Origin: Rhodospirillales bacterium
GTDB taxonomy: Bacteria; Pseudomonadota; Gammaproteobacteria; Nevskiales; Nevskiaceae
Length of the DNA: 52,271 bases
NCBI GenBank assembly: GCA_903970615.1
Contig: CAJCJH010000011.1
Location: 1-52,271 of the forward strand
Reading direction: 5' to 3'
The notes beneath the pieces are model-generated. The model saw only the letters and a program-made list of their open reading frames with translations. It did no database searches and had not been told where the DNA came from. The position numbers and the translations under genes are program-made. Shown here piece after piece: positions 1 to 52,271 of this stretch; the first letter of the stretch is position 1; the number at the start of each line of letters is the position of its first letter.

Positions 1-1
1 C

Positions 2-475
2 CCCGCGCTGATCGCATGGCTCGAAGCGGTCTGCGGCGAGCGTTTGCAGTTTTCGCCGGTCGACGATCCGCATGCCTATGCGCTGTATTTCTACACCGAG
101 CCCGGCGATCACATCGGCTGGCATTACGACACTTCGTACTATCAAGGTCGGCGCTATACGGTGCTGCTCGGCGTGCTCGATCAATCGTCCGCCAAACTGC
201 AATATCGCCTGCACACACGGCCTTCCACACACACACAGGGTCGCGCGCCGGTCGATGGCGAAATCGCACTCAAGCCCGGTGCGCTGGTGCTGTTCAATGG
301 CGACCAGCTGTATCACCGGATCACGCCGCTGGGTGTGGATGAAGAACGCATTGCGCTGACCTTCGAGTACGTCACCGATCCGCGGATGACGCCTTGGCGC
401 CGCCTGATCTCGAATCTGAAAGATTCGTTCGCGTATTTCGGATTCCGCCAGGTTTTCCGCAAGAGCCGCGTCTGA
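2..475 (+). CDS. 2OG-Fe(II) oxygenase family protein, 5'-truncated by window edge
   Basis: The frame is open from base 2, so the gene begins upstream; the first possible start inside the window (TTG at 44) would cut into the fold and is not credible. The visible 157 residues show the double-stranded beta-helix signature of 2-oxoglutarate/Fe(II) dioxygenases: an HxD pair (HYD, codons at 122-130), a distal His in YHRI (codon at 314) and a following Arg in ERIAL that would bind 2-oxoglutarate. It resembles prolyl-hydroxylase-like small oxygenases. Its stop is 2 nt before the next ATG, so it is probably cotranscribed with the AEP genes downstream, where it could hydroxylate an intermediate or product. 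The substrate is inference; the family is well supported. Confidence 0.7.
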   Translation, partial: PALIAWLEAVCGERLQFSPVDDPHAYALYFYTEPGDHIGWHYDTSYYQGRRYTVLLGVLDQSSAKLQYRLHTRPSTHTQGRAPVDGEIALKPGALVLFNGDQLYHRITPLGVDEERIALTFEYVTDPRMTPWRRLISNLKDSFAYFGFRQVFRKSRV

Positions 476-477
476 GT

Positions 478-1473
478 ATGAAGCGGTATGCCGCGATGGC
501 TTTTTTCGTAGGCGCCAGCGCGTTCATCGGCCTGATTGCGTACGAAGGTCTCGGCGCCTTGCTGACGGCGCTCGCCGCCGCCGGCTGGGGCTTGCTCGCC
601 GTTGCCGGTTTTCACCTGATTCCGCTGGCGGTGGATTCGCTTGGGCTGAGCGTGCTGCTGCAACGGCCGGTGCGTCCCGAGCGTGTGTTGCGCGCGCGCT
701 GGGTCGGCGAGTCGGTCAACAATCTGCTGCCGGTCGCACAGCTCGGCGGGCCGATGGTGATGGCGCGATTTCTCGTGCGCGGCGGTTGCGCGCCGGCCGA
801 CGCGGGCGCGGCGGTGATCGTCAGCACCACCCAGCAAATGTTGACGCAGGCGCTGTTCGCATTCGCTGGCATCGTGCTGCTGGCGCTGCATGCCAACGAT
901 CCGCGCTTGCTGTGGGCACTGCTGATCGGCAGCGCATTGTTCGGTCTGAACGCCTTCTGGTTTTATCGCTTGCAGCGTCGCGGTGGATTGTTCGTGCGGC
1001 TCGCGCGCCTGCTCAACAAGGTTTCGAGCGGCCGCGAATGGCTCGATTTCGGCGGCAGCGCCGAGGCGCTGGATCAAGCCGTGATCGCGGCTTATCAAAA
1101 GCCGCTGGCCGCGATAATGAGCTTTCTGTTGAATCTCGCGGGCTGGATCATCGGCACCGGCGAAGTCTGGCTGGCGCTGCAATTTCTCGGGCATCCGGTG
1201 TCGTTGGTCGATGCGCTGATGCTCGAAAGTCTCGGCCAGGCGATCCGCGGCATTGCCTTCGCCATTCCCGCCGCGCTCGGCGTGCAGGAAGGCGGCTACG
1301 TACTGCTCGGCAGTCTGATCGGCATTCCGGCGCCGATCGCGTTGGCGCTGTCGCTGACCAAGCGCGCACGCGATCTCGCGCTCGGCATTCCAGGCCTGAT
1401 TTATTGGCAGATTGCAGAAGGTCGCTGGCTGCGGCGCTCGCCTGTCACGCAGCTCAGCGTGCCGGAAAACTAG
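478..1473 (+). CDS. Lysylphosphatidylglycerol-synthase-TM / HpnL-like flippase-type membrane protein
   Basis: A 331-residue integral membrane protein with about eight hydrophobic segments. It carries features of the LPG-synthase membrane domain/UPF0104 family, including a central SVNNLLPVAQLGGP-type segment and a C-terminal AIPAALGVQEGGY segment before the last helix. Members of this family flip or handle lipid-linked substrates in the inner membrane (MprF flippase domain, HpnL in hopanoid transport). The ATG at 478 is chosen because it follows the preceding stop by 2 nt; an upstream in-frame start at 394 would lie inside the oxygenase gene. It sits between an oxygenase and the AEP genes, which suggests movement of a phosphonate-bearing lipid or its carrier. 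That role is inferred from position only. Confidence 0.7.
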   Translation: MKRYAAMAFFVGASAFIGLIAYEGLGALLTALAAAGWGLLAVAGFHLIPLAVDSLGLSVLLQRPVRPERVLRARWVGESVNNLLPVAQLGGPMVMARFLVRGGCAPADAGAAVIVSTTQQMLTQALFAFAGIVLLALHANDPRLLWALLIGSALFGLNAFWFYRLQRRGGLFVRLARLLNKVSSGREWLDFGGSAEALDQAVIAAYQKPLAAIMSFLLNLAGWIIGTGEVWLALQFLGHPVSLVDALMLESLGQAIRGIAFAIPAALGVQEGGYVLLGSLIGIPAPIALALSLTKRARDLALGIPGLIYWQIAEGRWLRRSPVTQLSVPEN

Positions 1474-1479
1474 AACGCC

Positions 1480-2223
1480 ATGCGCGCGATCCTTCTTGCA
1501 GCCGGCTACGGCCGCCGCCTCGGCCAGCTTGCGCCAAAGTGCCTGCTACAAATCGATGGCCGCAGTTTGCTGGAACGTCACCTGCGACTGCTGCACGCAG
1601 CGCGCATCGACGACATCGTCATCGCCACCGGTTACCAGCCAGCGCAGATTCATGCGGAAGTCGAACGTCTCGCCATCGGCGTTGAGCCGCGTTTTCTGCT
1701 GAATGCGCAGTATCAACTCGGCAGCGTGTTGACGGCGCATGTCTGCGCAACGGCGTTGTGCGAAGGTGGCGACGTGCTGCTGATGGATGCGGATGTGCTG
1801 TACGACCAGCGCATGCTCGAAGTGCTGGTGGCCGGCGCACAGGCCGACCGTCTGTTGCAGGATCGCGGCTTCACGCCCGGCGAGGAACCGGTGAAGCTAT
1901 GCACGCACAACGGCCATCCGGTGGAACTGCGCAAGCGCGTCGCCGAAGGCTTGCAGTTCGACGCGGTGGGCGAGTCGGTCGGCTTTTTCCGCTTCACCGA
2001 ACGCACTGCGCGAAGGTTCGCAGAGATCGTCAAAACCTATATCGATGGCGGCCGCTCCGATCAGCCGCACGAAGAAGCGGTGCGCGATCTGCTGCTGGAA
2101 AATCCGCAAAGATTCGAGGTTGTGGATGTCACCGGCATTCCGTGGATGGAGATCGATTTTCCCGCGGATGTGGTTCGCGCAAATAGCGAAATATTGCCGA
2201 AGCTGTTGCCATTGCCGGTTTGA
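1480..2223 (+). CDS. Sugar/alcohol-phosphate-type nucleotidyltransferase (LicC-like)
   Basis: The 247-residue protein opens with the NTP-transferase signature LAAGYGRRL (residues 5-13), followed by a PK-type lysine near residue 20. An LLMDAD segment supplies the metal-binding aspartates near residue 107. Such enzymes couple CTP or another NTP to a phosphorylated or phosphonate head group, as LicC does for phosphocholine. The gene starts 6 nt after the flippase-like gene and ends 37 nt before the PEP mutase, so it belongs to the same operon. It may activate AEP or a related acceptor, although a second nucleotidyltransferase domain occurs in the next protein. The nucleotide and acceptor cannot be read from sequence. 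Confidence 0.75.
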
Positions 2224-2260
2224 AGCTGACGGAATTGTTCAGAGGTTTCAGGGGAATTTT

Positions 2261-3931
2261 ATGGAAATGAAAGTCAAGCAGTTTGGATTGAGCCGCGCGG
2301 CAAAACTGCGTGCCATGCTGAACAGCGCGCAGACCGAATTCATCATGGAAGCGCACAACGGAATTTCCGCGCGCATCGTCGAAGAGGCTGGTTTTGCGGG
2401 CATCTGGGCGTCGGGTCTGGCGATGTCGGCGCAGTTCGGCGTGCGCGACAACAACGAGGCGAGCTGGACGCAAGTGGTCGACATGCTCGAATTCATGACG
2501 GATGCTTCGAGTCTGCCGATCCTGCTCGATGGCGATACCGGCTACGGCAATTTCAACAACATGCGGCGGCTGGTGCGCAAGCTCGAACAGGGCGGCATCG
2601 CCGGTGTCTGCATCGAAGACAAGGTGTTTCCGAAGACCAACAGTTTCATCGATGGCGAGAAACAGGAGCTCGCCGATGTCGATGAGTTCAGCGGCAAGAT
2701 CAAGGCGGGCAAGGACACGCAGGTGGACGATAATTTCGTCATCGTCGCACGCGTTGAAGCCCTGATCGCCGGTTGGTCGATGGCGGAAGCGCTGCGGCGC
2801 GCGGAAGCGTATCGGCGCGCCGGTGCGGATGCGATCCTGATCCACTCGAAGCGCTCGAAGCCGGATGAAATCCTGCAATTCGCCAAGGAATGGGGCAATC
2901 GCAGCCCGCTGGTGATCGTGCCGACCAAGTATTACAGCACGCCGACCGATGTGTTCCGCCACGCCGGCATCAGCTTGGTGATCTGGGCGAATCACATGAT
3001 CCGCTCTGCGGTGCCGGCGATGCAGGCGGCGGCGCGCGAAGTGTTTGCGGCGCAGTCGCTGGTCGGCATCGAGGATCGCATTGCCAGTGTCAACGAGATT
3101 TTCCGTTTGCAGGGCGCCGAGGAATACAGCCAGGCCGAACGCATTTACGCCACGCGGCCGATGGCGCAGGCGATCGTGCTCGCCGCCAGCCGCGGCGACA
3201 ATCTCGATGCGGTGACGCAAGAACGGCCGAAGGTGATGCTGCCGGTGGCCGGTCAGCCTTTGCTGCGGCGCATGACGGATGCGTTCCGCAAACAGGGCGT
3301 GACCGAACTCACCGTCGTCGCCGGCTACAAGCCCGACGCGATCGATGTGCCCGGCGCGAAAGTGGTGGTCAACCGCGCGTATGAAACGACCGGCGAACTG
3401 GCCTCGCTGAGCTGCGCGCTGGATGCGCTCGGCGAAGACACCGTCATCACTTATGGCGATCTTTTATTCCGCCGTTACATCCTGCGCGACCTGCTCGAAG
3501 CGGATGCCGCGTTCACCATCGTCGTCGATTCCGCGCCGCTCACCTCGACTAGTTGCTGCGATCTCGCGTTCACCGATCTGGCGGATGATCGCAGCGTCTT
3601 CGGCCGTGATGTTTCGCTGAAATCGGTGATGCCCTGGCACGGCGGTGGTGCCGCGCCGGCGAGTGCTGCCGGCCGCTGGATCGGCATGCTGCGTGTGCGC
3701 GGCAGCGAGGCGCGCGCAACCTTGCTCGAAGTGCTCGAAAGCCTGCGCATGCGCGAAGACTTCTCCGCACTCGGCATGCCCGATCTGCTCAACGCACTGG
3801 TGCAGAGCGGCCAGCGAGTGAAGGTACTTTATGTGCATGGCCACTGGCTCGATGTGAACGATCACGAAGGCCTCGCCCGCGCCGGTGATTTCGTTCATTC
3901 GGAGGCCGCGCTCGGCAGTCCGCGCGCATGA
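2261..3931 (+). CDS. pepM: Phosphoenolpyruvate mutase fused to nucleotidyltransferase domain
   Basis: This 556-residue two-domain protein isomerises PEP to phosphonopyruvate, the entry step of nearly all phosphonate biosynthesis. Residues 1-295 form the isocitrate-lyase-superfamily mutase: DGDTGYGN supplies the metal site, and the diagnostic motif EDK-x5-NS is at residues 119-128, which separates mutases from lyases. Residues 301-550 form a nucleotidyltransferase domain with LAASRGDNL and ERPKVMLPV in place of the usual LAAGxGxR. That variant is familiar from PEP-mutase fusions. PntC-type domains of this class attach CMP to AEP, so the fusion suggests activation of the product. The ATG at 2261 has AGGGGAA 4-6 nt upstream; a longer upstream frame is rejected because it runs through the previous gene. 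The stop overlaps the decarboxylase start (ATGA). Confidence 0.92.
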
Positions 3932-5169
3932 TCGCAGCGGCGAGTTTCGTCGAGGCTGCACGCGCCCGCGGCTTTTCGTTTTACGCCGGCGTGCCGTGCT
4001 CGTTCCTGACGCCGTTCATCAACTATGTGATCCAGGATTCAAGCCTGCGCTATCTGTCCTGCGCCAACGAAGGCGATGCGGTTTCGGTGATCGCCGGTGC
4101 GGCGATCGCCGGCCAGCGCGGCATTACGATGATGCAGAACTCCGGCCTTGGCAACGCGGTGAGTCCGCTGACGTCACTGACGTGGACGTTCCGTTTGCCG
4201 CAACTCTTGATCGTCACCTGGCGCGCGCAGCCGGGTGTCAGCGATGAACCGCAACATCAATTGATGGGGCCGATCACGCCGCGCATGCTGGAGACGATGG
4301 AGATTCCCTGGGAACTGTTTCCGCAGCAGGAAGCCGACATCGCCGCCGCACTCGATCGCGCCGTTGCGCACATGGATGCCACCGGCCGGCCGTATTGCCT
4401 GTTGATGCAGAAAGGCACTGTCGCCGATTTCCCGCTGCAAGGCTCGGGTGCGCCGGTGCCGCGTGCGCAAGGCCGGGTGGTCGTGGATGCCAATGAAATC
4501 AGGCCGCCAAACCGGGTCACGCGCGCCGAGGCGTTGCAGAAGCTGATCGCGCTGACTCCCGAACACAACAGCGTGGTGCTGGCGACCACCGGCTTCAGCG
4601 GCCGCGAGCTGTACGCCATCGCCGACCGGCCTAATCAGCTTTACATGGTCGGCTCGATGGGCTGCGTCGCCGGCCTGGCGCTGGGTCTGGCGCTGGCGCG
4701 GCCCGATCTGCGCGTGGTTGCCGTCGATGGCGATGGCGCGGCACTGATGCGCATGGGGCTGTTCGCCACTATCGGCACCTATGGTCCTGCCAATCTGTAT
4801 CACTTGCTGCTGGATAACGGCGTACACGATTCCACCGGTGGACAGGCCACCGTCTCCGCCGGCGTTTCATTCGCTGCGATCGCTGCGGCTTGCGGCTACC
4901 CGCTGGCCTTTTCATCGAGCACGCTTGATGTGATCGATCGCCTCCTGGTCGATGACGAAATCCGCGGACCACGCTTCGCGCATCTGCGCACACGGCCGGG
5001 CGCGCGCGAAAACCTGCCGCGGCCGGTGGTAACGCCGGAGCAGGTGAAGCTGCGTCTGGCCAGACAGATTGGCCCGAAGATCGCCCGGCAGATTGCCCCA
5101 CAAATTGCCCCGCAAATTATTGGGCAGACCGATCCGCAGATCCGCGCGCAAAATCAGGCTCCGGAATGA
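3928..5169 (+). CDS. aepY: Phosphonopyruvate decarboxylase
   Basis: A thiamine-diphosphate enzyme of 413 residues that decarboxylates phosphonopyruvate to phosphonoacetaldehyde, pulling the unfavourable mutase equilibrium forward. The N-terminal half carries the cofactor-activating glutamate in ANEGDAV. The C-terminal half has the ThDP/Mg motif GDGAALM near residue 267, ending in [10 protein letters not shown], typical of Ppd/AepY and the related sulfopyruvate decarboxylases. It overlaps the PEP mutase by 4 nt upstream and the transaminase by 4 nt downstream, consistent with translational coupling. An oddity is the C-terminal tail from about residue 376, a low-complexity run of short units such as [11 protein letters not shown] built from an imperfect DNA repeat, which lies beyond the expected end of the fold. 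Confidence 0.9.
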
Positions 5170-6248
5170 ATCGCCCCTTGCTGCTGAATCCCGGACCGGT
5201 CACGCTGAGCGCGCGCGTGCGCGAAAGTCTGCTGCTGCCGGACTTGTGTCACCGCGAGCCCGAGTTCTTCGATCTGCAGGATGAAATCCGCGAGCGCCTG
5301 CTGAGCGTCTACGATCTCGATCCCGAGGTGTGGGCGGCGGTGCTGCTCACCGGTTCCGGTACCGCCGCCGTCGAAGCGATGATCTCCAGCCTGGTGCCAG
5401 ACACTTGCCGCCTGCTGGTGATCGAGAATGGCGTCTACGGCGAGCGCATCACGCGCATCGCGCAGATTCATCGCATCGCGGTGGAAACGCTTGCGCACGA
5501 CTGGCTTGACGAGATCGATCTGCAACGTCTGCAACAGCGCCTGCAACAACAGCCTGCAATCACGCATGTCGCCGCGGTGCATCACGAAACCACCACCGGC
5601 CGCCTGAACAATCTCGCCGCCATTGCCGAGCTGTGCGCGCAGTATGACGTCAGCCTGCTGGCCGATACCGTCAGCAGTTTCGGCGCCGAATACATCGACT
5701 TCGCCCCGGCCATCGGCGCGGTTGCCGCCACCGCCAACAAGTGTCTGCATGGCGTGCCGGGCGCGGCTTTCGTCATCGTCCGCCGCGCGCTGTTGAACCA
5801 CGCGGCAAGCCGCACACTGTATCTCGACCTCGCTGGCTGGTGCCGCGAGCAGGACAAGCGCAGCACGCCGTTCACGCCGTCCGTGCAGGCCTGCTTCGGG
5901 CTACGCGAAGCGCTGCGCGAGTTTGCCGATGAAGGCGGCTTGCAGCAGCGTCACCAGTATTACTCGTCGCTGGCCGCGCAGCTGGCGGAGGGACTTGCTG
6001 CGCTCGGCATCGAACCGTTGATCGCATCCGCGCAGTCGTCGGTCGTGCTGCGGGCCTACCATCTGCCGGGCATTGGCTACGATCGATTGCACGATGGCTT
6101 GAAGTCGCAGGGCTTCATCATCTATGCCGGCCAGGGTGCCTTGTCGCGGCAGCTGTTCCGGGTGTCGACGATGGGCGCAGTGCAGGCGCAAGACATCACC
6201 CGGCTGCTTGCGGCCACCGCGGATCTGGTTGTAGATGTGAGGGCTTGA
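5166..6248 (+). CDS. phnW: 2-aminoethylphosphonate-pyruvate transaminase
   Basis: A fold-type I PLP aminotransferase of 360 residues that interconverts phosphonoacetaldehyde and 2-aminoethylphosphonate. The start LLLNPGPVTLS and the segment CHREPEF match PhnW/AepZ proteins. SGTAAVEAM is the phosphate-cup region, ADTVSSFGAE carries the PLP aspartate, and NKCLHGVPG contains the Schiff-base lysine at about residue 192. PhnW is better known for catabolism, but no phosphonatase (phnX) or phnY/phnA follows, and the gene overlaps aepY by 4 nt. It therefore most likely works here in the biosynthetic direction, completing PEP to phosphonopyruvate to phosphonoacetaldehyde to AEP. Confidence 0.9.
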   Translation: MNRPLLLNPGPVTLSARVRESLLLPDLCHREPEFFDLQDEIRERLLSVYDLDPEVWAAVLLTGSGTAAVEAMISSLVPDTCRLLVIENGVYGERITRIAQIHRIAVETLAHDWLDEIDLQRLQQRLQQQPAITHVAAVHHETTTGRLNNLAAIAELCAQYDVSLLADTVSSFGAEYIDFAPAIGAVAATANKCLHGVPGAAFVIVRRALLNHAASRTLYLDLAGWCREQDKRSTPFTPSVQACFGLREALREFADEGGLQQRHQYYSSLAAQLAEGLAALGIEPLIASAQSSVVLRAYHLPGIGYDRLHDGLKSQGFIIYAGQGALSRQLFRVSTMGAVQAQDITRLLAATADLVVDVRA

Positions 6249-6259
6249 GAGGAGTTCCA

Positions 6260-6316
6260 ATGTGGCTTGCCGATGAACTCGACCGCGCGATCCACAGTCA
6301 GAAAAAAGTCCTTTGA
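6260..6316 (+). CDS. Possible 18-residue small ORF after phnW
   Basis: Eleven bases after the phnW stop, an AGGAG ribosome-binding site stands 6 nt before an ATG that opens a frame of 18 codons (MWLADELDRAIHSQKKVL). The strong site on such a short frame could mean a real microprotein, a coupling leader for the MipA-like gene downstream, or the decayed start of a lost last gene of the phosphonate operon. I recognise no family. The call rests only on the ribosome-binding site and position. Confidence 0.3.
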   Translation: MWLADELDRAIHSQKKVL

Positions 6317-6338
6317 AGGAGTGGAATAGGCGAAGTCC

Positions 6339-7199
6339 ATGCACCTGTGCCCAGCGACCCGAGCTTCAATACGTTCAACTCGCCTACCCGCAATCGCCGC
6401 AGTGCTGGCATTCGCCGGCGTCCACACTGCGTACGCCGAAACGCCGAACGCCCTGCCGGAATGGTATTACTCGCAAGGCCATCTGCTCGAAGAGCACATG
6501 CGCGAAGGCGAAGCGCCGAAGTGGACCCGCGTCGTCGGCCTGTCTGCCGAGGAAACCACCAAATACGAAGGCGGCAACGCCTACCAGACTTCCGGCGGCC
6601 CGAGCTTCGATGTCCGCTATCGTGACCTTGCCTTCGCTTCCACTGGCGAAGGCTTGGGTGTGAACCTGCTGCACGACAAGAATTATCGCGCAGGCCTTGC
6701 GCTCACTTACGATCTCGGCCGCAACAATCACGACGATCATCACCTCGGCGGTACCGGCAACTTGAGCATCGCGCCGGAAGTGCGTGGCTTCGCCGAGTAC
6801 CTGCTGTTTCCGGTGACGTTCCGCGTCGATGTGCGAACGCTGTTCGGCGGGCAGGGCGGCTGGGTCGGCGATATCAGTCTGTATTCGCCGCTCGCCGGTT
6901 CCAAGCAATACTTCGTCTTCGCCGGCCCTTCGCTGACCTTCGCCAATGCCACCAATCAAAGGCATTACTACGGTATCGACGAAACGCAATCGCTCAACTC
7001 GGGCTATCCGGTACACCCGGTCGGCAGCGGTTTGCGCAGCGCCAGCTTCGGTATCAGCGCCGGCTATTTCCTCACCGACCACTGGCTCGTCACCGGCATG
7101 CTCGCGGCCGAACAACTGCTCGGCGGCGCCGGGCACAGCCCGCTGGTGCAGGAGCAAGGCCAGATGGTGGCGACGTTTACTGTGGCCTATCGCTGGTAG
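6339..7199 (+). CDS. MipA/OmpV family outer-membrane protein
   Basis: A 286-residue exported protein with an Ala-rich signal peptide, probably cleaved after AYA near residue 33. The rest alternates amphipathic strands (FDVRYRDLAF, AGLALTYDLG, SFGISAGYFLT) and ends in the aromatic AYRW expected of a beta-barrel recognised by the BAM machinery. The pattern fits the MltA-interacting MipA/OmpV family, whose members form outer-membrane barrels linked to murein hydrolase complexes or osmotic responses. The ATG at 6339 has its nearest GGAG about 18 nt away, so the exact start is uncertain. It lies 90 nt after phnW and need not be functionally tied to it. Confidence 0.72.
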   Translation: MHLCPATRASIRSTRLPAIAAVLAFAGVHTAYAETPNALPEWYYSQGHLLEEHMREGEAPKWTRVVGLSAEETTKYEGGNAYQTSGGPSFDVRYRDLAFASTGEGLGVNLLHDKNYRAGLALTYDLGRNNHDDHHLGGTGNLSIAPEVRGFAEYLLFPVTFRVDVRTLFGGQGGWVGDISLYSPLAGSKQYFVFAGPSLTFANATNQRHYYGIDETQSLNSGYPVHPVGSGLRSASFGISAGYFLTDHWLVTGMLAAEQLLGGAGHSPLVQEQGQMVATFTVAYRW

Positions 7200-7290
7200 T
7201 CAAAGCCCGATCGTTCACTGCAAGCCGCCCGAGATACCCGCAGCCGCGAGCCGAGCAGTCAAGCATCCAGCCGCGTTGCCGCATCCCAAG

Positions 7291-8184
7291 CTACTGCGCC
7301 GCAACCCCGGTACCCACCTTGCGCTGAATGAAATCGACGATGTGCGCCATCACATCCGACTGCCCCTGGAGGCGCGTCGCGGTGGTGATGATGATCTTGA
7401 TATGGCTCATCTTCGGATACACCACCTTCTCCACCGGGCCGTTCAGCGCCTTGATCTTCGCGTAGAGATTGTTGGTGTTCTTGACGAACACGATGTCGTC
7501 ATTCTCACCTGCCATCAACAGCATCGGCGGATTGCGGCCATCCACATAGTTGATCGGTTGCGAGGATTCCAAAGGCCGCGCCGGAGCGAAAATCTCATCC
7601 AGCAGCGGGTCCGTCAGCGGCAGGAAATCGTAAGGCCCGGCCAGCCCGATCATCGCCTTGATCCAGCTGCGCTCGCCGCCGGCCTGCTGTAAATAGCTCG
7701 GGTTCAGCGTCAGCATCGCCGCGTTGTACGCACCCGCGGAATGGCCCAGCAGCACCAGCTTGTCCGCATCGCCGCCGTAGTCGCCCGCATGCGCATGCGT
7801 CCACACTACCGCCTTCGCGTTGTCCTCGATGAACGCCGGGTAACGCACGTTCGGATACAGCCGGTAATCCGGAATCAGCACCACATAGCCCCTCGCCGCC
7901 AGCGCCTCGCCGATGAACTTGTACTCGTCCTTGGTGTAGGTGCGCTTCACCTCCCAGCTGCCGCCGTACAGGAACACCACCACCGGCGCCTGCCGCGCAT
8001 GGGCCGGCCTATACACATCCAGCCGCAGATCGCCCGCATCGAAGGGGATGTTCTGAAGCCGCCGGTAGTCCGAAGCCGGCGTGATCGCATTGAGCACATC
8101 GATCGCGCTGCATCCCCCCAGCCCGAGGAGCAATGCCAGCAGCAGCAAAGGCGCAAGCGCCCGGTGTATCGCATTCATCGCCAT
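7291..8184 (-). CDS. Lipoprotein alpha/beta-hydrolase (carboxylesterase, BD-FAE/HSL-like)
   Basis: A 297-residue serine hydrolase with a lipoprotein signal (LLGLGGC lipobox near residue 25), so it is probably membrane-anchored facing the periplasm. The oxyanion-hole motif is YGGSW instead of HGGxW. The nucleophile elbow is GHSAG, the acid is probably the Asp in GENDDIV, and the catalytic His is in MSHIK. This arrangement matches prolyl-oligopeptidase-like esterases such as BD-FAE and acetylxylan or carboxyl esterases. It stands alone, convergent with the MipA-like gene. The natural ester substrate cannot be deduced. Confidence 0.82.
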   Translation of the reverse strand: MAMNAIHRALAPLLLLALLLGLGGCSAIDVLNAITPASDYRRLQNIPFDAGDLRLDVYRPAHARQAPVVVFLYGGSWEVKRTYTKDEYKFIGEALAARGYVVLIPDYRLYPNVRYPAFIEDNAKAVVWTHAHAGDYGGDADKLVLLGHSAGAYNAAMLTLNPSYLQQAGGERSWIKAMIGLAGPYDFLPLTDPLLDEIFAPARPLESSQPINYVDGRNPPMLLMAGENDDIVFVKNTNNLYAKIKALNGPVEKVVYPKMSHIKIIITTATRLQGQSDVMAHIVDFIQRKVGTGVAAQ

Positions 8185-8678
8185 TCAAACGCCGATAGTC
8201 AAAGGAAAAGGCCCCGCGCCAGCGCCGGCAAACCCGGCAGACACCGCCGCCGGGATGCCGCCGCCTGGATCGCAGAGGACGCCGACCATGCTAGCAGGCG
8301 CCCTTGATGGACCGGTCATTTCGCCGCAAGTCCACTCCGGCATTGCCCGCGATCCGCATGCAGCTCCCGAGCAATGTCCCGGACGCTGTGATCCTGTCGG
8401 GCCGATATATTGATCTCCATGATCCCCTCTTTGCCGAGCATGGCGCTCCAGAAAAAGGCCAAGACCACGAGACGGGCAACTCCGAGTTGCTGCTCCGGTC
8501 AGAGGTTCTGCCATTCAAGCTTGGCGCCCACCGGTTCCTCGCCAAGAACTCAACCATCACTCTTATGGATTGCAGGAATTCCGCAATCCGGTCTTAACGG
8601 ATTTGCCATCTGCCGCGGGTAGCCTGCCGCTCAAATGAACGTCAATCGTTCCGGGCATACGGGTTATCTCTCATCAGA
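8185..8678. other. Gene-poor stretch with decayed insertion-sequence DNA
   Basis: About 490 nt separate the esterase from the aminotransferase. No frame here looks like an intact gene. The middle contains a short minus-strand fragment resembling the start of an IS21-type transposase (annotated separately), so part of the stretch is probably insertion-sequence residue. The last 80-90 nt presumably hold the promoter of the aminotransferase operon, but I see no convincing -35/-10 pair. I could not find insertion-sequence terminal repeats or a target duplication by eye. Confidence 0.5.
8316..8420 (-). pseudogene. Fragment of IS21-type istA transposase N-terminus
   Basis: Read on the minus strand, an ATG at 8420 preceded by AGAGGGG opens a 34-codon frame beginning MEINISARQ. 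It contains SVRDIARELHADRGQCR, which closely resembles the helix-turn-helix start of IS21 IstA proteins (typically ...SxRxIARELGVSRNTVR). It stops at 8316, just after the helix-turn-helix, so nearly all of the roughly 500-residue transposase is missing. No istB is nearby. The resemblance is short, so this is a tentative relic. Confidence 0.42.
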
Positions 8679-10400
8679 ATGGCTCCTTATCTGATCGCTG
8701 GTATTGCCATTAGTCTTGGCGGGCTGCTTGTCCTCAAGCTCCTTGCGCGACTCCAGCTTTCCCGGGCCAAGCATCCCTCGCTGCGCGGTCACTCGAAGAT
8801 GGCTCGGCGGATGGCGCGGTTGATCCGCTTTTTCGAGTACGCCGACGAGCGCTATTTCGCCAGCGATCTGGCGCCGGCGGAGATCGCCGAAAGACGCAGG
8901 TCCGGCATGGAACGCCTGCGCAGCCGCATTGCTGAACAGTCGCCACTGACCTTCAGCTTCAGCCGGTCGCTCGAAAGCGGCATTTCTGATGTGCAGTTCA
9001 CCCGTCATTACCGGGTGCCGTTTCCTTACCGGAGCGGGCTGCCGGAGGAGTTCGGGTTCGGCAGTGTGGTGAGTCAGTCGCGCGGCACCCAGCTTTGCGA
9101 TCTGGATGGCAATTGGCGCTATGACGTCTCCGGTGCTTATGGCGTGAATGTATTCGGCTACGACTTCTATAAGGAATGTCTGGCGGCGGGATATGCCAAG
9201 GTGGCGGAGCTTGGGCCGGTGCTGGGGCCGTATCACCCGACCATCCGCGACAACATCACTGCGCTGAAGGAAATCTCCGGGCTCGACGAAATCTCGTTCC
9301 ACATGTCGGGCACCGAGGCGGTGATGCAAGCGGTGCGTCTGGCGCGTTATCACACTGGCCGGACTCATTTGGTGCGGCTGTGCGGGGCGTATCACGGCTG
9401 GTGGGATGGCGTGCAGCCTGGCGTGGGCAATCAGCGCAAGGTGGATGACGTTTATACCCTCGCGGATTTGAGCGCAGAGACGCTGCAGGTGCTCGAAACC
9501 CGCAAGGATATTGCCTGTGTGCTGATCAATCCCTTGCAGGCGCTGCATCCGAACGCGGATGCACCGGGTGACTCCACACTCGTCGCCAGCGACCGCAGTA
9601 CTGCATTCGATCGCGCAGCGTATAGCCAGTGGCTGGCGCAAATCCGCGATGTCTGCACGCGGCGCAAGATCGTGCTGATCTTCGATGAAGTGTTCACCGG
9701 CTTTCGTCTGGCCTATCGCGGTGCGCAGGAATACTTTTCGATCCAGGCCGATATGGTGACTTACGGCAAGACACTCGGCGGCGGTTTGCCGGTGGGCGTG
9801 TTGTGCGGACGTGCAGAACTGATGAAGCGCTTCAAGCCGGATGCGCCGGCCAATATCTCGTTCGCGCGCGGCACCTTCAATTCGCATCCGCATGTGATGG
9901 CCTGCATGTCCGAGTTTCTCCAGCGTATCCGTCAGCCGGAAGTGCAGAGCATCTATCGGCAGGCAGATGCCTTGTGGAATGAGAGAGTCGATCAGCTGAA
10001 TCAGCAGCTCAAAGCGGCGCAGCTGCCGGTGCGGCTGGCGAATTTGCACAGCATCATCACGGTGCTCTACACCGAACCCTGCCGCTATAACTGGATGCTG
10101 CAATTCTACCTGCGGGCAGAAGGTCTGGAACTGAGCTGGATCGGCAGTGGGCGCATGATCATGAGCCTGAACTATTCCGATCAAGATTTCGCGGAAGTGG
10201 CGAGCCGGTTTTTGCGTGCAGCCCGGCAAATGCAGGCGGATGCGTGGTTCTGGACCGCGCCGCATCTGACCAACCGCTGGATCAAGCGACAGATGTTGAA
10301 GGACATGCTGGCGTATCGCTTCGGCGCGCAGAGGGCAGGGCGCCGCTCCGCTGTGGCGCAAACGAATAGCCCTGTGAATGCATTAGCGGACACCCTCTGA
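8679..10400 (+). CDS. Membrane-anchored class III aminotransferase (glutamate-1-semialdehyde aminomutase-like)
   Basis: A 573-residue PLP enzyme. Residues 4-25 form a hydrophobic N-terminal segment (likely membrane anchor), followed by a basic helical stretch and then the aminotransferase domain from about residue 120. Visible signatures are FHMSGTEAVMQAVRLAR, AYHGWWDG, the PLP aspartate in LIFDEVFTGFR, and TYGKTLGGGLPVG with Schiff-base Lys364. These are typical of class III enzymes close to HemL. The extra N-terminal 120 residues and the anchor set it apart from a housekeeping HemL, whose usual length is about 430. It lies 6 nt before a PHP/GT4 fusion gene in an apparent operon. The substrate is probably a membrane-associated or lipid-linked carbonyl or amine; this is inference. 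Confidence 0.82.
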   Translation: MAPYLIAGIAISLGGLLVLKLLARLQLSRAKHPSLRGHSKMARRMARLIRFFEYADERYFASDLAPAEIAERRRSGMERLRSRIAEQSPLTFSFSRSLESGISDVQFTRHYRVPFPYRSGLPEEFGFGSVVSQSRGTQLCDLDGNWRYDVSGAYGVNVFGYDFYKECLAAGYAKVAELGPVLGPYHPTIRDNITALKEISGLDEISFHMSGTEAVMQAVRLARYHTGRTHLVRLCGAYHGWWDGVQPGVGNQRKVDDVYTLADLSAETLQVLETRKDIACVLINPLQALHPNADAPGDSTLVASDRSTAFDRAAYSQWLAQIRDVCTRRKIVLIFDEVFTGFRLAYRGAQEYFSIQADMVTYGKTLGGGLPVGVLCGRAELMKRFKPDAPANISFARGTFNSHPHVMACMSEFLQRIRQPEVQSIYRQADALWNERVDQLNQQLKAAQLPVRLANLHSIITVLYTEPCRYNWMLQFYLRAEGLELSWIGSGRMIMSLNYSDQDFAEVASRFLRAARQMQADAWFWTAPHLTNRWIKRQMLKDMLAYRFGAQRAGRRSAVAQTNSPVNALADTL

Positions 10401-10406
10401 TTGATT

Positions 10407-13112
10407 ATGGGCAAGCTTCGTAGTCTTGAGCACTCTGAGTTCCGCGATGAACTGAACGTGGAGTTCAAACGCTATCTGATCGCAGAATCGGCACGCTTCG
10501 ATCGATCAGAGTGTTTGCGGATCGATCTGCATTGTCACGATCACAACAGTGATGTTCCGGATGAACTCTGGGGCCGTATTCTCAGACTGCCCGAAACCTG
10601 GTTGAAAACCGGCAAGCTGGTGAAGTGCCTGCGCGGCAACGGCAGTGATGTGTTGACGGTGACCAATCACAATAACGCACGTTCCTGCTGGAAGCTGCTG
10701 GACAAGGGATTTGATGTGCTGGTGGGTGCGGAATTCACCTGCTTCTTCCCGGAATACGATCTCTACGTGCACGTGCTCACGTACGGCTTCACGCCGCAAC
10801 AGGAGTCCGTGCTCAATCGCAAACGCGCCGATGTTTATGAGTTTCTGCGCTATGCGGCCGAACAGGATATCCCGGTCATCCTGCCGCATCCGCTCTATTT
10901 TTATACCAACAACTCCGGCATTACGCCCGAGCTGTTCGAGAAGTTTGCGCTGATGTTCCAGCGCTATGAAGTGTTGAATGGTCAGCGCGATGTCTGGCAA
11001 AGCGTGCTGACGCTGCATTGGGCGCAAGGCCTGAACGAAGAGAAGCTGCATCGCTACAGCCGCAAGCATGGCCTGAACCCTGCGGACTTCAATGTCTGCT
11101 GGCAGAAGCCAAAAGTGTTGACCGGTGGTTCCGACGATCACATGGGGCTTTTTGCAGGCCAGTGCGGTTCGCAGCTGTGGGTGCCGCAGCTGGCACAGCG
11201 ACGCCAGAACGAGCCGCTGTCCGCGCTGGCGCTGGAAGCCTTGCGCGCAGGGCATGTCGCGCCGTTCGGCGATGTCGGTGAAAACCAGAAGCTCACTATT
11301 GCTGTGCTCGATTACTTCTCGCAGGTGGCGACGCGCATCGAGGATCCGGGCTTGCTGCGGATGATGTTTCATCGTGGCGAACTCGAAGACAAGGTGGCCT
11401 GCTTCGCCATCGCCAATGCGCTGCTGGAACTGAAGAAGAACAAGAAAACGCAGGCGTTCATTTCGTTCGTACACGATGCGCTGCACGGCAAGAAGCCGGA
11501 CTGGATTGTCCGCTGGAACGTGCCTAGCGACTACAAATTCTGTGTCAACCAGCTGGAGAAAATCGCGGATAGTCGCAAGGAGTCGCCGGAGCGCTTCGTG
11601 GCCACGGTCAACGAATCCATTGCGGCGCTGTTCACCGGTCTCAATCAGCTGATGATCAAGCGGCTGAATGCCATCGCGCCGGAAGTTTCGGATTTCCTGC
11701 TGGACGATCTCTCCACAGAGTCGCTGACGCGCCGCTTTGAAGTGCCGAGCCAGCTCTCCGCATTGCTGTCGGGGAATTCGTCGAACGGCGCAACTGCAAA
11801 TAGCCTCAACATCGCCAAGCTGATGGACAGTTTGGCGTTCCCTGCGGTGGTCAGCCTGGTGCTGGCGGGCGCGCAGGTTATCAGTACGCAGGCGCTCTAC
11901 AAGAATCGATCGTTTCTGAATGAGTTCGCGCGCCATATCGGCCGCAGCCATCATCCGCAGAGAGCGCTTTATCTCACCGATACCTTGCTCGATAAAAATG
12001 GCGTGTCGAGTTCCTTGTCGGCCAAGCTGAAGGAAATACAGCGCAACGATCTACCGATCGATTTCCTGATTTGTCACGCCGATGCGGCAGCAGAACCGCA
12101 TCTGCATGTGGTGCGGCCGCTGACGCAGTTCAGCTTCCCCAAACTGGGCGAGCAAACCTTCCGCATTCCCGATCTGCTGGAAATCGCGCAGGTATTTTAT
12201 CGCGGCGGCTACGATCGCGTGGTCTGTTCGACGGAAGGCCCGATGGTGCTCGTCGCACTATTCCTGAAGGTCATGTTCAATGTGCCGGCGTATTTTTTCA
12301 TGCACACGGACTGGATCGATTTCGTCAAGCACACCACCGATCTCAATCGTCACGAACGCGATCGCATCCGCCGGCTGCTGCGCGCGCTATATCACCAGTT
12401 CGATGGCGTGTTCGTGCTCAACACCGATCATCGGCTATGGCTTACCGGCCACGAAATGGGCTTGCCGGAACATTCAGTTCATTTGACGGCGCACCATACC
12501 GAGGCCAGCGCGCAGGTCAGCATGCCGATGCGCAAAGCCGAATTGTTTGCGGGCGCGAATGCCCAGACTCCAGTGCTGTTCATGGCCGGGCGTATCAGCA
12601 AGGAAAAGGGTGTGCTGGAATTGCCTGCGATTGTTCACAAGGCGCGGCTCGCCATTCCGGATCTGAGAATCGTCATCGCCGGTTCGGGGCCTGCGGAAGC
12701 TGAACTTCGGGAGCAGCTGCCGGAAGCGACCTTCCTCGGCTGGGTCAGCCGCGAGCGAATCACGCAACTGTATGCCGGACTCGATCTGTTCGTATTTCCA
12801 TCGAAGTTCGACACCTTCGGCAACGTCATTCTGGAAGCGTTCTCGCAAGGCATGCCGGTACTCGCCTACAACTGCAAGGGTCCGAAAGACATCATTCAGG
12901 ATGGCCGCAATGGATATCTCGTCAACACGATCGAGGAGATGTCTAATCGCATCATTCAACACTTCGCCAGTCGTGACCGGCACGCCGCGATGCGGCGCGA
13001 AGCCTTGAAGCGGGTGGCGGATTATCAGGCCGAGCCGATCATGCGTCAGTTCCTGCAGGATATGGGCCTGCAACTGGCCGATCCCGAACTCGCACAGCGT
13101 TCAGTGGCTTGA
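10407..13112 (+). CDS. PHP-domain phosphoesterase fused to GT4 glycosyltransferase
   Basis: A 901-residue fusion. Residues about 36-310 are a PHP (polymerase/histidinol phosphatase) metal-hydrolase domain: the first motif is HCHDHNSD (His42, His44), then TNHNN, GAEFTC, ILPHP and GGSDDHMG, which together supply a multinuclear metal site. A helical linker spans about 310-500. Residues about 510-890 form a GT-B glycosyltransferase of family 4: the N-terminal half starts at LTDTLLDKNGVSSSL and includes STEGPMV and HTDWIDFVKH, while the C-terminal half has AGRISKEKGV and the E-x7-E region FDTFGNVILEAFSQGMPV. The lobe resembles lipid glycosyltransferases of the DGD/PimB type. The ATG at 10407 is preferred over TTG at 10401. 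Its stop overlaps the next gene (TGATG). Confidence 0.85.
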   Translation: MGKLRSLEHSEFRDELNVEFKRYLIAESARFDRSECLRIDLHCHDHNSDVPDELWGRILRLPETWLKTGKLVKCLRGNGSDVLTVTNHNNARSCWKLLDKGFDVLVGAEFTCFFPEYDLYVHVLTYGFTPQQESVLNRKRADVYEFLRYAAEQDIPVILPHPLYFYTNNSGITPELFEKFALMFQRYEVLNGQRDVWQSVLTLHWAQGLNEEKLHRYSRKHGLNPADFNVCWQKPKVLTGGSDDHMGLFAGQCGSQLWVPQLAQRRQNEPLSALALEALRAGHVAPFGDVGENQKLTIAVLDYFSQVATRIEDPGLLRMMFHRGELEDKVACFAIANALLELKKNKKTQAFISFVHDALHGKKPDWIVRWNVPSDYKFCVNQLEKIADSRKESPERFVATVNESIAALFTGLNQLMIKRLNAIAPEVSDFLLDDLSTESLTRRFEVPSQLSALLSGNSSNGATANSLNIAKLMDSLAFPAVVSLVLAGAQVISTQALYKNRSFLNEFARHIGRSHHPQRALYLTDTLLDKNGVSSSLSAKLKEIQRNDLPIDFLICHADAAAEPHLHVVRPLTQFSFPKLGEQTFRIPDLLEIAQVFYRGGYDRVVCSTEGPMVLVALFLKVMFNVPAYFFMHTDWIDFVKHTTDLNRHERDRIRRLLRALYHQFDGVFVLNTDHRLWLTGHEMGLPEHSVHLTAHHTEASAQVSMPMRKAELFAGANAQTPVLFMAGRISKEKGVLELPAIVHKARLAIPDLRIVIAGSGPAEAELREQLPEATFLGWVSRERITQLYAGLDLFVFPSKFDTFGNVILEAFSQGMPVLAYNCKGPKDIIQDGRNGYLVNTIEEMSNRIIQHFASRDRHAAMRREALKRVADYQAEPIMRQFLQDMGLQLADPELAQRSVA

Positions 13113-14032
13113 TGATGAGTAACGCACTGCACGCGCTGAGTCAGCAGGAACAGCTTAATTTTCTGCTGACCAATCGCATTCCGCGGCGCGCGCTGACCCG
13201 CTTCATGGGCTGGTACAGCCGCATCGAAAATCCCTTGTTGACGCGACTCTCCTTGGCAGTGTGGAAAGCCTTCGCCGATCTGGATTTGCGGGAAGCCGAG
13301 CAGCAGACGTTCAGCAGTTTGCAGGCGTGTTTTACGCGCCGTTTGAAAGCCGGCGCGCGCATCATCGATGCACGTAAGGATATCGTTATAAGCCCTTGTG
13401 ATGCGATCGTTGGCGAGTGTGGCGACATCGATGGCAGTTCAGTGTTCCAGGCCAAAGGCTTCCCTTATGAAATCAGCGATCTGATTCCGGATGCCAAGCT
13501 GGCTGCGCAATTTCGCAACGGCCGGTACATCACCTTGCGACTGAAATCCAGCATGTATCACCGCTTCCACGCGCCGGTGGATTGCACGGTCGAGGAAATC
13601 GATTACCTCTCCGGCGATACCTGGAACGTCAATCCGATCGCGCTCAAGCGGATCGAGAAACTCTATTGCCGAAACGAGCGTGCAGTGGTGCGCATGACTC
13701 AGTTATCGACGACGGGAAGCTTATGCATGGTTCCGGTCGCGGCAATTCTGGTCGCCAGCATGAAATTTCATTGCCTGCCGGAAACCCTGAATCTGCAATA
13801 CCAAGGATCGAACCGCATCCGCTGCCGCGCGCGCTATGCGAAAGGAGATGAGATGGGTTACTTCGAGCATGGCTCCACGATCATCCTGTTCGCCACCCGG
13901 AATTATTCCTTATCGAATGGAATAACGAGCGGTGCGATGGTTCGTATGGGCTCGGCATTGATGCTGGATTGTACCGCCCAGTCTGCAATTCAATCGACTC
14001 CAAATTCCACACTAAGTAATGCTTTTAACTGA
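13112..14032 (+). CDS. Phosphatidylserine decarboxylase family protein
   Basis: A 306-residue homologue of the pyruvoyl-dependent phosphatidylserine decarboxylases. The catalytic-His region is YHRFHAPVD (His150), the core has VPVAAILVASMKF, and the self-cleavage site is GYFEHGSTIILF, where Gly254-Ser255 would be cut to leave a pyruvoyl group on the alpha chain. Classical enzymes have LGST at this point; here it is HGST. PSD normally converts phosphatidylserine to phosphatidylethanolamine at the membrane. In this operon, overlapping the PHP/GT4 gene by one base and with no pssA nearby, it may decarboxylate a different seryl- or amino-acyl lipid. The start at 13112 is set by the TGATG overlap; 13115 is also possible. 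Confidence 0.85.
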   Translation: MMSNALHALSQQEQLNFLLTNRIPRRALTRFMGWYSRIENPLLTRLSLAVWKAFADLDLREAEQQTFSSLQACFTRRLKAGARIIDARKDIVISPCDAIVGECGDIDGSSVFQAKGFPYEISDLIPDAKLAAQFRNGRYITLRLKSSMYHRFHAPVDCTVEEIDYLSGDTWNVNPIALKRIEKLYCRNERAVVRMTQLSTTGSLCMVPVAAILVASMKFHCLPETLNLQYQGSNRIRCRARYAKGDEMGYFEHGSTIILFATRNYSLSNGITSGAMVRMGSALMLDCTAQSAIQSTPNSTLSNAFN

Positions 14033-14064
14033 AACCTCTTATTCGCACGCAAGCCGGAGCCGCC

Positions 14065-14688
14065 ATGACCTTTCTTGAGGAACTGCATCAGCAACGCTGG
14101 GACGATCACCGTTATTACCATCACAACCGGATTAATCAGGCTTTGCATCTGGTCAGCGCGTCCTGCTTTTTGGCGAGCTATATCCTGCTGTTCATGAATC
14201 CGGTGCTGGCAGTGATGGTGGGCTGGTTGCTGGCCATGATTCTGCGGCAGATCGGGCACTTCTTTTTCGAGCCGAAAACCTTTGATGAAGTGAACAACGC
14301 CAGTCACGAATACAAGGAAAGCGTGAAGGTAGGCTACAACCTGCAACGCAAGGTGGTGTTGCTCAGCATCTGGGTTTTGGCGCCTTTCGTGCTGATCGTC
14401 AAGCCATCGTTATTTGGTTTTTTCAACGCCGAGGAAGTCGCGCGCGGCCTGATCTACAACACCGCCATCGTCTGGCTGTTCATCGGCATCGGCGCAGTGC
14501 TGTTCCGCACGGTTCATTTGTTCTTCCTGAAAGGTGTGCAATCCGGTTTGGTCTGGCTTACCAAGATCGTCACCGACCCGTTCCATGACATCAAGATCTA
14601 TCACAAGGCGCCTTACTTCATCTACAAGGGCGCGATGTACGATGACATGACCGAATGGTATTCCGAACGCCCGGCAGCCACGTCCTGA
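14065..14688 (+). CDS. Mpo1/DUF962-like membrane protein
   Basis: A 207-residue membrane protein with about four hydrophobic segments. The N-terminus has HHNRINQALHLVS, and the following loop has RQIGHFFFEPKTFDEVNN. His-rich loops between membrane helices of this form occur in the Mpo1/DUF962 family, whose yeast member is an Fe-dependent dioxygenase acting on 2-hydroxy fatty acids. The C-terminus (HDIKIYHKAPYF) is soluble. It follows the PSD homologue by 32 nt in the same direction, supporting a lipid-related role for the group. Family assignment is moderate; a fatty-acid hydroxylase-like protein is the main alternative. Confidence 0.6.
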   Translation: MTFLEELHQQRWDDHRYYHHNRINQALHLVSASCFLASYILLFMNPVLAVMVGWLLAMILRQIGHFFFEPKTFDEVNNASHEYKESVKVGYNLQRKVVLLSIWVLAPFVLIVKPSLFGFFNAEEVARGLIYNTAIVWLFIGIGAVLFRTVHLFFLKGVQSGLVWLTKIVTDPFHDIKIYHKAPYFIYKGAMYDDMTEWYSERPAATS

Positions 14689-14815
14689 TGCGCAACCGCC
14701 ATGGATTGTGGTCGGTCGCGATCCATTGGTTGATGTGAAAGGTTTTCGATCGGAATTTATGCTAACGTCCAGTCTCTCGGCACAATGTTACAATGTATCA
14801 ACCGGAGAAACTGCG

Positions 14816-15124
14816 ATGCGTATCATGAAAATGGGTGGCGTGTGTCTCGTGTTGGGCCTGTTCGCGCTGCCTGAGGCATCTTTCGCATATCAATCCGGCG
14901 GCGATTTTCCGGGTACCGGTGATGGCCCCGCGCTCGCCTCGGACCATAGCCAGCAGCTGGATTTCGGTTTAGCACCTTCCGGTGGTCTCGGGCTGGTGAG
15001 CGAAGGTCACGGCGCAAACCTGAACGAAAGCCGTTCACTGCAGCGGCCGATGGCGCAACCCAAAAGCTCGCCATCGCAGAACTCGCCGAGTGAGTTCGAT
15101 CGGGATTTCTACGGCATCCATTAG
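14816..15124 (+). CDS. Small exported protein of unknown function
   Basis: A 102-residue protein with a clear signal peptide (MRIMKMGGVCLVLGLFALP, probable cleavage after SFA near residue 25). The mature part of about 77 residues is Gly/Ser/Pro/Asn-rich, with little secondary-structure potential and no cysteine. The ATG at 14816 has CGGAGAAA 6-8 nt upstream; an upstream in-frame ATG at 14708 is rejected because it would bury the signal sequence. I recognise no family. It precedes a DUF2946-like gene and a TonB receptor and may belong to the same uptake group. Confidence 0.6.
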   Translation: MRIMKMGGVCLVLGLFALPEASFAYQSGGDFPGTGDGPALASDHSQQLDFGLAPSGGLGLVSEGHGANLNESRSLQRPMAQPKSSPSQNSPSEFDRDFYGIH

Positions 15125-15179
15125 TTGTTAGCGCCCCTGTTTCCCGAAAGTTTCTGATGCCGTTTTCGGCTGCTATCCG

Positions 15180-15464
15180 ATGCGGATGAAACGCCGGCCG
15201 TTGTTGCTGCTGTGCGTGGCGTTTTTGCTGGCGCAGTTCGCCGCGCTGCTGCATGTCACCCAGCATGAACTGGCTCCAGAGGGTAGTGCCGACTGCGAAA
15301 TTTGCGCGGTAGCGCATGTGTCGGCTCCGCCAACGCCGACGTTCGTCAGCCCGACGCTGCCGAGCTATGTCGAATCGATTGTGCGCGTCGCACTGCACGC
15401 GATCGTCACGAAGTTTTTCCATGCCCGTCCGCCTGCGACCGGGCCGCCCGCTGCACGCGTCTGA
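15180..15464 (+). CDS. DUF2946-like small membrane/periplasmic protein
   Basis: A 94-residue protein with a basic start (MRMKRR) and a hydrophobic segment (LLLLCVAFLLAQFAALL), followed by HVTQH and ADCEICAVAH. The HxxxH plus CxxC arrangement after a leading helix is the common look of DUF2946 proteins, often found beside copper- or TonB-related genes. It could bind a soft metal outside the cytoplasm. It lies 150 nt before a TonB-dependent receptor. The match is by pattern only, since the family is short and variable. Confidence 0.5.
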   Translation: MRMKRRPLLLLCVAFLLAQFAALLHVTQHELAPEGSADCEICAVAHVSAPPTPTFVSPTLPSYVESIVRVALHAIVTKFFHARPPATGPPAARV

Positions 15465-15617
15465 CTTGAAGCCTTAACCGCAACCTGGCTCTAGCCAGTT
15501 GAGTCGATAGCCGTTGATCGAGTCTCTTGGTTCTCCATTGGGAACCGAGCTTGTTCTCATCCGGTGCAGTTGGCCGCGAACTGTGTTCGCATTTCCAGAT
15601 TTGTTCGAGGGATTTTC

Positions 15618-18089
15618 ATGAATCATTTTCTATTGCTTGTAGCGCGGCTGTTTTTGCGCCGCTCAACTGTGGTTTGCTGCTTATGTATCTCAGCGGGTGG
15701 GATATCCACTGTTGGCATTGCCGCCGATAAGCCTGTAACGACTACGACCGGAAGTGAAGGTATTGTCGAAGGTATTATTCTGGATGGCAGTGGCAAGCCG
15801 CTGGTCTCCGCAAAAGTGCAGCTAGAGAATGCTTCCGGGAAAGTCATCGCGCAGGTGCAAACCGATAGCAAGGGAGCCTTCACGATCTCCGATATTGCGC
15901 CGGGAATATATTCTGTTAACGCTGAAAAATCTGGCAGTTTTGGCAGTGTCGAAGTTCAGATAAATGCCGGTGAAGCCAGCAAGACCCAACTGAGCTTGGA
16001 GGACAGGCAACTGCAAACAGTCTCGGTCACCGCGAAGCGTTTCGATCGCGCCCGCAATGCTCTGTCGCCTTCCACGGGCAGCAGTCAATACACCTTCAAT
16101 GAGAAGGCGATTGAGGACTTGCCGGAAGGCGATCACACCGCGTTCAACCACGTGCTGTTACAGGCACCGGGTGTGGCGAACGACCAGCAAGGACAACTTC
16201 ATATTCGCGGCGATCATAACGATATCCAGTACCGGCTCAATGGAATCATATTGCCGGATGGCACCAGCGGGTTCGGACAGGTGCTCGATCCGAGATTCGC
16301 AAAAAGCATTACTTTGAACACCGGTGCGTTGCCGGCGGAGTATGGCTTGCGTACCGCCGGTGTGATCGACATCGTGACCAAGGACCAGGTGAATGGTGGC
16401 GATGTGGATATTTATGGCGGTAGCCACAACACTCTCAATCCAAGTTTCCAGATCGGCAAGACCACCGGAAATTTCTCGTCTTATGTCACCGGACAATATC
16501 TGACCAACAATCTGGGCATCGAAAATCCGACCAGTTCGAGTAATGCCATTCACGACAATACCTTGCAGGGAAAGGGATTTGGATACTTTTCTTATCTCCT
16601 TAATAGCAACACCAAACTCAGTGCGATTCTGGCGGCGACTGGTGCGAGGCTTGAGATACCGGACAATCCCGGCCAGCCGGTCGATCCGAATGGCCTGTTC
16701 ACCAATCCCGCTTATTTCAATGATGCTGGCTATAGTTCAGCCTCTCTGAACGAGCGTCAATACGAGCGCAATCTCTATGGCATCCTGGCGCTGCAGGGTA
16801 TTGCCGGGGATGATCTGACTTACCAACTTGCAGTATTTAATCGCCAGAGCACGGTGCAATTCAAACCCGATCCGCTTGGCGATCTGGCATTTGATTACGC
16901 GGCTTCCGCGATCAAACGCAAAGCCACCGAACTGGGCACGCAGGGCGACCTGAGTTATCCATTGGCAGAGGCGCATACCTTGAGCGCCGGTTTTGCGATC
17001 ACCACCGAAAACATTCGTGCCGATAATAGCTCCACTGTTTTCCCAACCGATTCGGATGGAAATATCAGTGGCCCGCCGGAAACGATCGTCGATAATAATC
17101 CCAAGAACGGCAATACGCTGACCTCGCTCTACGTGCAGGATAAATGGGAAGTCGGCAAGAACCTGATCGTCAATTACGGTCTGCGCTATGACAAGGTCAA
17201 TGCCTTCGTCGAAGGCCAGCAACTGAGCCCGCGTTTGGGCTTGATCGACTATCTGACGCCGCGCACCACGATTCATGCGGGTTATGCCCGTTACTTCACG
17301 CCGCCGCCGAGCGAGCTGGTGGCCAACACCACTTTTGCGAAGTTTGCCAACACGACATTGGCCGCGCCCGTGAACGAGCCGGGCTGCACGCCAAGTGCGA
17401 GCGACGCCTGCGTACTGAATGATCCGGTGAAAATCGAACGATCTCATTACTTCGATGCCGGCGTTGTGCAGCAAATGACATCTTCTTATAACGTCGGACT
17501 GGATGCTTACTATCGCTATGCACGCAACCTGATCGATGAAGGTCAATTCGGCACGGCCTTGATCTATACCCCTTTCAATTATGAGCAGGGCCACGTCTAT
17601 GGTCTGGAATTGACCAATGCTTATCATCAGGGAAATTTATCGGCTTATCTCAATGCCGCACGTTCGGTTGCCCAGGCCATCAATAACATTTCGGCTCAAG
17701 CGATCGCCTTTCCCGATCCGGATGAAGCAGCTTATGTGAGCCAGCACTACATTTATCTGGATCACAGTCAGGCGCTGACGGTGTCGGGCGGTGCTTCTTA
17801 CCTGTGGTGGGGCACAACGCTCGGGATTGAAGGAACTTACGAAGACGGGCTCCGCGAAGGATTCGCCAACACCGGCAAGCTCAAGCCGAATGTGCAATTC
17901 GATCTTTCCTTGGCTCGATCAGTCCAGATCAGCGAGGCCTTAGGCAAGCTCGATTTGCGCTTGGCGGCACTCAATGTACTGGACCGCAAGAATGAAATCC
18001 GCGATGGCTCGGGCATCGGCGTTGCCGCGCCAGCGTGGGGACCACGCGCGGCAATCTATTTCGGAATTGCCAAGCCGTTCGCACTTTGA
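15618..18089 (+). CDS. TonB-dependent receptor with carboxypeptidase-regulatory-like N-terminal domain
   Basis: An 823-residue outer-membrane receptor. After a signal sequence (to about residue 35), residues 45-125 form a carboxypeptidase-regulatory-like beta-sandwich (VEGIILDGSGKPLVSAKVQL ... GAFTISDIAPGIYSV). A plug domain follows (ALSPSTGSSQYTFNEKAIE, HIRGDHNDIQYRLNGI, GLRTAGVIDIVT), and then a long barrel with typical strands such as KWEVGKNLIVNYGLRYD and SPRLGLIDYLTPRTTIHAGY. The start at 15618 follows GAGGGA by about 6 nt and removes an unlikely 18-residue extension. It is followed after 107 nt by a secreted globin-like protein and preceded by a DUF2946-like protein. The ligand is unknown; metal, haem or an organic compound are all open. 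Confidence 0.85.
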   Translation: MNHFLLLVARLFLRRSTVVCCLCISAGGISTVGIAADKPVTTTTGSEGIVEGIILDGSGKPLVSAKVQLENASGKVIAQVQTDSKGAFTISDIAPGIYSVNAEKSGSFGSVEVQINAGEASKTQLSLEDRQLQTVSVTAKRFDRARNALSPSTGSSQYTFNEKAIEDLPEGDHTAFNHVLLQAPGVANDQQGQLHIRGDHNDIQYRLNGIILPDGTSGFGQVLDPRFAKSITLNTGALPAEYGLRTAGVIDIVTKDQVNGGDVDIYGGSHNTLNPSFQIGKTTGNFSSYVTGQYLTNNLGIENPTSSSNAIHDNTLQGKGFGYFSYLLNSNTKLSAILAATGARLEIPDNPGQPVDPNGLFTNPAYFNDAGYSSASLNERQYERNLYGILALQGIAGDDLTYQLAVFNRQSTVQFKPDPLGDLAFDYAASAIKRKATELGTQGDLSYPLAEAHTLSAGFAITTENIRADNSSTVFPTDSDGNISGPPETIVDNNPKNGNTLTSLYVQDKWEVGKNLIVNYGLRYDKVNAFVEGQQLSPRLGLIDYLTPRTTIHAGYARYFTPPPSELVANTTFAKFANTTLAAPVNEPGCTPSASDACVLNDPVKIERSHYFDAGVVQQMTSSYNVGLDAYYRYARNLIDEGQFGTALIYTPFNYEQGHVYGLELTNAYHQGNLSAYLNAARSVAQAINNISAQAIAFPDPDEAAYVSQHYIYLDHSQALTVSGGASYLWWGTTLGIEGTYEDGLREGFANTGKLKPNVQFDLSLARSVQISEALGKLDLRLAALNVLDRKNEIRDGSGIGVAAPAWGPRAAIYFGIAKPFAL

Positions 18090-18126
18090 GCGATTGAATC
18101 GGTCTGCAATCCAGGTGGTCACAAAC

Positions 18127-18161
18127 ACGCGAGGCGGCATCCATTCATTGCCGCCTCGCGT
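18127..18161 (+). terminator. 13-bp hairpin between TonB receptor and globin-like gene
   Basis: A perfect inverted repeat, ACGCGAGGCGGCA and its complement, with a 9-nt loop (18140-18148). No T-run follows (ATTGAATC), so it is not a classical intrinsic terminator. It could be a transcript-stabilising or attenuating stem that separates expression of the receptor from the globin-like gene. Confidence 0.55.
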
Positions 18162-18196
18162 ATTGAATCAGACAACAACTACACCTGGAGATATTC

Positions 18197-18772
18197 ATGA
18201 AAACCCGATTACACCGTTTCAAAATCCCGCAAGTTGCACTATTGGCTGCCGCTGCGTTATCGATAAGTGCAGTCCAGCCTGCTGCCGCCAGCATGTTCGA
18301 TTCCGGCTATGCACAGGAGCCGATCGGCGAGTACAAAGGCCTGTCGCAAGAGACCTTGAAATACCTCGGCGGTCCGCAGGGTCTGGCGCTTACCATCGAT
18401 ATTTTTTACGACACTGTGAAAGGCGATAACCGCATCAATCGTTTGATGGAGGGTGCCAGCGTCGAGCAGATGCGCGCGCAGAAAACCGCAATGGTGCAGA
18501 CCTTGATGGGCACGCCTTCGATCGCGCCCGGTACCCAGCAAACCGGCATCCGCCAATTGACGACAACGCAATACAACGCACTCGCCGAAGATTTGTATCT
18601 CGCAATGGAAACCACCCGCACGCCTTACTCGGTGCAGAATCGCGTGATGAGCAGCCTGAGTGCCTACACGCCAGCGTTCGTATCGGCGTATGTGCTCGGC
18701 CAGCCATCGGTGGATCAAGGTACGCTCAACGACCGGCTCGGCACGGTACAGGTCGGTCAGCCCGGTATCTGA
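18197..18772 (+). CDS. Exported truncated-globin-like protein lacking histidine
   Basis: A 191-residue protein with a signal peptide (VALLAAAALSISAV, cleavage near residues 31-33). The mature part reads like a group 1 truncated globin: YLGGPQGLALTIDIFYDTV matches the A/B helices, RLMEGASVEQMRAQKTAM the E helix, and QLTTTQYNALAEDL the F/G region. However, the residue aligning with the proximal His F8 is a Thr, and the whole mature chain contains neither histidine nor cysteine, so classical haem ligation is impossible. It might bind a ligand other than haem, bind haem without His, or act as a structural partner of the neighbouring TonB receptor. It starts 107 nt after that receptor and ends at a strong terminator. 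Gene confidence is high; fold assignment is moderate. Confidence 0.65.
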   Translation: MKTRLHRFKIPQVALLAAAALSISAVQPAAASMFDSGYAQEPIGEYKGLSQETLKYLGGPQGLALTIDIFYDTVKGDNRINRLMEGASVEQMRAQKTAMVQTLMGTPSIAPGTQQTGIRQLTTTQYNALAEDLYLAMETTRTPYSVQNRVMSSLSAYTPAFVSAYVLGQPSVDQGTLNDRLGTVQVGQPGI

Positions 18773-18797
18773 CCAATCGCCTTCATTCGCGCTGTCA

Positions 18798-18827
18798 CGA
18801 AAACCCCAGCAAATGCTGGGGTTTTCG
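18798..18827. terminator. Bidirectional intrinsic terminator
   Basis: A perfect 14-bp inverted repeat (CGAAAACCCCAGCA with its complement) around a 2-nt AA spacer. It has a GC-rich core flanked by an A-run on one side and a TTTT on the other. It starts 25 nt after the stop of the globin-like gene and is a convincing Rho-independent terminator for that unit. Confidence 0.88.
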
Positions 18828-18966
18828 TTGGCCGATAATTCAAACGGCTATCGATTCGATCGAGCTTTTGCGCGTATCGTAATCAGACGAGATCACCCAC
18901 GGATCAGCGAATGATCAACACTCGATGGTCGATGGACCGAAACGTGATCGTCGCGGTCGAAGCCGT

Positions 18967-20409
18967 ATGAAAACTCGAACCTGTGATGTGGCCATCATCG
19001 GCGCCGGCAGCGCGGGGCTTTCGGCGCGCAGCGCTGCACTCGCCGCCGGTGCAAAAGTCTTGTTGATCGACCACGGACCTGGAGGAACGACTTGCGCGCG
19101 CGTCGGCTGCATGCCGTCGAAGCTGCTGCTGGCCGCCGCACACGCGGCGTATGCGGTACAGAACGCATATCGTTTCGGCGTTGGTGTCGCAGGCGGCATC
19201 GAAGTTGATGGTGCCGCGGTAATGGCTCGCGTACGCCGTGAGCGTGATCGTTTTGTCGCCGCCGTGTTGAAGACGGTTGAATCCTTGGGCAAAGACGAAA
19301 TGCTTCGTGGCAGCGCGCATTTCGATGGACCAACGCAACTCACCGTCGATTGCGAGGATGAGCGCGTTCGCGTCAAAGCACGCAGCATCATCATCGCAAC
19401 CGGCTCGTCATCGCGGTTTGTAAAGGCGCTCGAAAATGTGTCGCAGCGCGTGCTCACCAACGAAACGATTTTCGAGCTGCAAACGCTGCCGCGCTCGCTG
19501 GCGGTACTTGGCGGTGGTCCGCTGGGTCTCGAACTGGCGCAGGGCATGGCGCGGCTCGGTGTGAAAGTAGTGCTGTTCGATCAGGCCGATAAACTTGGCG
19601 GTCTGCGCGATCCGGCCACGCTGGATGCCGCCCGGAAAATTTTCAGCGAAGCGCTCGATCTACGCCTGAAAACCGAAATCCTAAGCGCGTGTGAAATCGA
19701 TTCCGGCGTGCAGCTGAACTGGCGCGATGTGGCCGGCGCTGAGCACGCGGAAAGTTTTGAATATGTGCTCGCCGCTGCTGGGCGTATGCCGAATCTGGCG
19801 AAGCTCGGCCTACAAAACTCCGGCCTTGTGCTCGATCAGCACGGCGTGCCGCGGTTCGATGCTAAGACGCTGCAATGCGGCGACAGCGCGGTGTTCATCG
19901 CCGGCGATGTCGATGCGGATCGGCCGGTGCTGCACGAAGCCTCGAACGAAGGTCGCGTTGCCGGCGCCAATGCCGCGCGCTATCCGAAAGTGGAATCCAG
20001 CCCGCGCATGACCCTGCTGGCGATTACGTTCAGCGATCCGAATATCGCAGCGATCGGCATAAGCTATTCGCAAGCCAAAGCCGCGAATGCGCTGATCGGC
20101 GAGGCCAGCTACGACGACCAGGGCCGCGCGAAAGTTTTTTTGCAGAACTCCGGCTTGATCCGGATTTATGGCGACGAAAACGGCTTGCTGCTCGGCGCGG
20201 AAATGATCGGCCCGGCGGTAGAGCATAGCGCGCATTTACTCGCCTGGTGCGTTCAGCAAAAACTCAAGGCCAGCGAGGTGCTGCGCTTTCCGTTTTACCA
20301 TCCGACCTTCGAGGAAGGGCTGCGCAGCTCGCTGCGCGATCTGTGCAAAAAGTCCGGCAGCCTGCATCGATCCGAACACGATGCGATCGCGTTTGGCCCC
20401 GCCGGCTGA
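18967..20409 (+). CDS. Dihydrolipoamide-dehydrogenase-like pyridine nucleotide-disulfide oxidoreductase
   Basis: A 480-residue flavoprotein. The FAD motif is VAIIGAGSAG near the N-terminus. The redox-active disulfide is TTCARVGCMPSK (Cys43, Cys48), where most lipoamide dehydrogenases have GGTCLNVGC. The NAD(P) motif is AVLGGGPLGLELAQ, the second FAD motif is VFIAGDVDAD, and the C-terminal HPTFEEGLR carries the catalytic His-Glu pair of the partner subunit. No mercury-binding vicinal cysteines are present at the C-terminus, arguing against MerA. It is not beside any 2-oxoacid dehydrogenase gene. Instead it converges, 12 nt apart, on an ergothioneine/transporter operon, so a role in thiol or disulfide reduction is plausible but unproven. 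The ATG at 18967 is chosen over 18925 because it begins directly before the FAD motif. Confidence 0.8.
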   Translation: MKTRTCDVAIIGAGSAGLSARSAALAAGAKVLLIDHGPGGTTCARVGCMPSKLLLAAAHAAYAVQNAYRFGVGVAGGIEVDGAAVMARVRRERDRFVAAVLKTVESLGKDEMLRGSAHFDGPTQLTVDCEDERVRVKARSIIIATGSSSRFVKALENVSQRVLTNETIFELQTLPRSLAVLGGGPLGLELAQGMARLGVKVVLFDQADKLGGLRDPATLDAARKIFSEALDLRLKTEILSACEIDSGVQLNWRDVAGAEHAESFEYVLAAAGRMPNLAKLGLQNSGLVLDQHGVPRFDAKTLQCGDSAVFIAGDVDADRPVLHEASNEGRVAGANAARYPKVESSPRMTLLAITFSDPNIAAIGISYSQAKAANALIGEASYDDQGRAKVFLQNSGLIRIYGDENGLLLGAEMIGPAVEHSAHLLAWCVQQKLKASEVLRFPFYHPTFEEGLRSSLRDLCKKSGSLHRSEHDAIAFGPAG

Positions 20410-20421
20410 TCGTCAAACCCG

Positions 20422-21927
20422 TTAACGAGCGCTGCGCTGATGGCGCGGTACTAGCAGCGCGCTGATCTGCGTAAAACCCGCTTGTACCAGCAGCGCGAGC
20501 ACTGCCGCCGGGATCGCGCCTTCCAGAATCAACTCGATGTTGCCGAGTCGCACGCCGGTCAAAATCGGTTGACCGTAACCGCCGGCGCCGATCAAGGCAC
20601 CTAGCGTTGCGGTGCCGACGTTGATGACTGCGGCGGTGCTGATGCCGGCAAAAATGGTCGCTTGCGCCAAGGGAAGTTCGATGCGCAGCAGGCGCACCTG
20701 CGCAGGCAGACCGAGTGCGCGCGCGGAGTCGCGCAGGTTCGCGTCGATACCGGTCAGTCCAGCGATGGTGTTGCGTACGATCGGCAACAGGCTATAAAAA
20801 AATAGTGCGGCGATTGCTGGCTTGGCGCCGATACCGAGGAAGGGAATCAGGAATACCAGCATCGCCAGCGATGGCACGGTTTGCAGAATCGACGTGAGTG
20901 CCAATATCCATTGGGACATTGCAGGACGACCCGCGGCGAAGATGCCCAGCGGCAGGCCGATCAACAACGCAAGCCCAAGCGAGATGCCGACCAGGTTCAG
21001 ATGTTCCAGCGTGCGTTGGCCGATGCGCAACATCAGCGACACGATTTTCGCGTGCGATTCCACCGGCGCGGCCTGACCCAGAAATTCTGCGGCGACGGCG
21101 CTTTCATCGCGGTGCTGTAATTTCACTTCTGCATTCATGTTGCGCATGTCCTCGACTGAAATGCGCTGACTCAGTTGCCTGATCGTCGCAGCGAGCGCCG
21201 GCTCACGCGCTGCGCTATCGAGCCGATATAACAGCACGGCGTCGTAGCGCGGAAAATATCCGCGGTCGTCGTTGAGTACGCGCAGATGATCTTCCGCGAT
21301 TTCCGCATCGGTGGTGTAAACGTCGATGACATCAACCGCGCGATCGTGTAGCGCGCGATACGCGAGATCGTGATCGAGACCGCGCAGTGCATTCGGCGCC
21401 AGTTCATACGCCGCGCGTAGGCCCGGCCAGCCATCGGCGCGATCGATGAATTCGTTGGAAAGTCCGAAGCGCAATTCCGGATGCGTGCGCAGATCAGATA
21501 GATTCGCCAGCTTCAATCGATCGCCAATTTCGCTGCTGACCGCAAGCGCATAACCATCTTCAAAACCCAGCGGTGCGCTGATGCCGATTCCGATCGTTGC
21601 GAGGCGCTGCCGCAAGACTTCGAGATCAGCGCGCGGCGGCAGATCGTGCAGCAATTCCTGAGTCAGCGTGCCGGTATATTCCGGATAAATATCGATCTGA
21701 TTTTGCAGCAGCGCCTGCCACAAAATCGCAGTGCCGCCGAGCGCGCGCCGATGCTCGATCTTCAAATTCTGTTGCTCGGCTTCGAGCCGGACGATCTCCG
21801 CCAGCACGACCGATTCGGTGAAATTCTTCGAGCCGACGACGAGACCACGTTGCGATATCGAATCCGCACAAGCCATATTGCATACGACGAGGCAGGGCAG
21901 CGCCAGCAGCATTTTCCAGTGGTTCAC
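20422..21927 (-). CDS. ABC transporter substrate-binding/permease fusion (OpuBC/EgtU-like), candidate ergothioneine transporter
   Basis: A 501-residue fusion: signal peptide (to about residue 22), an OpuC-type substrate-binding domain (about 28-290; GSKNFTESVVLAEI, ALGGTAILWQAL, DIYPEYTGTLTQEL, DVIDVYTTDAEI), then an inner-membrane permease domain (about 304-490) with TVPSLAMLVFLIP and the coupling segment DSARALGLP. It starts with GTG overlapping the ATPase stop (GTGA). Known EgtU and Helicobacter ProWX-type fusions place the permease first and the binding domain last; here the order is reversed. Family members carry glycine betaine, choline, carnitine or ergothioneine, all trimethylammonium compounds. 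Being the last gene of an egtB-egtD operon makes ergothioneine or hercynine the best guess. Confidence 0.8.
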   Translation of the reverse strand: MNHWKMLLALPCLVVCNMACADSISQRGLVVGSKNFTESVVLAEIVRLEAEQQNLKIEHRRALGGTAILWQALLQNQIDIYPEYTGTLTQELLHDLPPRADLEVLRQRLATIGIGISAPLGFEDGYALAVSSEIGDRLKLANLSDLRTHPELRFGLSNEFIDRADGWPGLRAAYELAPNALRGLDHDLAYRALHDRAVDVIDVYTTDAEIAEDHLRVLNDDRGYFPRYDAVLLYRLDSAAREPALAATIRQLSQRISVEDMRNMNAEVKLQHRDESAVAAEFLGQAAPVESHAKIVSLMLRIGQRTLEHLNLVGISLGLALLIGLPLGIFAAGRPAMSQWILALTSILQTVPSLAMLVFLIPFLGIGAKPAIAALFFYSLLPIVRNTIAGLTGIDANLRDSARALGLPAQVRLLRIELPLAQATIFAGISTAAVINVGTATLGALIGAGGYGQPILTGVRLGNIELILEGAIPAAVLALLVQAGFTQISALLVPRHQRSAR

Positions 21928-22724
21928 GCGGCGGGTAGCACTCGTTGCGCAGCGACGAAGCGGCTGACGAAATCATCGGCCGGTCGCTTGCGAAAATCCT
22001 GCAGCGTGCCGTCCTGAATGACGCGGCCGCTGCGCATCAGCACCAGTCGCGGCGCCAGAAATGCGGCTTCGGCGAGATCGTGCGTGACGACGATCACCGT
22101 TTTTGCGATTGCGGAAAATATCTTCAGCAGTTCATCCTGCAACTGATGACGAATGATCGGATCGAGCGCGCCCAGCGGCTCGTCGAGCAGCAGCACTGGA
22201 GGGTCGATTATCAGCGCACGCATCAAGGCCACGCGCTGCCGCTGGCCGCCGGAAAGTTCACCGGGATATCGCGCCAGCATCGGTGCATCCAGGTTCACCA
22301 GTTCGGCGAGTTCGCGGATGCGCGCATCGATCGCGGCCTGCGTCCAGCCCAGATAGCGAGGCAGCAACGCAAGATTCGCGGCAGCGCTCAAGTGCGGAAA
22401 CAGCCCGCCGCTCTGGATCACATAACCGCAGGCACGACGAATAGCGACTGCATTGTGCGGCCCGACCACGGCGTTATTGAAAATGATTTCGCCCTGATCT
22501 GGCCATTCGAGGCCGAGCAGTAATCGCAGTAGCGTCGACTTGCCCGAGCCGCTGCTGCCGACTAGAGCGGTGACCGAACCGGCTGCGAAGTCGAGCGTCA
22601 CGGAGTCGACCGCCGCGATATTTCCATATCGGCGCGTAACGTTGTCGAAGCCAAACGAAGCCGCTTCAGTCTCGCTTGATGCAGACGCGGTCGAGATCGA
22701 GTCGCCTGATGGATGCGCGTTCAA
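21924..22724 (-). CDS. ABC transporter ATPase (OpuBA/ProV/EgtV-like)
   Basis: A 266-residue nucleotide-binding subunit: Walker A GSSGSGKST (residues 57-64), Q-loop in YVIQSGGLFP, signature LSGGQ (157-161), Walker B LLLDEP (178-183), and the switch His in VVTHDLAEA. The sequence is typical of quaternary-amine importers (OpuBA/ProV) but lacks the C-terminal CBS domains of ProV. The only usable start is TTG at 22724, 24 nt after egtD and without a clear Shine-Dalgarno, so coupling to egtD translation is likely. It overlaps the fused permease gene by 4 nt. Together they form a complete two-gene importer like EgtV plus EgtU. Confidence 0.88.
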   Translation of the reverse strand: MNAHPSGDSISTASASSETEAASFGFDNVTRRYGNIAAVDSVTLDFAAGSVTALVGSSGSGKSTLLRLLLGLEWPDQGEIIFNNAVVGPHNAVAIRRACGYVIQSGGLFPHLSAAANLALLPRYLGWTQAAIDARIRELAELVNLDAPMLARYPGELSGGQRQRVALMRALIIDPPVLLLDEPLGALDPIIRHQLQDELLKIFSAIAKTVIVVTHDLAEAAFLAPRLVLMRSGRVIQDGTLQDFRKRPADDFVSRFVAAQRVLPAA

Positions 22725-22748
22725 TCGTCTGCAAACGGTTGATGAAGA

Positions 22749-23729
22749 TCAGGCCGCTTTCGCCAAGGTCTTGGTGCGCCCGATCGCGCTCCACCATTGC
22801 ACCGCAAATCGTTGCGCAGCATCGGTCCAGGTTTTGCTGGTGCGGAAGCCGCTGGTTTGCGCAAGATCGGCCAAGCCATCGAGCGTGTATTTGTAGGAAT
22901 TTTCGGTGTGGATAGTTTCTCCGCGCTGCATCGAAAAGCGCTGGCCGAAGATGCTGAATTCGTGCGCCCGTTTTGCCACCAGATGCATTTCGATGCGTCC
23001 GTGATGATGATCGTAGCGCGCCATGTGCTTGAAGGCATTGACCTGGAAATCAGCGCCGAAATCCCGGTTCAATCGTGCCAATAAATTCAGGTTGAACTCA
23101 GCGGTAACACCGGCGGCATCGTCATAAGCGGCTTCGAGTTCGGCGGGATCTTTTTGCAGATCCGCACCGATCAAAAGGCCACCGTCGTTACCGACCAATT
23201 GCCGGATGTTACGCAACAGTTGCGTCGCGGCAGTCGGCTCGAAATTGCCCAGCGTCGAGCCGGGAAAATAAACCGCGGTGAGCCGCGATTCGACCGTTTC
23301 CTGCGGCAACGTCAGGGCTTCGGTGAAATCGGCAACCAGCGGCTCGATCGGAAACCGGGTGTAGTTCTGCGCCAGTTCGCGCGCGGTTTTGTGCAGGTGT
23401 TCTCCGGAGATATCGACCGGCACATACGCGGCGGCGTCGAGTTGATCGAGCAGCAGGCGCGTCTTCACACTGCTGCCACTGCCGAATTCCACCAGCCGCA
23501 CTTTGCTACCGAGAATCTGAGCCATTTCGCCCGCATGTGTTTGCATGATCGCGCGCTCGGTGCGGGTGACGTAATACTCAGGCAGTTCGCAAATCTGGTC
23601 GAACAATTCAGAGCCGCGCGCATCGTAAAAATATTTCGACGGCAGACGTTTCTGCGCTGCTTCCAGACCCCGCAGAATTTCATTGCACTCGGCATCGCGG
23701 AAGCGCCGCGGCGCATCACCCTGATCCAT
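22749..23729 (-). CDS. egtD: L-histidine N(alpha)-methyltransferase EgtD
   Basis: A 326-residue SAM-dependent methyltransferase that trimethylates histidine to hercynine, the first step of ergothioneine synthesis. Diagnostic segments are LPSKYFYDARGSELFDQI and LPEYYVTRTERAI near the N-terminus, LVEFGSGSSVKT (SAM loop), YVPVDIS, AVYFPGSTLGNF and the C-terminal TENSYKYTLDGL. The ATG at 23729 has AGAGGAGA 6-7 nt upstream; a longer frame back to 23888 would overlap egtB and is rejected. It sits 64 nt after egtB in the same operon. Confidence 0.93.
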   Translation of the reverse strand: MDQGDAPRRFRDAECNEILRGLEAAQKRLPSKYFYDARGSELFDQICELPEYYVTRTERAIMQTHAGEMAQILGSKVRLVEFGSGSSVKTRLLLDQLDAAAYVPVDISGEHLHKTARELAQNYTRFPIEPLVADFTEALTLPQETVESRLTAVYFPGSTLGNFEPTAATQLLRNIRQLVGNDGGLLIGADLQKDPAELEAAYDDAAGVTAEFNLNLLARLNRDFGADFQVNAFKHMARYDHHHGRIEMHLVAKRAHEFSIFGQRFSMQRGETIHTENSYKYTLDGLADLAQTSGFRTSKTWTDAAQRFAVQWWSAIGRTKTLAKAA

Positions 23730-23793
23730 CAGTTTTCTCCTCTTGAAACGGTGGCCACGCGAGCAGAGGTGCGCGCATGAGTTTTTGCGCCGA

Positions 23794-25080
23794 TCAGCTA
23801 ACGTCCTGCGCCAGACGAATTCCGGAAAATTGCCAGCGCGCGTCCGGATAAAAAAAATTGCGATAGCTGGCGCGCAAATGATCCGCATGCGAAACGCAAG
23901 AGCCGCCGCGCAACACCATCTGGTTGCTCATGAATTTTCCGTTGTATTCGCCGACTGCGCCCGCTGCGGCGCGAAAGCCCGGATAGGGCAGGTAGGCGCT
24001 GCCGGTCCATTCCCAGACATCGCCAAAAAATTGATGCAGTCGCGGGATGTCTTGCGTCTGTGCATGCGCTGTTGGCTGCAGGAAATCCTCGTCGACAAAA
24101 TTTCCACTCACCGGCAAGTCATTCGCACTGGCTTCCCATTCGACTTCGGTGGGCAATCTCGCGCCGGCCCATCGCGCATAGGCATCGGCTTCGTAAAAAC
24201 TGATATGGGAGACCGGCGCGGAGTCGATCAAGGCCTGCGTGCCGCCGAGTGAGAACGAGGCTTGCAGATCGTCATGCCAGTACAACGGCTGTTGCCAACC
24301 GCGCGACTGCACCTGCGCCCAGCCATCGGACAGCCAGAAGTCGGCGCGACGATAACCGTCATCGCGGATGAATTCGCGGTATTCGGCATTGCTGACCGGC
24401 CGGTCAGCAATGCGATGTGCCTGCAGCAATTGCGTGTGGCGCGGCGTTTCATTGTCGAACGAAAACCCTGCGCCAGCATGGCCGATTTCGATGAGACCTT
24501 CGGCGACTTCATGAAAACGCATCGGCTGAAGCGGCCTGTTCTGCGGTGTTTTCAGATCGGTGCGATAGGCCGGCTGCAAGGGATTCTGGAACAGCAGATG
24601 CTTCACATCGGTCAGCAATAATTCCTGATGCTGACGTTCGTGATGCAGGCCGAGTTCTAGTAGTGCGCGCGCATCGTCGTCGAGTCCGCCAGACAACCAT
24701 TCGCCGAGTGCCGTATCCACCTGCGCGCGATAAGCGAGCACCTCGGATAGCGAAGGCCGCGTCAGCAAACCCCGCGCCGGCCGTGGATGACGCGCGCCCA
24801 GCGATTCGTAATAAGAGTTGAAAAGCAGACCGAATTGCGGGTCGAATTCACGATAGTCGCGGACATATCGGCGCAACAGAAAAGTCTCGAAAAACCAGGT
24901 CGTATGTGCCAGATGCCACTTTACCGGCGAGGCATCCGGCATCGATTGCGCACCGCAATCTTCCGGCGAAAGCGGCTCAGCCAAAGCCTGAGTCAAGCCG
25001 CGCACCTGCATCGTATACGCCGCCAGATCAGGCGCCCGCAGGCTCGAAGAAGGGCTTCGCACCGCGGTGCTGAGCGTCAC
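23794..25080 (-). CDS. egtB: Ergothioneine biosynthesis sulfoxide synthase EgtB
   Basis: A 428-residue non-haem iron enzyme joining hercynine to a cysteine or gamma-glutamylcysteine thiol with O2. The N-terminal DinB-like domain carries iron-ligand histidines: WHLAHTTWFFETF (His59) and HERQHQELLLTD (His147, His151). The C-terminal half is a formylglycine-generating-enzyme-like domain ending in FGDVWEWTGSAYLPYPGF and LRGGSCVSHADHLRASYRN. The GTG start at 25080 has GGAG 7-8 nt upstream. No egtC or egtE is seen nearby, so either cysteine is used directly or the amidohydrolase and C-S lyase lie elsewhere. It is the first gene of a four-gene operon with egtD and an ABC transporter. Confidence 0.92.
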   Translation of the reverse strand: MTLSTAVRSPSSSLRAPDLAAYTMQVRGLTQALAEPLSPEDCGAQSMPDASPVKWHLAHTTWFFETFLLRRYVRDYREFDPQFGLLFNSYYESLGARHPRPARGLLTRPSLSEVLAYRAQVDTALGEWLSGGLDDDARALLELGLHHERQHQELLLTDVKHLLFQNPLQPAYRTDLKTPQNRPLQPMRFHEVAEGLIEIGHAGAGFSFDNETPRHTQLLQAHRIADRPVSNAEYREFIRDDGYRRADFWLSDGWAQVQSRGWQQPLYWHDDLQASFSLGGTQALIDSAPVSHISFYEADAYARWAGARLPTEVEWEASANDLPVSGNFVDEDFLQPTAHAQTQDIPRLHQFFGDVWEWTGSAYLPYPGFRAAAGAVGEYNGKFMSNQMVLRGGSCVSHADHLRASYRNFFYPDARWQFSGIRLAQDVS

Positions 25081-25399
25081 GTTGACTCCAGGTTATTGAT
25101 GCCGCTGCGACGATCGTACCGTCGCGGAATAAGCTTATGACCTTGCCGCATGTTTAGTGTTCCACAGCTTCGAGTGACGCGCGCGGTTCGGCTTCGAACT
25201 CATGTACGGATGAGCATGAAATCGGGACGCTGCGAGAGGCTGGATTTTGTTGCTGTGCTGAATGGCCATGAATTGCTTCCGGTCAATTTGATCGCGCGAA
25301 TTGTCGGCGGATGGTTTGAGTCTCGGCTCCAGACTCAGCATGGAATAGGGTTTTAACAAACGCAGGCTCACGGTAGATGCAGGCTCCCAATCCGAGCCG
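25081..25399. other. Intergenic region between egtB and prpR
   Basis: About 320 nt between the start of the ergothioneine operon and the 3' end of prpR. It must hold the egtB promoter on the minus strand. Short frames on both strands lack ribosome-binding sites and family resemblance. I see no strong hairpin, repeat or RNA element here. Confidence 0.5.
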
Positions 25400-27061
25400 T
25401 CAAATCCCGGCTTCGCGCAACCAGCGCCATAGTGTCGTGCGAGAGACTCGCATGTGCGCGGCAACGGTGCGGCGATTGCCATGGGCACTTCGTATCAGTT
25501 TCTCCAATTCACGCGGGCTTGGGCGTACGGCGGGGCGGGTCGAATTCATCAACTCCGCATCAATTGCCGCGGCGATCGACCGTTTGCGGCTGGATGGTGG
25601 TTCGGCTAACTCCGGCGCGGCCTTTAACAGATAAGCGGCATCGATCCGCGCTGGCCAGCCATCGATATTGCCATGCAGGCTCAAGCGTTCCATCACGTTG
25701 CGCAGTTCGCGCACATTGCCGGGCCAGGCGTGCCGGCGCAGCAGCCGCAAGGCATCCGCACTGAAAGGCAGCGTAGTTTCGCCGCTGCGCTGCAGGAAGC
25801 TTTGCGCCAGCAAGGGCAAATCCTGCGGTCGCTCAGCCAGATTGGGCAATGCAATCTGTAACACATTCAAACGGAAAAACAGGTCCGCACGAAACTGATG
25901 TGCGGCGACACGCGCCGGCAAATCGCAATGCGTCGCTGCGATCACGCGGATATTCACCGCCACCGGCCGCGATGAACCGACGCGCAGAATCTGCCGCTCT
26001 TCGAGCGCCCGCAGCAGGCGCGTCTGCAAGGCCAGCGGCATCTCGCCGATCTCATCGAGAAATAATGTGCCGCCATCTGCGGCTTCGATCAAACCCGCGC
26101 GTCCGCCGCGCCGCGAGCCGGTGAACGCGCCTTCGTCGTAACCGAACAGTTCCGATTCGAGCAGCGATTCGGCGATCGCGCCGCAGTTCACCGCAACGAA
26201 CGGCTGCGTCCGCCGCGCGCTGCCTGCATGAACTGCTTGCGCGACGAGTTCCTTGCCGGTTCCGGTTGCCCCGCTGATCAGTAACGTCGCCGCCGATCGC
26301 GCGCAGCGCAAAACTGCTTCGCGGACATTCGCCATCAGCGCACTTTTACCGAGCAGATCGTCAACGCTGAAACGCACCTGCGGCGATACCGCAACGCGGC
26401 GAGAAGCGCGTATCGAAAGGCCAAAATCCTGGCGGTCGTGAACCACGCCGGCGATGTCGATCGCGGCATCGAACGCGGCGCGAATAGTTTCGGCCGAATA
26501 CAGCAAAATTCCCGGCACACCGGCCTGCTCCGCGAGCTCGGTGGCGAGTCCGGTGCCGACGATCACCTTCACGCCTTTGGCCACCAACTCGGCTACACAA
26601 GTTCGCGCATCTTCCGCGGTAACAAAGGTGCGCTGCTCGATGCTGAGCCCGAAACCGCGCTGGAATTCGGCGAATTCGGGCAGATCGCTGGCATGCGTGA
26701 CCAGGCCGATACGCGGCGACAACTTGCGCGCACGCGCCAGTGCCTGCATCAGATCGAAGCCGCTGAGCCTGACTAAAACCACCGGCTTGTCGATGCGGTT
26801 TTTCAGATATGCGCCGTTGGAACCGGCCGCGATCAATACGTCGCAATCTTCATTGACGAGCCGCCGCCGGATGTGGCGCACTGCTTCCTCGAAGCCGAGG
26901 TTGATCGGCTCGATCAAGGCGCGATCGTCGTACTCGGGCGTAACGTCGTTCAGCAGGCCGGACAGCCGCGAGACGCTGACGGTCCAGATCACCGGCTTGC
27001 GGTCGCTGCCGGCACTGTTGCGATTACGGCGTTGCGGAGGATGGTAAACCATTAGTTTCAT
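25400..27061 (-). CDS. prpR: Sigma-54-dependent propionate regulator PrpR
   Basis: A 553-residue enhancer-binding protein. Residues about 25-215 are the PrpR N-terminal ligand domain, thought to sense 2-methylcitrate. The AAA+ domain has Walker A GATGTGKE (264-271), the sigma-54 contact loop GAFTGS (311-316), Walker B GTLFLDE (331-337), and sensor region RVIAATHCDL. The C-terminus is a Fis-type helix-turn-helix (RRTVAAHMRVSRTTLWRWL). GAFTGS instead of GAFTGA is normal for PrpR. It is divergent from prpB, with TGAAACA boxes and a -24/-12 promoter between them. The start at 27061 is taken as the longest; ATG at 27052 is equally possible, and neither has a clear ribosome-binding site. Confidence 0.93.
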   Translation of the reverse strand: MKLMVYHPPQRRNRNSAGSDRKPVIWTVSVSRLSGLLNDVTPEYDDRALIEPINLGFEEAVRHIRRRLVNEDCDVLIAAGSNGAYLKNRIDKPVVLVRLSGFDLMQALARARKLSPRIGLVTHASDLPEFAEFQRGFGLSIEQRTFVTAEDARTCVAELVAKGVKVIVGTGLATELAEQAGVPGILLYSAETIRAAFDAAIDIAGVVHDRQDFGLSIRASRRVAVSPQVRFSVDDLLGKSALMANVREAVLRCARSAATLLISGATGTGKELVAQAVHAGSARRTQPFVAVNCGAIAESLLESELFGYDEGAFTGSRRGGRAGLIEAADGGTLFLDEIGEMPLALQTRLLRALEERQILRVGSSRPVAVNIRVIAATHCDLPARVAAHQFRADLFFRLNVLQIALPNLAERPQDLPLLAQSFLQRSGETTLPFSADALRLLRRHAWPGNVRELRNVMERLSLHGNIDGWPARIDAAYLLKAAPELAEPPSSRKRSIAAAIDAELMNSTRPAVRPSPRELEKLIRSAHGNRRTVAAHMRVSRTTLWRWLREAGI

Positions 27062-27063
27062 AT

Positions 27064-27127
27064 TGTTTCATAAAACAGTTTGAAACATTTTGAAACACAT
27101 TCATTCTGTTGATTGAAATGATTTCAA
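27064..27127. promoter_or_regulatory. Putative PrpR operator / enhancer boxes
   Basis: Just upstream of prpR lie TGTTTCA (27064-27070), TGAAACA (27081-27087) and TGAAACA (27091-27097), making one inverted and one direct pair with centre spacings of 17 and 10 bp. A second palindrome, TTGAAAT-G-ATTTCAA, is at 27113-27127. They sit about 70-130 bp upstream of the -24/-12 promoter, the right distance for an enhancer-binding protein, and may also autoregulate prpR. Binding by PrpR is inferred. Confidence 0.6.
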
Positions 27128-27196
27128 CTGCCGGAAAATTATTAAATCGATAATAGGATCAGATAGATAACGAGGCAGTCCGTTAACCTCTTGTAG

Positions 27197-27212
27197 TTGG
27201 CACGCCCTTTGG
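27197..27212 (+). promoter_or_regulatory. Sigma-54 (-24/-12) promoter of prpB operon
   Basis: TTGGCACGCCCTTTGG has the -24 GG (27199-27200) and, after exactly 10 nt, a -12 GG (27211-27212) where the consensus is GC. All other conserved positions of TGGCACG-N4-TTGC are kept except that last C. It lies 65 nt before prpB and downstream of the TGAAACA boxes, as expected for PrpR/sigma-54 control. Confidence 0.72.
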
Positions 27213-27276
27213 TATCAGGAGGCCACTACGCGGCTTTGCCCGCTGCCATACGCGCCGCTCATCAAGCGAGAACACT

Positions 27277-28191
27277 ATGACGATCGAAACTCTTGCCATT
27301 CCGAAATCAAACTCACTGCCATCCGCGGGTGCGCGCTTCCGTGATGCCGTAGCAACCGAAAAGCCGTTGCAAATTGCCGGCGCGATTACCGCTTACGCGG
27401 CGCGCCTGGCGCAGGCTACCGGCTTCAAGGCGCTGTATCTTTCCGGCGGCGGCGTCGCCGCGAATTCGCTCGGAATGCCGGACCTCGGTATCAGCACGAT
27501 GGAAGATGTGTTGATCGATATCCGCCGAATCACCGAGGTCACCACGCTGCCTTTGCTGGTGGATATCGATACCGGTTGGGGCGGCGCGTTCAACATCGCG
27601 CGCACGATCCGTTCGATGATCAAGGCCGGTGCCGGCGCGGTACACATGGAAGATCAGGTCGGCCAGAAGCGCTGCGGCCATCGCCCCGGCAAGGAAGTGG
27701 TCAGCAAGGCCGAAATGGTCGATCGCGTGAAAGCCGCTGTGGATGCGCGTACCGATGAAAGTTTCGTCATCATGGCGCGCACCGATGCGCTGGCAGTTGA
27801 AGGTATCGATGCTGCGATCGAGCGCGCAGTGGCTTATGTCGAAGCCGGCGCCGACATGATTTTTCCGGAGGCGATGACCGAGCTTGCGATGTACAAAAAA
27901 TTCAAGGCGGCGGTGAAAGTGCCGATCCTCGCCAACATCACTGAATTCGGGCATACACCGCTGTTCACGACTGAGGAACTCGGTTCGGTGGATGTCGATA
28001 TGGTGCTGTATTGCTGCTCTGCCTATCGCGCGATGAACGCTGCGGCCTTGAAGGTTTACGAAACGATTCGCGCTGAAGGCACGCAGAAAAATGTGGTGCC
28101 ATTGATGCAGACACGCGCCGATCTTTATAAGTACCTCGACTATCATGCGTACGAGCAAAAACTCGATAGCCTGTTCGCTCAGAAGAAATAA
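27277..28191 (+). CDS. prpB: Methylisocitrate lyase PrpB
   Basis: A 304-residue member of the isocitrate-lyase/PEP-mutase superfamily that cleaves 2-methylisocitrate to pyruvate and succinate. [34 protein letters not shown], and [19 protein letters not shown] (the KRCGH catalytic loop with its cysteine) are diagnostic for PrpB and distinguish it from the PEP mutase at the start of this window. It is the first gene of the methylcitrate operon, behind a sigma-54 promoter. Confidence 0.96.
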
Positions 28192-28286
28192 CTGGCACTG
28201 TCGCCAATCGATGCGATCTGCAAAATCTTGATCGAGTCTGTTCGCGCTCAAACGAATTCATAAGCAAACCCACGACCGGAGGACGT

Positions 28287-29453
28287 ATGTCCGAAACTGC
28301 AACTGCCGCACCTGCAACCGCCTTCAAACCGAAAAAATCCGTCGCGCTTTCCGGCGTCACGGCTGGCAACACTGCGCTCTGCACGGTCGGTCGCAGCGGC
28401 AACGATCTGCACTATCGCGGCTACGACATTCTCGATGTCGCCGACGCCTGCGAGTTCGAGGAAATCGCGCATCTGCTGGTCCATGGCAAGCTGCCGACTG
28501 CGGATGAACTGAAGGCTTACAAGATCAAACTGAAAAGCTTGCGCGGCTTGCCCGCAGTCGTGAAGTCTGCGCTCGAAGCCTTGCCTGCCGCGAGTCATCC
28601 GATGGACGTCATGCGCACCGGCGTTTCCGCACTCGGCTGTACGTTACCGGAGAAGGACGACCACAATCATCCTGGCGCGCGCGACATCGCCGATCGGCTG
28701 ATGGCCTCGCTCGGCTCGATGCTGCTGTACTGGTATCACTACGCGGTAAACGGCCGCATCATCGAAGTGGAAACCGATGACGATTCCATCGGTGGCCATT
28801 TCCTGCATCTACTGCATGGCGTAAAGCCACCCGCGAGCTGGGTGAAGGCGATGCACACGTCATTGGTGCTATACGCCGAGCATGAATTCAATGCGAGCAC
28901 GTTCACCTGCCGCGTGATTGCCGGCACCGGCTCCGACATCCATTCCTCAATTTGCGGCGGCATTGGCGCGCTGCGTGGACCGAAGCATGGCGGCGCGAAT
29001 GAAGTCGCATTCGAGATTCAAAAGCGCTACGACACGCCGGACGAAGCAGAAGCCGACATCAAGGCGCGCGTCGAAAAGAAGGAAGTCGTGATCGGCTTCG
29101 GCCATCCGGTTTATACGGTCAGCGATCCACGCAACAAGGTCATCAAGGAAGTCGCGCGCAAGCTGTCGAAAGAAGCCGGTTCGATGAAGATGTTCGACAT
29201 CGCCGAGCGTCTGGAAACGGTGATGTGGGACGTCAAGAAAATGTTCCCGAATCTCGACTGGTTCAGCGCCGTCAGCTATCACATGATGGGTGTGCCGACC
29301 GCGATGTTTACACCGCTGTTCGTGATCGCGCGCACCTCCGGCTGGAGCGCGCACATCATCGAACAGCGCATCGACGGCAAGATCATCCGGCCCACCGCGA
29401 ACTATGTCGGCCCGGAAGATTTGCGGTTCGTGCCGCTGAAGGACCGTAAATAA
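28287..29453 (+). CDS. prpC: 2-Methylcitrate synthase PrpC
   Basis: A 388-residue citrate-synthase-family enzyme condensing propionyl-CoA with oxaloacetate. Motifs seen: [18 protein letters not shown], catalytic-His segments in EHEFNASTF and [13 protein letters not shown], and [14 protein letters not shown]; the catalytic Asp lies in the LDWFSAV stretch near residue 325. The short length (no N-terminal NADH-regulatory region as in type II GltA) fits PrpC. The start at 28287 has GGAGGA 5 nt upstream. It is the second gene in the operon, 95 nt after prpB. Confidence 0.95.
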
Positions 29454-29567
29454 AAGCATCCACGACGATTGGGCGATCTCGGCCCATCGATTTGCCGACG
29501 CAATATCGCTGCACCCTGTGGGCAGATGAAGCTTGCCCACTTCAAATCTTTCCGAGTGAAGCGTGAT

Positions 29568-32162
29568 ATGAACACCGCAAACCGCAAACCGCTGCCAGGC
29601 ACAACACTGGACTATTTCGACACGCGCGCCGCAGTCGATGCGATCTCGCCCGGCGCTTATGCGAAGCTGCCGTATACCTCGCGCGTGCATGCCGAAAATC
29701 TGGTGCGGCGCTGCGATCCGGCTACGCTCACGGCCTCGCTGAAGCAGTTGATCGAGCGTAAGCGCGATCTTGATTTTCCGTGGTTTCCGGCGCGTGTGGT
29801 GTGTCACGACATCCTCGGCCAGACTGCGCTGGTTGATCTCGCCGGCTTGCGCGATGCGATTGCGGATATGGGTGGCGATCCGGCGCAGGTGAATCCTGTG
29901 GTGCAAACGCAGTTGATCGTCGACCATTCGCTGGCGGTGGAATTCGCCGGCTTCGATAAAGATGCGTTTGCGAAAAATCGCGCGGTCGAGGATCGCCGCA
30001 ACGAAGACCGCTTCCACTTCATCGAGTGGACCAAGAAGGCGTTCAAGAACGTCGAGGTGATTCCACCCGGCAACGGCATCATGCATCAGATCAATCTGGA
30101 GCGGATGTCACCGGTGGTGCATGCGAAAGAGGGCGTCGCGTTTCCGGATACTCTGGTGGGTACCGATAGCCACACGCCACATGTCGATGCGCTCGGTGTG
30201 ATCGCCATCGGCGTTGGCGGACTCGAAGCAGAAAATGTGATGCTCGGCCGCGCGTCGTGGATGCGTTTGCCAGACATCATCGGCGTGGAACTCAGCGGCA
30301 AACCACAGCCGAATATCACGGCCACAGACATCGTGCTCGCGCTCACCGAATTCCTGCGCAAGGAAAAAGTCGTCGGCGCGTATCTGGAATTTTATGGCGA
30401 AGGCGCATCCGCGCTGACGGTCGGCGACCGCGCGACGATCTCGAATATGACGCCGGAATTCGGCGCGACCGCCGCGATGTTTTACATCGATCAGCAGACC
30501 ATCGAGTATCTCAAGCTCACCGGCCGCGAAACCGATCAGGTCAAGCTGGTCGAGACATACGCGAAGCATGCCGGCTTGTGGGCAGATGCGCTCAAAACCG
30601 CCGAATACGAGCGCGTCATCAAGTTCGATCTGTCGACCGTGGTGCGCAACATGGCCGGCCCGAGCAATCCGCATAAACGCCTGCCAACGAGCGATCTCGC
30701 GGCGCGCGGCATCGCCGCAAAGTGGGAAGAAATTCCAGGACAAATGCCAGATGGCGCGGTCATCATCGCCGCGATTACCAGCTGCACCAATACCAGCAAT
30801 CCGCGCAACGTCATCGCCGCTGGCCTGCTCGCACGCAACGCTAACGCACGCGGCTTGACGCGCAAGCCCTGGGTGAAGTCCTCGCTCGCGCCAGGCTCCA
30901 AAGCCGTGCAGTTGTATCTCGAAGAAGCGGATTTATTGAAGGAGCTGGAACAGCTCGGCTTCGGCATCGTCGCCTTCGCCTGCACCACTTGTAATGGTAT
31001 GAGCGGTGCGCTCGATCCGGCGATTCAGAAGGAAGTGATCGAGCGCGATCTGTATGCGACCGCCGTGCTTTCCGGCAATCGCAACTTCGATGGCCGCATT
31101 CATCCTTACGCGAAGCAGGCGTTCCTCGCCTCGCCGCCGCTGGTGGTGGCTTATGCCATCGCCGGCACCGTGCGTTTCGATATCGAAAAGGATGTGCTTG
31201 GCATCGATCACGATGGCAAGCCGGTCACGCTCAAAGACATCTGGCCGAGCGATGCGGAGATCGATACGATCGTCGCCAGCAGCGTGAAGCCTTCACACTT
31301 CCGCCAGGTTTACGACCCGATGTTCAACTTCAAGATCGTCGAGGACAAGAGCATCAAGCCGCTGTACGACTGGCGCCCGCAAAGCACGTACATCCGCCGC
31401 CCGCCGTATTGGGAAGGCGCGCTCGCCGGCGAACGCACGCTCAAGGGCATGCGCGCGCTGGCGGTGTTGCCGGACAACATCACTACCGACCATCTTTCGC
31501 CATCGAATGCAATTCTTCTGGATAGCGCCGCCGGCGAATACCTCGCAAAAATGGGCCTGCCAGAAGAGGACTTCAACTCTTACGCCACGCATCGCGGCGA
31601 TCACCTTACTGCGCAACGCGCCACCTTCGCCAATCCGCAATTGGTCAACGAAATGGCTGTGGTCGATGGCAAAGTAAAAAAGGGTTCGCTGACGCGCATC
31701 GAGCCGGAAGGCAAGGTCGTGCGCATGTGGGAAGGCATCGAAACCTACATGGAACGCAAGCAGCCGCTGATCATTATTGCGGGTGCGGATTACGGCCAAG
31801 GCTCCTCGCGCGACTGGGCCGCCAAGGGCGTGCGCCTCGCCGGTGTGGAAGCGATTGCGGCTGAAGGCTTCGAGCGCATCCACCGCACCAACCTCATCGG
31901 CATGGGCGTACTGCCGCTCGAATTCAAACCCGGCACCACGCGGCTCACACTAAAAATCGACGGCACCGAAACCTTCGACGTCATCGGTGAACGCAAGCCG
32001 CGCACAACGCTGACTCTGGTGATCCATCGCAAAAACGGCGAGCGCGTGGAAGTGCCGGTAATTTGTCGTCTGGATACGGCTGAGGAAGTCTCGATCTACG
32101 ATGCGGGTGGGGTTTTACAGCGGTTTGCGCAGGATTTTTTGGAGTCGTCGAAGGCGGCTTGA
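29568..32162 (+). CDS. acnD: Fe/S-dependent 2-methylcitrate dehydratase AcnD
   Basis: An 864-residue aconitase-family protein that dehydrates 2-methylcitrate to an aconitate isomer requiring PrpF for further use. The N-terminus (MNTANRKPLPGTTLDYFDT) matches AcnD, so the ATG at 29568 is preferred over 29469 and 29526. Cluster-ligand cysteines are in AAITSCTNTSNP and AFACTTCNGMSG. The C-terminal swivel domain has GADYGQGSSRDWAAKG. It lies in the AcnD-PrpF version of the cycle, which replaces PrpD. Confidence 0.95.
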   Translation: MNTANRKPLPGTTLDYFDTRAAVDAISPGAYAKLPYTSRVHAENLVRRCDPATLTASLKQLIERKRDLDFPWFPARVVCHDILGQTALVDLAGLRDAIADMGGDPAQVNPVVQTQLIVDHSLAVEFAGFDKDAFAKNRAVEDRRNEDRFHFIEWTKKAFKNVEVIPPGNGIMHQINLERMSPVVHAKEGVAFPDTLVGTDSHTPHVDALGVIAIGVGGLEAENVMLGRASWMRLPDIIGVELSGKPQPNITATDIVLALTEFLRKEKVVGAYLEFYGEGASALTVGDRATISNMTPEFGATAAMFYIDQQTIEYLKLTGRETDQVKLVETYAKHAGLWADALKTAEYERVIKFDLSTVVRNMAGPSNPHKRLPTSDLAARGIAAKWEEIPGQMPDGAVIIAAITSCTNTSNPRNVIAAGLLARNANARGLTRKPWVKSSLAPGSKAVQLYLEEADLLKELEQLGFGIVAFACTTCNGMSGALDPAIQKEVIERDLYATAVLSGNRNFDGRIHPYAKQAFLASPPLVVAYAIAGTVRFDIEKDVLGIDHDGKPVTLKDIWPSDAEIDTIVASSVKPSHFRQVYDPMFNFKIVEDKSIKPLYDWRPQSTYIRRPPYWEGALAGERTLKGMRALAVLPDNITTDHLSPSNAILLDSAAGEYLAKMGLPEEDFNSYATHRGDHLTAQRATFANPQLVNEMAVVDGKVKKGSLTRIEPEGKVVRMWEGIETYMERKQPLIIIAGADYGQGSSRDWAAKGVRLAGVEAIAAEGFERIHRTNLIGMGVLPLEFKPGTTRLTLKIDGTETFDVIGERKPRTTLTLVIHRKNGERVEVPVICRLDTAEEVSIYDAGGVLQRFAQDFLESSKAA

Positions 32163-32179
32163 TGATTTATTTGATGTGA

Positions 32180-32830
32180 ATGACAGACTTAATGACCTTC
32201 AAAGATCATATTCAATCCAACAAAGATGGATTTGGGCTTGATCCGCTTGGCTATGCTTCACTCGGTTGGTATAAGTGGGGCATGGTTCAGACGCTGGCGG
32301 GCTTCCCGGTTGATCTGCAAAAAGGTCCGACAAGTGACGATCTGAAATCTCCAGTTCTGTGGCTTTCACATGCGCATGCGATGTCTGAGGCAGCTCGCGT
32401 CTTAATTCACGGGATGCCGAATCTGGATTTAATGCCAGAGCACATTCGAGGCATATGTCACTGCCAATATCATGCAGTTGCGCTGATGCTTGTTGGATAC
32501 AGCCTTGAGATATGTCTAAAGGCGATACTCATCATTGACAAAGGAGTTGCTGCTTATCAAGCGGAAGAAAAGAAACACTTTCACCATAGCCTTGAAAAGC
32601 TCGCAGCATTCGTTCCTAACCTGAGCGAAAGAGACAACGCAGTGTTGAAAGGGCTTTCGCATTACACCCGGTGGGCTGGTCGCTACCCAGATCCTGGCTT
32701 TGGGAAGCAAGGCCATGCAGAAGAAATCTTTACGCTGTCTGAGAAATTCAAGATCAGCGCTAAAGAACTATTTGATGTTGCTGATCGCGTTATGAAACAC
32801 GCGAGAACGGTTGCTGAGAACAAGACGTAA
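32180..32830 (+). CDS. HEPN-like hypothetical protein inserted in prp operon
   Basis: A 216-residue protein of unknown function between acnD and prpF, a spot where these two genes are normally adjacent. The central helix GYSLEICLKAILI and the later HFHHSLEKLAAF resemble the GYxxExxLKAxL and HxLxxL segments of HEPN-type helical domains found in toxins and RNases. I do not see a canonical RNase motif (R-x4-6-H) in the expected place, so it may be non-catalytic. Its base composition is clearly lower in GC than its neighbours and it uses rarer codons such as TTA and ATA, suggesting recent acquisition. The start codon has no good ribosome-binding site and lies 17 nt after acnD. Expression with the operon is likely by position. 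Confidence 0.6.
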   Translation: MTDLMTFKDHIQSNKDGFGLDPLGYASLGWYKWGMVQTLAGFPVDLQKGPTSDDLKSPVLWLSHAHAMSEAARVLIHGMPNLDLMPEHIRGICHCQYHAVALMLVGYSLEICLKAILIIDKGVAAYQAEEKKHFHHSLEKLAAFVPNLSERDNAVLKGLSHYTRWAGRYPDPGFGKQGHAEEIFTLSEKFKISAKELFDVADRVMKHARTVAENKT

Positions 32831-32892
32831 GTCGCGCTAAGAGCGCCCCACACCGACAGATACTCTCCCGGATTCGTTAGGACAACATTCGC

Positions 32893-34086
32893 ATGGATCA
32901 CATCCCCCAAATCAAAATCCCCGCTACATACATGCGCGGCGGCACCAGCAAGGGGGTGTTCTTCCGCTTGCGGGATTTGCCGGAAGCCGTGCAGATGCCG
33001 GGCGAAGCGCGCGACAAATTGCTGCTGCGCGTGATCGGCTCGCCGGACCCTTACGGCAAGCAAATCGACGGCATGGGTGGTGCGACGTCGAGTACCAGCA
33101 AGGCGGTGATTCTGTCGAAGAGCACGAAGTCGGATCACGATGTCGATTACCTGTTTGGTCAGGTTTCGATCGACAAGGCGTTCGTCGACTGGAGCGGCAA
33201 CTGCGGCAATCTTTCCGCTGCGGTGGGGCCGTTTGCGATCAGCAATGGCTTGGTCGATGCCAGCCGCGTGCCGAAAGAAGGTGTTGCCACCATCCGCATC
33301 TGGCAGGCGAACATCGGCAAAACCATCATCGCGCATGTGCCGATCACGCATGGCGTGGTGCAGGAAACCGGCGACTTCGAGTTGGATGGTGTGACGTTCC
33401 CCGCTGCCGAAGTGCAGCTTGAATTTCTCGATCCGGCCGACGAGGGCGAAGGCGAGGGTGGTGGTGCGATGTTTCCCACCGGCCAGTTGGTGGATGATCT
33501 CGAAGTGCCTAGTGTCGGCACGCTGAAAGCGACGATGATCAATGCCGGAATTCCGACGATTTTCGTCAACGCGGATGCGATCGGCTACACCGGCACCGAG
33601 TTGCAGGATGCGATCAACGGCGACGCCAAAGCGCTGGCGAAATTCGAGACGATTCGTGCGCATGGCGCTGTGCGCATGGGCCTGATCCAGCACATCGACG
33701 AAGCGGCGAAGCGTCAGCATACGCCGAAGGTTGCGTTCGTCGCCAAACCGGCGGCGTATGTTTCGTCCAGCGGCAAACCGGTCGGCGTGGATGATGTCGA
33801 TCTGCTGGTGCGTGCGATGTCGATGGGCAAGCTGCATCACGCGATGATGGGCACGGCGGCTGTTGCGATCGGCACGGCCGCTGCAATTCCCGGCACATTG
33901 GTGAATCTCGCTGCTGGTGGAACCACGCGCACAGCAGTGCGCTTCGGACATCCTTCCGGCACCTTGAGAGTGGGCGCGGAAGCGGCGCAAGTGAATGGCG
34001 AATGGATCGTCAAAAAAGCCATCATGAGCCGCAGCGCGCGCGTGCTGATGGAAGGCTGGGTGCGCGTGCCGGGCGATGCGTTTTAG
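32893..34086 (+). CDS. prpF: 2-Methylaconitate cis-trans isomerase PrpF
   Basis: A 397-residue protein of the PrpF/diaminopimelate-epimerase-like fold that isomerises the AcnD product to the isomer taken by aconitase AcnB. The beginning (IPATYMRGGTSKGVFF) and the segments GMGGATSSTSKAVIL, WSGNCGNLSAAVGPFAI and GGTTRTAVRFGHPSGTL are highly characteristic. The two lysine/cysteine-bearing loops typical of the active site are present. It closes the methylcitrate operon. Confidence 0.95.
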   Translation: MDHIPQIKIPATYMRGGTSKGVFFRLRDLPEAVQMPGEARDKLLLRVIGSPDPYGKQIDGMGGATSSTSKAVILSKSTKSDHDVDYLFGQVSIDKAFVDWSGNCGNLSAAVGPFAISNGLVDASRVPKEGVATIRIWQANIGKTIIAHVPITHGVVQETGDFELDGVTFPAAEVQLEFLDPADEGEGEGGGAMFPTGQLVDDLEVPSVGTLKATMINAGIPTIFVNADAIGYTGTELQDAINGDAKALAKFETIRAHGAVRMGLIQHIDEAAKRQHTPKVAFVAKPAAYVSSSGKPVGVDDVDLLVRAMSMGKLHHAMMGTAAVAIGTAAAIPGTLVNLAAGGTTRTAVRFGHPSGTLRVGAEAAQVNGEWIVKKAIMSRSARVLMEGWVRVPGDAF

Positions 34087-34334
34087 GCGCAGCGCGATCG
34101 GGCAAGTCATCGACGGCTGATCGGCGTGGTTGATCGAGACGATTTTCCGGCCGTCTTCCAAGTCATCTTCAACGGCAGCTTCCGATCATCTGCCAGGCAT
34201 CTTGCCGGGCATGTTCCAGTCATTTAATCCGAACGCTCAGCCACAGACGCGCGCGGGACTTTTCTTTTGAATAAGTGTTCCAATATTCAACGAAAGCGCC
34301 GCATGACGCGGCTCGACGATTCAGGAGGTTTTCG

Positions 34335-34961
34335 ATGGAACAGACTTGCGATCTTCCCAACGCCAATCGCACGGCCGACAAAGGCGCATTTCCCGATCCG
34401 CTACGCGATCTTGAGGCCACCGATGGCGTGCATAGCGCGGTCTTCGCCGCTGGCTGCTTCTGGTGCGTGGAGGCGGTGTTCAAACAGCTCGACGGCGTGC
34501 TTGCGGTGACTTCCGGCTACACCGGCGGCACTGCGCAGACGGCGGACTATGAAACGGTTTGCACCGGCCGCACCGATCATGCCGAAGTCATCAAGATCGA
34601 TTACGACCCGAAGCGCATCAGCTTCGGCCGGCTGCTGAAGATTTTCTTTTCGGTGGCGCACGATCCCACGCAACTGAACCGGCAAGGCAACGATCGCGGC
34701 CGTCAATATCGTTCGGCTATTTTTTACGGCAGCGAATCGCAGCACGAAATCGCGCGTGCGTATATTCAGCAACTCACCGAAGCCGGCGTTTTCAAGCAGC
34801 CTATCGTGACCGAACTCGCACCGCTGGGTGCGTTCTACAAAGCTGAAAATTATCACCAGAATTATGCCGAGCTGAATCCCAACCAGCCTTACATTGCCGC
34901 GGTCTCCACGCCGAAAGTGGAGAAGCTGAAGCAAAAATATGGCGAGTATCTGCGCAAGTGA
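34335..34961 (+). CDS. msrA: Peptide methionine-S-sulfoxide reductase MsrA
   Basis: A 208-residue reductase of methionine-S-sulfoxide. The catalytic motif is GCFWCVE (Cys41), followed by GYTGG, the YETVCTGRTDHAEV substrate region and FFSVAHDPTQLNRQGND; the C-terminal YHQNY is also typical. The ATG at 34335 has AGGAGG 6-7 nt upstream. It is followed after 31 nt by msrB, forming a complete repair pair for oxidised methionine. An N-terminal extension of about 30 residues shows no export signal. Confidence 0.95.
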   Translation: MEQTCDLPNANRTADKGAFPDPLRDLEATDGVHSAVFAAGCFWCVEAVFKQLDGVLAVTSGYTGGTAQTADYETVCTGRTDHAEVIKIDYDPKRISFGRLLKIFFSVAHDPTQLNRQGNDRGRQYRSAIFYGSESQHEIARAYIQQLTEAGVFKQPIVTELAPLGAFYKAENYHQNYAELNPNQPYIAAVSTPKVEKLKQKYGEYLRK

Positions 34962-34992
34962 ATGCGCGCGTTCAAGCAATCAGGAGTGAGTC

Positions 34993-35496
34993 ATGAAAAT
35001 GAGCCAGGCCGCGAGTGTCGCCGGTGAGATCCTTGCAGAGTCCAGCAAAGGCTACGATCTACGGCCGTTGAGCCGAAAAACGCGCGAGCATCTGGCGAAG
35101 GATTTTACCGCCGAAGAACGCCGCGTATTGTTGAGTCAGGGCACCGAGCCGCCGTTTTGCGGCGGCTTGCTCGACAACAAACGCGAGGGCATTTATGCCT
35201 GCCGCTTATGCGGGCTGCCGCTGTTCAGCTCGAAGTCGAAATTCAATTCCGGCACCGGCTGGCCGAGCTTTTACGAACCCTTCGATCCGGCGCATGTGAA
35301 GGATATCGAGGATCGCAGCCACGGCATGCTGCGGGTGGAAAATCGCTGCGGCCGCTGCGATTCGCATCTCGGCCATGTTTTCGATGACGGCCCGCGACCC
35401 ACCGGTCTGCGCTATTGCCTGAACTCGGTATCGATGCAATTTTTCGATGCCGGCACGGAACCGCCGCAGCATGTCGAACCGCTTGCGGGCGGTTGA
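34993..35496 (+). CDS. msrB: Peptide methionine-R-sulfoxide reductase MsrB
   Basis: A 167-residue reductase of methionine-R-sulfoxide. It has the two zinc-binding CxxC pairs (CRLC and CGRC), SGTGWPSFYEP, GHVFDDGP, and the catalytic Cys142 in RYCLNSVSMQF. A Shine-Dalgarno AGGAG stands about 7 nt before the ATG. It is coupled to msrA. The first 30 residues are variable and cytosolic-looking. Confidence 0.95.
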   Translation: MKMSQAASVAGEILAESSKGYDLRPLSRKTREHLAKDFTAEERRVLLSQGTEPPFCGGLLDNKREGIYACRLCGLPLFSSKSKFNSGTGWPSFYEPFDPAHVKDIEDRSHGMLRVENRCGRCDSHLGHVFDDGPRPTGLRYCLNSVSMQFFDAGTEPPQHVEPLAGG

Positions 35497-35566
35497 GGGT
35501 TAACGAATTCGCGGATTTTCGGCTCGACGACTTTCGCCACTTGCGATCCAGCGCCTCGCTGCAAAA

Positions 35567-38119
35567 CTACGGCAACGCCGAACCAATCGCATCGAGCGAT
35601 GTGGACTCGTCGCCGGTTGTTTTCAACTGACGCCGCTCAACCGTGCGCAGGCTGAAAATCCGGTAGCTGCCGTAAAGTTTTGCCAGCGCCAGCTCGCCAA
35701 CGTATTCGAGATTGAAGCGCTGCGGCGCATCCAGCACCAGGCGCGCGGCGAACAGTTCAGTGACGAAGATCATGCCGGGCGGCGTGATCGGTTCGATACG
35801 TGCGGTGAACGCCAGTTGCGAGCCGTAAAACATCGTGGTGTCGACCACCGGATCGTGGCCTGCAAAAACCGGCGCAAAATGCGCGGCGAGGCGCAGTTCG
35901 ATATCCGCCAGGCCGCCGGTTTCGGTGGCGCGCAATTCCTCGAAACGGGCCTGGATGGCGATGGCGATTTCCGCTGCGGTGGTGGCATCTTCGGTGACTA
36001 GATGCAGCGCATCGCCCCAGGTGCTGCGGAACAGCACGCGCGTGCCGAAGCGCTCGACGATGCGCGCGATCGAGCCCATCACCACTTCCCAGAAACGCGG
36101 CAGGTCTTCGTCGTGCAGACGACGAAAGCCGACGATATCGGCGAAGATCAAGCCGGCAAAGCGGCGCTGCTGATTGCGCAGCGACTGCACCGGCAAAGGT
36201 TCGGGAACGAGTTCTTCGACCAGCGGTTTGCCGGTTTCAGCGTCGTCGAGAAACAGCTCGCGGACCTGGCAGCCGAGGCGCCGCGCATCGAGCCGCGCAA
36301 GGCCATCGGCCAGTGCGCCAACGTAATCGCGCGACCACAATTGTTCGCTGCACAGGAATCCGCGCGCAACGGTAATGTCGCCGGCCTGTTCCAGCAGGGT
36401 TTGCAAACGCTCGGCGCACTTTTCGCTGAAACGGGTTTTCCATTGCGCCAGCACTTCGCTGCGTTCGTTCGGCAGCACGATGTGCAGATGCGCGCCACGA
36501 ACCTGCAGCCATTCGGCGGCGTCGAGGTCGGCCAGCCGATCGAGCACGATGAAGATCAGCGCGCCGAGCACCACATGCGGCAGCGGCGCGTTCCAGTCGG
36601 AATCGCCGCGGCGGCGTACTCGAATCACCTCCGGCAGCGACAGTAACGCGGGCAGGTTTTGATCCAGCTGCTGCACTTCGCAAAGCAGCTGCAATTGCCC
36701 GCGGGTGCGGCTGCGGACGTTGAAATTGCCACGCATCAGCGCATCGGCTTCGCCCAGACTGCGGCGCGCACTCGCCAGATCGCCGATCAGCAAACCGGCT
36801 TCGGCTTCGGTGACGCAGCGATAGTAGTGGTCGATTTCTTCCGCATACTCGGCCGGCGTTGCGTCCAGCATGGCGAGCACTTCCTGCGCCAGCTTGCGCG
36901 CGCGCTCGCCATCGCCGGCGAGTTGAAACATGGTGGCGGCGTTGATCGCGGTAAAGTGGCCGCCGGTCAAGCGATGCGCAGCCAGATAAGCCTGCGCCGC
37001 GCGCAAAAATCCGGCGTGGATTTTGGCTGGGTTTTTATCATCAGTATCGGCGCTGAATTCTTCGCTGCGCGATGACCGGCGCTGCTCGGCCGGCGTTTCG
37101 ATCGAAAGTCCGGCGAGCGCCAGATCTTTCAGCAGACGGCCTTTCAGCGCGAGCCAGTCTTCGTCGCGCTCGTCGCCGCGCAGCCCGAGTTCGTTATAGC
37201 GACGCCACGCCAGCGCGGTGCTGCCAGCGTTGACCAAGGCAAGCAGTGATAAATATTGCAGCCGCGGCGAATCGAAACCGCGCACGCGCGCCTGCTGGGC
37301 GAGGTCGTAGCAATGTACATAGTTGCCGGCCTGCATCGCCGCCGTCGCGCGTGCCGCATAGGATTTTGCGTTGGCTCTGGTGGGCGCTGCGGTGGTTTCG
37401 CTGCGATTGCCGAAGGTTTCCGGATCGATCAGCAGCAGGCGGCGTTTGTAATGCTTGCTTTCGAGCGTGGCCGGCAGCGTCGAATAATTCTGCGGCACCT
37501 TGTGCGGATTGCGGCGCCAGTCCACCACTTCCGCAGTGCCGCCGGGACGACTCGGATTTTCACCGCGCAGGATCGCCACCAGAATGTCCGAGCGCTGCGC
37601 CAGGCACGCGGCCAGCCGCCGGTACTGGCTCTGCCGGAACACGGCCGATTGCAGCTGTTCGGAATTCGGCTCCGGCAGCAGATCGACGATCGCACTACAG
37701 CTTTTGAAAGTCTGCTTGAGGTGATTCCGCTGGCGTTCGATTTCGTCTGCACGGATGTTTTCGCTGGCCTCGGCCACCAACACCCAATCTTCCAGCAGCA
37801 CATTGATCGGCAAGGGCAGCAGACCGACCGTGCGATGCGCAATGCCAGCCTCGTGCAACCATTCGCTGACGACGCGCGTGAACAGCAGATCCGCGCCCGG
37901 CGCCAGACCGGTGAGCACGCACACTGGCCGCGATTGTGCGCCTTCAAACAGTCGTGGCAGCAGGGCTTCGCGCAATTTGACGGCGATGTTCTGCTCTTCG
38001 GCCGCCGTCAACAACAAATGGCCGCTGCCGCCCAGCAGCAATTCATCGCGCGCACCCGCGGAGGGTTGATCCAGTTCGCGCAGCCAGCTGGCCAGCGAAT
38101 AATCAGGAATCGCGTGCAT
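35567..38119 (-). CDS. SLOG-domain / helical-repeat / class III nucleotide cyclase-like protein
   Basis: An 850-residue multidomain protein. Residues about 20-250 look like a SLOG-type Rossmann domain: VCVLTGLAPGADLLF (67-80) and SDILVAILRGE with PGGTAEVV (177-199), a pattern seen in sensors of nucleotide signals. Residues about 270-500 are alpha-helical repeats resembling TPR/TRAF-binding (DUF4071) regions. Residues about 650-830 form a class III adenylate/guanylate cyclase-like domain: GLIFADIVGFRRL carries the first metal Asp and STWGDALHLV the second. In the final motif FYGSQLAFTARIEP the usual transition-state Asn is replaced, while the Arg is kept, and the base-selecting Lys position before GD reads Ser. 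The enzyme may thus be altered in specificity or inactive. It stands alone on this strand. Confidence 0.72.
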   Translation of the reverse strand: MHAIPDYSLASWLRELDQPSAGARDELLLGGSGHLLLTAAEEQNIAVKLREALLPRLFEGAQSRPVCVLTGLAPGADLLFTRVVSEWLHEAGIAHRTVGLLPLPINVLLEDWVLVAEASENIRADEIERQRNHLKQTFKSCSAIVDLLPEPNSEQLQSAVFRQSQYRRLAACLAQRSDILVAILRGENPSRPGGTAEVVDWRRNPHKVPQNYSTLPATLESKHYKRRLLLIDPETFGNRSETTAAPTRANAKSYAARATAAMQAGNYVHCYDLAQQARVRGFDSPRLQYLSLLALVNAGSTALAWRRYNELGLRGDERDEDWLALKGRLLKDLALAGLSIETPAEQRRSSRSEEFSADTDDKNPAKIHAGFLRAAQAYLAAHRLTGGHFTAINAATMFQLAGDGERARKLAQEVLAMLDATPAEYAEEIDHYYRCVTEAEAGLLIGDLASARRSLGEADALMRGNFNVRSRTRGQLQLLCEVQQLDQNLPALLSLPEVIRVRRRGDSDWNAPLPHVVLGALIFIVLDRLADLDAAEWLQVRGAHLHIVLPNERSEVLAQWKTRFSEKCAERLQTLLEQAGDITVARGFLCSEQLWSRDYVGALADGLARLDARRLGCQVRELFLDDAETGKPLVEELVPEPLPVQSLRNQQRRFAGLIFADIVGFRRLHDEDLPRFWEVVMGSIARIVERFGTRVLFRSTWGDALHLVTEDATTAAEIAIAIQARFEELRATETGGLADIELRLAAHFAPVFAGHDPVVDTTMFYGSQLAFTARIEPITPPGMIFVTELFAARLVLDAPQRFNLEYVGELALAKLYGSYRIFSLRTVERRQLKTTGDESTSLDAIGSALP

Positions 38120-38196
38120 TCGATAAAGGCCGACGATGACGAAGTAACAGTTACTGTAGTCGAGTCTGGCGGCGCTGTCGCTAGCCGCGCTGCGAG

Positions 38197-39036
38197 CTAG
38201 CGTTTACTGGGCTTTGCAGCAGTTCGTGGTGATCTCGCCTGGGCTTTCGGTTTGAGCTTCGGTCGGGATTTTCGGTTCGCTTTCAATTCGCCGGTCAAGC
38301 GCTGCGCTTCGTCGCCCATGTGCAGGATCAGCGTGCGATACATCGTGGTGATGGTGAACAGTACCTGTTCCAGCGGTGTGGAAAATTGCTCCCGCAGCCA
38401 GCGCGTGGCGACATGGATGTTGGCGCCGACCAGACCGGCAGCGAGCAGATCGACATCGATTCCGAAACTGCGCGATTGCGGCATCAACTGATCGGCGAAA
38501 TCACGGATCAGGATCATGAAGCCGCGAGTGGCTTCTTCGGCAATGCGGCGGCTGTCGTGACCCATGCTGACAGCTTCGATCAGCATGATGCGCGCACGTC
38601 GCGGATCGCGGCGCACGTACTCGAAAAAAACGCCGAGCGCGGCTTCCGCCAGTTCCATCGGCTGCCGCGTCTGGTTCGCCAGCACCTCGATCGTCGCGCG
38701 GCGCAACTCCTCATTCAGCTGACGATAAACCGAATTGAACAGCGCATCGAGTCCGCTGAAGGACTCATAAAAATAGCGCTCGGTGAGCTGCGCACCAGCG
38801 CAGATTTCCCGCACGGTGACGGCATGAAAACCGCGATGGCCGAAGGCTTCGATGCCGGCTTCGATCAACTGCCCGCGCCGCAGCTGCTTGCGTGCTTCCG
38901 GCGCGATCCCGCGAAAGCTTCTGCGCCGGCCGCTGCTATTCGAGCCGGTTTTGCGTTTATCTGACGGCGTGATTGCGCGCTTGATTGCAGGATTACTGGA
39001 CGACTTCATTTTCCGGGCCATTGCCAATGTTGACAT
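38197..39036 (-). CDS. TetR/AcrR family transcriptional regulator
   Basis: A 279-residue repressor. Residues about 48-95 form the TetR helix-turn-helix (RRGQLIEAGIEAFGHRGFHAVTVREI, then GAQLTERYFYESF). The rest is an all-helical ligand-binding domain, followed by a basic Lys/Arg-rich tail. It has a long basic N-terminal arm. It is divergent from a flavin monooxygenase with TTGTCA-type palindromes between them, so it probably represses that gene and itself. The start at 39036 lies within the operator zone; ATG at 39021 is an alternative. Confidence 0.85.
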   Translation of the reverse strand: MSTLAMARKMKSSSNPAIKRAITPSDKRKTGSNSSGRRRSFRGIAPEARKQLRRGQLIEAGIEAFGHRGFHAVTVREICAGAQLTERYFYESFSGLDALFNSVYRQLNEELRRATIEVLANQTRQPMELAEAALGVFFEYVRRDPRRARIMLIEAVSMGHDSRRIAEEATRGFMILIRDFADQLMPQSRSFGIDVDLLAAGLVGANIHVATRWLREQFSTPLEQVLFTITTMYRTLILHMGDEAQRLTGELKANRKSRPKLKPKAQARSPRTAAKPSKR

Positions 39037-39076
39037 GGAATGTTGTCAATAATAAAGTGACAACAATCGTTGTCAA
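39030..39076. promoter_or_regulatory. Putative TetR operator array
   Basis: The intergenic region between the TetR gene and the monooxygenase has four TTGTCA-type half-sites: TTGACA (39030-39035), TTGTCAA (39043-39049), TGACAAC (39058-39064) and GTTGTCA (39069-39075, extended to TTGTCAA at 39070-39076). The last two form a perfect 7-4-7 palindrome. This spacing suits TetR dimers controlling both divergent genes. Assignment to the adjacent TetR is inference from position. Confidence 0.65.
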
Positions 39077-39102
39077 AATTCGACGGGTTCGAGGAGCTTT
39101 TT

Positions 39103-40599
39103 ATGGCGTTCGATGTGGAGTCGTCAAAGCCGCTGACGGCGATCGTGATCGGCACCGGATTTTCCGGTCTCGGCATGGCCGTCGGCCTGAAAAAAGCCGG
39201 TATCGACTCGTTCGTCATTCTGGAGCGCGCCGCTGCCGTTGGTGGTACCTGGCGCGACAATCACTATCCGGGTTGCGCGTGCGACGTGCAATCGCATCTC
39301 TATTCATTCTCGTTTGAACCGAATCCGGAGTGGACGCGCCGTTACGCACGTCAGCCGGAAATCGAAGCCTATCTACAAAAGGCTGCGAATAAATATGCGC
39401 TGATGCAGCACGTCCGTTTCGGTGCGAATGTGGTGGAAGCGCGCTTCGATGAAGGCGCGGCGCTGTGGCAAGTGAAAACCGCTGATGGCCGTGTTTTCAG
39501 CGCACAAATGCTGATATCCGGAATGGGTGGGCTGAGTAATCCGGCCTATCCGAAATTGCCGGGCATCGAGCATTTCAGGGGCAAGGCATTTCATTCCGCC
39601 GCCTGGGATCACAGCTACGATCTCGCCGGCAAGCGCGTTGCGGTAATCGGCACCGGCGCCAGCGCCATCCAGTTCGTGCCGCAGATCGTAGGGCAGGTGG
39701 CGCAACTCGATCTGTATCAACGCACGCCGCCGTGGATCGTGCCGAAGCCGGATCGTCCGATTTCGGAAACGGAGCGTCATTGGTTCAAGCGTCTGCCATT
39801 GCTGCAGCGTTTTTTCCGTCTGGGAATTTACTGTGCGATGGAGACGCGCGTGCTGGGTTTCGTGCTGAATCCGAAGCTGATGCTGTTGGTGCAGAAGCTC
39901 GCGCTGTCGCACATCGCGCGTCAGATCAAGGCTCCCGAGTTGCGCAAGAAGGTCACGCCCGACTACACCATCGGCTGCAAGCGCGTGCTGATCTCGAATG
40001 ATTACTACCCGGCGCTGACCCGCGCCAATGTCGATGTCGTCACCGATGCGATTCGTGAGGTACGCGAGCATTCGATCATCACTAATGACGGTATCGAACG
40101 GCCGATCGACGCGATCATTTACGGCACCGGTTTCAGCATTCAGACGATGATTCCGCGTGGCATGATGTTCGGCCGCAAGGGTGTCGATCTGGTCGATGTG
40201 TGGACGCAGGGACCGCAGGCTTATTTGGGTGCCGCGGTGCCCGGCTTCCCGAATCTGTTCATGCTGATGGGGCCGAACACCGGCCTCGGCCACACCTCGC
40301 AGGTGTACATGATCGAGTCGCAAATCCACTACGTGCTCGACTGCCTGCGGACTATGCGCCGGCAAGGCGCTGCGGCGGTGGAAGTGCGGCCGGAAGTGTA
40401 TCAGCGCTTCAACGAAGGCTTGCAGAAACAACTGGTGAATACGATCTGGGCGAGCGGCTGCAAGAGCTGGTACGTCAACGACAACGGCCGCAACACCACG
40501 CTGTGGCCGGGATTCACGTTCCGCTTTCGCAGCAAGACACGGCGCTTCAAGGCGAGTGACTACGTGCTGGAAAAAGCGCCCGCTTCTGTGATTGCGTAA
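39103..40599 (+). CDS. Flavin-containing / Baeyer-Villiger-type monooxygenase
   Basis: A 498-residue class B flavoprotein monooxygenase. The FAD Rossmann motif is GTGFSGLG near residue 17 and the NADPH motif is GTGASAIQ. Between them lies FRGKAFHSAAWDH, a variant of the BVMO/FMO fingerprint FxGxxxHxxxW. CACDVQSHLYSFSFEPNPEW is shared with BVMOs acting on ketones and steroids. The ATG at 39103 follows GAGGAG by about 7 nt. It is divergent from a TetR gene and precedes an SDR, a common arrangement in degradation of cyclic ketones, terpenes or alkanes. The substrate is unknown. Confidence 0.85.
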   Translation: MAFDVESSKPLTAIVIGTGFSGLGMAVGLKKAGIDSFVILERAAAVGGTWRDNHYPGCACDVQSHLYSFSFEPNPEWTRRYARQPEIEAYLQKAANKYALMQHVRFGANVVEARFDEGAALWQVKTADGRVFSAQMLISGMGGLSNPAYPKLPGIEHFRGKAFHSAAWDHSYDLAGKRVAVIGTGASAIQFVPQIVGQVAQLDLYQRTPPWIVPKPDRPISETERHWFKRLPLLQRFFRLGIYCAMETRVLGFVLNPKLMLLVQKLALSHIARQIKAPELRKKVTPDYTIGCKRVLISNDYYPALTRANVDVVTDAIREVREHSIITNDGIERPIDAIIYGTGFSIQTMIPRGMMFGRKGVDLVDVWTQGPQAYLGAAVPGFPNLFMLMGPNTGLGHTSQVYMIESQIHYVLDCLRTMRRQGAAAVEVRPEVYQRFNEGLQKQLVNTIWASGCKSWYVNDNGRNTTLWPGFTFRFRSKTRRFKASDYVLEKAPASVIA

Positions 40600-40649
40600 A
40601 TCAGAAAACCGATGCCAATAGCAGTTTATGCTGTGATTCAGGAGCAGTG

Positions 40650-41489
40650 ATGAAGTCGTTCAACGATAAAGTGGCCGCGATCACCGGTGCCGGTTCCGGC
40701 ATGGGCAGAACTCTCGCGCTGAACCTGGCAGCGCGCAAATGCCATCTAGCTTTGAGTGATGTGAACACCGCCGGTCTTGAGCAAACTGCTGCGGCTGCGC
40801 GTGCCTTCGGCGTGAAGGTGACCACTGCAAAAGTGGATGTTGCCGATCGTGCTGCGATGTATGCCTGGGCGGATCATGCGGCGGCCGAGCATGGCCGCGT
40901 CAACCTGATTTTCAACAATGCCGGCGTTGCCTTGAATGCGCCGCTGGAAAGTGTTTCCGCGAGCGATTTTGAATGGATCATGGGGATCAATTTCTGGGGC
41001 GTGGTGTATGGCTCGCAGGCTTTTCTGCCGCATTTGAAAAAGACCGGCGACGGTCACATCATCAATACGTCCAGCCTGTTCGGCCTGATCGGCACGCCCG
41101 GTACCGGCACTTATTCCGCCAGTAAATTCGCAGTGCGCGGCTATACCGAATCACTGCGCATCGAGCTGGACATGATGAAGTGCGGTGTGTCCGCCACCTG
41201 CGTGCATCCGGGCGGTATTCGTACCGAGATCAACCGCAATGCGCGCACCACCCAGGAATCCGAAAAGTTGCTGGGCGTGAGTGCTGAGCAGGCGCGGGAT
41301 CGCTTCGATAAATTGCTGAACACGACTTCGGCCGAGAAGGCGGCGCGCATCATCATTGGTGCGGTGGAGCGCAACGCGCGCCGTGTGGTGGTCGGGCCGG
41401 ATGCGAAATTCATGGACATTCTGGTGCGCTTGATCGGCAGCTTTTATCAGCCGCTGATCGCGGCGAATGTGCGGCGCAGCTTGCGCTGA
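40650..41489 (+). CDS. Short-chain dehydrogenase/reductase
   Basis: A 279-residue classical SDR: TGAGSGMG nucleotide motif near residues 12-19, NNAG (NNAGVALN), the catalytic Ser in NTSSLFG, and YSASK for Tyr-x3-Lys. Its C-terminal extension (RLIGSFYQPLIAANVRRS) is hydrophobic. It lies 50 nt after the monooxygenase, and an alcohol dehydrogenase feeding a ketone to that enzyme is a plausible pairing. ATG at 40650 or GTG at 40647 could be the start; GGAG is 6-9 nt upstream. Confidence 0.88.
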   Translation: MKSFNDKVAAITGAGSGMGRTLALNLAARKCHLALSDVNTAGLEQTAAAARAFGVKVTTAKVDVADRAAMYAWADHAAAEHGRVNLIFNNAGVALNAPLESVSASDFEWIMGINFWGVVYGSQAFLPHLKKTGDGHIINTSSLFGLIGTPGTGTYSASKFAVRGYTESLRIELDMMKCGVSATCVHPGGIRTEINRNARTTQESEKLLGVSAEQARDRFDKLLNTTSAEKAARIIIGAVERNARRVVVGPDAKFMDILVRLIGSFYQPLIAANVRRSLR

Positions 41490-41665
41490 AGGGCTGCTGC
41501 GAAAGGCATCTGCTGCGGTTTCGATCGCCCGCCTCGATCATTCGTCAAATCATTCGACGCAATCGCCCATCACGCTTTTGCAATCTTTTGCGAGCTTGCG
41601 TGTCCGAGTACGATGCCTGCGATTGGCGCGGCACTTGACCTCTCAAACCATCAGGAAAGGACCAC

Positions 41666-42091
41666 ATGAAAAAGAAAGCATGGGCAATCTGGAAAGGCAG
41701 CATCAAGGACGGTGGCGGCACCATTTCCACCGAAACCGGCGTGTTGAAGGAAGCGCCGTACGGCTTCAAGGCGCGTTTTGAAAATGGCCCCGGCACCAAT
41801 CCGGAAGAGCTGATCGGCGCTGCACACGCCGGCTGTTTTTCGATGGCGTTTTCCTTGATGCTGACCGAGGCCGGATTCAAGCCGGACAAGATCGAAACAC
41901 ATGCTGAAGTCACGCTCGATAAAGTTGGCGATGGCTTTGCGATCACCGCCAGCCATCTGATCATGACCGCGAAAATTCCGGGGATTGATCAGGCCCGATT
42001 CGACGAGCTATCGGACAAGGCGAAAGCCGGATGCCCGGTGTCGAAACTGTTCAACGCGAAAATCACGCTGGATGCGACGCTGGAGGCCTGA
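41666..42091 (+). CDS. osmC: OsmC family peroxiredoxin
   Basis: A 141-residue protein of the OsmC/Ohr family, thiol peroxidases for organic hydroperoxides. The two reactive cysteines are in AHAGCFSMAF and AGCPVSKLF, the spacing expected for OsmC. The overall start (KAWAIWKGSIKDGGGTIST) matches the OsmC subgroup and not Ohr. An AGGAAAGGA site precedes the ATG. It has its own promoter region of about 170 nt and ends directly against the convergent CinA gene, with zero bases between stops. Confidence 0.9.
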   Translation: MKKKAWAIWKGSIKDGGGTISTETGVLKEAPYGFKARFENGPGTNPEELIGAAHAGCFSMAFSLMLTEAGFKPDKIETHAEVTLDKVGDGFAITASHLIMTAKIPGIDQARFDELSDKAKAGCPVSKLFNAKITLDATLEA

Positions 42092-42619
42092 TCAGCCGAG
42101 CAAATGGCCCAGGCCAACGAGTGCGGCTGAGGCGGAAGCGCGGCGGATTTGATCCCGATCTCCGGCCAGCTGTAAACGGCTTGCGGACGCGGCGATGATG
42201 CGTCCTGCGAACGCCAGCCAAACAGTGCCGACCGGTTTATCTGCGGTGCCGCCATCCGGCCCGGCAATGCCGCTGACGGCGAGCGTCCAATCCACCGGCG
42301 CGCGTTTGAGCAGGCCTTGTGCCATCTCCAGCACGACCGCGGCGCTCACCGCGCCGTAGGTTTTGAGCGTTGCGGCATCGACGCCGAGCAGTTCCCGCTT
42401 GGCCTCGTTCGAGTAGCTGACGATGCCGCGTTCGAACCATGCCGAACTGCCGACGGCGTCGGTGAACAACTTCGCAATCAAGCCGCCGGTGCAGGATTCC
42501 GCCACCGCGATGCGCTCGCCGCGCGACCGCAGGTGTGCGCCCACTTCCGCTGCGAGTGCCTGTAAATGCAGGTCTGTAAATCGATCGGCTGCCGTTTCAA
42601 CTGCCCGATCAATGGCCAA
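42092..42619 (-). CDS. pncC: CinA C-terminal-type nicotinamide-nucleotide amidase
   Basis: A 175-residue single-domain CinA-C/PncC protein, which deamidates NMN to NaMN in pyridine nucleotide salvage. Diagnostic: RIAVAESCTGGLIAKL, GIVSYSNEAKRELLGV, VSGIAGPDGGTADKPVGTVW. The start is probably TTG at 42619, with GAGGAA 7-8 nt upstream, overlapping the end of the dehydrogenase gene by 11 nt; longer frames would run deep into that gene. Confidence 0.88.
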   Translation of the reverse strand: MAIDRAVETAADRFTDLHLQALAAEVGAHLRSRGERIAVAESCTGGLIAKLFTDAVGSSAWFERGIVSYSNEAKRELLGVDAATLKTYGAVSAAVVLEMAQGLLKRAPVDWTLAVSGIAGPDGGTADKPVGTVWLAFAGRIIAASASRLQLAGDRDQIRRASASAALVGLGHLLG

Positions 42620-43661
42620 GAAAAATTTCCTCGGCCATGCGGTCGGCGATCGCAGCGGTCGGTTTTTGTTCGAGCTTCGAGCGCTCGAAAATCGCGCTGA
42701 GCGTGCTGCCGATTTTTTCGAGATGCGCATTGACGACGGCAACGTCATAGCCCGCACCTTCGTAATGAATATCGATGATGCCGCCGGCATTGATGACGTA
42801 ATCCGGCGCATAAAAAATACCGCGATCGAACAGCGCCTGACCGTGACGCGCCTGTGCCAGTTGATTGTTGGCGGCGCCGGCGATCACTTTCGCCTTGATC
42901 GATGGCAGCGTCGCATCGTTCAGGATTGCGCCGAATGCGCACGGCGCGAATACATCCACATCGAGCGACGCGATTTCGCCCATACCCACCGCAGTGGCGC
43001 CGAGTTCCTGCACGGCGCGCTCGACGGCGGGCGGATAAATATCGGTGACGAACAGTTTCGCGCCGGCCTGATGCAGATGCTGCGCCAGCCGGAAGCCGAC
43101 ATTGCCCAAACCTTGAACGGCGACGCGCACGCCATTCAGATCATCGCGGCCGAGCCCGGTTTTCACTGCGGATTTAAGCCCGATGAACACGCCGAGCGCA
43201 GTAGCCGGCGAGGGATCGCCGGTGCGCCCGCTGGCTTGCGCCTGCGCGTCGGCAACGCCGGCGATGTGGCGCGTTTGCTGTGCCATCAGGTGCAGGTCGG
43301 CGACGCTGGTGCCGGAGTCTTCGGCGACGATGTATTTGCCGGAAAGGGATTCGACGAAGCGGCCCATCGCATGGAACAGCTGCGGCGTTTTGTCCTTGCG
43401 CGGATCGCCGAGGATCACGCTTTTGCCGCCGCCTTGTGGCAGACCGGCGAGCGCGGCCTTGTAGGTCATGCCGCGCGACAGGCGCAGCACGTCGGTCAGG
43501 GCATCGTCTTCGCTGGCGTAATTCCACATGCGGCAGCCGCCGAGTGCGTGGCCGAGGCGCGTGTTGTGAACGGCGATGATTGCGCGCAGGCCACTGGCGG
43601 GATCGCTGTGGAAAGCGATGAATTCGTGAGCATCGAGTTCGGGATGTGAAAAAACCGGCAT
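42609..43661 (-). CDS. Glu/Leu/Phe/Val dehydrogenase (leucine dehydrogenase-type)
   Basis: A 350-residue NAD-dependent amino acid dehydrogenase. The segments GGCRMWNYASEDDALTDVLR and GMTYKAALAGLPQGGGKSVI contain the substrate Lys68 and catalytic Lys80, and GLGNVG is the NAD motif. The short length and GGCRM text fit the leucine/phenylalanine/valine branch and not hexameric GDH. The start MPVFSHPELDAHEF at 43661 is standard for the family. A frame extending to 43946 is rejected because it has a basic, non-homologous leader. It could supply or drain branched-chain 2-oxoacids. Confidence 0.9.
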   Translation of the reverse strand: MPVFSHPELDAHEFIAFHSDPASGLRAIIAVHNTRLGHALGGCRMWNYASEDDALTDVLRLSRGMTYKAALAGLPQGGGKSVILGDPRKDKTPQLFHAMGRFVESLSGKYIVAEDSGTSVADLHLMAQQTRHIAGVADAQAQASGRTGDPSPATALGVFIGLKSAVKTGLGRDDLNGVRVAVQGLGNVGFRLAQHLHQAGAKLFVTDIYPPAVERAVQELGATAVGMGEIASLDVDVFAPCAFGAILNDATLPSIKAKVIAGAANNQLAQARHGQALFDRGIFYAPDYVINAGGIIDIHYEGAGYDVAVVNAHLEKIGSTLSAIFERSKLEQKPTAAIADRMAEEIFLGH

Positions 43662-43938
43662 GGCTGAATTCCTGGCGCTTGGGTAGCGGTAAGTGGTCAG
43701 TAGGGTGGCGAGCGGCGGCGCTATTTTTGCATTGTACGGCCGAACCGCGCCGCGCCGGCGCCGGCATCGCCTATGATGAGAGGCATCACTTTTTACACAG
43801 CGCCCGCATGTTGCCGAGCAGATCGTCGTCGCCCGTGGTTTGTGTTGCCGAAATGACAACACGCCGATGCCGCGCTCCCGTTTCGGCCGCGCGTTGTCGT
43901 TCGAGTTTCGCTGGCCTAACCGGAATCCATTCGCCTCG

Positions 43939-46900
43939 ATGAGCATTCACGCTGCACTTCACCACGAAACCACTTACCGCTACGACAAGCGCGTGACGCT
44001 GTCGCCGCAGATCATCCGCCTGCGGCCGGCGCCGCATTGCCGCTCGGGCATTTTGTCGTACGCGCTGAAGATCGAACCGAAGTTGCATTTCATCAACTGG
44101 CAGCAGGACGCTTTCGCCAACTGGATGGCGCGCGTGGTGTTTCCAGAGAAGGTCAAGGAGTTCAAGGTCACGGTCGATCTGGTTGCCGATATGGCGATCT
44201 ACAACCCGTTTGATTTCTTTGTCGAGGAAGCGGCCGAAACCTTCCCGTTTGAATACGACGATGCGGCCAGGGAAGATCTCAAACCTTACCTGCGCAAGGT
44301 CGACGGCGGCCCGCTGTTCAAGGCGTTTGTCGAAGCGATTCCACGCGAGAAAATGCGCACGGTGGATTTTGTCGTCGGCCTCAATGCGCAGCTGCAGAGC
44401 CACGTCAAATATTTGATCCGGATGGAACCCGGCGTGCAGACGCCGGAAGAAACGCTGCAGCTCGCGTCCGGCTCGTGCCGCGATTCCGGCTGGCTGCTGG
44501 TGCAGGTGATGCGGCATCTCGGCATTGCCGCGCGCTTCGTCAGCGGCTATCTGATCCAGCTCACGCCCGATGTGAAATCGCTCGATGGACCGAGCGGCAC
44601 CGATCACGATTTCACCGATCTGCATGCCTGGTGCGAAGTGTTTTTGCCGGGCGCGGGCTGGATCGGGCTCGATCCCACTTCCGGCTTGCTGGCAGGCGAA
44701 GGCCATATTCCGCTGTGCGCAACGCCGGAGCCTTCCGGTGCGGCGCCGATCACCGGTTATATGTCTGCCGAAGGCGAGGTCAAGGATACCTTCGAGCATG
44801 TGATGAAAATCTCGCGCGTGTTCGAATCGCCGCGCGTGACCAAACCTTATAACGATATTCAATGGAACGAGATCGATGCGCTCGGCAGTTATGTCGACAA
44901 ACGTCTGAAAGCGCACGACATGCGCCTGACGATGGGCGGCGAGCCGACCTTTATTTCGATCGACGACATGCAGGGCGCGGAATGGAATGTCGCCGCGGTC
45001 GGGCCGACCAAACAGAAGCTGGCGAATAGCCTGATCCGCCGTCTGCGCGAGCGCTTCGCGCCACAGGCGACGGTGGGCGGGCTGCTGACGTATGGTCAGG
45101 GCAAATGGTATCCGGGCGAATCGCTGCCGCGCTGGGCGTACTCGCTGTTCTGGCGCGGCGACGGCAAGCCGATCGTCCGCACCGACCTTGCCGAAGGCCG
45201 CGCGCCGGCGAGTCTGGATAACGCGCGCCTGCTGATCCATGGCGTTGCTGAACGTCTGGAGGTGATTCCGGACAACATCCTGCCGGCCTACGAAGATGCG
45301 TTCTTCTATCTGCATCGTGAGCGTCAGCTGCCGGATAACGTGCTGCCGGCGGATAACAAGCTGAAAGATCCGGAAGAGCGCGCGCGCATTTCCAAAGTGT
45401 TCGAGCGCGGGCTCGACAGCCCTCGCGGTTACGTCCTGCCGGTGCAGCGCTGGCAGTCGCGCGCGTGGATTTCCGAGCGCTGGCAGTTCCGTCAGGGCCG
45501 CATGTTTTTAGTCCCCGGCGATTCGCCGATCGGTTTTCGCCTGCCGCTCGAAGCGTTGCCGTGGCTGCCGCCGATGGTGTATCCGCACGTCATTCCTTAC
45601 GACCCCTTCCAGAGCCAGTCGCCATTGCCGCCGCGGCCGGATGGCCGTCGCCAGCCTTATCTTCAATCGCCAAGCGCGCAACGCGATGCCGACGAACGCG
45701 ATCTTGAAAACAAGCGCCGCGAACGCCTGCAAAAGCTCACTGCCGAACGCGATCAGCCGGAGCCGACCAAGCGCGGCGTTTATCTCGAAGGCGGCAATGT
45801 TCGCACCGCGCTTACAGTGGAACCGCGCGAAGGTTTTCTCTGTGTGTTCCTGCCGCCGGTTGAAAAAATCGAGGACTATCTGGAACTGGTGGCGGCGGTG
45901 GAAGATGCCGCTGCCGAGATCGATGCACCGGTGCGGATCGAAGGTTATCCGCCGCCCTCCGATTCGCGCGTGAACGTGCTGAAAGTGACGCCCGATCCGG
46001 GCGTGATCGAGGTCAACGTGCATCCGGCGCATTCCTGGACCGAGCTGCGCGACAATACGTTGGCGCTCTATGAAGAAGCGCGCCTGTCGCGTCTCGCCAC
46101 CGAAAAATTCCTGATCGACGGCCGCGCGGTCGGCACCGGCGGCGGCAATCATGTGGTGGTCGGTGGCGCGACCGCTGCGGATTCGCCATTCCTGCGCCGG
46201 CCGGATTTGCTCGGCTCCTTGCTGCGCTATTGGCAGAATCATCCGGGTCTCAGCTATTTCTTTTCCGGCCTGTTCATCGGCGCGACTTCGCAGCATCCGC
46301 GTATCGACGAAGCGCAGCAGTCGCAGTTGTATGAAATCGAAATCGCGCTGTCGCAGATTCCGCCGCCGGGCCGAAGTGTGCCGCTGTGGCAGATCGATCG
46401 CACGCTGAGAAATCTGCTGGTGGATTTGAGCGGCAACACGCATCGCACTGAAATCTCGATCGACAAACTGTATTCGCCGGACGGTCCGACCGGACGCCTC
46501 GGCCTGGTCGAATTCCGCTGCTTTGAAATGCCGCCGCATGCGCAGATGAGCCTCACCCAGCAACTGCTGTTGCGCGCATTGCTGGCCTGGTTCTGGGAAA
46601 AGCCCTATGTGCAGCCGCTGGTGCGCTGGGGCACGCAGCTGCACGATAAATTCATGCTGCCGCATTATGTCTGGCGCGATGTCTGCTCGGTGCTCGCGGA
46701 CCTGCGCAACGCCGGTTTCAAATTCAAGGACGAATGGTTCGCGCCGCATTTTGAATTCCGCTTTCCGCGGCATGGTTCGATCCGCTACGAGAATGTCGAA
46801 CTCGAACTGCGCCATGCGCTGGAACCCTGGCCGGTGCTCGGCGAGGAAACCGCGCTGAGCGGCGTTACCCGCTTTGTTGATTCCAGCCTGGAGCGCTTGC

Positions 46901-47304
46901 AGGTGCGCGTGACCGGACTCACCGAAGGCCGCCATTTCGTAACCGTCGCCGGTCGCCGCGTGCCGCTGACGTCCACCGGTGTGGAAGGCGAGGCGGTCGG
47001 CGGCGTACGCTATCGCGCCTGGCTGCCTTCCTCGGCGCTGCATCCCACCATCGGCGTACACACGCCGTTGACCTTCGATTTATACGACGCCTGGAACAAG
47101 CGCGCCGTCGCCGGCTGCACCTATCACGTTGCGCATCCGGCGGGACGCAACTACGAGGTGTTTCCGGTGAATGCTTACGAAGCCGAAGCCCGCCGGCTCG
47201 CGCGGTTTGAACCGCAAGGCCATACGCCCGGTAACTACTGGCCGCCGCTGGAAGCGCCGAATCCGGAGTTTCCATATACGCTGGATTTGCGCCGTCCGGC
47301 TTGA
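43939..47304 (+). CDS. Transglutaminase-like / DUF2126 protein
   Basis: A 1121-residue protein. Residues 1-85 are the bacterial transglutaminase-like N-terminal beta domain (HHETTYRYDKRVTLSPQ). Residues about 160-260 are the Cys-His-Asp core (GSCRDSGWLLVQVMRHLG, DLHAWCEVFLPGAGWIGLDP). The remaining 800 residues are DUF2126, with LTMGGEPTFISIDD, TGGGNHVVVGG and PDLLGSLLRYWQNHPGLSYFF. The gene family is often near circularly permuted ATP-grasp/alpha-E genes in an uncharacterised peptide-modifying system; those partners are not in this window. The ATG at 43939 matches the conserved MSIHAALHHET start. Confidence 0.9.
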   Translation: MSIHAALHHETTYRYDKRVTLSPQIIRLRPAPHCRSGILSYALKIEPKLHFINWQQDAFANWMARVVFPEKVKEFKVTVDLVADMAIYNPFDFFVEEAAETFPFEYDDAAREDLKPYLRKVDGGPLFKAFVEAIPREKMRTVDFVVGLNAQLQSHVKYLIRMEPGVQTPEETLQLASGSCRDSGWLLVQVMRHLGIAARFVSGYLIQLTPDVKSLDGPSGTDHDFTDLHAWCEVFLPGAGWIGLDPTSGLLAGEGHIPLCATPEPSGAAPITGYMSAEGEVKDTFEHVMKISRVFESPRVTKPYNDIQWNEIDALGSYVDKRLKAHDMRLTMGGEPTFISIDDMQGAEWNVAAVGPTKQKLANSLIRRLRERFAPQATVGGLLTYGQGKWYPGESLPRWAYSLFWRGDGKPIVRTDLAEGRAPASLDNARLLIHGVAERLEVIPDNILPAYEDAFFYLHRERQLPDNVLPADNKLKDPEERARISKVFERGLDSPRGYVLPVQRWQSRAWISERWQFRQGRMFLVPGDSPIGFRLPLEALPWLPPMVYPHVIPYDPFQSQSPLPPRPDGRRQPYLQSPSAQRDADERDLENKRRERLQKLTAERDQPEPTKRGVYLEGGNVRTALTVEPREGFLCVFLPPVEKIEDYLELVAAVEDAAAEIDAPVRIEGYPPPSDSRVNVLKVTPDPGVIEVNVHPAHSWTELRDNTLALYEEARLSRLATEKFLIDGRAVGTGGGNHVVVGGATAADSPFLRRPDLLGSLLRYWQNHPGLSYFFSGLFIGATSQHPRIDEAQQSQLYEIEIALSQIPPPGRSVPLWQIDRTLRNLLVDLSGNTHRTEISIDKLYSPDGPTGRLGLVEFRCFEMPPHAQMSLTQQLLLRALLAWFWEKPYVQPLVRWGTQLHDKFMLPHYVWRDVCSVLADLRNAGFKFKDEWFAPHFEFRFPRHGSIRYENVELELRHALEPWPVLGEETALSGVTRFVDSSLERLQVRVTGLTEGRHFVTVAGRRVPLTSTGVEGEAVGGVRYRAWLPSSALHPTIGVHTPLTFDLYDAWNKRAVAGCTYHVAHPAGRNYEVFPVNAYEAEARRLARFEPQGHTPGNYWPPLEAPNPEFPYTLDLRRPA

Positions 47305-47352
47305 GTGCTTGCCGCCACGCGCGGCGGATTTCGCTCTGGTCAAACCTTGTCT

Positions 47353-47369
47353 GATTAGATTTTCTAATC
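47353..47369. repeat. Inverted repeat GATTAGA-TTT-TCTAATC
   Basis: A perfect 7-bp inverted repeat with a 3-nt spacer, 49 nt after the DUF2126 stop. It is AT-rich, so it could be a regulatory protein site or a weak hairpin. No T-run follows. Confidence 0.5.
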
Positions 47370-47390
47370 GATTGTCCTAGAAAAGATCAA

Positions 47391-47451
47391 TGTTGCATCG
47401 CAACAAATCGTCTCAAAATATGTCAGAGTTATGTCGTTGTGCAGTGCAACA
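47391..47451. promoter_or_regulatory. Repeated TGTTGCA boxes before a tiny membrane protein gene
   Basis: TGTTGC-ATC-GCAACA is a perfect palindrome at 47391-47405. A third half-site, TGCAACA, recurs at 47445-47451, within an imperfect GTTGTGCAGTGCAAC. The last box ends 17 nt before the ATG of the small membrane protein, so it may be an operator or activator site. The binding protein is unknown. Confidence 0.5.
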
Positions 47452-47468
47452 TATTTTGGAGATTTTCA

Positions 47469-47654
47469 ATGGATATCGCAGCTTTCATCATGGTGGTTTC
47501 GATTGTTGGTACGGTTGCTGGCTTGTTCTCAAGCTTCGTCCAATGGCGTCTTGAATCGTCCGTCTACGGTCAGCCGACCCAAGCCAGGGCGGTCACGCTT
47601 CCGGTGGCGGCGACCAACGAACGGTTTGATGTGGAGATGTCAGCGGCCGCTTGA
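47469..47654 (+). CDS. Small single-span membrane protein
   Basis: A 61-residue protein preceded by TGGAG 7 nt before the ATG. Residues 2-20 form one hydrophobic helix (AAFIMVVSIVGTVAGLF), followed by a polar tail with no cysteine. I recognise no family. It is preceded by inverted repeats that look regulatory, so it may be a conditionally expressed membrane microprotein. Expression and start are not proven. Confidence 0.5.
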   Translation: MDIAAFIMVVSIVGTVAGLFSSFVQWRLESSVYGQPTQARAVTLPVAATNERFDVEMSAAA

Positions 47655-47737
47655 TTGGCACTTGGTTGGCCAAGATTTTCCAGCCGCACAAGCCTGCATG
47701 CCAACTTCCCTGACGAAGCTGTTCAGGTGAAGTTGGC

Positions 47738-48586
47738 TCAGGTTTCACTGCGAACCTGGGCGTGATTGATCAGCGCAAAAATCAGCGTTCCGCCGACGAT
47801 ATTTCCGAGCAGCACCGGCGCGAGCAGCTTGGTGGCGTAGTCCACGACGGAAAGTTTTCCGGACAGCACCAGATAAGCGCCTTCCTCCGCGCCGACGATG
47901 ATGTGGGTGAATCCGCCGATGCCGATCAGGTAGGTGAACAGCAGGATGGTCCAGAACTTTACGTCGGGCGCCGAGGGTAGAAGCCAGACCATCGTGGCGA
48001 TCAGCCAGCCGGCAAAAATCGCTTTGGTGAACATCTCCATCGGCGAATTGGCCATCAGTTCCTGGCCCATACCGACAAAGGCATTGTCGATGGAGTCGTT
48101 GAATATTTTCAGATGAAGCAGACCGAACGCAAATATGCTCACGCCGATCAGGTTGCCGCAGAGCACGACGCTCCATAGCCGGATCAGCCGCAGCAGCTTT
48201 GCAATATCCGGCTCCGACATCACCGGCAGAACGGCGGTCAGGGTGTTCTCGGTAAACAGCTGTTGCCGGGCGAGGATGACGACCAGAAAGCCGATCGAAT
48301 AGCCCATATTCTCGACGAAGAATTGTAGCGGGCCGTCCGGAACATGCGAGTGCAGAATGCCCTTGAACATCGGCGAAAAACCCATCGAAAGACCGGCGGC
48401 AACAGACGACCAAGCCAATGCGGCAACTCCGCGCTGCAACTCGCCGTCGCCCAGCAGGCGAATGCTCTCGTGAATCACGGCGGCACGCGCAGGCTGGCTT
48501 TCGGCGACATCATCGTGCTCAGCAGCCGAAAGTAAAACCTTGCCTGAGCGTTTTTCGTGAGAAGCCATCGCTGATCTATCGTCCAT
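47738..48586 (-). CDS. Formate/nitrite transporter (FNT) family channel
   Basis: A membrane protein of about 282 residues with six hydrophobic spans. Segments GLSMGFSPMFKGIL, ARQQLFTENTLTAVLPV, CGNLIGVSIFAFGL, NSPMEMFTKAIFAGWLIATMVWLLP and HIIVGAEEGAYLV show the family layout, with the usual GNLIG element. It is closer to the YfdC-type branch than to FocA. The start is uncertain: ATG at 48586 or 48568 are preferred over a TTG at 48637, none with a strong ribosome-binding site. It stands alone. Confidence 0.78.
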   Translation of the reverse strand: MDDRSAMASHEKRSGKVLLSAAEHDDVAESQPARAAVIHESIRLLGDGELQRGVAALAWSSVAAGLSMGFSPMFKGILHSHVPDGPLQFFVENMGYSIGFLVVILARQQLFTENTLTAVLPVMSEPDIAKLLRLIRLWSVVLCGNLIGVSIFAFGLLHLKIFNDSIDNAFVGMGQELMANSPMEMFTKAIFAGWLIATMVWLLPSAPDVKFWTILLFTYLIGIGGFTHIIVGAEEGAYLVLSGKLSVVDYATKLLAPVLLGNIVGGTLIFALINHAQVRSET

Positions 48587-48728
48587 CGCTGGTGACGCGC
48601 CGGTGCATGGAACGCCCGTACGAGAAGAACCCTGCAATAAAAACTGCCACAGAAACTGCCACAGAAACTGTGCTGAAAACCTTGCAGGAATCCGTTGAAG
48701 TCATTTGGAGTTTCCTCGGGAAAATTCC

Positions 48729-50318
48729 TTAATTGCGCATCTTCGCTGCTGCCGATTGTGAGGTGCGATCGGATCGAGTCAGGGCAATGGCGACATCCTG
48801 AGCGAACACCGCGATCCGGGTGTCGGTGCGATTGGTGGATTCGCCATCATCCACAACGGCCCGGCAGTAAGCCGTACTGAGCGCCTCGATTACCTGTGCA
48901 TTTGAACTTTGTGGTCGGGCCGTCGTGTAGCGCGTCACCAATTGCGCCAGAGCATCTTGATCGTTGCCGGCCTGCTTCAGTGCTGCATTCCCCGCATTCA
49001 AAGCAGGCTGTAAAACATTCTTCGGCAGACTCGGGCAGATCACCGATTTGCGCTGACCTTGCGCGGGAACCTGCGCCATGCCGCGCCAACTGGTGATCGT
49101 CCACGGCGTCGCATTGGCTGCGGCGTGGTTGCCCCATTGCGTTCTCACATAATTGGCGACGTCGGCGATCTGCTGATCGTCGAGCACCTTGGCAAAGGAT
49201 GGCATCGCACCCCAGGCACCTTGCGGATCGAAGCCTTCGAGCACCGCCATGATCAGGTTATACGGTTCGGCAGCAGTCACCGCCGTATTGCCGGCCAATG
49301 CGGGCACCGCGCCTTGCGAACCTTTGCCGTCGTTGCCGTGGCAACTGCTGCATTGCTGTTCGTACACCGCTTTTCCGGCTGCGGTATCCGGTTCGGCAAC
49401 TGCCTTGGTCACCTCCGTTTTCGGCTGCGGATTGCTTGGAATATCCTTCAGATAAACGGCCATCGCATGCAGATCGGAATCGGTCAGATAACGCAGGCTG
49501 TCGTGAACCACCTCCTGCATCGGGCCGAACGATTTCACATTGCCTTTGCTTTGTCCGGTTTTGAGGAAGCGGGCGAGCGTATCCACATCCCATTTCGAGA
49601 TTGCGGACATCGGATCATTACCGATGTCCGGCGCATACCATCCGGTAATCTGCGAGCCGCTCAGGCGATGCTGCGGTTCCGGCGCCATCGCCAGATTGCG
49701 CGGTGTATGGCACGCACCGCAGTGTCCAAATGCCTCGACCAGATAAGCGCCGCGATTCCAGTCGGTATCCTTATCGGATACTGCTGCAAAACGCGCCGGC
49801 TTGAAATAAAGACTGCGCCAAACCGCCAAGCCACTCCTTACGTTAAGAGGAAACGGGAAGGTATTACCCGGCGCAGTATTGCGCACTGGTGGAATCGTGC
49901 GGATGTAAGCCCAGATCGCATCGATATCCTCATCCGACATCTTGGTGTAATTGGAATAAGGCATTGCTGGATAAAGCAACTCGCCTTCCTTATCGATGCC
50001 ATCACGCAGGGTTCTTGCAAAGTCATCCCGCGTCCAGCTGCCGATGCCGGTGTTGCGATCGGACGTGATATTAGGCGCGTATATTTTTCCAAACGGCGTC
50101 TTCAATGCCTCGCCGCCTGAAAACGGTGCCGCACCAGGTTTGCTGTGACAAGACCCGCAATCCGCGGCGCGCGCGAGATACTTTCCCCGATCGATCTGAC
50201 TGTTTCCAGCCGTGCCGACCGCGGCGTAGCCATTGCCAATCGCAATGAACGCTGCGACAAGAATGACTCCACGCACCAGATGAATTAATCGCAGTCTGTA
50301 CTTGCTCAAGGCAATCAC
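48729..50318 (-). CDS. Triheme c-type cytochrome
   Basis: A 529-residue exported protein with three CxxCH haem sites: Cys54-His58 (CGSCH), Cys200-His204 (CGACH) and Cys323-His327 (CSSCH), after an N-terminal signal or anchor helix. The layout (three cytochrome c domains, GKYLARAADCGSCH, GAYLVEAFGHCGACH) is that of the cytochrome subunit of membrane-bound alcohol, aldehyde or gluconate dehydrogenases, but no dehydrogenase subunit is adjacent. Beyond about residue 425 lies an extra domain with two more cysteines (VICPSL, AYCRAV), possibly a disulfide. Starts GTG 50318 or TTG 50309 are possible; AAAGGTGA fits the latter better. Confidence 0.88.
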   Translation of the reverse strand: MIALSKYRLRLIHLVRGVILVAAFIAIGNGYAAVGTAGNSQIDRGKYLARAADCGSCHSKPGAAPFSGGEALKTPFGKIYAPNITSDRNTGIGSWTRDDFARTLRDGIDKEGELLYPAMPYSNYTKMSDEDIDAIWAYIRTIPPVRNTAPGNTFPFPLNVRSGLAVWRSLYFKPARFAAVSDKDTDWNRGAYLVEAFGHCGACHTPRNLAMAPEPQHRLSGSQITGWYAPDIGNDPMSAISKWDVDTLARFLKTGQSKGNVKSFGPMQEVVHDSLRYLTDSDLHAMAVYLKDIPSNPQPKTEVTKAVAEPDTAAGKAVYEQQCSSCHGNDGKGSQGAVPALAGNTAVTAAEPYNLIMAVLEGFDPQGAWGAMPSFAKVLDDQQIADVANYVRTQWGNHAAANATPWTITSWRGMAQVPAQGQRKSVICPSLPKNVLQPALNAGNAALKQAGNDQDALAQLVTRYTTARPQSSNAQVIEALSTAYCRAVVDDGESTNRTDTRIAVFAQDVAIALTRSDRTSQSAAAKMRN

Positions 50319-50366
50319 CTTTGACTCACTTGAGAACTTCCGTTCTCAGTAACATTATTTTCTGCT

Positions 50367-50831
50367 TCACTTCTGACGTCCTGTGAGTGGATCGTTCTGC
50401 GCCAGTGTTTCGATAACCAATCTTCGATAATACTGCGCCAGCGAAACCTCTCCTCGATTAAGGATTGTCATCACCTGAGCGCAAGCTTCATCCGTCGGCG
50501 CGTGGATCAGCAGGAAATGACAGCCTTTTGCCGCGAGATCTCGATGCAGTTCCACCATCTTCAGCGTGGCGCCGATGGAAGAAAATACCGAGGCCTCGTC
50601 CAAACCTTTCTGCGATCCCGCCTGCACGGTATCCGGTTCGAAATGCCGGCAATCGTTTTCGCTCCAGCCGGCTTCGAGTAATGAAGTTCTGGCTTTGCTG
50701 GCGGCGTCCAGATCCGGAAGTGCAGCAAAGATATGACCGACAGGATAAAAATCGCCGAAGTCCTGTCCGTATTCATGCAATTCCGCAAACTTTGCCTGCT
50801 TCTGATTTGTCTCGGATATGAGTCTGTTCAT
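50367..50831 (-). CDS. Hypothetical stress-type protein (YflT/DUF-like)
   Basis: A 154-residue soluble protein of unknown function, with two alpha/beta halves (GHIFAALPDLDAASKARTSL and CHFLLIHAPTDEACAQVM) that resemble the general-stress/heat-induced YflT or DUF1269-type ferredoxin-like fold. An AAAGG site lies before the ATG. It stands 48 nt upstream of the cytochrome gene in the same direction and may be cotranscribed with it. The family call is weak. Confidence 0.55.
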   Translation of the reverse strand: MNRLISETNQKQAKFAELHEYGQDFGDFYPVGHIFAALPDLDAASKARTSLLEAGWSENDCRHFEPDTVQAGSQKGLDEASVFSSIGATLKMVELHRDLAAKGCHFLLIHAPTDEACAQVMTILNRGEVSLAQYYRRLVIETLAQNDPLTGRQK

Positions 50832-50908
50832 GATGAAAACCTTTGGGTGTACATCGCTACGACCACGTCTTCATCTGGATAATTCAAGACCGATGATTCC
50901 CGACCGCT

Positions 50909-52078
50909 TCAGTGGCAATGGCCGGCTTGTTCTGATTCATGCGCTCCACTATGCATCATGCGCATCATCATCGGCCCTCCGCTGCGGAAGAAAGTAAGGG
51001 TCAGCATGACAGCCGCGATGCCGAATACGATGTTCAGTACCGTGGTGTAATTGAAGCTGATTTGAGCCATTGTTACCGTCGCGCTGCGGTGCGTCGGTAT
51101 GCCACCAAATAGGAAGAAGATGCCTTCGACGCAGAGCGCCGCCAGCACCATGACGATGTAAAACGTGACCCACAAAAATAGCGCCGGCTTGCTGCCGTAA
51201 TACTTGCGATAGATGTTGAGGATCGGCGGAATGATGAGATCGCCGAAGATGAAAGCGACCACGCCGCCGAAGCTTATCCCGCCATTCCACAGTACCGCCG
51301 CCAGCGGCACATTGCCGACCGAACATGTGAACGCGGCCAAGGCGATCAAGGGCCCGAGCGCGGCTCCCCACAACGCAACAATCCAGGCGTCGTCGCCTCG
51401 CAGGAAGAACATCTGCCAGACCTGCTGTGGCACCCATGCGCCGAGTGCTCCGGCGATCAGCAGCCCGACGAGAATATCTTTCCACACCATCGTCCAGTTC
51501 ATCACATAGGCATGGCTGATTGCGATCCAGCCGTGGCGGGACACGAGGCGCTCGCGCCAAGTACCCGACTGTTTTTGCATCGCCATCGCGGCGTGGCCTT
51601 CCATCGTACTTGTCGCATCGCCTTTTGCATGCGCAACGGCGACACATTCCAGTTTCTTCGGCAATAGCAGCGCGTAGCCACCGGCCAGCAGCATCAGCAT
51701 GATCGTGCCGCCGAGAAATTCAGCTGCGGCAAATTGCCAGGCCAACAGCACCCACAGCAGCACGCCGAGTTCCACCACCAGATTGGTTGCCGCGAACTGG
51801 AACGCCATCGCTGCGGTGAAATCGCCGCCCTTGCGCACGATCGAGCGCGCCATTGCTACCGCGGCATAAGAACAGGAAGATGATGCTGCGCCAAGCAGAC
51901 TTGCGATGATAATCGAACGCGGGCGGCGGTCCGGCAGCAGCTTGGACATAGAATCCTTGCTGACCAGAATTTCGATGACCGCCGAAAAAACGAAGCCCAG
52001 ACTCAGGCCCCAGAAAATTTGCCAGAACATCGTGAACGAAAGCCAAAGTGCGTGACCGGCATTGGCGATCAGATGCAT
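50909..52078 (-). CDS. DUF318/ArsP-type permease with His/Met-rich tail
   Basis: A 389-residue inner-membrane protein with about eight to ten spans, matching the PF03773 (DUF318, ArsP_1) permeases: GAASSSCSYAAVAMARSIV, AALGPLIALAAFTCSVGNVPLAAVLWNGGISFGGV and FGDLIIPPILNIYRKYYG. The two conserved cysteines lie in these loops. A central cytoplasmic loop (KGDATSTMEGHAAMAMQKQ) and a C-terminal MMRMMHSGAHESEQAGHCH are rich in His/Met/Cys and could bind a metal. Related ArsP exports trivalent organoarsenicals; others are uncharacterised. The substrate is unknown. Confidence 0.82.
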   Translation of the reverse strand: MHLIANAGHALWLSFTMFWQIFWGLSLGFVFSAVIEILVSKDSMSKLLPDRRPRSIIIASLLGAASSSCSYAAVAMARSIVRKGGDFTAAMAFQFAATNLVVELGVLLWVLLAWQFAAAEFLGGTIMLMLLAGGYALLLPKKLECVAVAHAKGDATSTMEGHAAMAMQKQSGTWRERLVSRHGWIAISHAYVMNWTMVWKDILVGLLIAGALGAWVPQQVWQMFFLRGDDAWIVALWGAALGPLIALAAFTCSVGNVPLAAVLWNGGISFGGVVAFIFGDLIIPPILNIYRKYYGSKPALFLWVTFYIVMVLAALCVEGIFFLFGGIPTHRSATVTMAQISFNYTTVLNIVFGIAAVMLTLTFFRSGGPMMMRMMHSGAHESEQAGHCH

Positions 52079-52271
52079 GGCGGTTGCCGTTGCTTCACTG
52101 GCTCGTGTTTGTCCTGACCAATCAATTCACTGCGAAAGAAAGCTTTTCGTCTACACATACAAGTCATCAACTACAGAGGGCAGCCAGGTGTTATCAATCT
52201 TGCTATCGATAACAGAAGCCCATCTCACAACAGGCGGTTATTCAGTCACGAGACGGGCTTCCGATCGGCTT
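52079..52271. other. Right window edge, no gene seen
   Basis: The last 193 nt, upstream of the permease on its strand, probably contain that gene's promoter. Frames are short and I see no repeat or RNA element. Confidence 0.4.

Follow-up and report, generated by a model that had tools for sequence, protein, structure and literature searches.

The window analysed here, a 52,271-nt stretch of contig CAJCJH010000011.1 (assembly GCA_903970615.1) from a Rhodospirillales bacterium placed by GTDB in the Nevskiaceae, contains an ergothioneine gene cluster that includes its own ABC transporter, in which the substrate-binding domain (SBD) is fused in front of the permease. The best reading of this SBD-first protein is that it is probably an importer recovering ergothioneine-type trimethylhistidine betaines. 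Recapture of ergothioneine, an antioxidant, is probable because in distant bacteria relatives of the importer are found alongside genes for ergothioneine and selenoneine. A literature search, with the H. pylori transporter and OpuF gene-neighbour analyses outside its scope, found no ligand assigned in print to the SBD-first fusion family.

The egtB, egtD, ATPase and fusion genes (Table 1) all lie on the minus strand. Their common direction and the spacing of 64, 24 and −4 nt between them, the last value being a 4-nt overlap of the ATPase and fusion genes, are as stated in the initial annotation. In profile searches, the egtB product scored 567 bits against TIGR03440 (cut-off 360), and the egtD product scored 404 bits against TIGR03438 (cut-off 290.9) and 380 bits against PF10017. 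EgtB and EgtD above curated cut-offs are the sequence hallmark of aerobic ergothioneine biosynthesis, and the window has both. The mechanical ORF of egtD opens farther upstream, at 23888, within egtB. The translated ATPase contains a Walker A motif (GSSGSGKS), a signature motif (LSGGQRQR) and LLLLDEP, all recognized by eye; among the start codons of the cluster, its TTG is the least secure. The fusion gene starts either with GTG at 21927 or with ATG at 21912. The identical gene order is found in five other related genomes, so the arrangement is not due to chance, and it occurs in 6 of 12 fusion-bearing genomes found among 61 relatives. The four genes are likely transcribed as an operon. Its promoter upstream of egtB is only presumed, since a consensus scan of the gap found no sigma-70 consensus site; a promoter and terminator consensus scan across the whole operon was uninformative. 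A putative prpR ORF, identified by eye, ends 319 nt upstream of egtB, and a dihydrolipoyl-dehydrogenase-like gene lies downstream of the cluster in convergent orientation.

Table 1. Features of the ergothioneine and transporter gene cluster (window coordinates).
Feature	Coordinates	Strand	Description
Gap 5' of egtB, probable promoter region	25081..25399	-	319 nt; presumed promoter
egtB (GTG start)	23794..25080	-	428 aa; sulfoxide synthase, aerobic ergothioneine synthesis; PF12867 + PF03781
egtD (ATG start, 23729)	22749..23729	-	326 aa; histidine N-alpha-trimethyltransferase, makes hercynine
ABC ATPase gene	21924..22724	-	266 aa; PF00005
Fused substrate-binding domain/permease gene	20422..21927	-	501 aa; PF04069 then PF00528, one frame
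Predicted signal sequence, residues 1-24	21856..21927	-	hydrophobic stretch 6-24; model helix 3-21
Periplasmic substrate-binding domain, residues 25-286	21070..21855	-	matches AfProX 1sw2, H. pylori 8dp6
Short linker + five-helix permease, residues 287-501	20425..21069	-	PF00528, hydrophobic stretches, model helices

The fusion protein, together with the matching ATPase, has the components of an osmoprotectant (OpuAC) ABC importer: a PF04069 binding domain at residues 29–284 and a PF00528 permease at residues 324–495. The N-terminal position of the binding domain is thereby confirmed. The AlphaFold2 model has a mean pLDDT of 91.5, with permease helices running from 291–332 to 464–492; hydropathy was compared with a single permease-first reference (L174). 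In pneumococcal and other Firmicutes EgtU, an OpuAC-type binding domain is likewise joined to a permease and the ATPase is a protein of its own, but the binding domain of pneumococcal EgtU (residues 233–506) is described as C-terminal (PMC9732360), an arrangement seen neither in the window nor at any of the 80 named loci. The reversed order claimed initially therefore holds relative to pneumococcal EgtU. It is not peculiar to this operon, as the binding domain comes first in 80 of the 80 named relatives examined (500 further relatives were counted only). N-terminal binding domains are also already known in the GlnPQ importer, which differs from the fusion in having two binding domains and amino-acid ligands (PMC8025302). 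For these reasons, domain order was dropped as the main novelty. No relative of the binding domain turned up in a search of viral contigs.

The 80 named loci are those that best matched a seed of 12 rows, half of them linked to EgtD; a tblastn search detected an EgtD homologue within 6 kb in 30 of the 80, where chance placement in a 4-Mb genome would give about 0.3. EgtD is codirectional downstream in 17 of these loci, codirectional upstream in 7, divergent upstream in 4 and convergent downstream in 2. A quickly built tree of 110 fusions, with 69 rows scored, shows at least 12 changes of linkage state. Elsewhere in the genome, EgtD is present for 41 of the 48 unlinked or undetermined named loci and was not detected in the other 7, some of which are perhaps incomplete. 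The direct tie to egtB and egtD is thus real and recurs in distant lineages, with strong genome-level co-occurrence alongside. An absence of linkage in relatives, which the initial annotation had named as evidence against its proposal, is not what is observed, although linkage is patchy.

Among the 61 relatives, EgtD scored above its cut-off in 12 of 12 fusion-bearing genomes versus 33 of 49 others. In Planctomycetota, 26 of 27 genomes with the fusion have EgtD, versus 32 of 219 without (p = 6e-18), and in Gammaproteobacteria 17 of 22 versus 115 of 347 (p = 5e-5; both Fisher tests, which ignore kinship). EgtD was not detected in 5 of the 22 sampled fusion-bearing Gammaproteobacteria, some perhaps incomplete, and the fusion was not detected in 115 of the 132 EgtD genomes of that sample. 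At most 4 and at most 6 candidates per genome were scored in the genome samples, so fusions may have been missed.

Three biosynthetic routes adjoin the fusion, with EgtD common to all: EgtB, an anaerobic molybdopterin-type ergothioneine synthase, and SenA/SenB for selenoneine. At L124 and L126, the enzyme beside EgtD combines molybdopterin domains with a C-terminal cysteine desulfurase (PF00384, PF01568 and PF00266). By this architecture it is classed as a putative metallopterin-dependent ergothioneine synthase, following the Molybdopterin plus Aminotran_5 arrangement described for Caldithrix MES in PMC9516567. This route is linked to the fusion in one genus. SenA and SenB scored above curated cut-offs at three loci (L130, L144 and L213), marking them as selenoneine clusters; at L144 the SenA frame and the fusion gene overlap by 4 nt. 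The possibility that a class-V aminotransferase beside the Xanthomonas egt genes is EgtE was rejected (36 bits, cut-off 400).

Ten pocket residues (K34, F36, Y84, T87, F122, Y126, E159, R163, Y204 and Y228) are invariant in 110 of 110 fusions and identical to those of the known betaine binder AfProX from Archaeoglobus fulgidus (1sw1, 1sw2). AfProX differs at four positions invariant in the fusion family (W167, H186, E91 and F225), and the equivalent of its D109 is Asp in the window and Asn in 90 of the 110 proteins. A pocket matching the betaine/choline aromatic box, combined with a lack of ergothioneine affinity, had been named as counter-evidence from the outset; the pocket does match the AfProX box, which is the first half of that argument. 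Pneumococcal EgtU residues were placed through AfProX using the numbering given in PMC9732360, rather than by direct sequence alignment. Placed in this way, its aromatic cage (Y341, Y419 and Y443) and carboxylate clamp (K242, T296, R379 and E375) are matched in all 110 fusions by Y126, Y204, Y228, K34, T87, R163 and E159. The equivalent of N339 (position 124) is Asn in 90 and Asp in 20 of the 110; it is Asp in the window, which therefore lacks this cage residue. The pneumococcal signature F293, Y337 and G244 is replaced by Y84, F122 and F36 in 110 of 110, and a G244F substitution in pneumococcal EgtU is reported to weaken ergothioneine binding about 100-fold (PMC9732360). By sequence criteria, the fusion is not an EgtU.

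The best PDB sequence match of the binding domain is AfProX 1sw2 (149.6 bits; 33.0% identity over 261 positions), with H. pylori EgtU 8dp6 at 141.7 bits (31.8% over 261 positions); on this measure both EgtU proteins are more distant than AfProX. By structure, the top Foldseek match of the model is H. pylori EgtU 8dp6, and its free and ergothioneine-bound (8dp7) forms are the nearest solved structures by a small margin. In Foldseek, EgtU, AfProX and nicotinic-ligand sensor proteins score too closely together to guide the choice of ligand. Compared by its solved binding domain, H. pylori EgtU has Ser and Phe at the F36 and Y204 positions of the fusion family; like the fusion, it has Tyr and Phe at the pneumococcal F293 and Y337 positions, although solved with ergothioneine. 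Linked (35) and unlinked (35) fusions are alike at the ten key positions (unlinked L033, on a short contig, was left unscored on the tree). The pocket residues therefore do not discriminate between ligands, being identical in both groups, and H. pylori EgtU lacks the pneumococcal signature too.

The resemblance to AfProX in pocket and sequence score would suit a glycine betaine or osmoprotectant importer, with adjacency to egt genes reflecting common stress regulation or the supply of methyl groups and not the ligand. The nearest NCBIfam names of the transporter (OsmF, choline and ProW models, all far under cut-off) point the same way. We consider this explanation unlikely: a betaine cage with a carboxylate clamp would hold ergothioneine as well, because ergothioneine is itself a betaine, and H. 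pylori EgtU, solved with ergothioneine, likewise has Tyr and Phe at the pneumococcal F293 and Y337 switch positions. The very strong co-occurrence with EgtD in Planctomycetota also argues against it. Apart from the transporter itself, no neighbour clusters recur as widely near the 80 loci as those of EgtD and EgtB, counted by cluster recurrence rather than by a name search for betaine-metabolism genes.

Import of hercynine (N-trimethylhistidine) rather than the sulfur product is a rather improbable alternative. EgtD and its product hercynine are what the EgtB, MES and SenA/SenB clusters share, and F36 could lose contacts on the sulfur side (PMC9732360); however, the linked clusters encode EgtD and therefore produce their own hercynine, and the EgtU domains characterized in PMC9732360 discriminate against it. 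Very unlikely is that linkage is a functionally meaningless by-product of shared ancestry or of genome type, such as large environmental genomes. The statistics do ignore kinship, 10 of the 30 linked loci belong to Xanthomonas or Pseudoxanthomonas, and the sampled Gammaproteobacteria show co-occurrence with almost no linkage (1 of 22 fusions near EgtD, the window's own copy). Nevertheless, linkage is scattered over the tree in four gene arrangements, Scalindua is linked as well but with a different sulfur enzyme, and matches of other architecture from the same searches, though few, lack the association (EgtD in 1 of 9).

Under the preferred reading, import of ergothioneine-type betaines, EgtD would trimethylate histidine and EgtB add sulfur, so that the operon makes ergothioneine. 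The signal sequence would export the binding domain, which would be tethered right over the first permease helix; the N-terminus of a five-helix permease would lie outside, making an extra helix unnecessary. A transporter with two copies each of the fused chain and the ATPase would catch ergothioneine in the periplasm and return it to the cytoplasm, probably with hercynine and selenoneine handled likewise, and would thereby recover leaked product and scavenge external ergothioneine. The topology, stoichiometry and physiological role given here are deduced, as is the ligand, for which ergothioneine or hercynine had been proposed initially. The ectoine transporter TeaABC, a TRAP system and thus of another transporter class, is thought to recapture leaked self-made solute in the same manner.

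More broadly, and only tentatively, the SBD-first fusion may supply the import step of trimethylhistidine-betaine metabolism in Gram-negatives, with a single conserved pocket for ergothioneine, selenoneine and perhaps hercynine that serves aerobic, anaerobic and selenium-inserting routes; it would then be the first importer to be linked with selenoneine biosynthesis. Importers of the pneumococcal type are described in bacteria unable to make ergothioneine (PMC9732360), whereas the fusion adjoins biosynthetic genes. If the proposed function is correct, ergothioneine would be held by a pocket indistinguishable, at the residues compared, from a betaine pocket, and "glycine betaine" annotations in many genomes would need correction. 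Producers would have an importer family of their own with which to recapture or trade ergothioneine, and the family would offer a genomic handle on selenoneine uptake.

The genes egtB and egtD, the ATPase gene and the gene for the fused transporter (a one-frame protein with an OpuAC binding domain followed by a permease) lie at the positions assigned to them by the initial annotation, on the minus strand. They are separated by 64, 24 and -4 nt, respectively, and the fusion is the sole match (E <= 0.001) in a search of its own genome. Convergent with the operon is a stand-alone dihydrolipoyl-dehydrogenase-like gene (NF004939, 572 bits), with the same neighbour at fusion loci L031 and L032 from other genomes. 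The window also encodes an exported-looking 191-residue protein that resembles a truncated haemoglobin by eye and had no Pfam match; its gene adjoins that of a TonB-dependent receptor.

Coordinates of the operon and of features near the fusion (L, loci in other genomes)
Feature	Position	Strand	Remarks
egtB	25080-23794	-	NCBI curated model passed, 567 bits
egtD	23729-22749	-	NCBI curated model passed, 404 bits
ATPase	22724-21924	-	
Fusion	21927-20422	-	OpuAC binding domain 29-284; BPD_transp_1 permease 324-495
Dihydrolipoyl-dehydrogenase-like gene	18925-20409		
191-residue protein	18197-18772		
TonB-dependent receptor	15564-18089		
Class-V aminotransferase	L081:7566-8747		
SAM-methyltransferase-like gene	L085:7379-8194		
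Scalindua EgtD and molybdopterin/cysteine-desulfurase enzyme	L118:7616-9933, L124:561-5128, L126:7640-12556		
Selenoneine-type operon, Marinimicrobia bin	L144:5899-10598		Transporter fusion, SenA, SenB-EgtD fusion protein

The fusion is present in 12 of 61 related genomes, including that of the window. Six of the 12 have the order egtB, egtD, ATPase, fusion; in the other six, the sequence retrieved around these last two genes yielded no egt gene. EgtD scored over the cut-off in all 12 genomes with the fusion versus 33 of 49 without it (Fisher p 0.017, kinship ignored).

A scan of named genomes returned at least 580 relatives, the best 80 of which form the analysis set. Their record titles include Xanthomonas, Rhodanobacter, Myxococcota, Planctomycetota, Bacteroidota and Scalindua, among others; phyla were not counted from titles because some metagenome titles look wrong. 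The contig of L073, titled Verrucomicrobia, belongs to the window's genus, the fusion of L110 falls among Gammaproteobacteria in the tree despite the title Nitrospirota, and the title of L074 (Eremiobacteraeota) is likewise at odds with its tree placement or its contig's genome.

The argument of the initial annotation that linkage to egtB and egtD would assign the ligand gained strength beyond what could then be known. Thirty of these best 80 loci have an EgtD homologue no more than 6 kb from the fusion, compared with about 0.3 expected under random placement in a 4-Mb genome; a further 30, each flanked by 4.5 kb or more on either side, are unlinked, and 20 are not judgeable. Ten linked loci are from Xanthomonas or Pseudoxanthomonas. 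EgtD is downstream and codirectional in 17, upstream and codirectional in seven, upstream and divergent in four, and downstream and convergent in two. In a quickly built tree of 110 fusions (107 distinct; 69 rows scored), the linked state changes at least 12 times, gains and losses taken together. Unbiased clustering of 766 neighbouring ORFs ranks EgtD (25 loci) and EgtB (14 loci) straight after the transporter's own two genes, followed by reverse-strand ORFs apparently lying over the transporter genes (10 and 9 loci). EgtB homologues were detected by tblastn at 23 of the linked 30, excluding L130 and L144, where the match is SenA.

A further cluster is a Xanthomonas-centred aminotransferase (10 loci, nine of them Xanthomonas). 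Its member in L081 (PF00266) lies in reverse orientation between the transporter and egtB; it was rejected as EgtE (36 bits against a cut-off of 400) and may be a C-S lyase of the pathway that has diverged. In L085, a SAM-methyltransferase-like gene (PF13489) overlaps the end of the transporter gene, and its cluster has members in L096, L110 and L116.

Association with EgtD extends to whole genomes. EgtD is encoded elsewhere in 41 of 48 named genomes with an unlinked or undetermined fusion (43 of 50, less the linked L112 and L134). Among 246 Planctomycetota genomes, 27 have a binding-domain-first fusion in one match (partial in G698), and EgtD (E <= 1e-50) was found in 26 of these versus 32 of the 219 others (p 6e-18, kinship ignored); the EgtD of G533 is a fragment under the cut-off. 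EgtD is within 3.4 kb of the fusion in eight of the 27. Among 369 Gammaproteobacteria genomes, EgtD (E <= 1e-60) occurs in 17 of 22 with the fusion versus 115 of 347 others (p 5e-5, kinship ignored), and the window's is the sole copy close to EgtD. Weaker matches of other architecture in both searches were accompanied by EgtD in one of nine genomes (G514, G585, G589, G635, G678, G555, G064, G289 and G329; G585, G589, G635 and G555 listed by binding-domain match alone). G593, a weaker two-piece one-frame match outside both the fusion count and these nine, has EgtD and is among the 32. Some fusions may be missed, since the first four (Gammaproteobacteria) or six (Planctomycetota) candidates per genome were scored.

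The binding domain comes first, in a single frame, in all of the best 80 of the at least 580 relatives, so the reversed order emphasized by the initial annotation carries less weight. An AlphaFold2 model of the fusion (50-row alignment, mean pLDDT 91.5, pTM 0.80) has a helix at 3–21, a domain up to about residue 282 matching two-lobed binding proteins, and a 42-residue helix (291–332) running into the permease. Hydropathy gives a signal stretch and five more hydrophobic stretches (overlaps merged). L174, a protein with the permease first, from another of the genomes sampled, has one extra stretch (222–240) between permease and binding domain, without counterpart in the fusion; thus, from one model and two sequences, domain order plausibly fixes topology. 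With the binding domain first, a signal sequence would plausibly suffice together with a permease of five helices whose N-terminus lies outside; with the binding domain last, a sixth helix would be required.

Judged by domain order and signature residues, the fusion is not a pneumococcal-type EgtU. Its pocket was compared with residues of AfProX, the Archaeoglobus fulgidus betaine binder, and H. pylori EgtU, and with the published pneumococcal EgtU list (PMC9732360). K34, F36, Y84, T87, F122, Y126, E159, R163, Y204 and Y228 are invariant in 110/110 fusions; position 124 is Asn in 90 and Asp in 20, including the window's. This pocket set is that of AfProX, and G244, F293 and Y337 of pneumococcal EgtU are absent from it. 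A plain betaine importer is nevertheless considered unlikely. H. pylori EgtU, in its ergothioneine-bound structure (8dp7), also differs from the pneumococcal protein, with a non-glycine residue, Tyr and Phe, respectively, at those three positions, and the pneumococcal G244F mutant binds ergothioneine about 100-fold more weakly, with binding not abolished and the protein destabilized (PMC9732360). Therefore, as read from sequence, the pocket permits ergothioneine without proving it, and the case is weakest on this point. EgtD-linked and unlinked fusions do not differ at pocket positions; W167 and H186 are invariant in fusions and different in both AfProX and H. pylori EgtU.

Three biosynthetic routes adjoin the fusion. 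Besides EgtB, Candidatus Scalindua contigs L118, L124 and L126 carry EgtD and then a large protein beside the transporter. Where complete (L124 and L126), it is a molybdopterin oxidoreductase fused to a class-V aminotransferase, the architecture described for the Caldithrix abyssi metallopterin-dependent ergothioneine synthase (PMC9516567). No such enzyme was found in the other loci of the best 80, which confines it to one genus; these clusters suggest that anammox bacteria produce ergothioneine. L130, L144 and L213 have SenA and SenB of the selenoneine route, both over NCBI cut-offs, alongside EgtD. The SenA frame of L144 shares 4 nt with the fusion gene, and SenB and EgtD are joined there in one 649-residue protein. 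The three routes have EgtD and the trimethylhistidine scaffold in common, which is the strongest argument for a ligand of that scaffold. Import of hercynine, the product of EgtD, would also fit such a ligand and is judged improbable, more so than plain betaine import. The fusion probably works like an EgtU, and we favor, with reasonable but not high confidence, an importer of ergothioneine-type betaines that would serve both recapture and scavenging.
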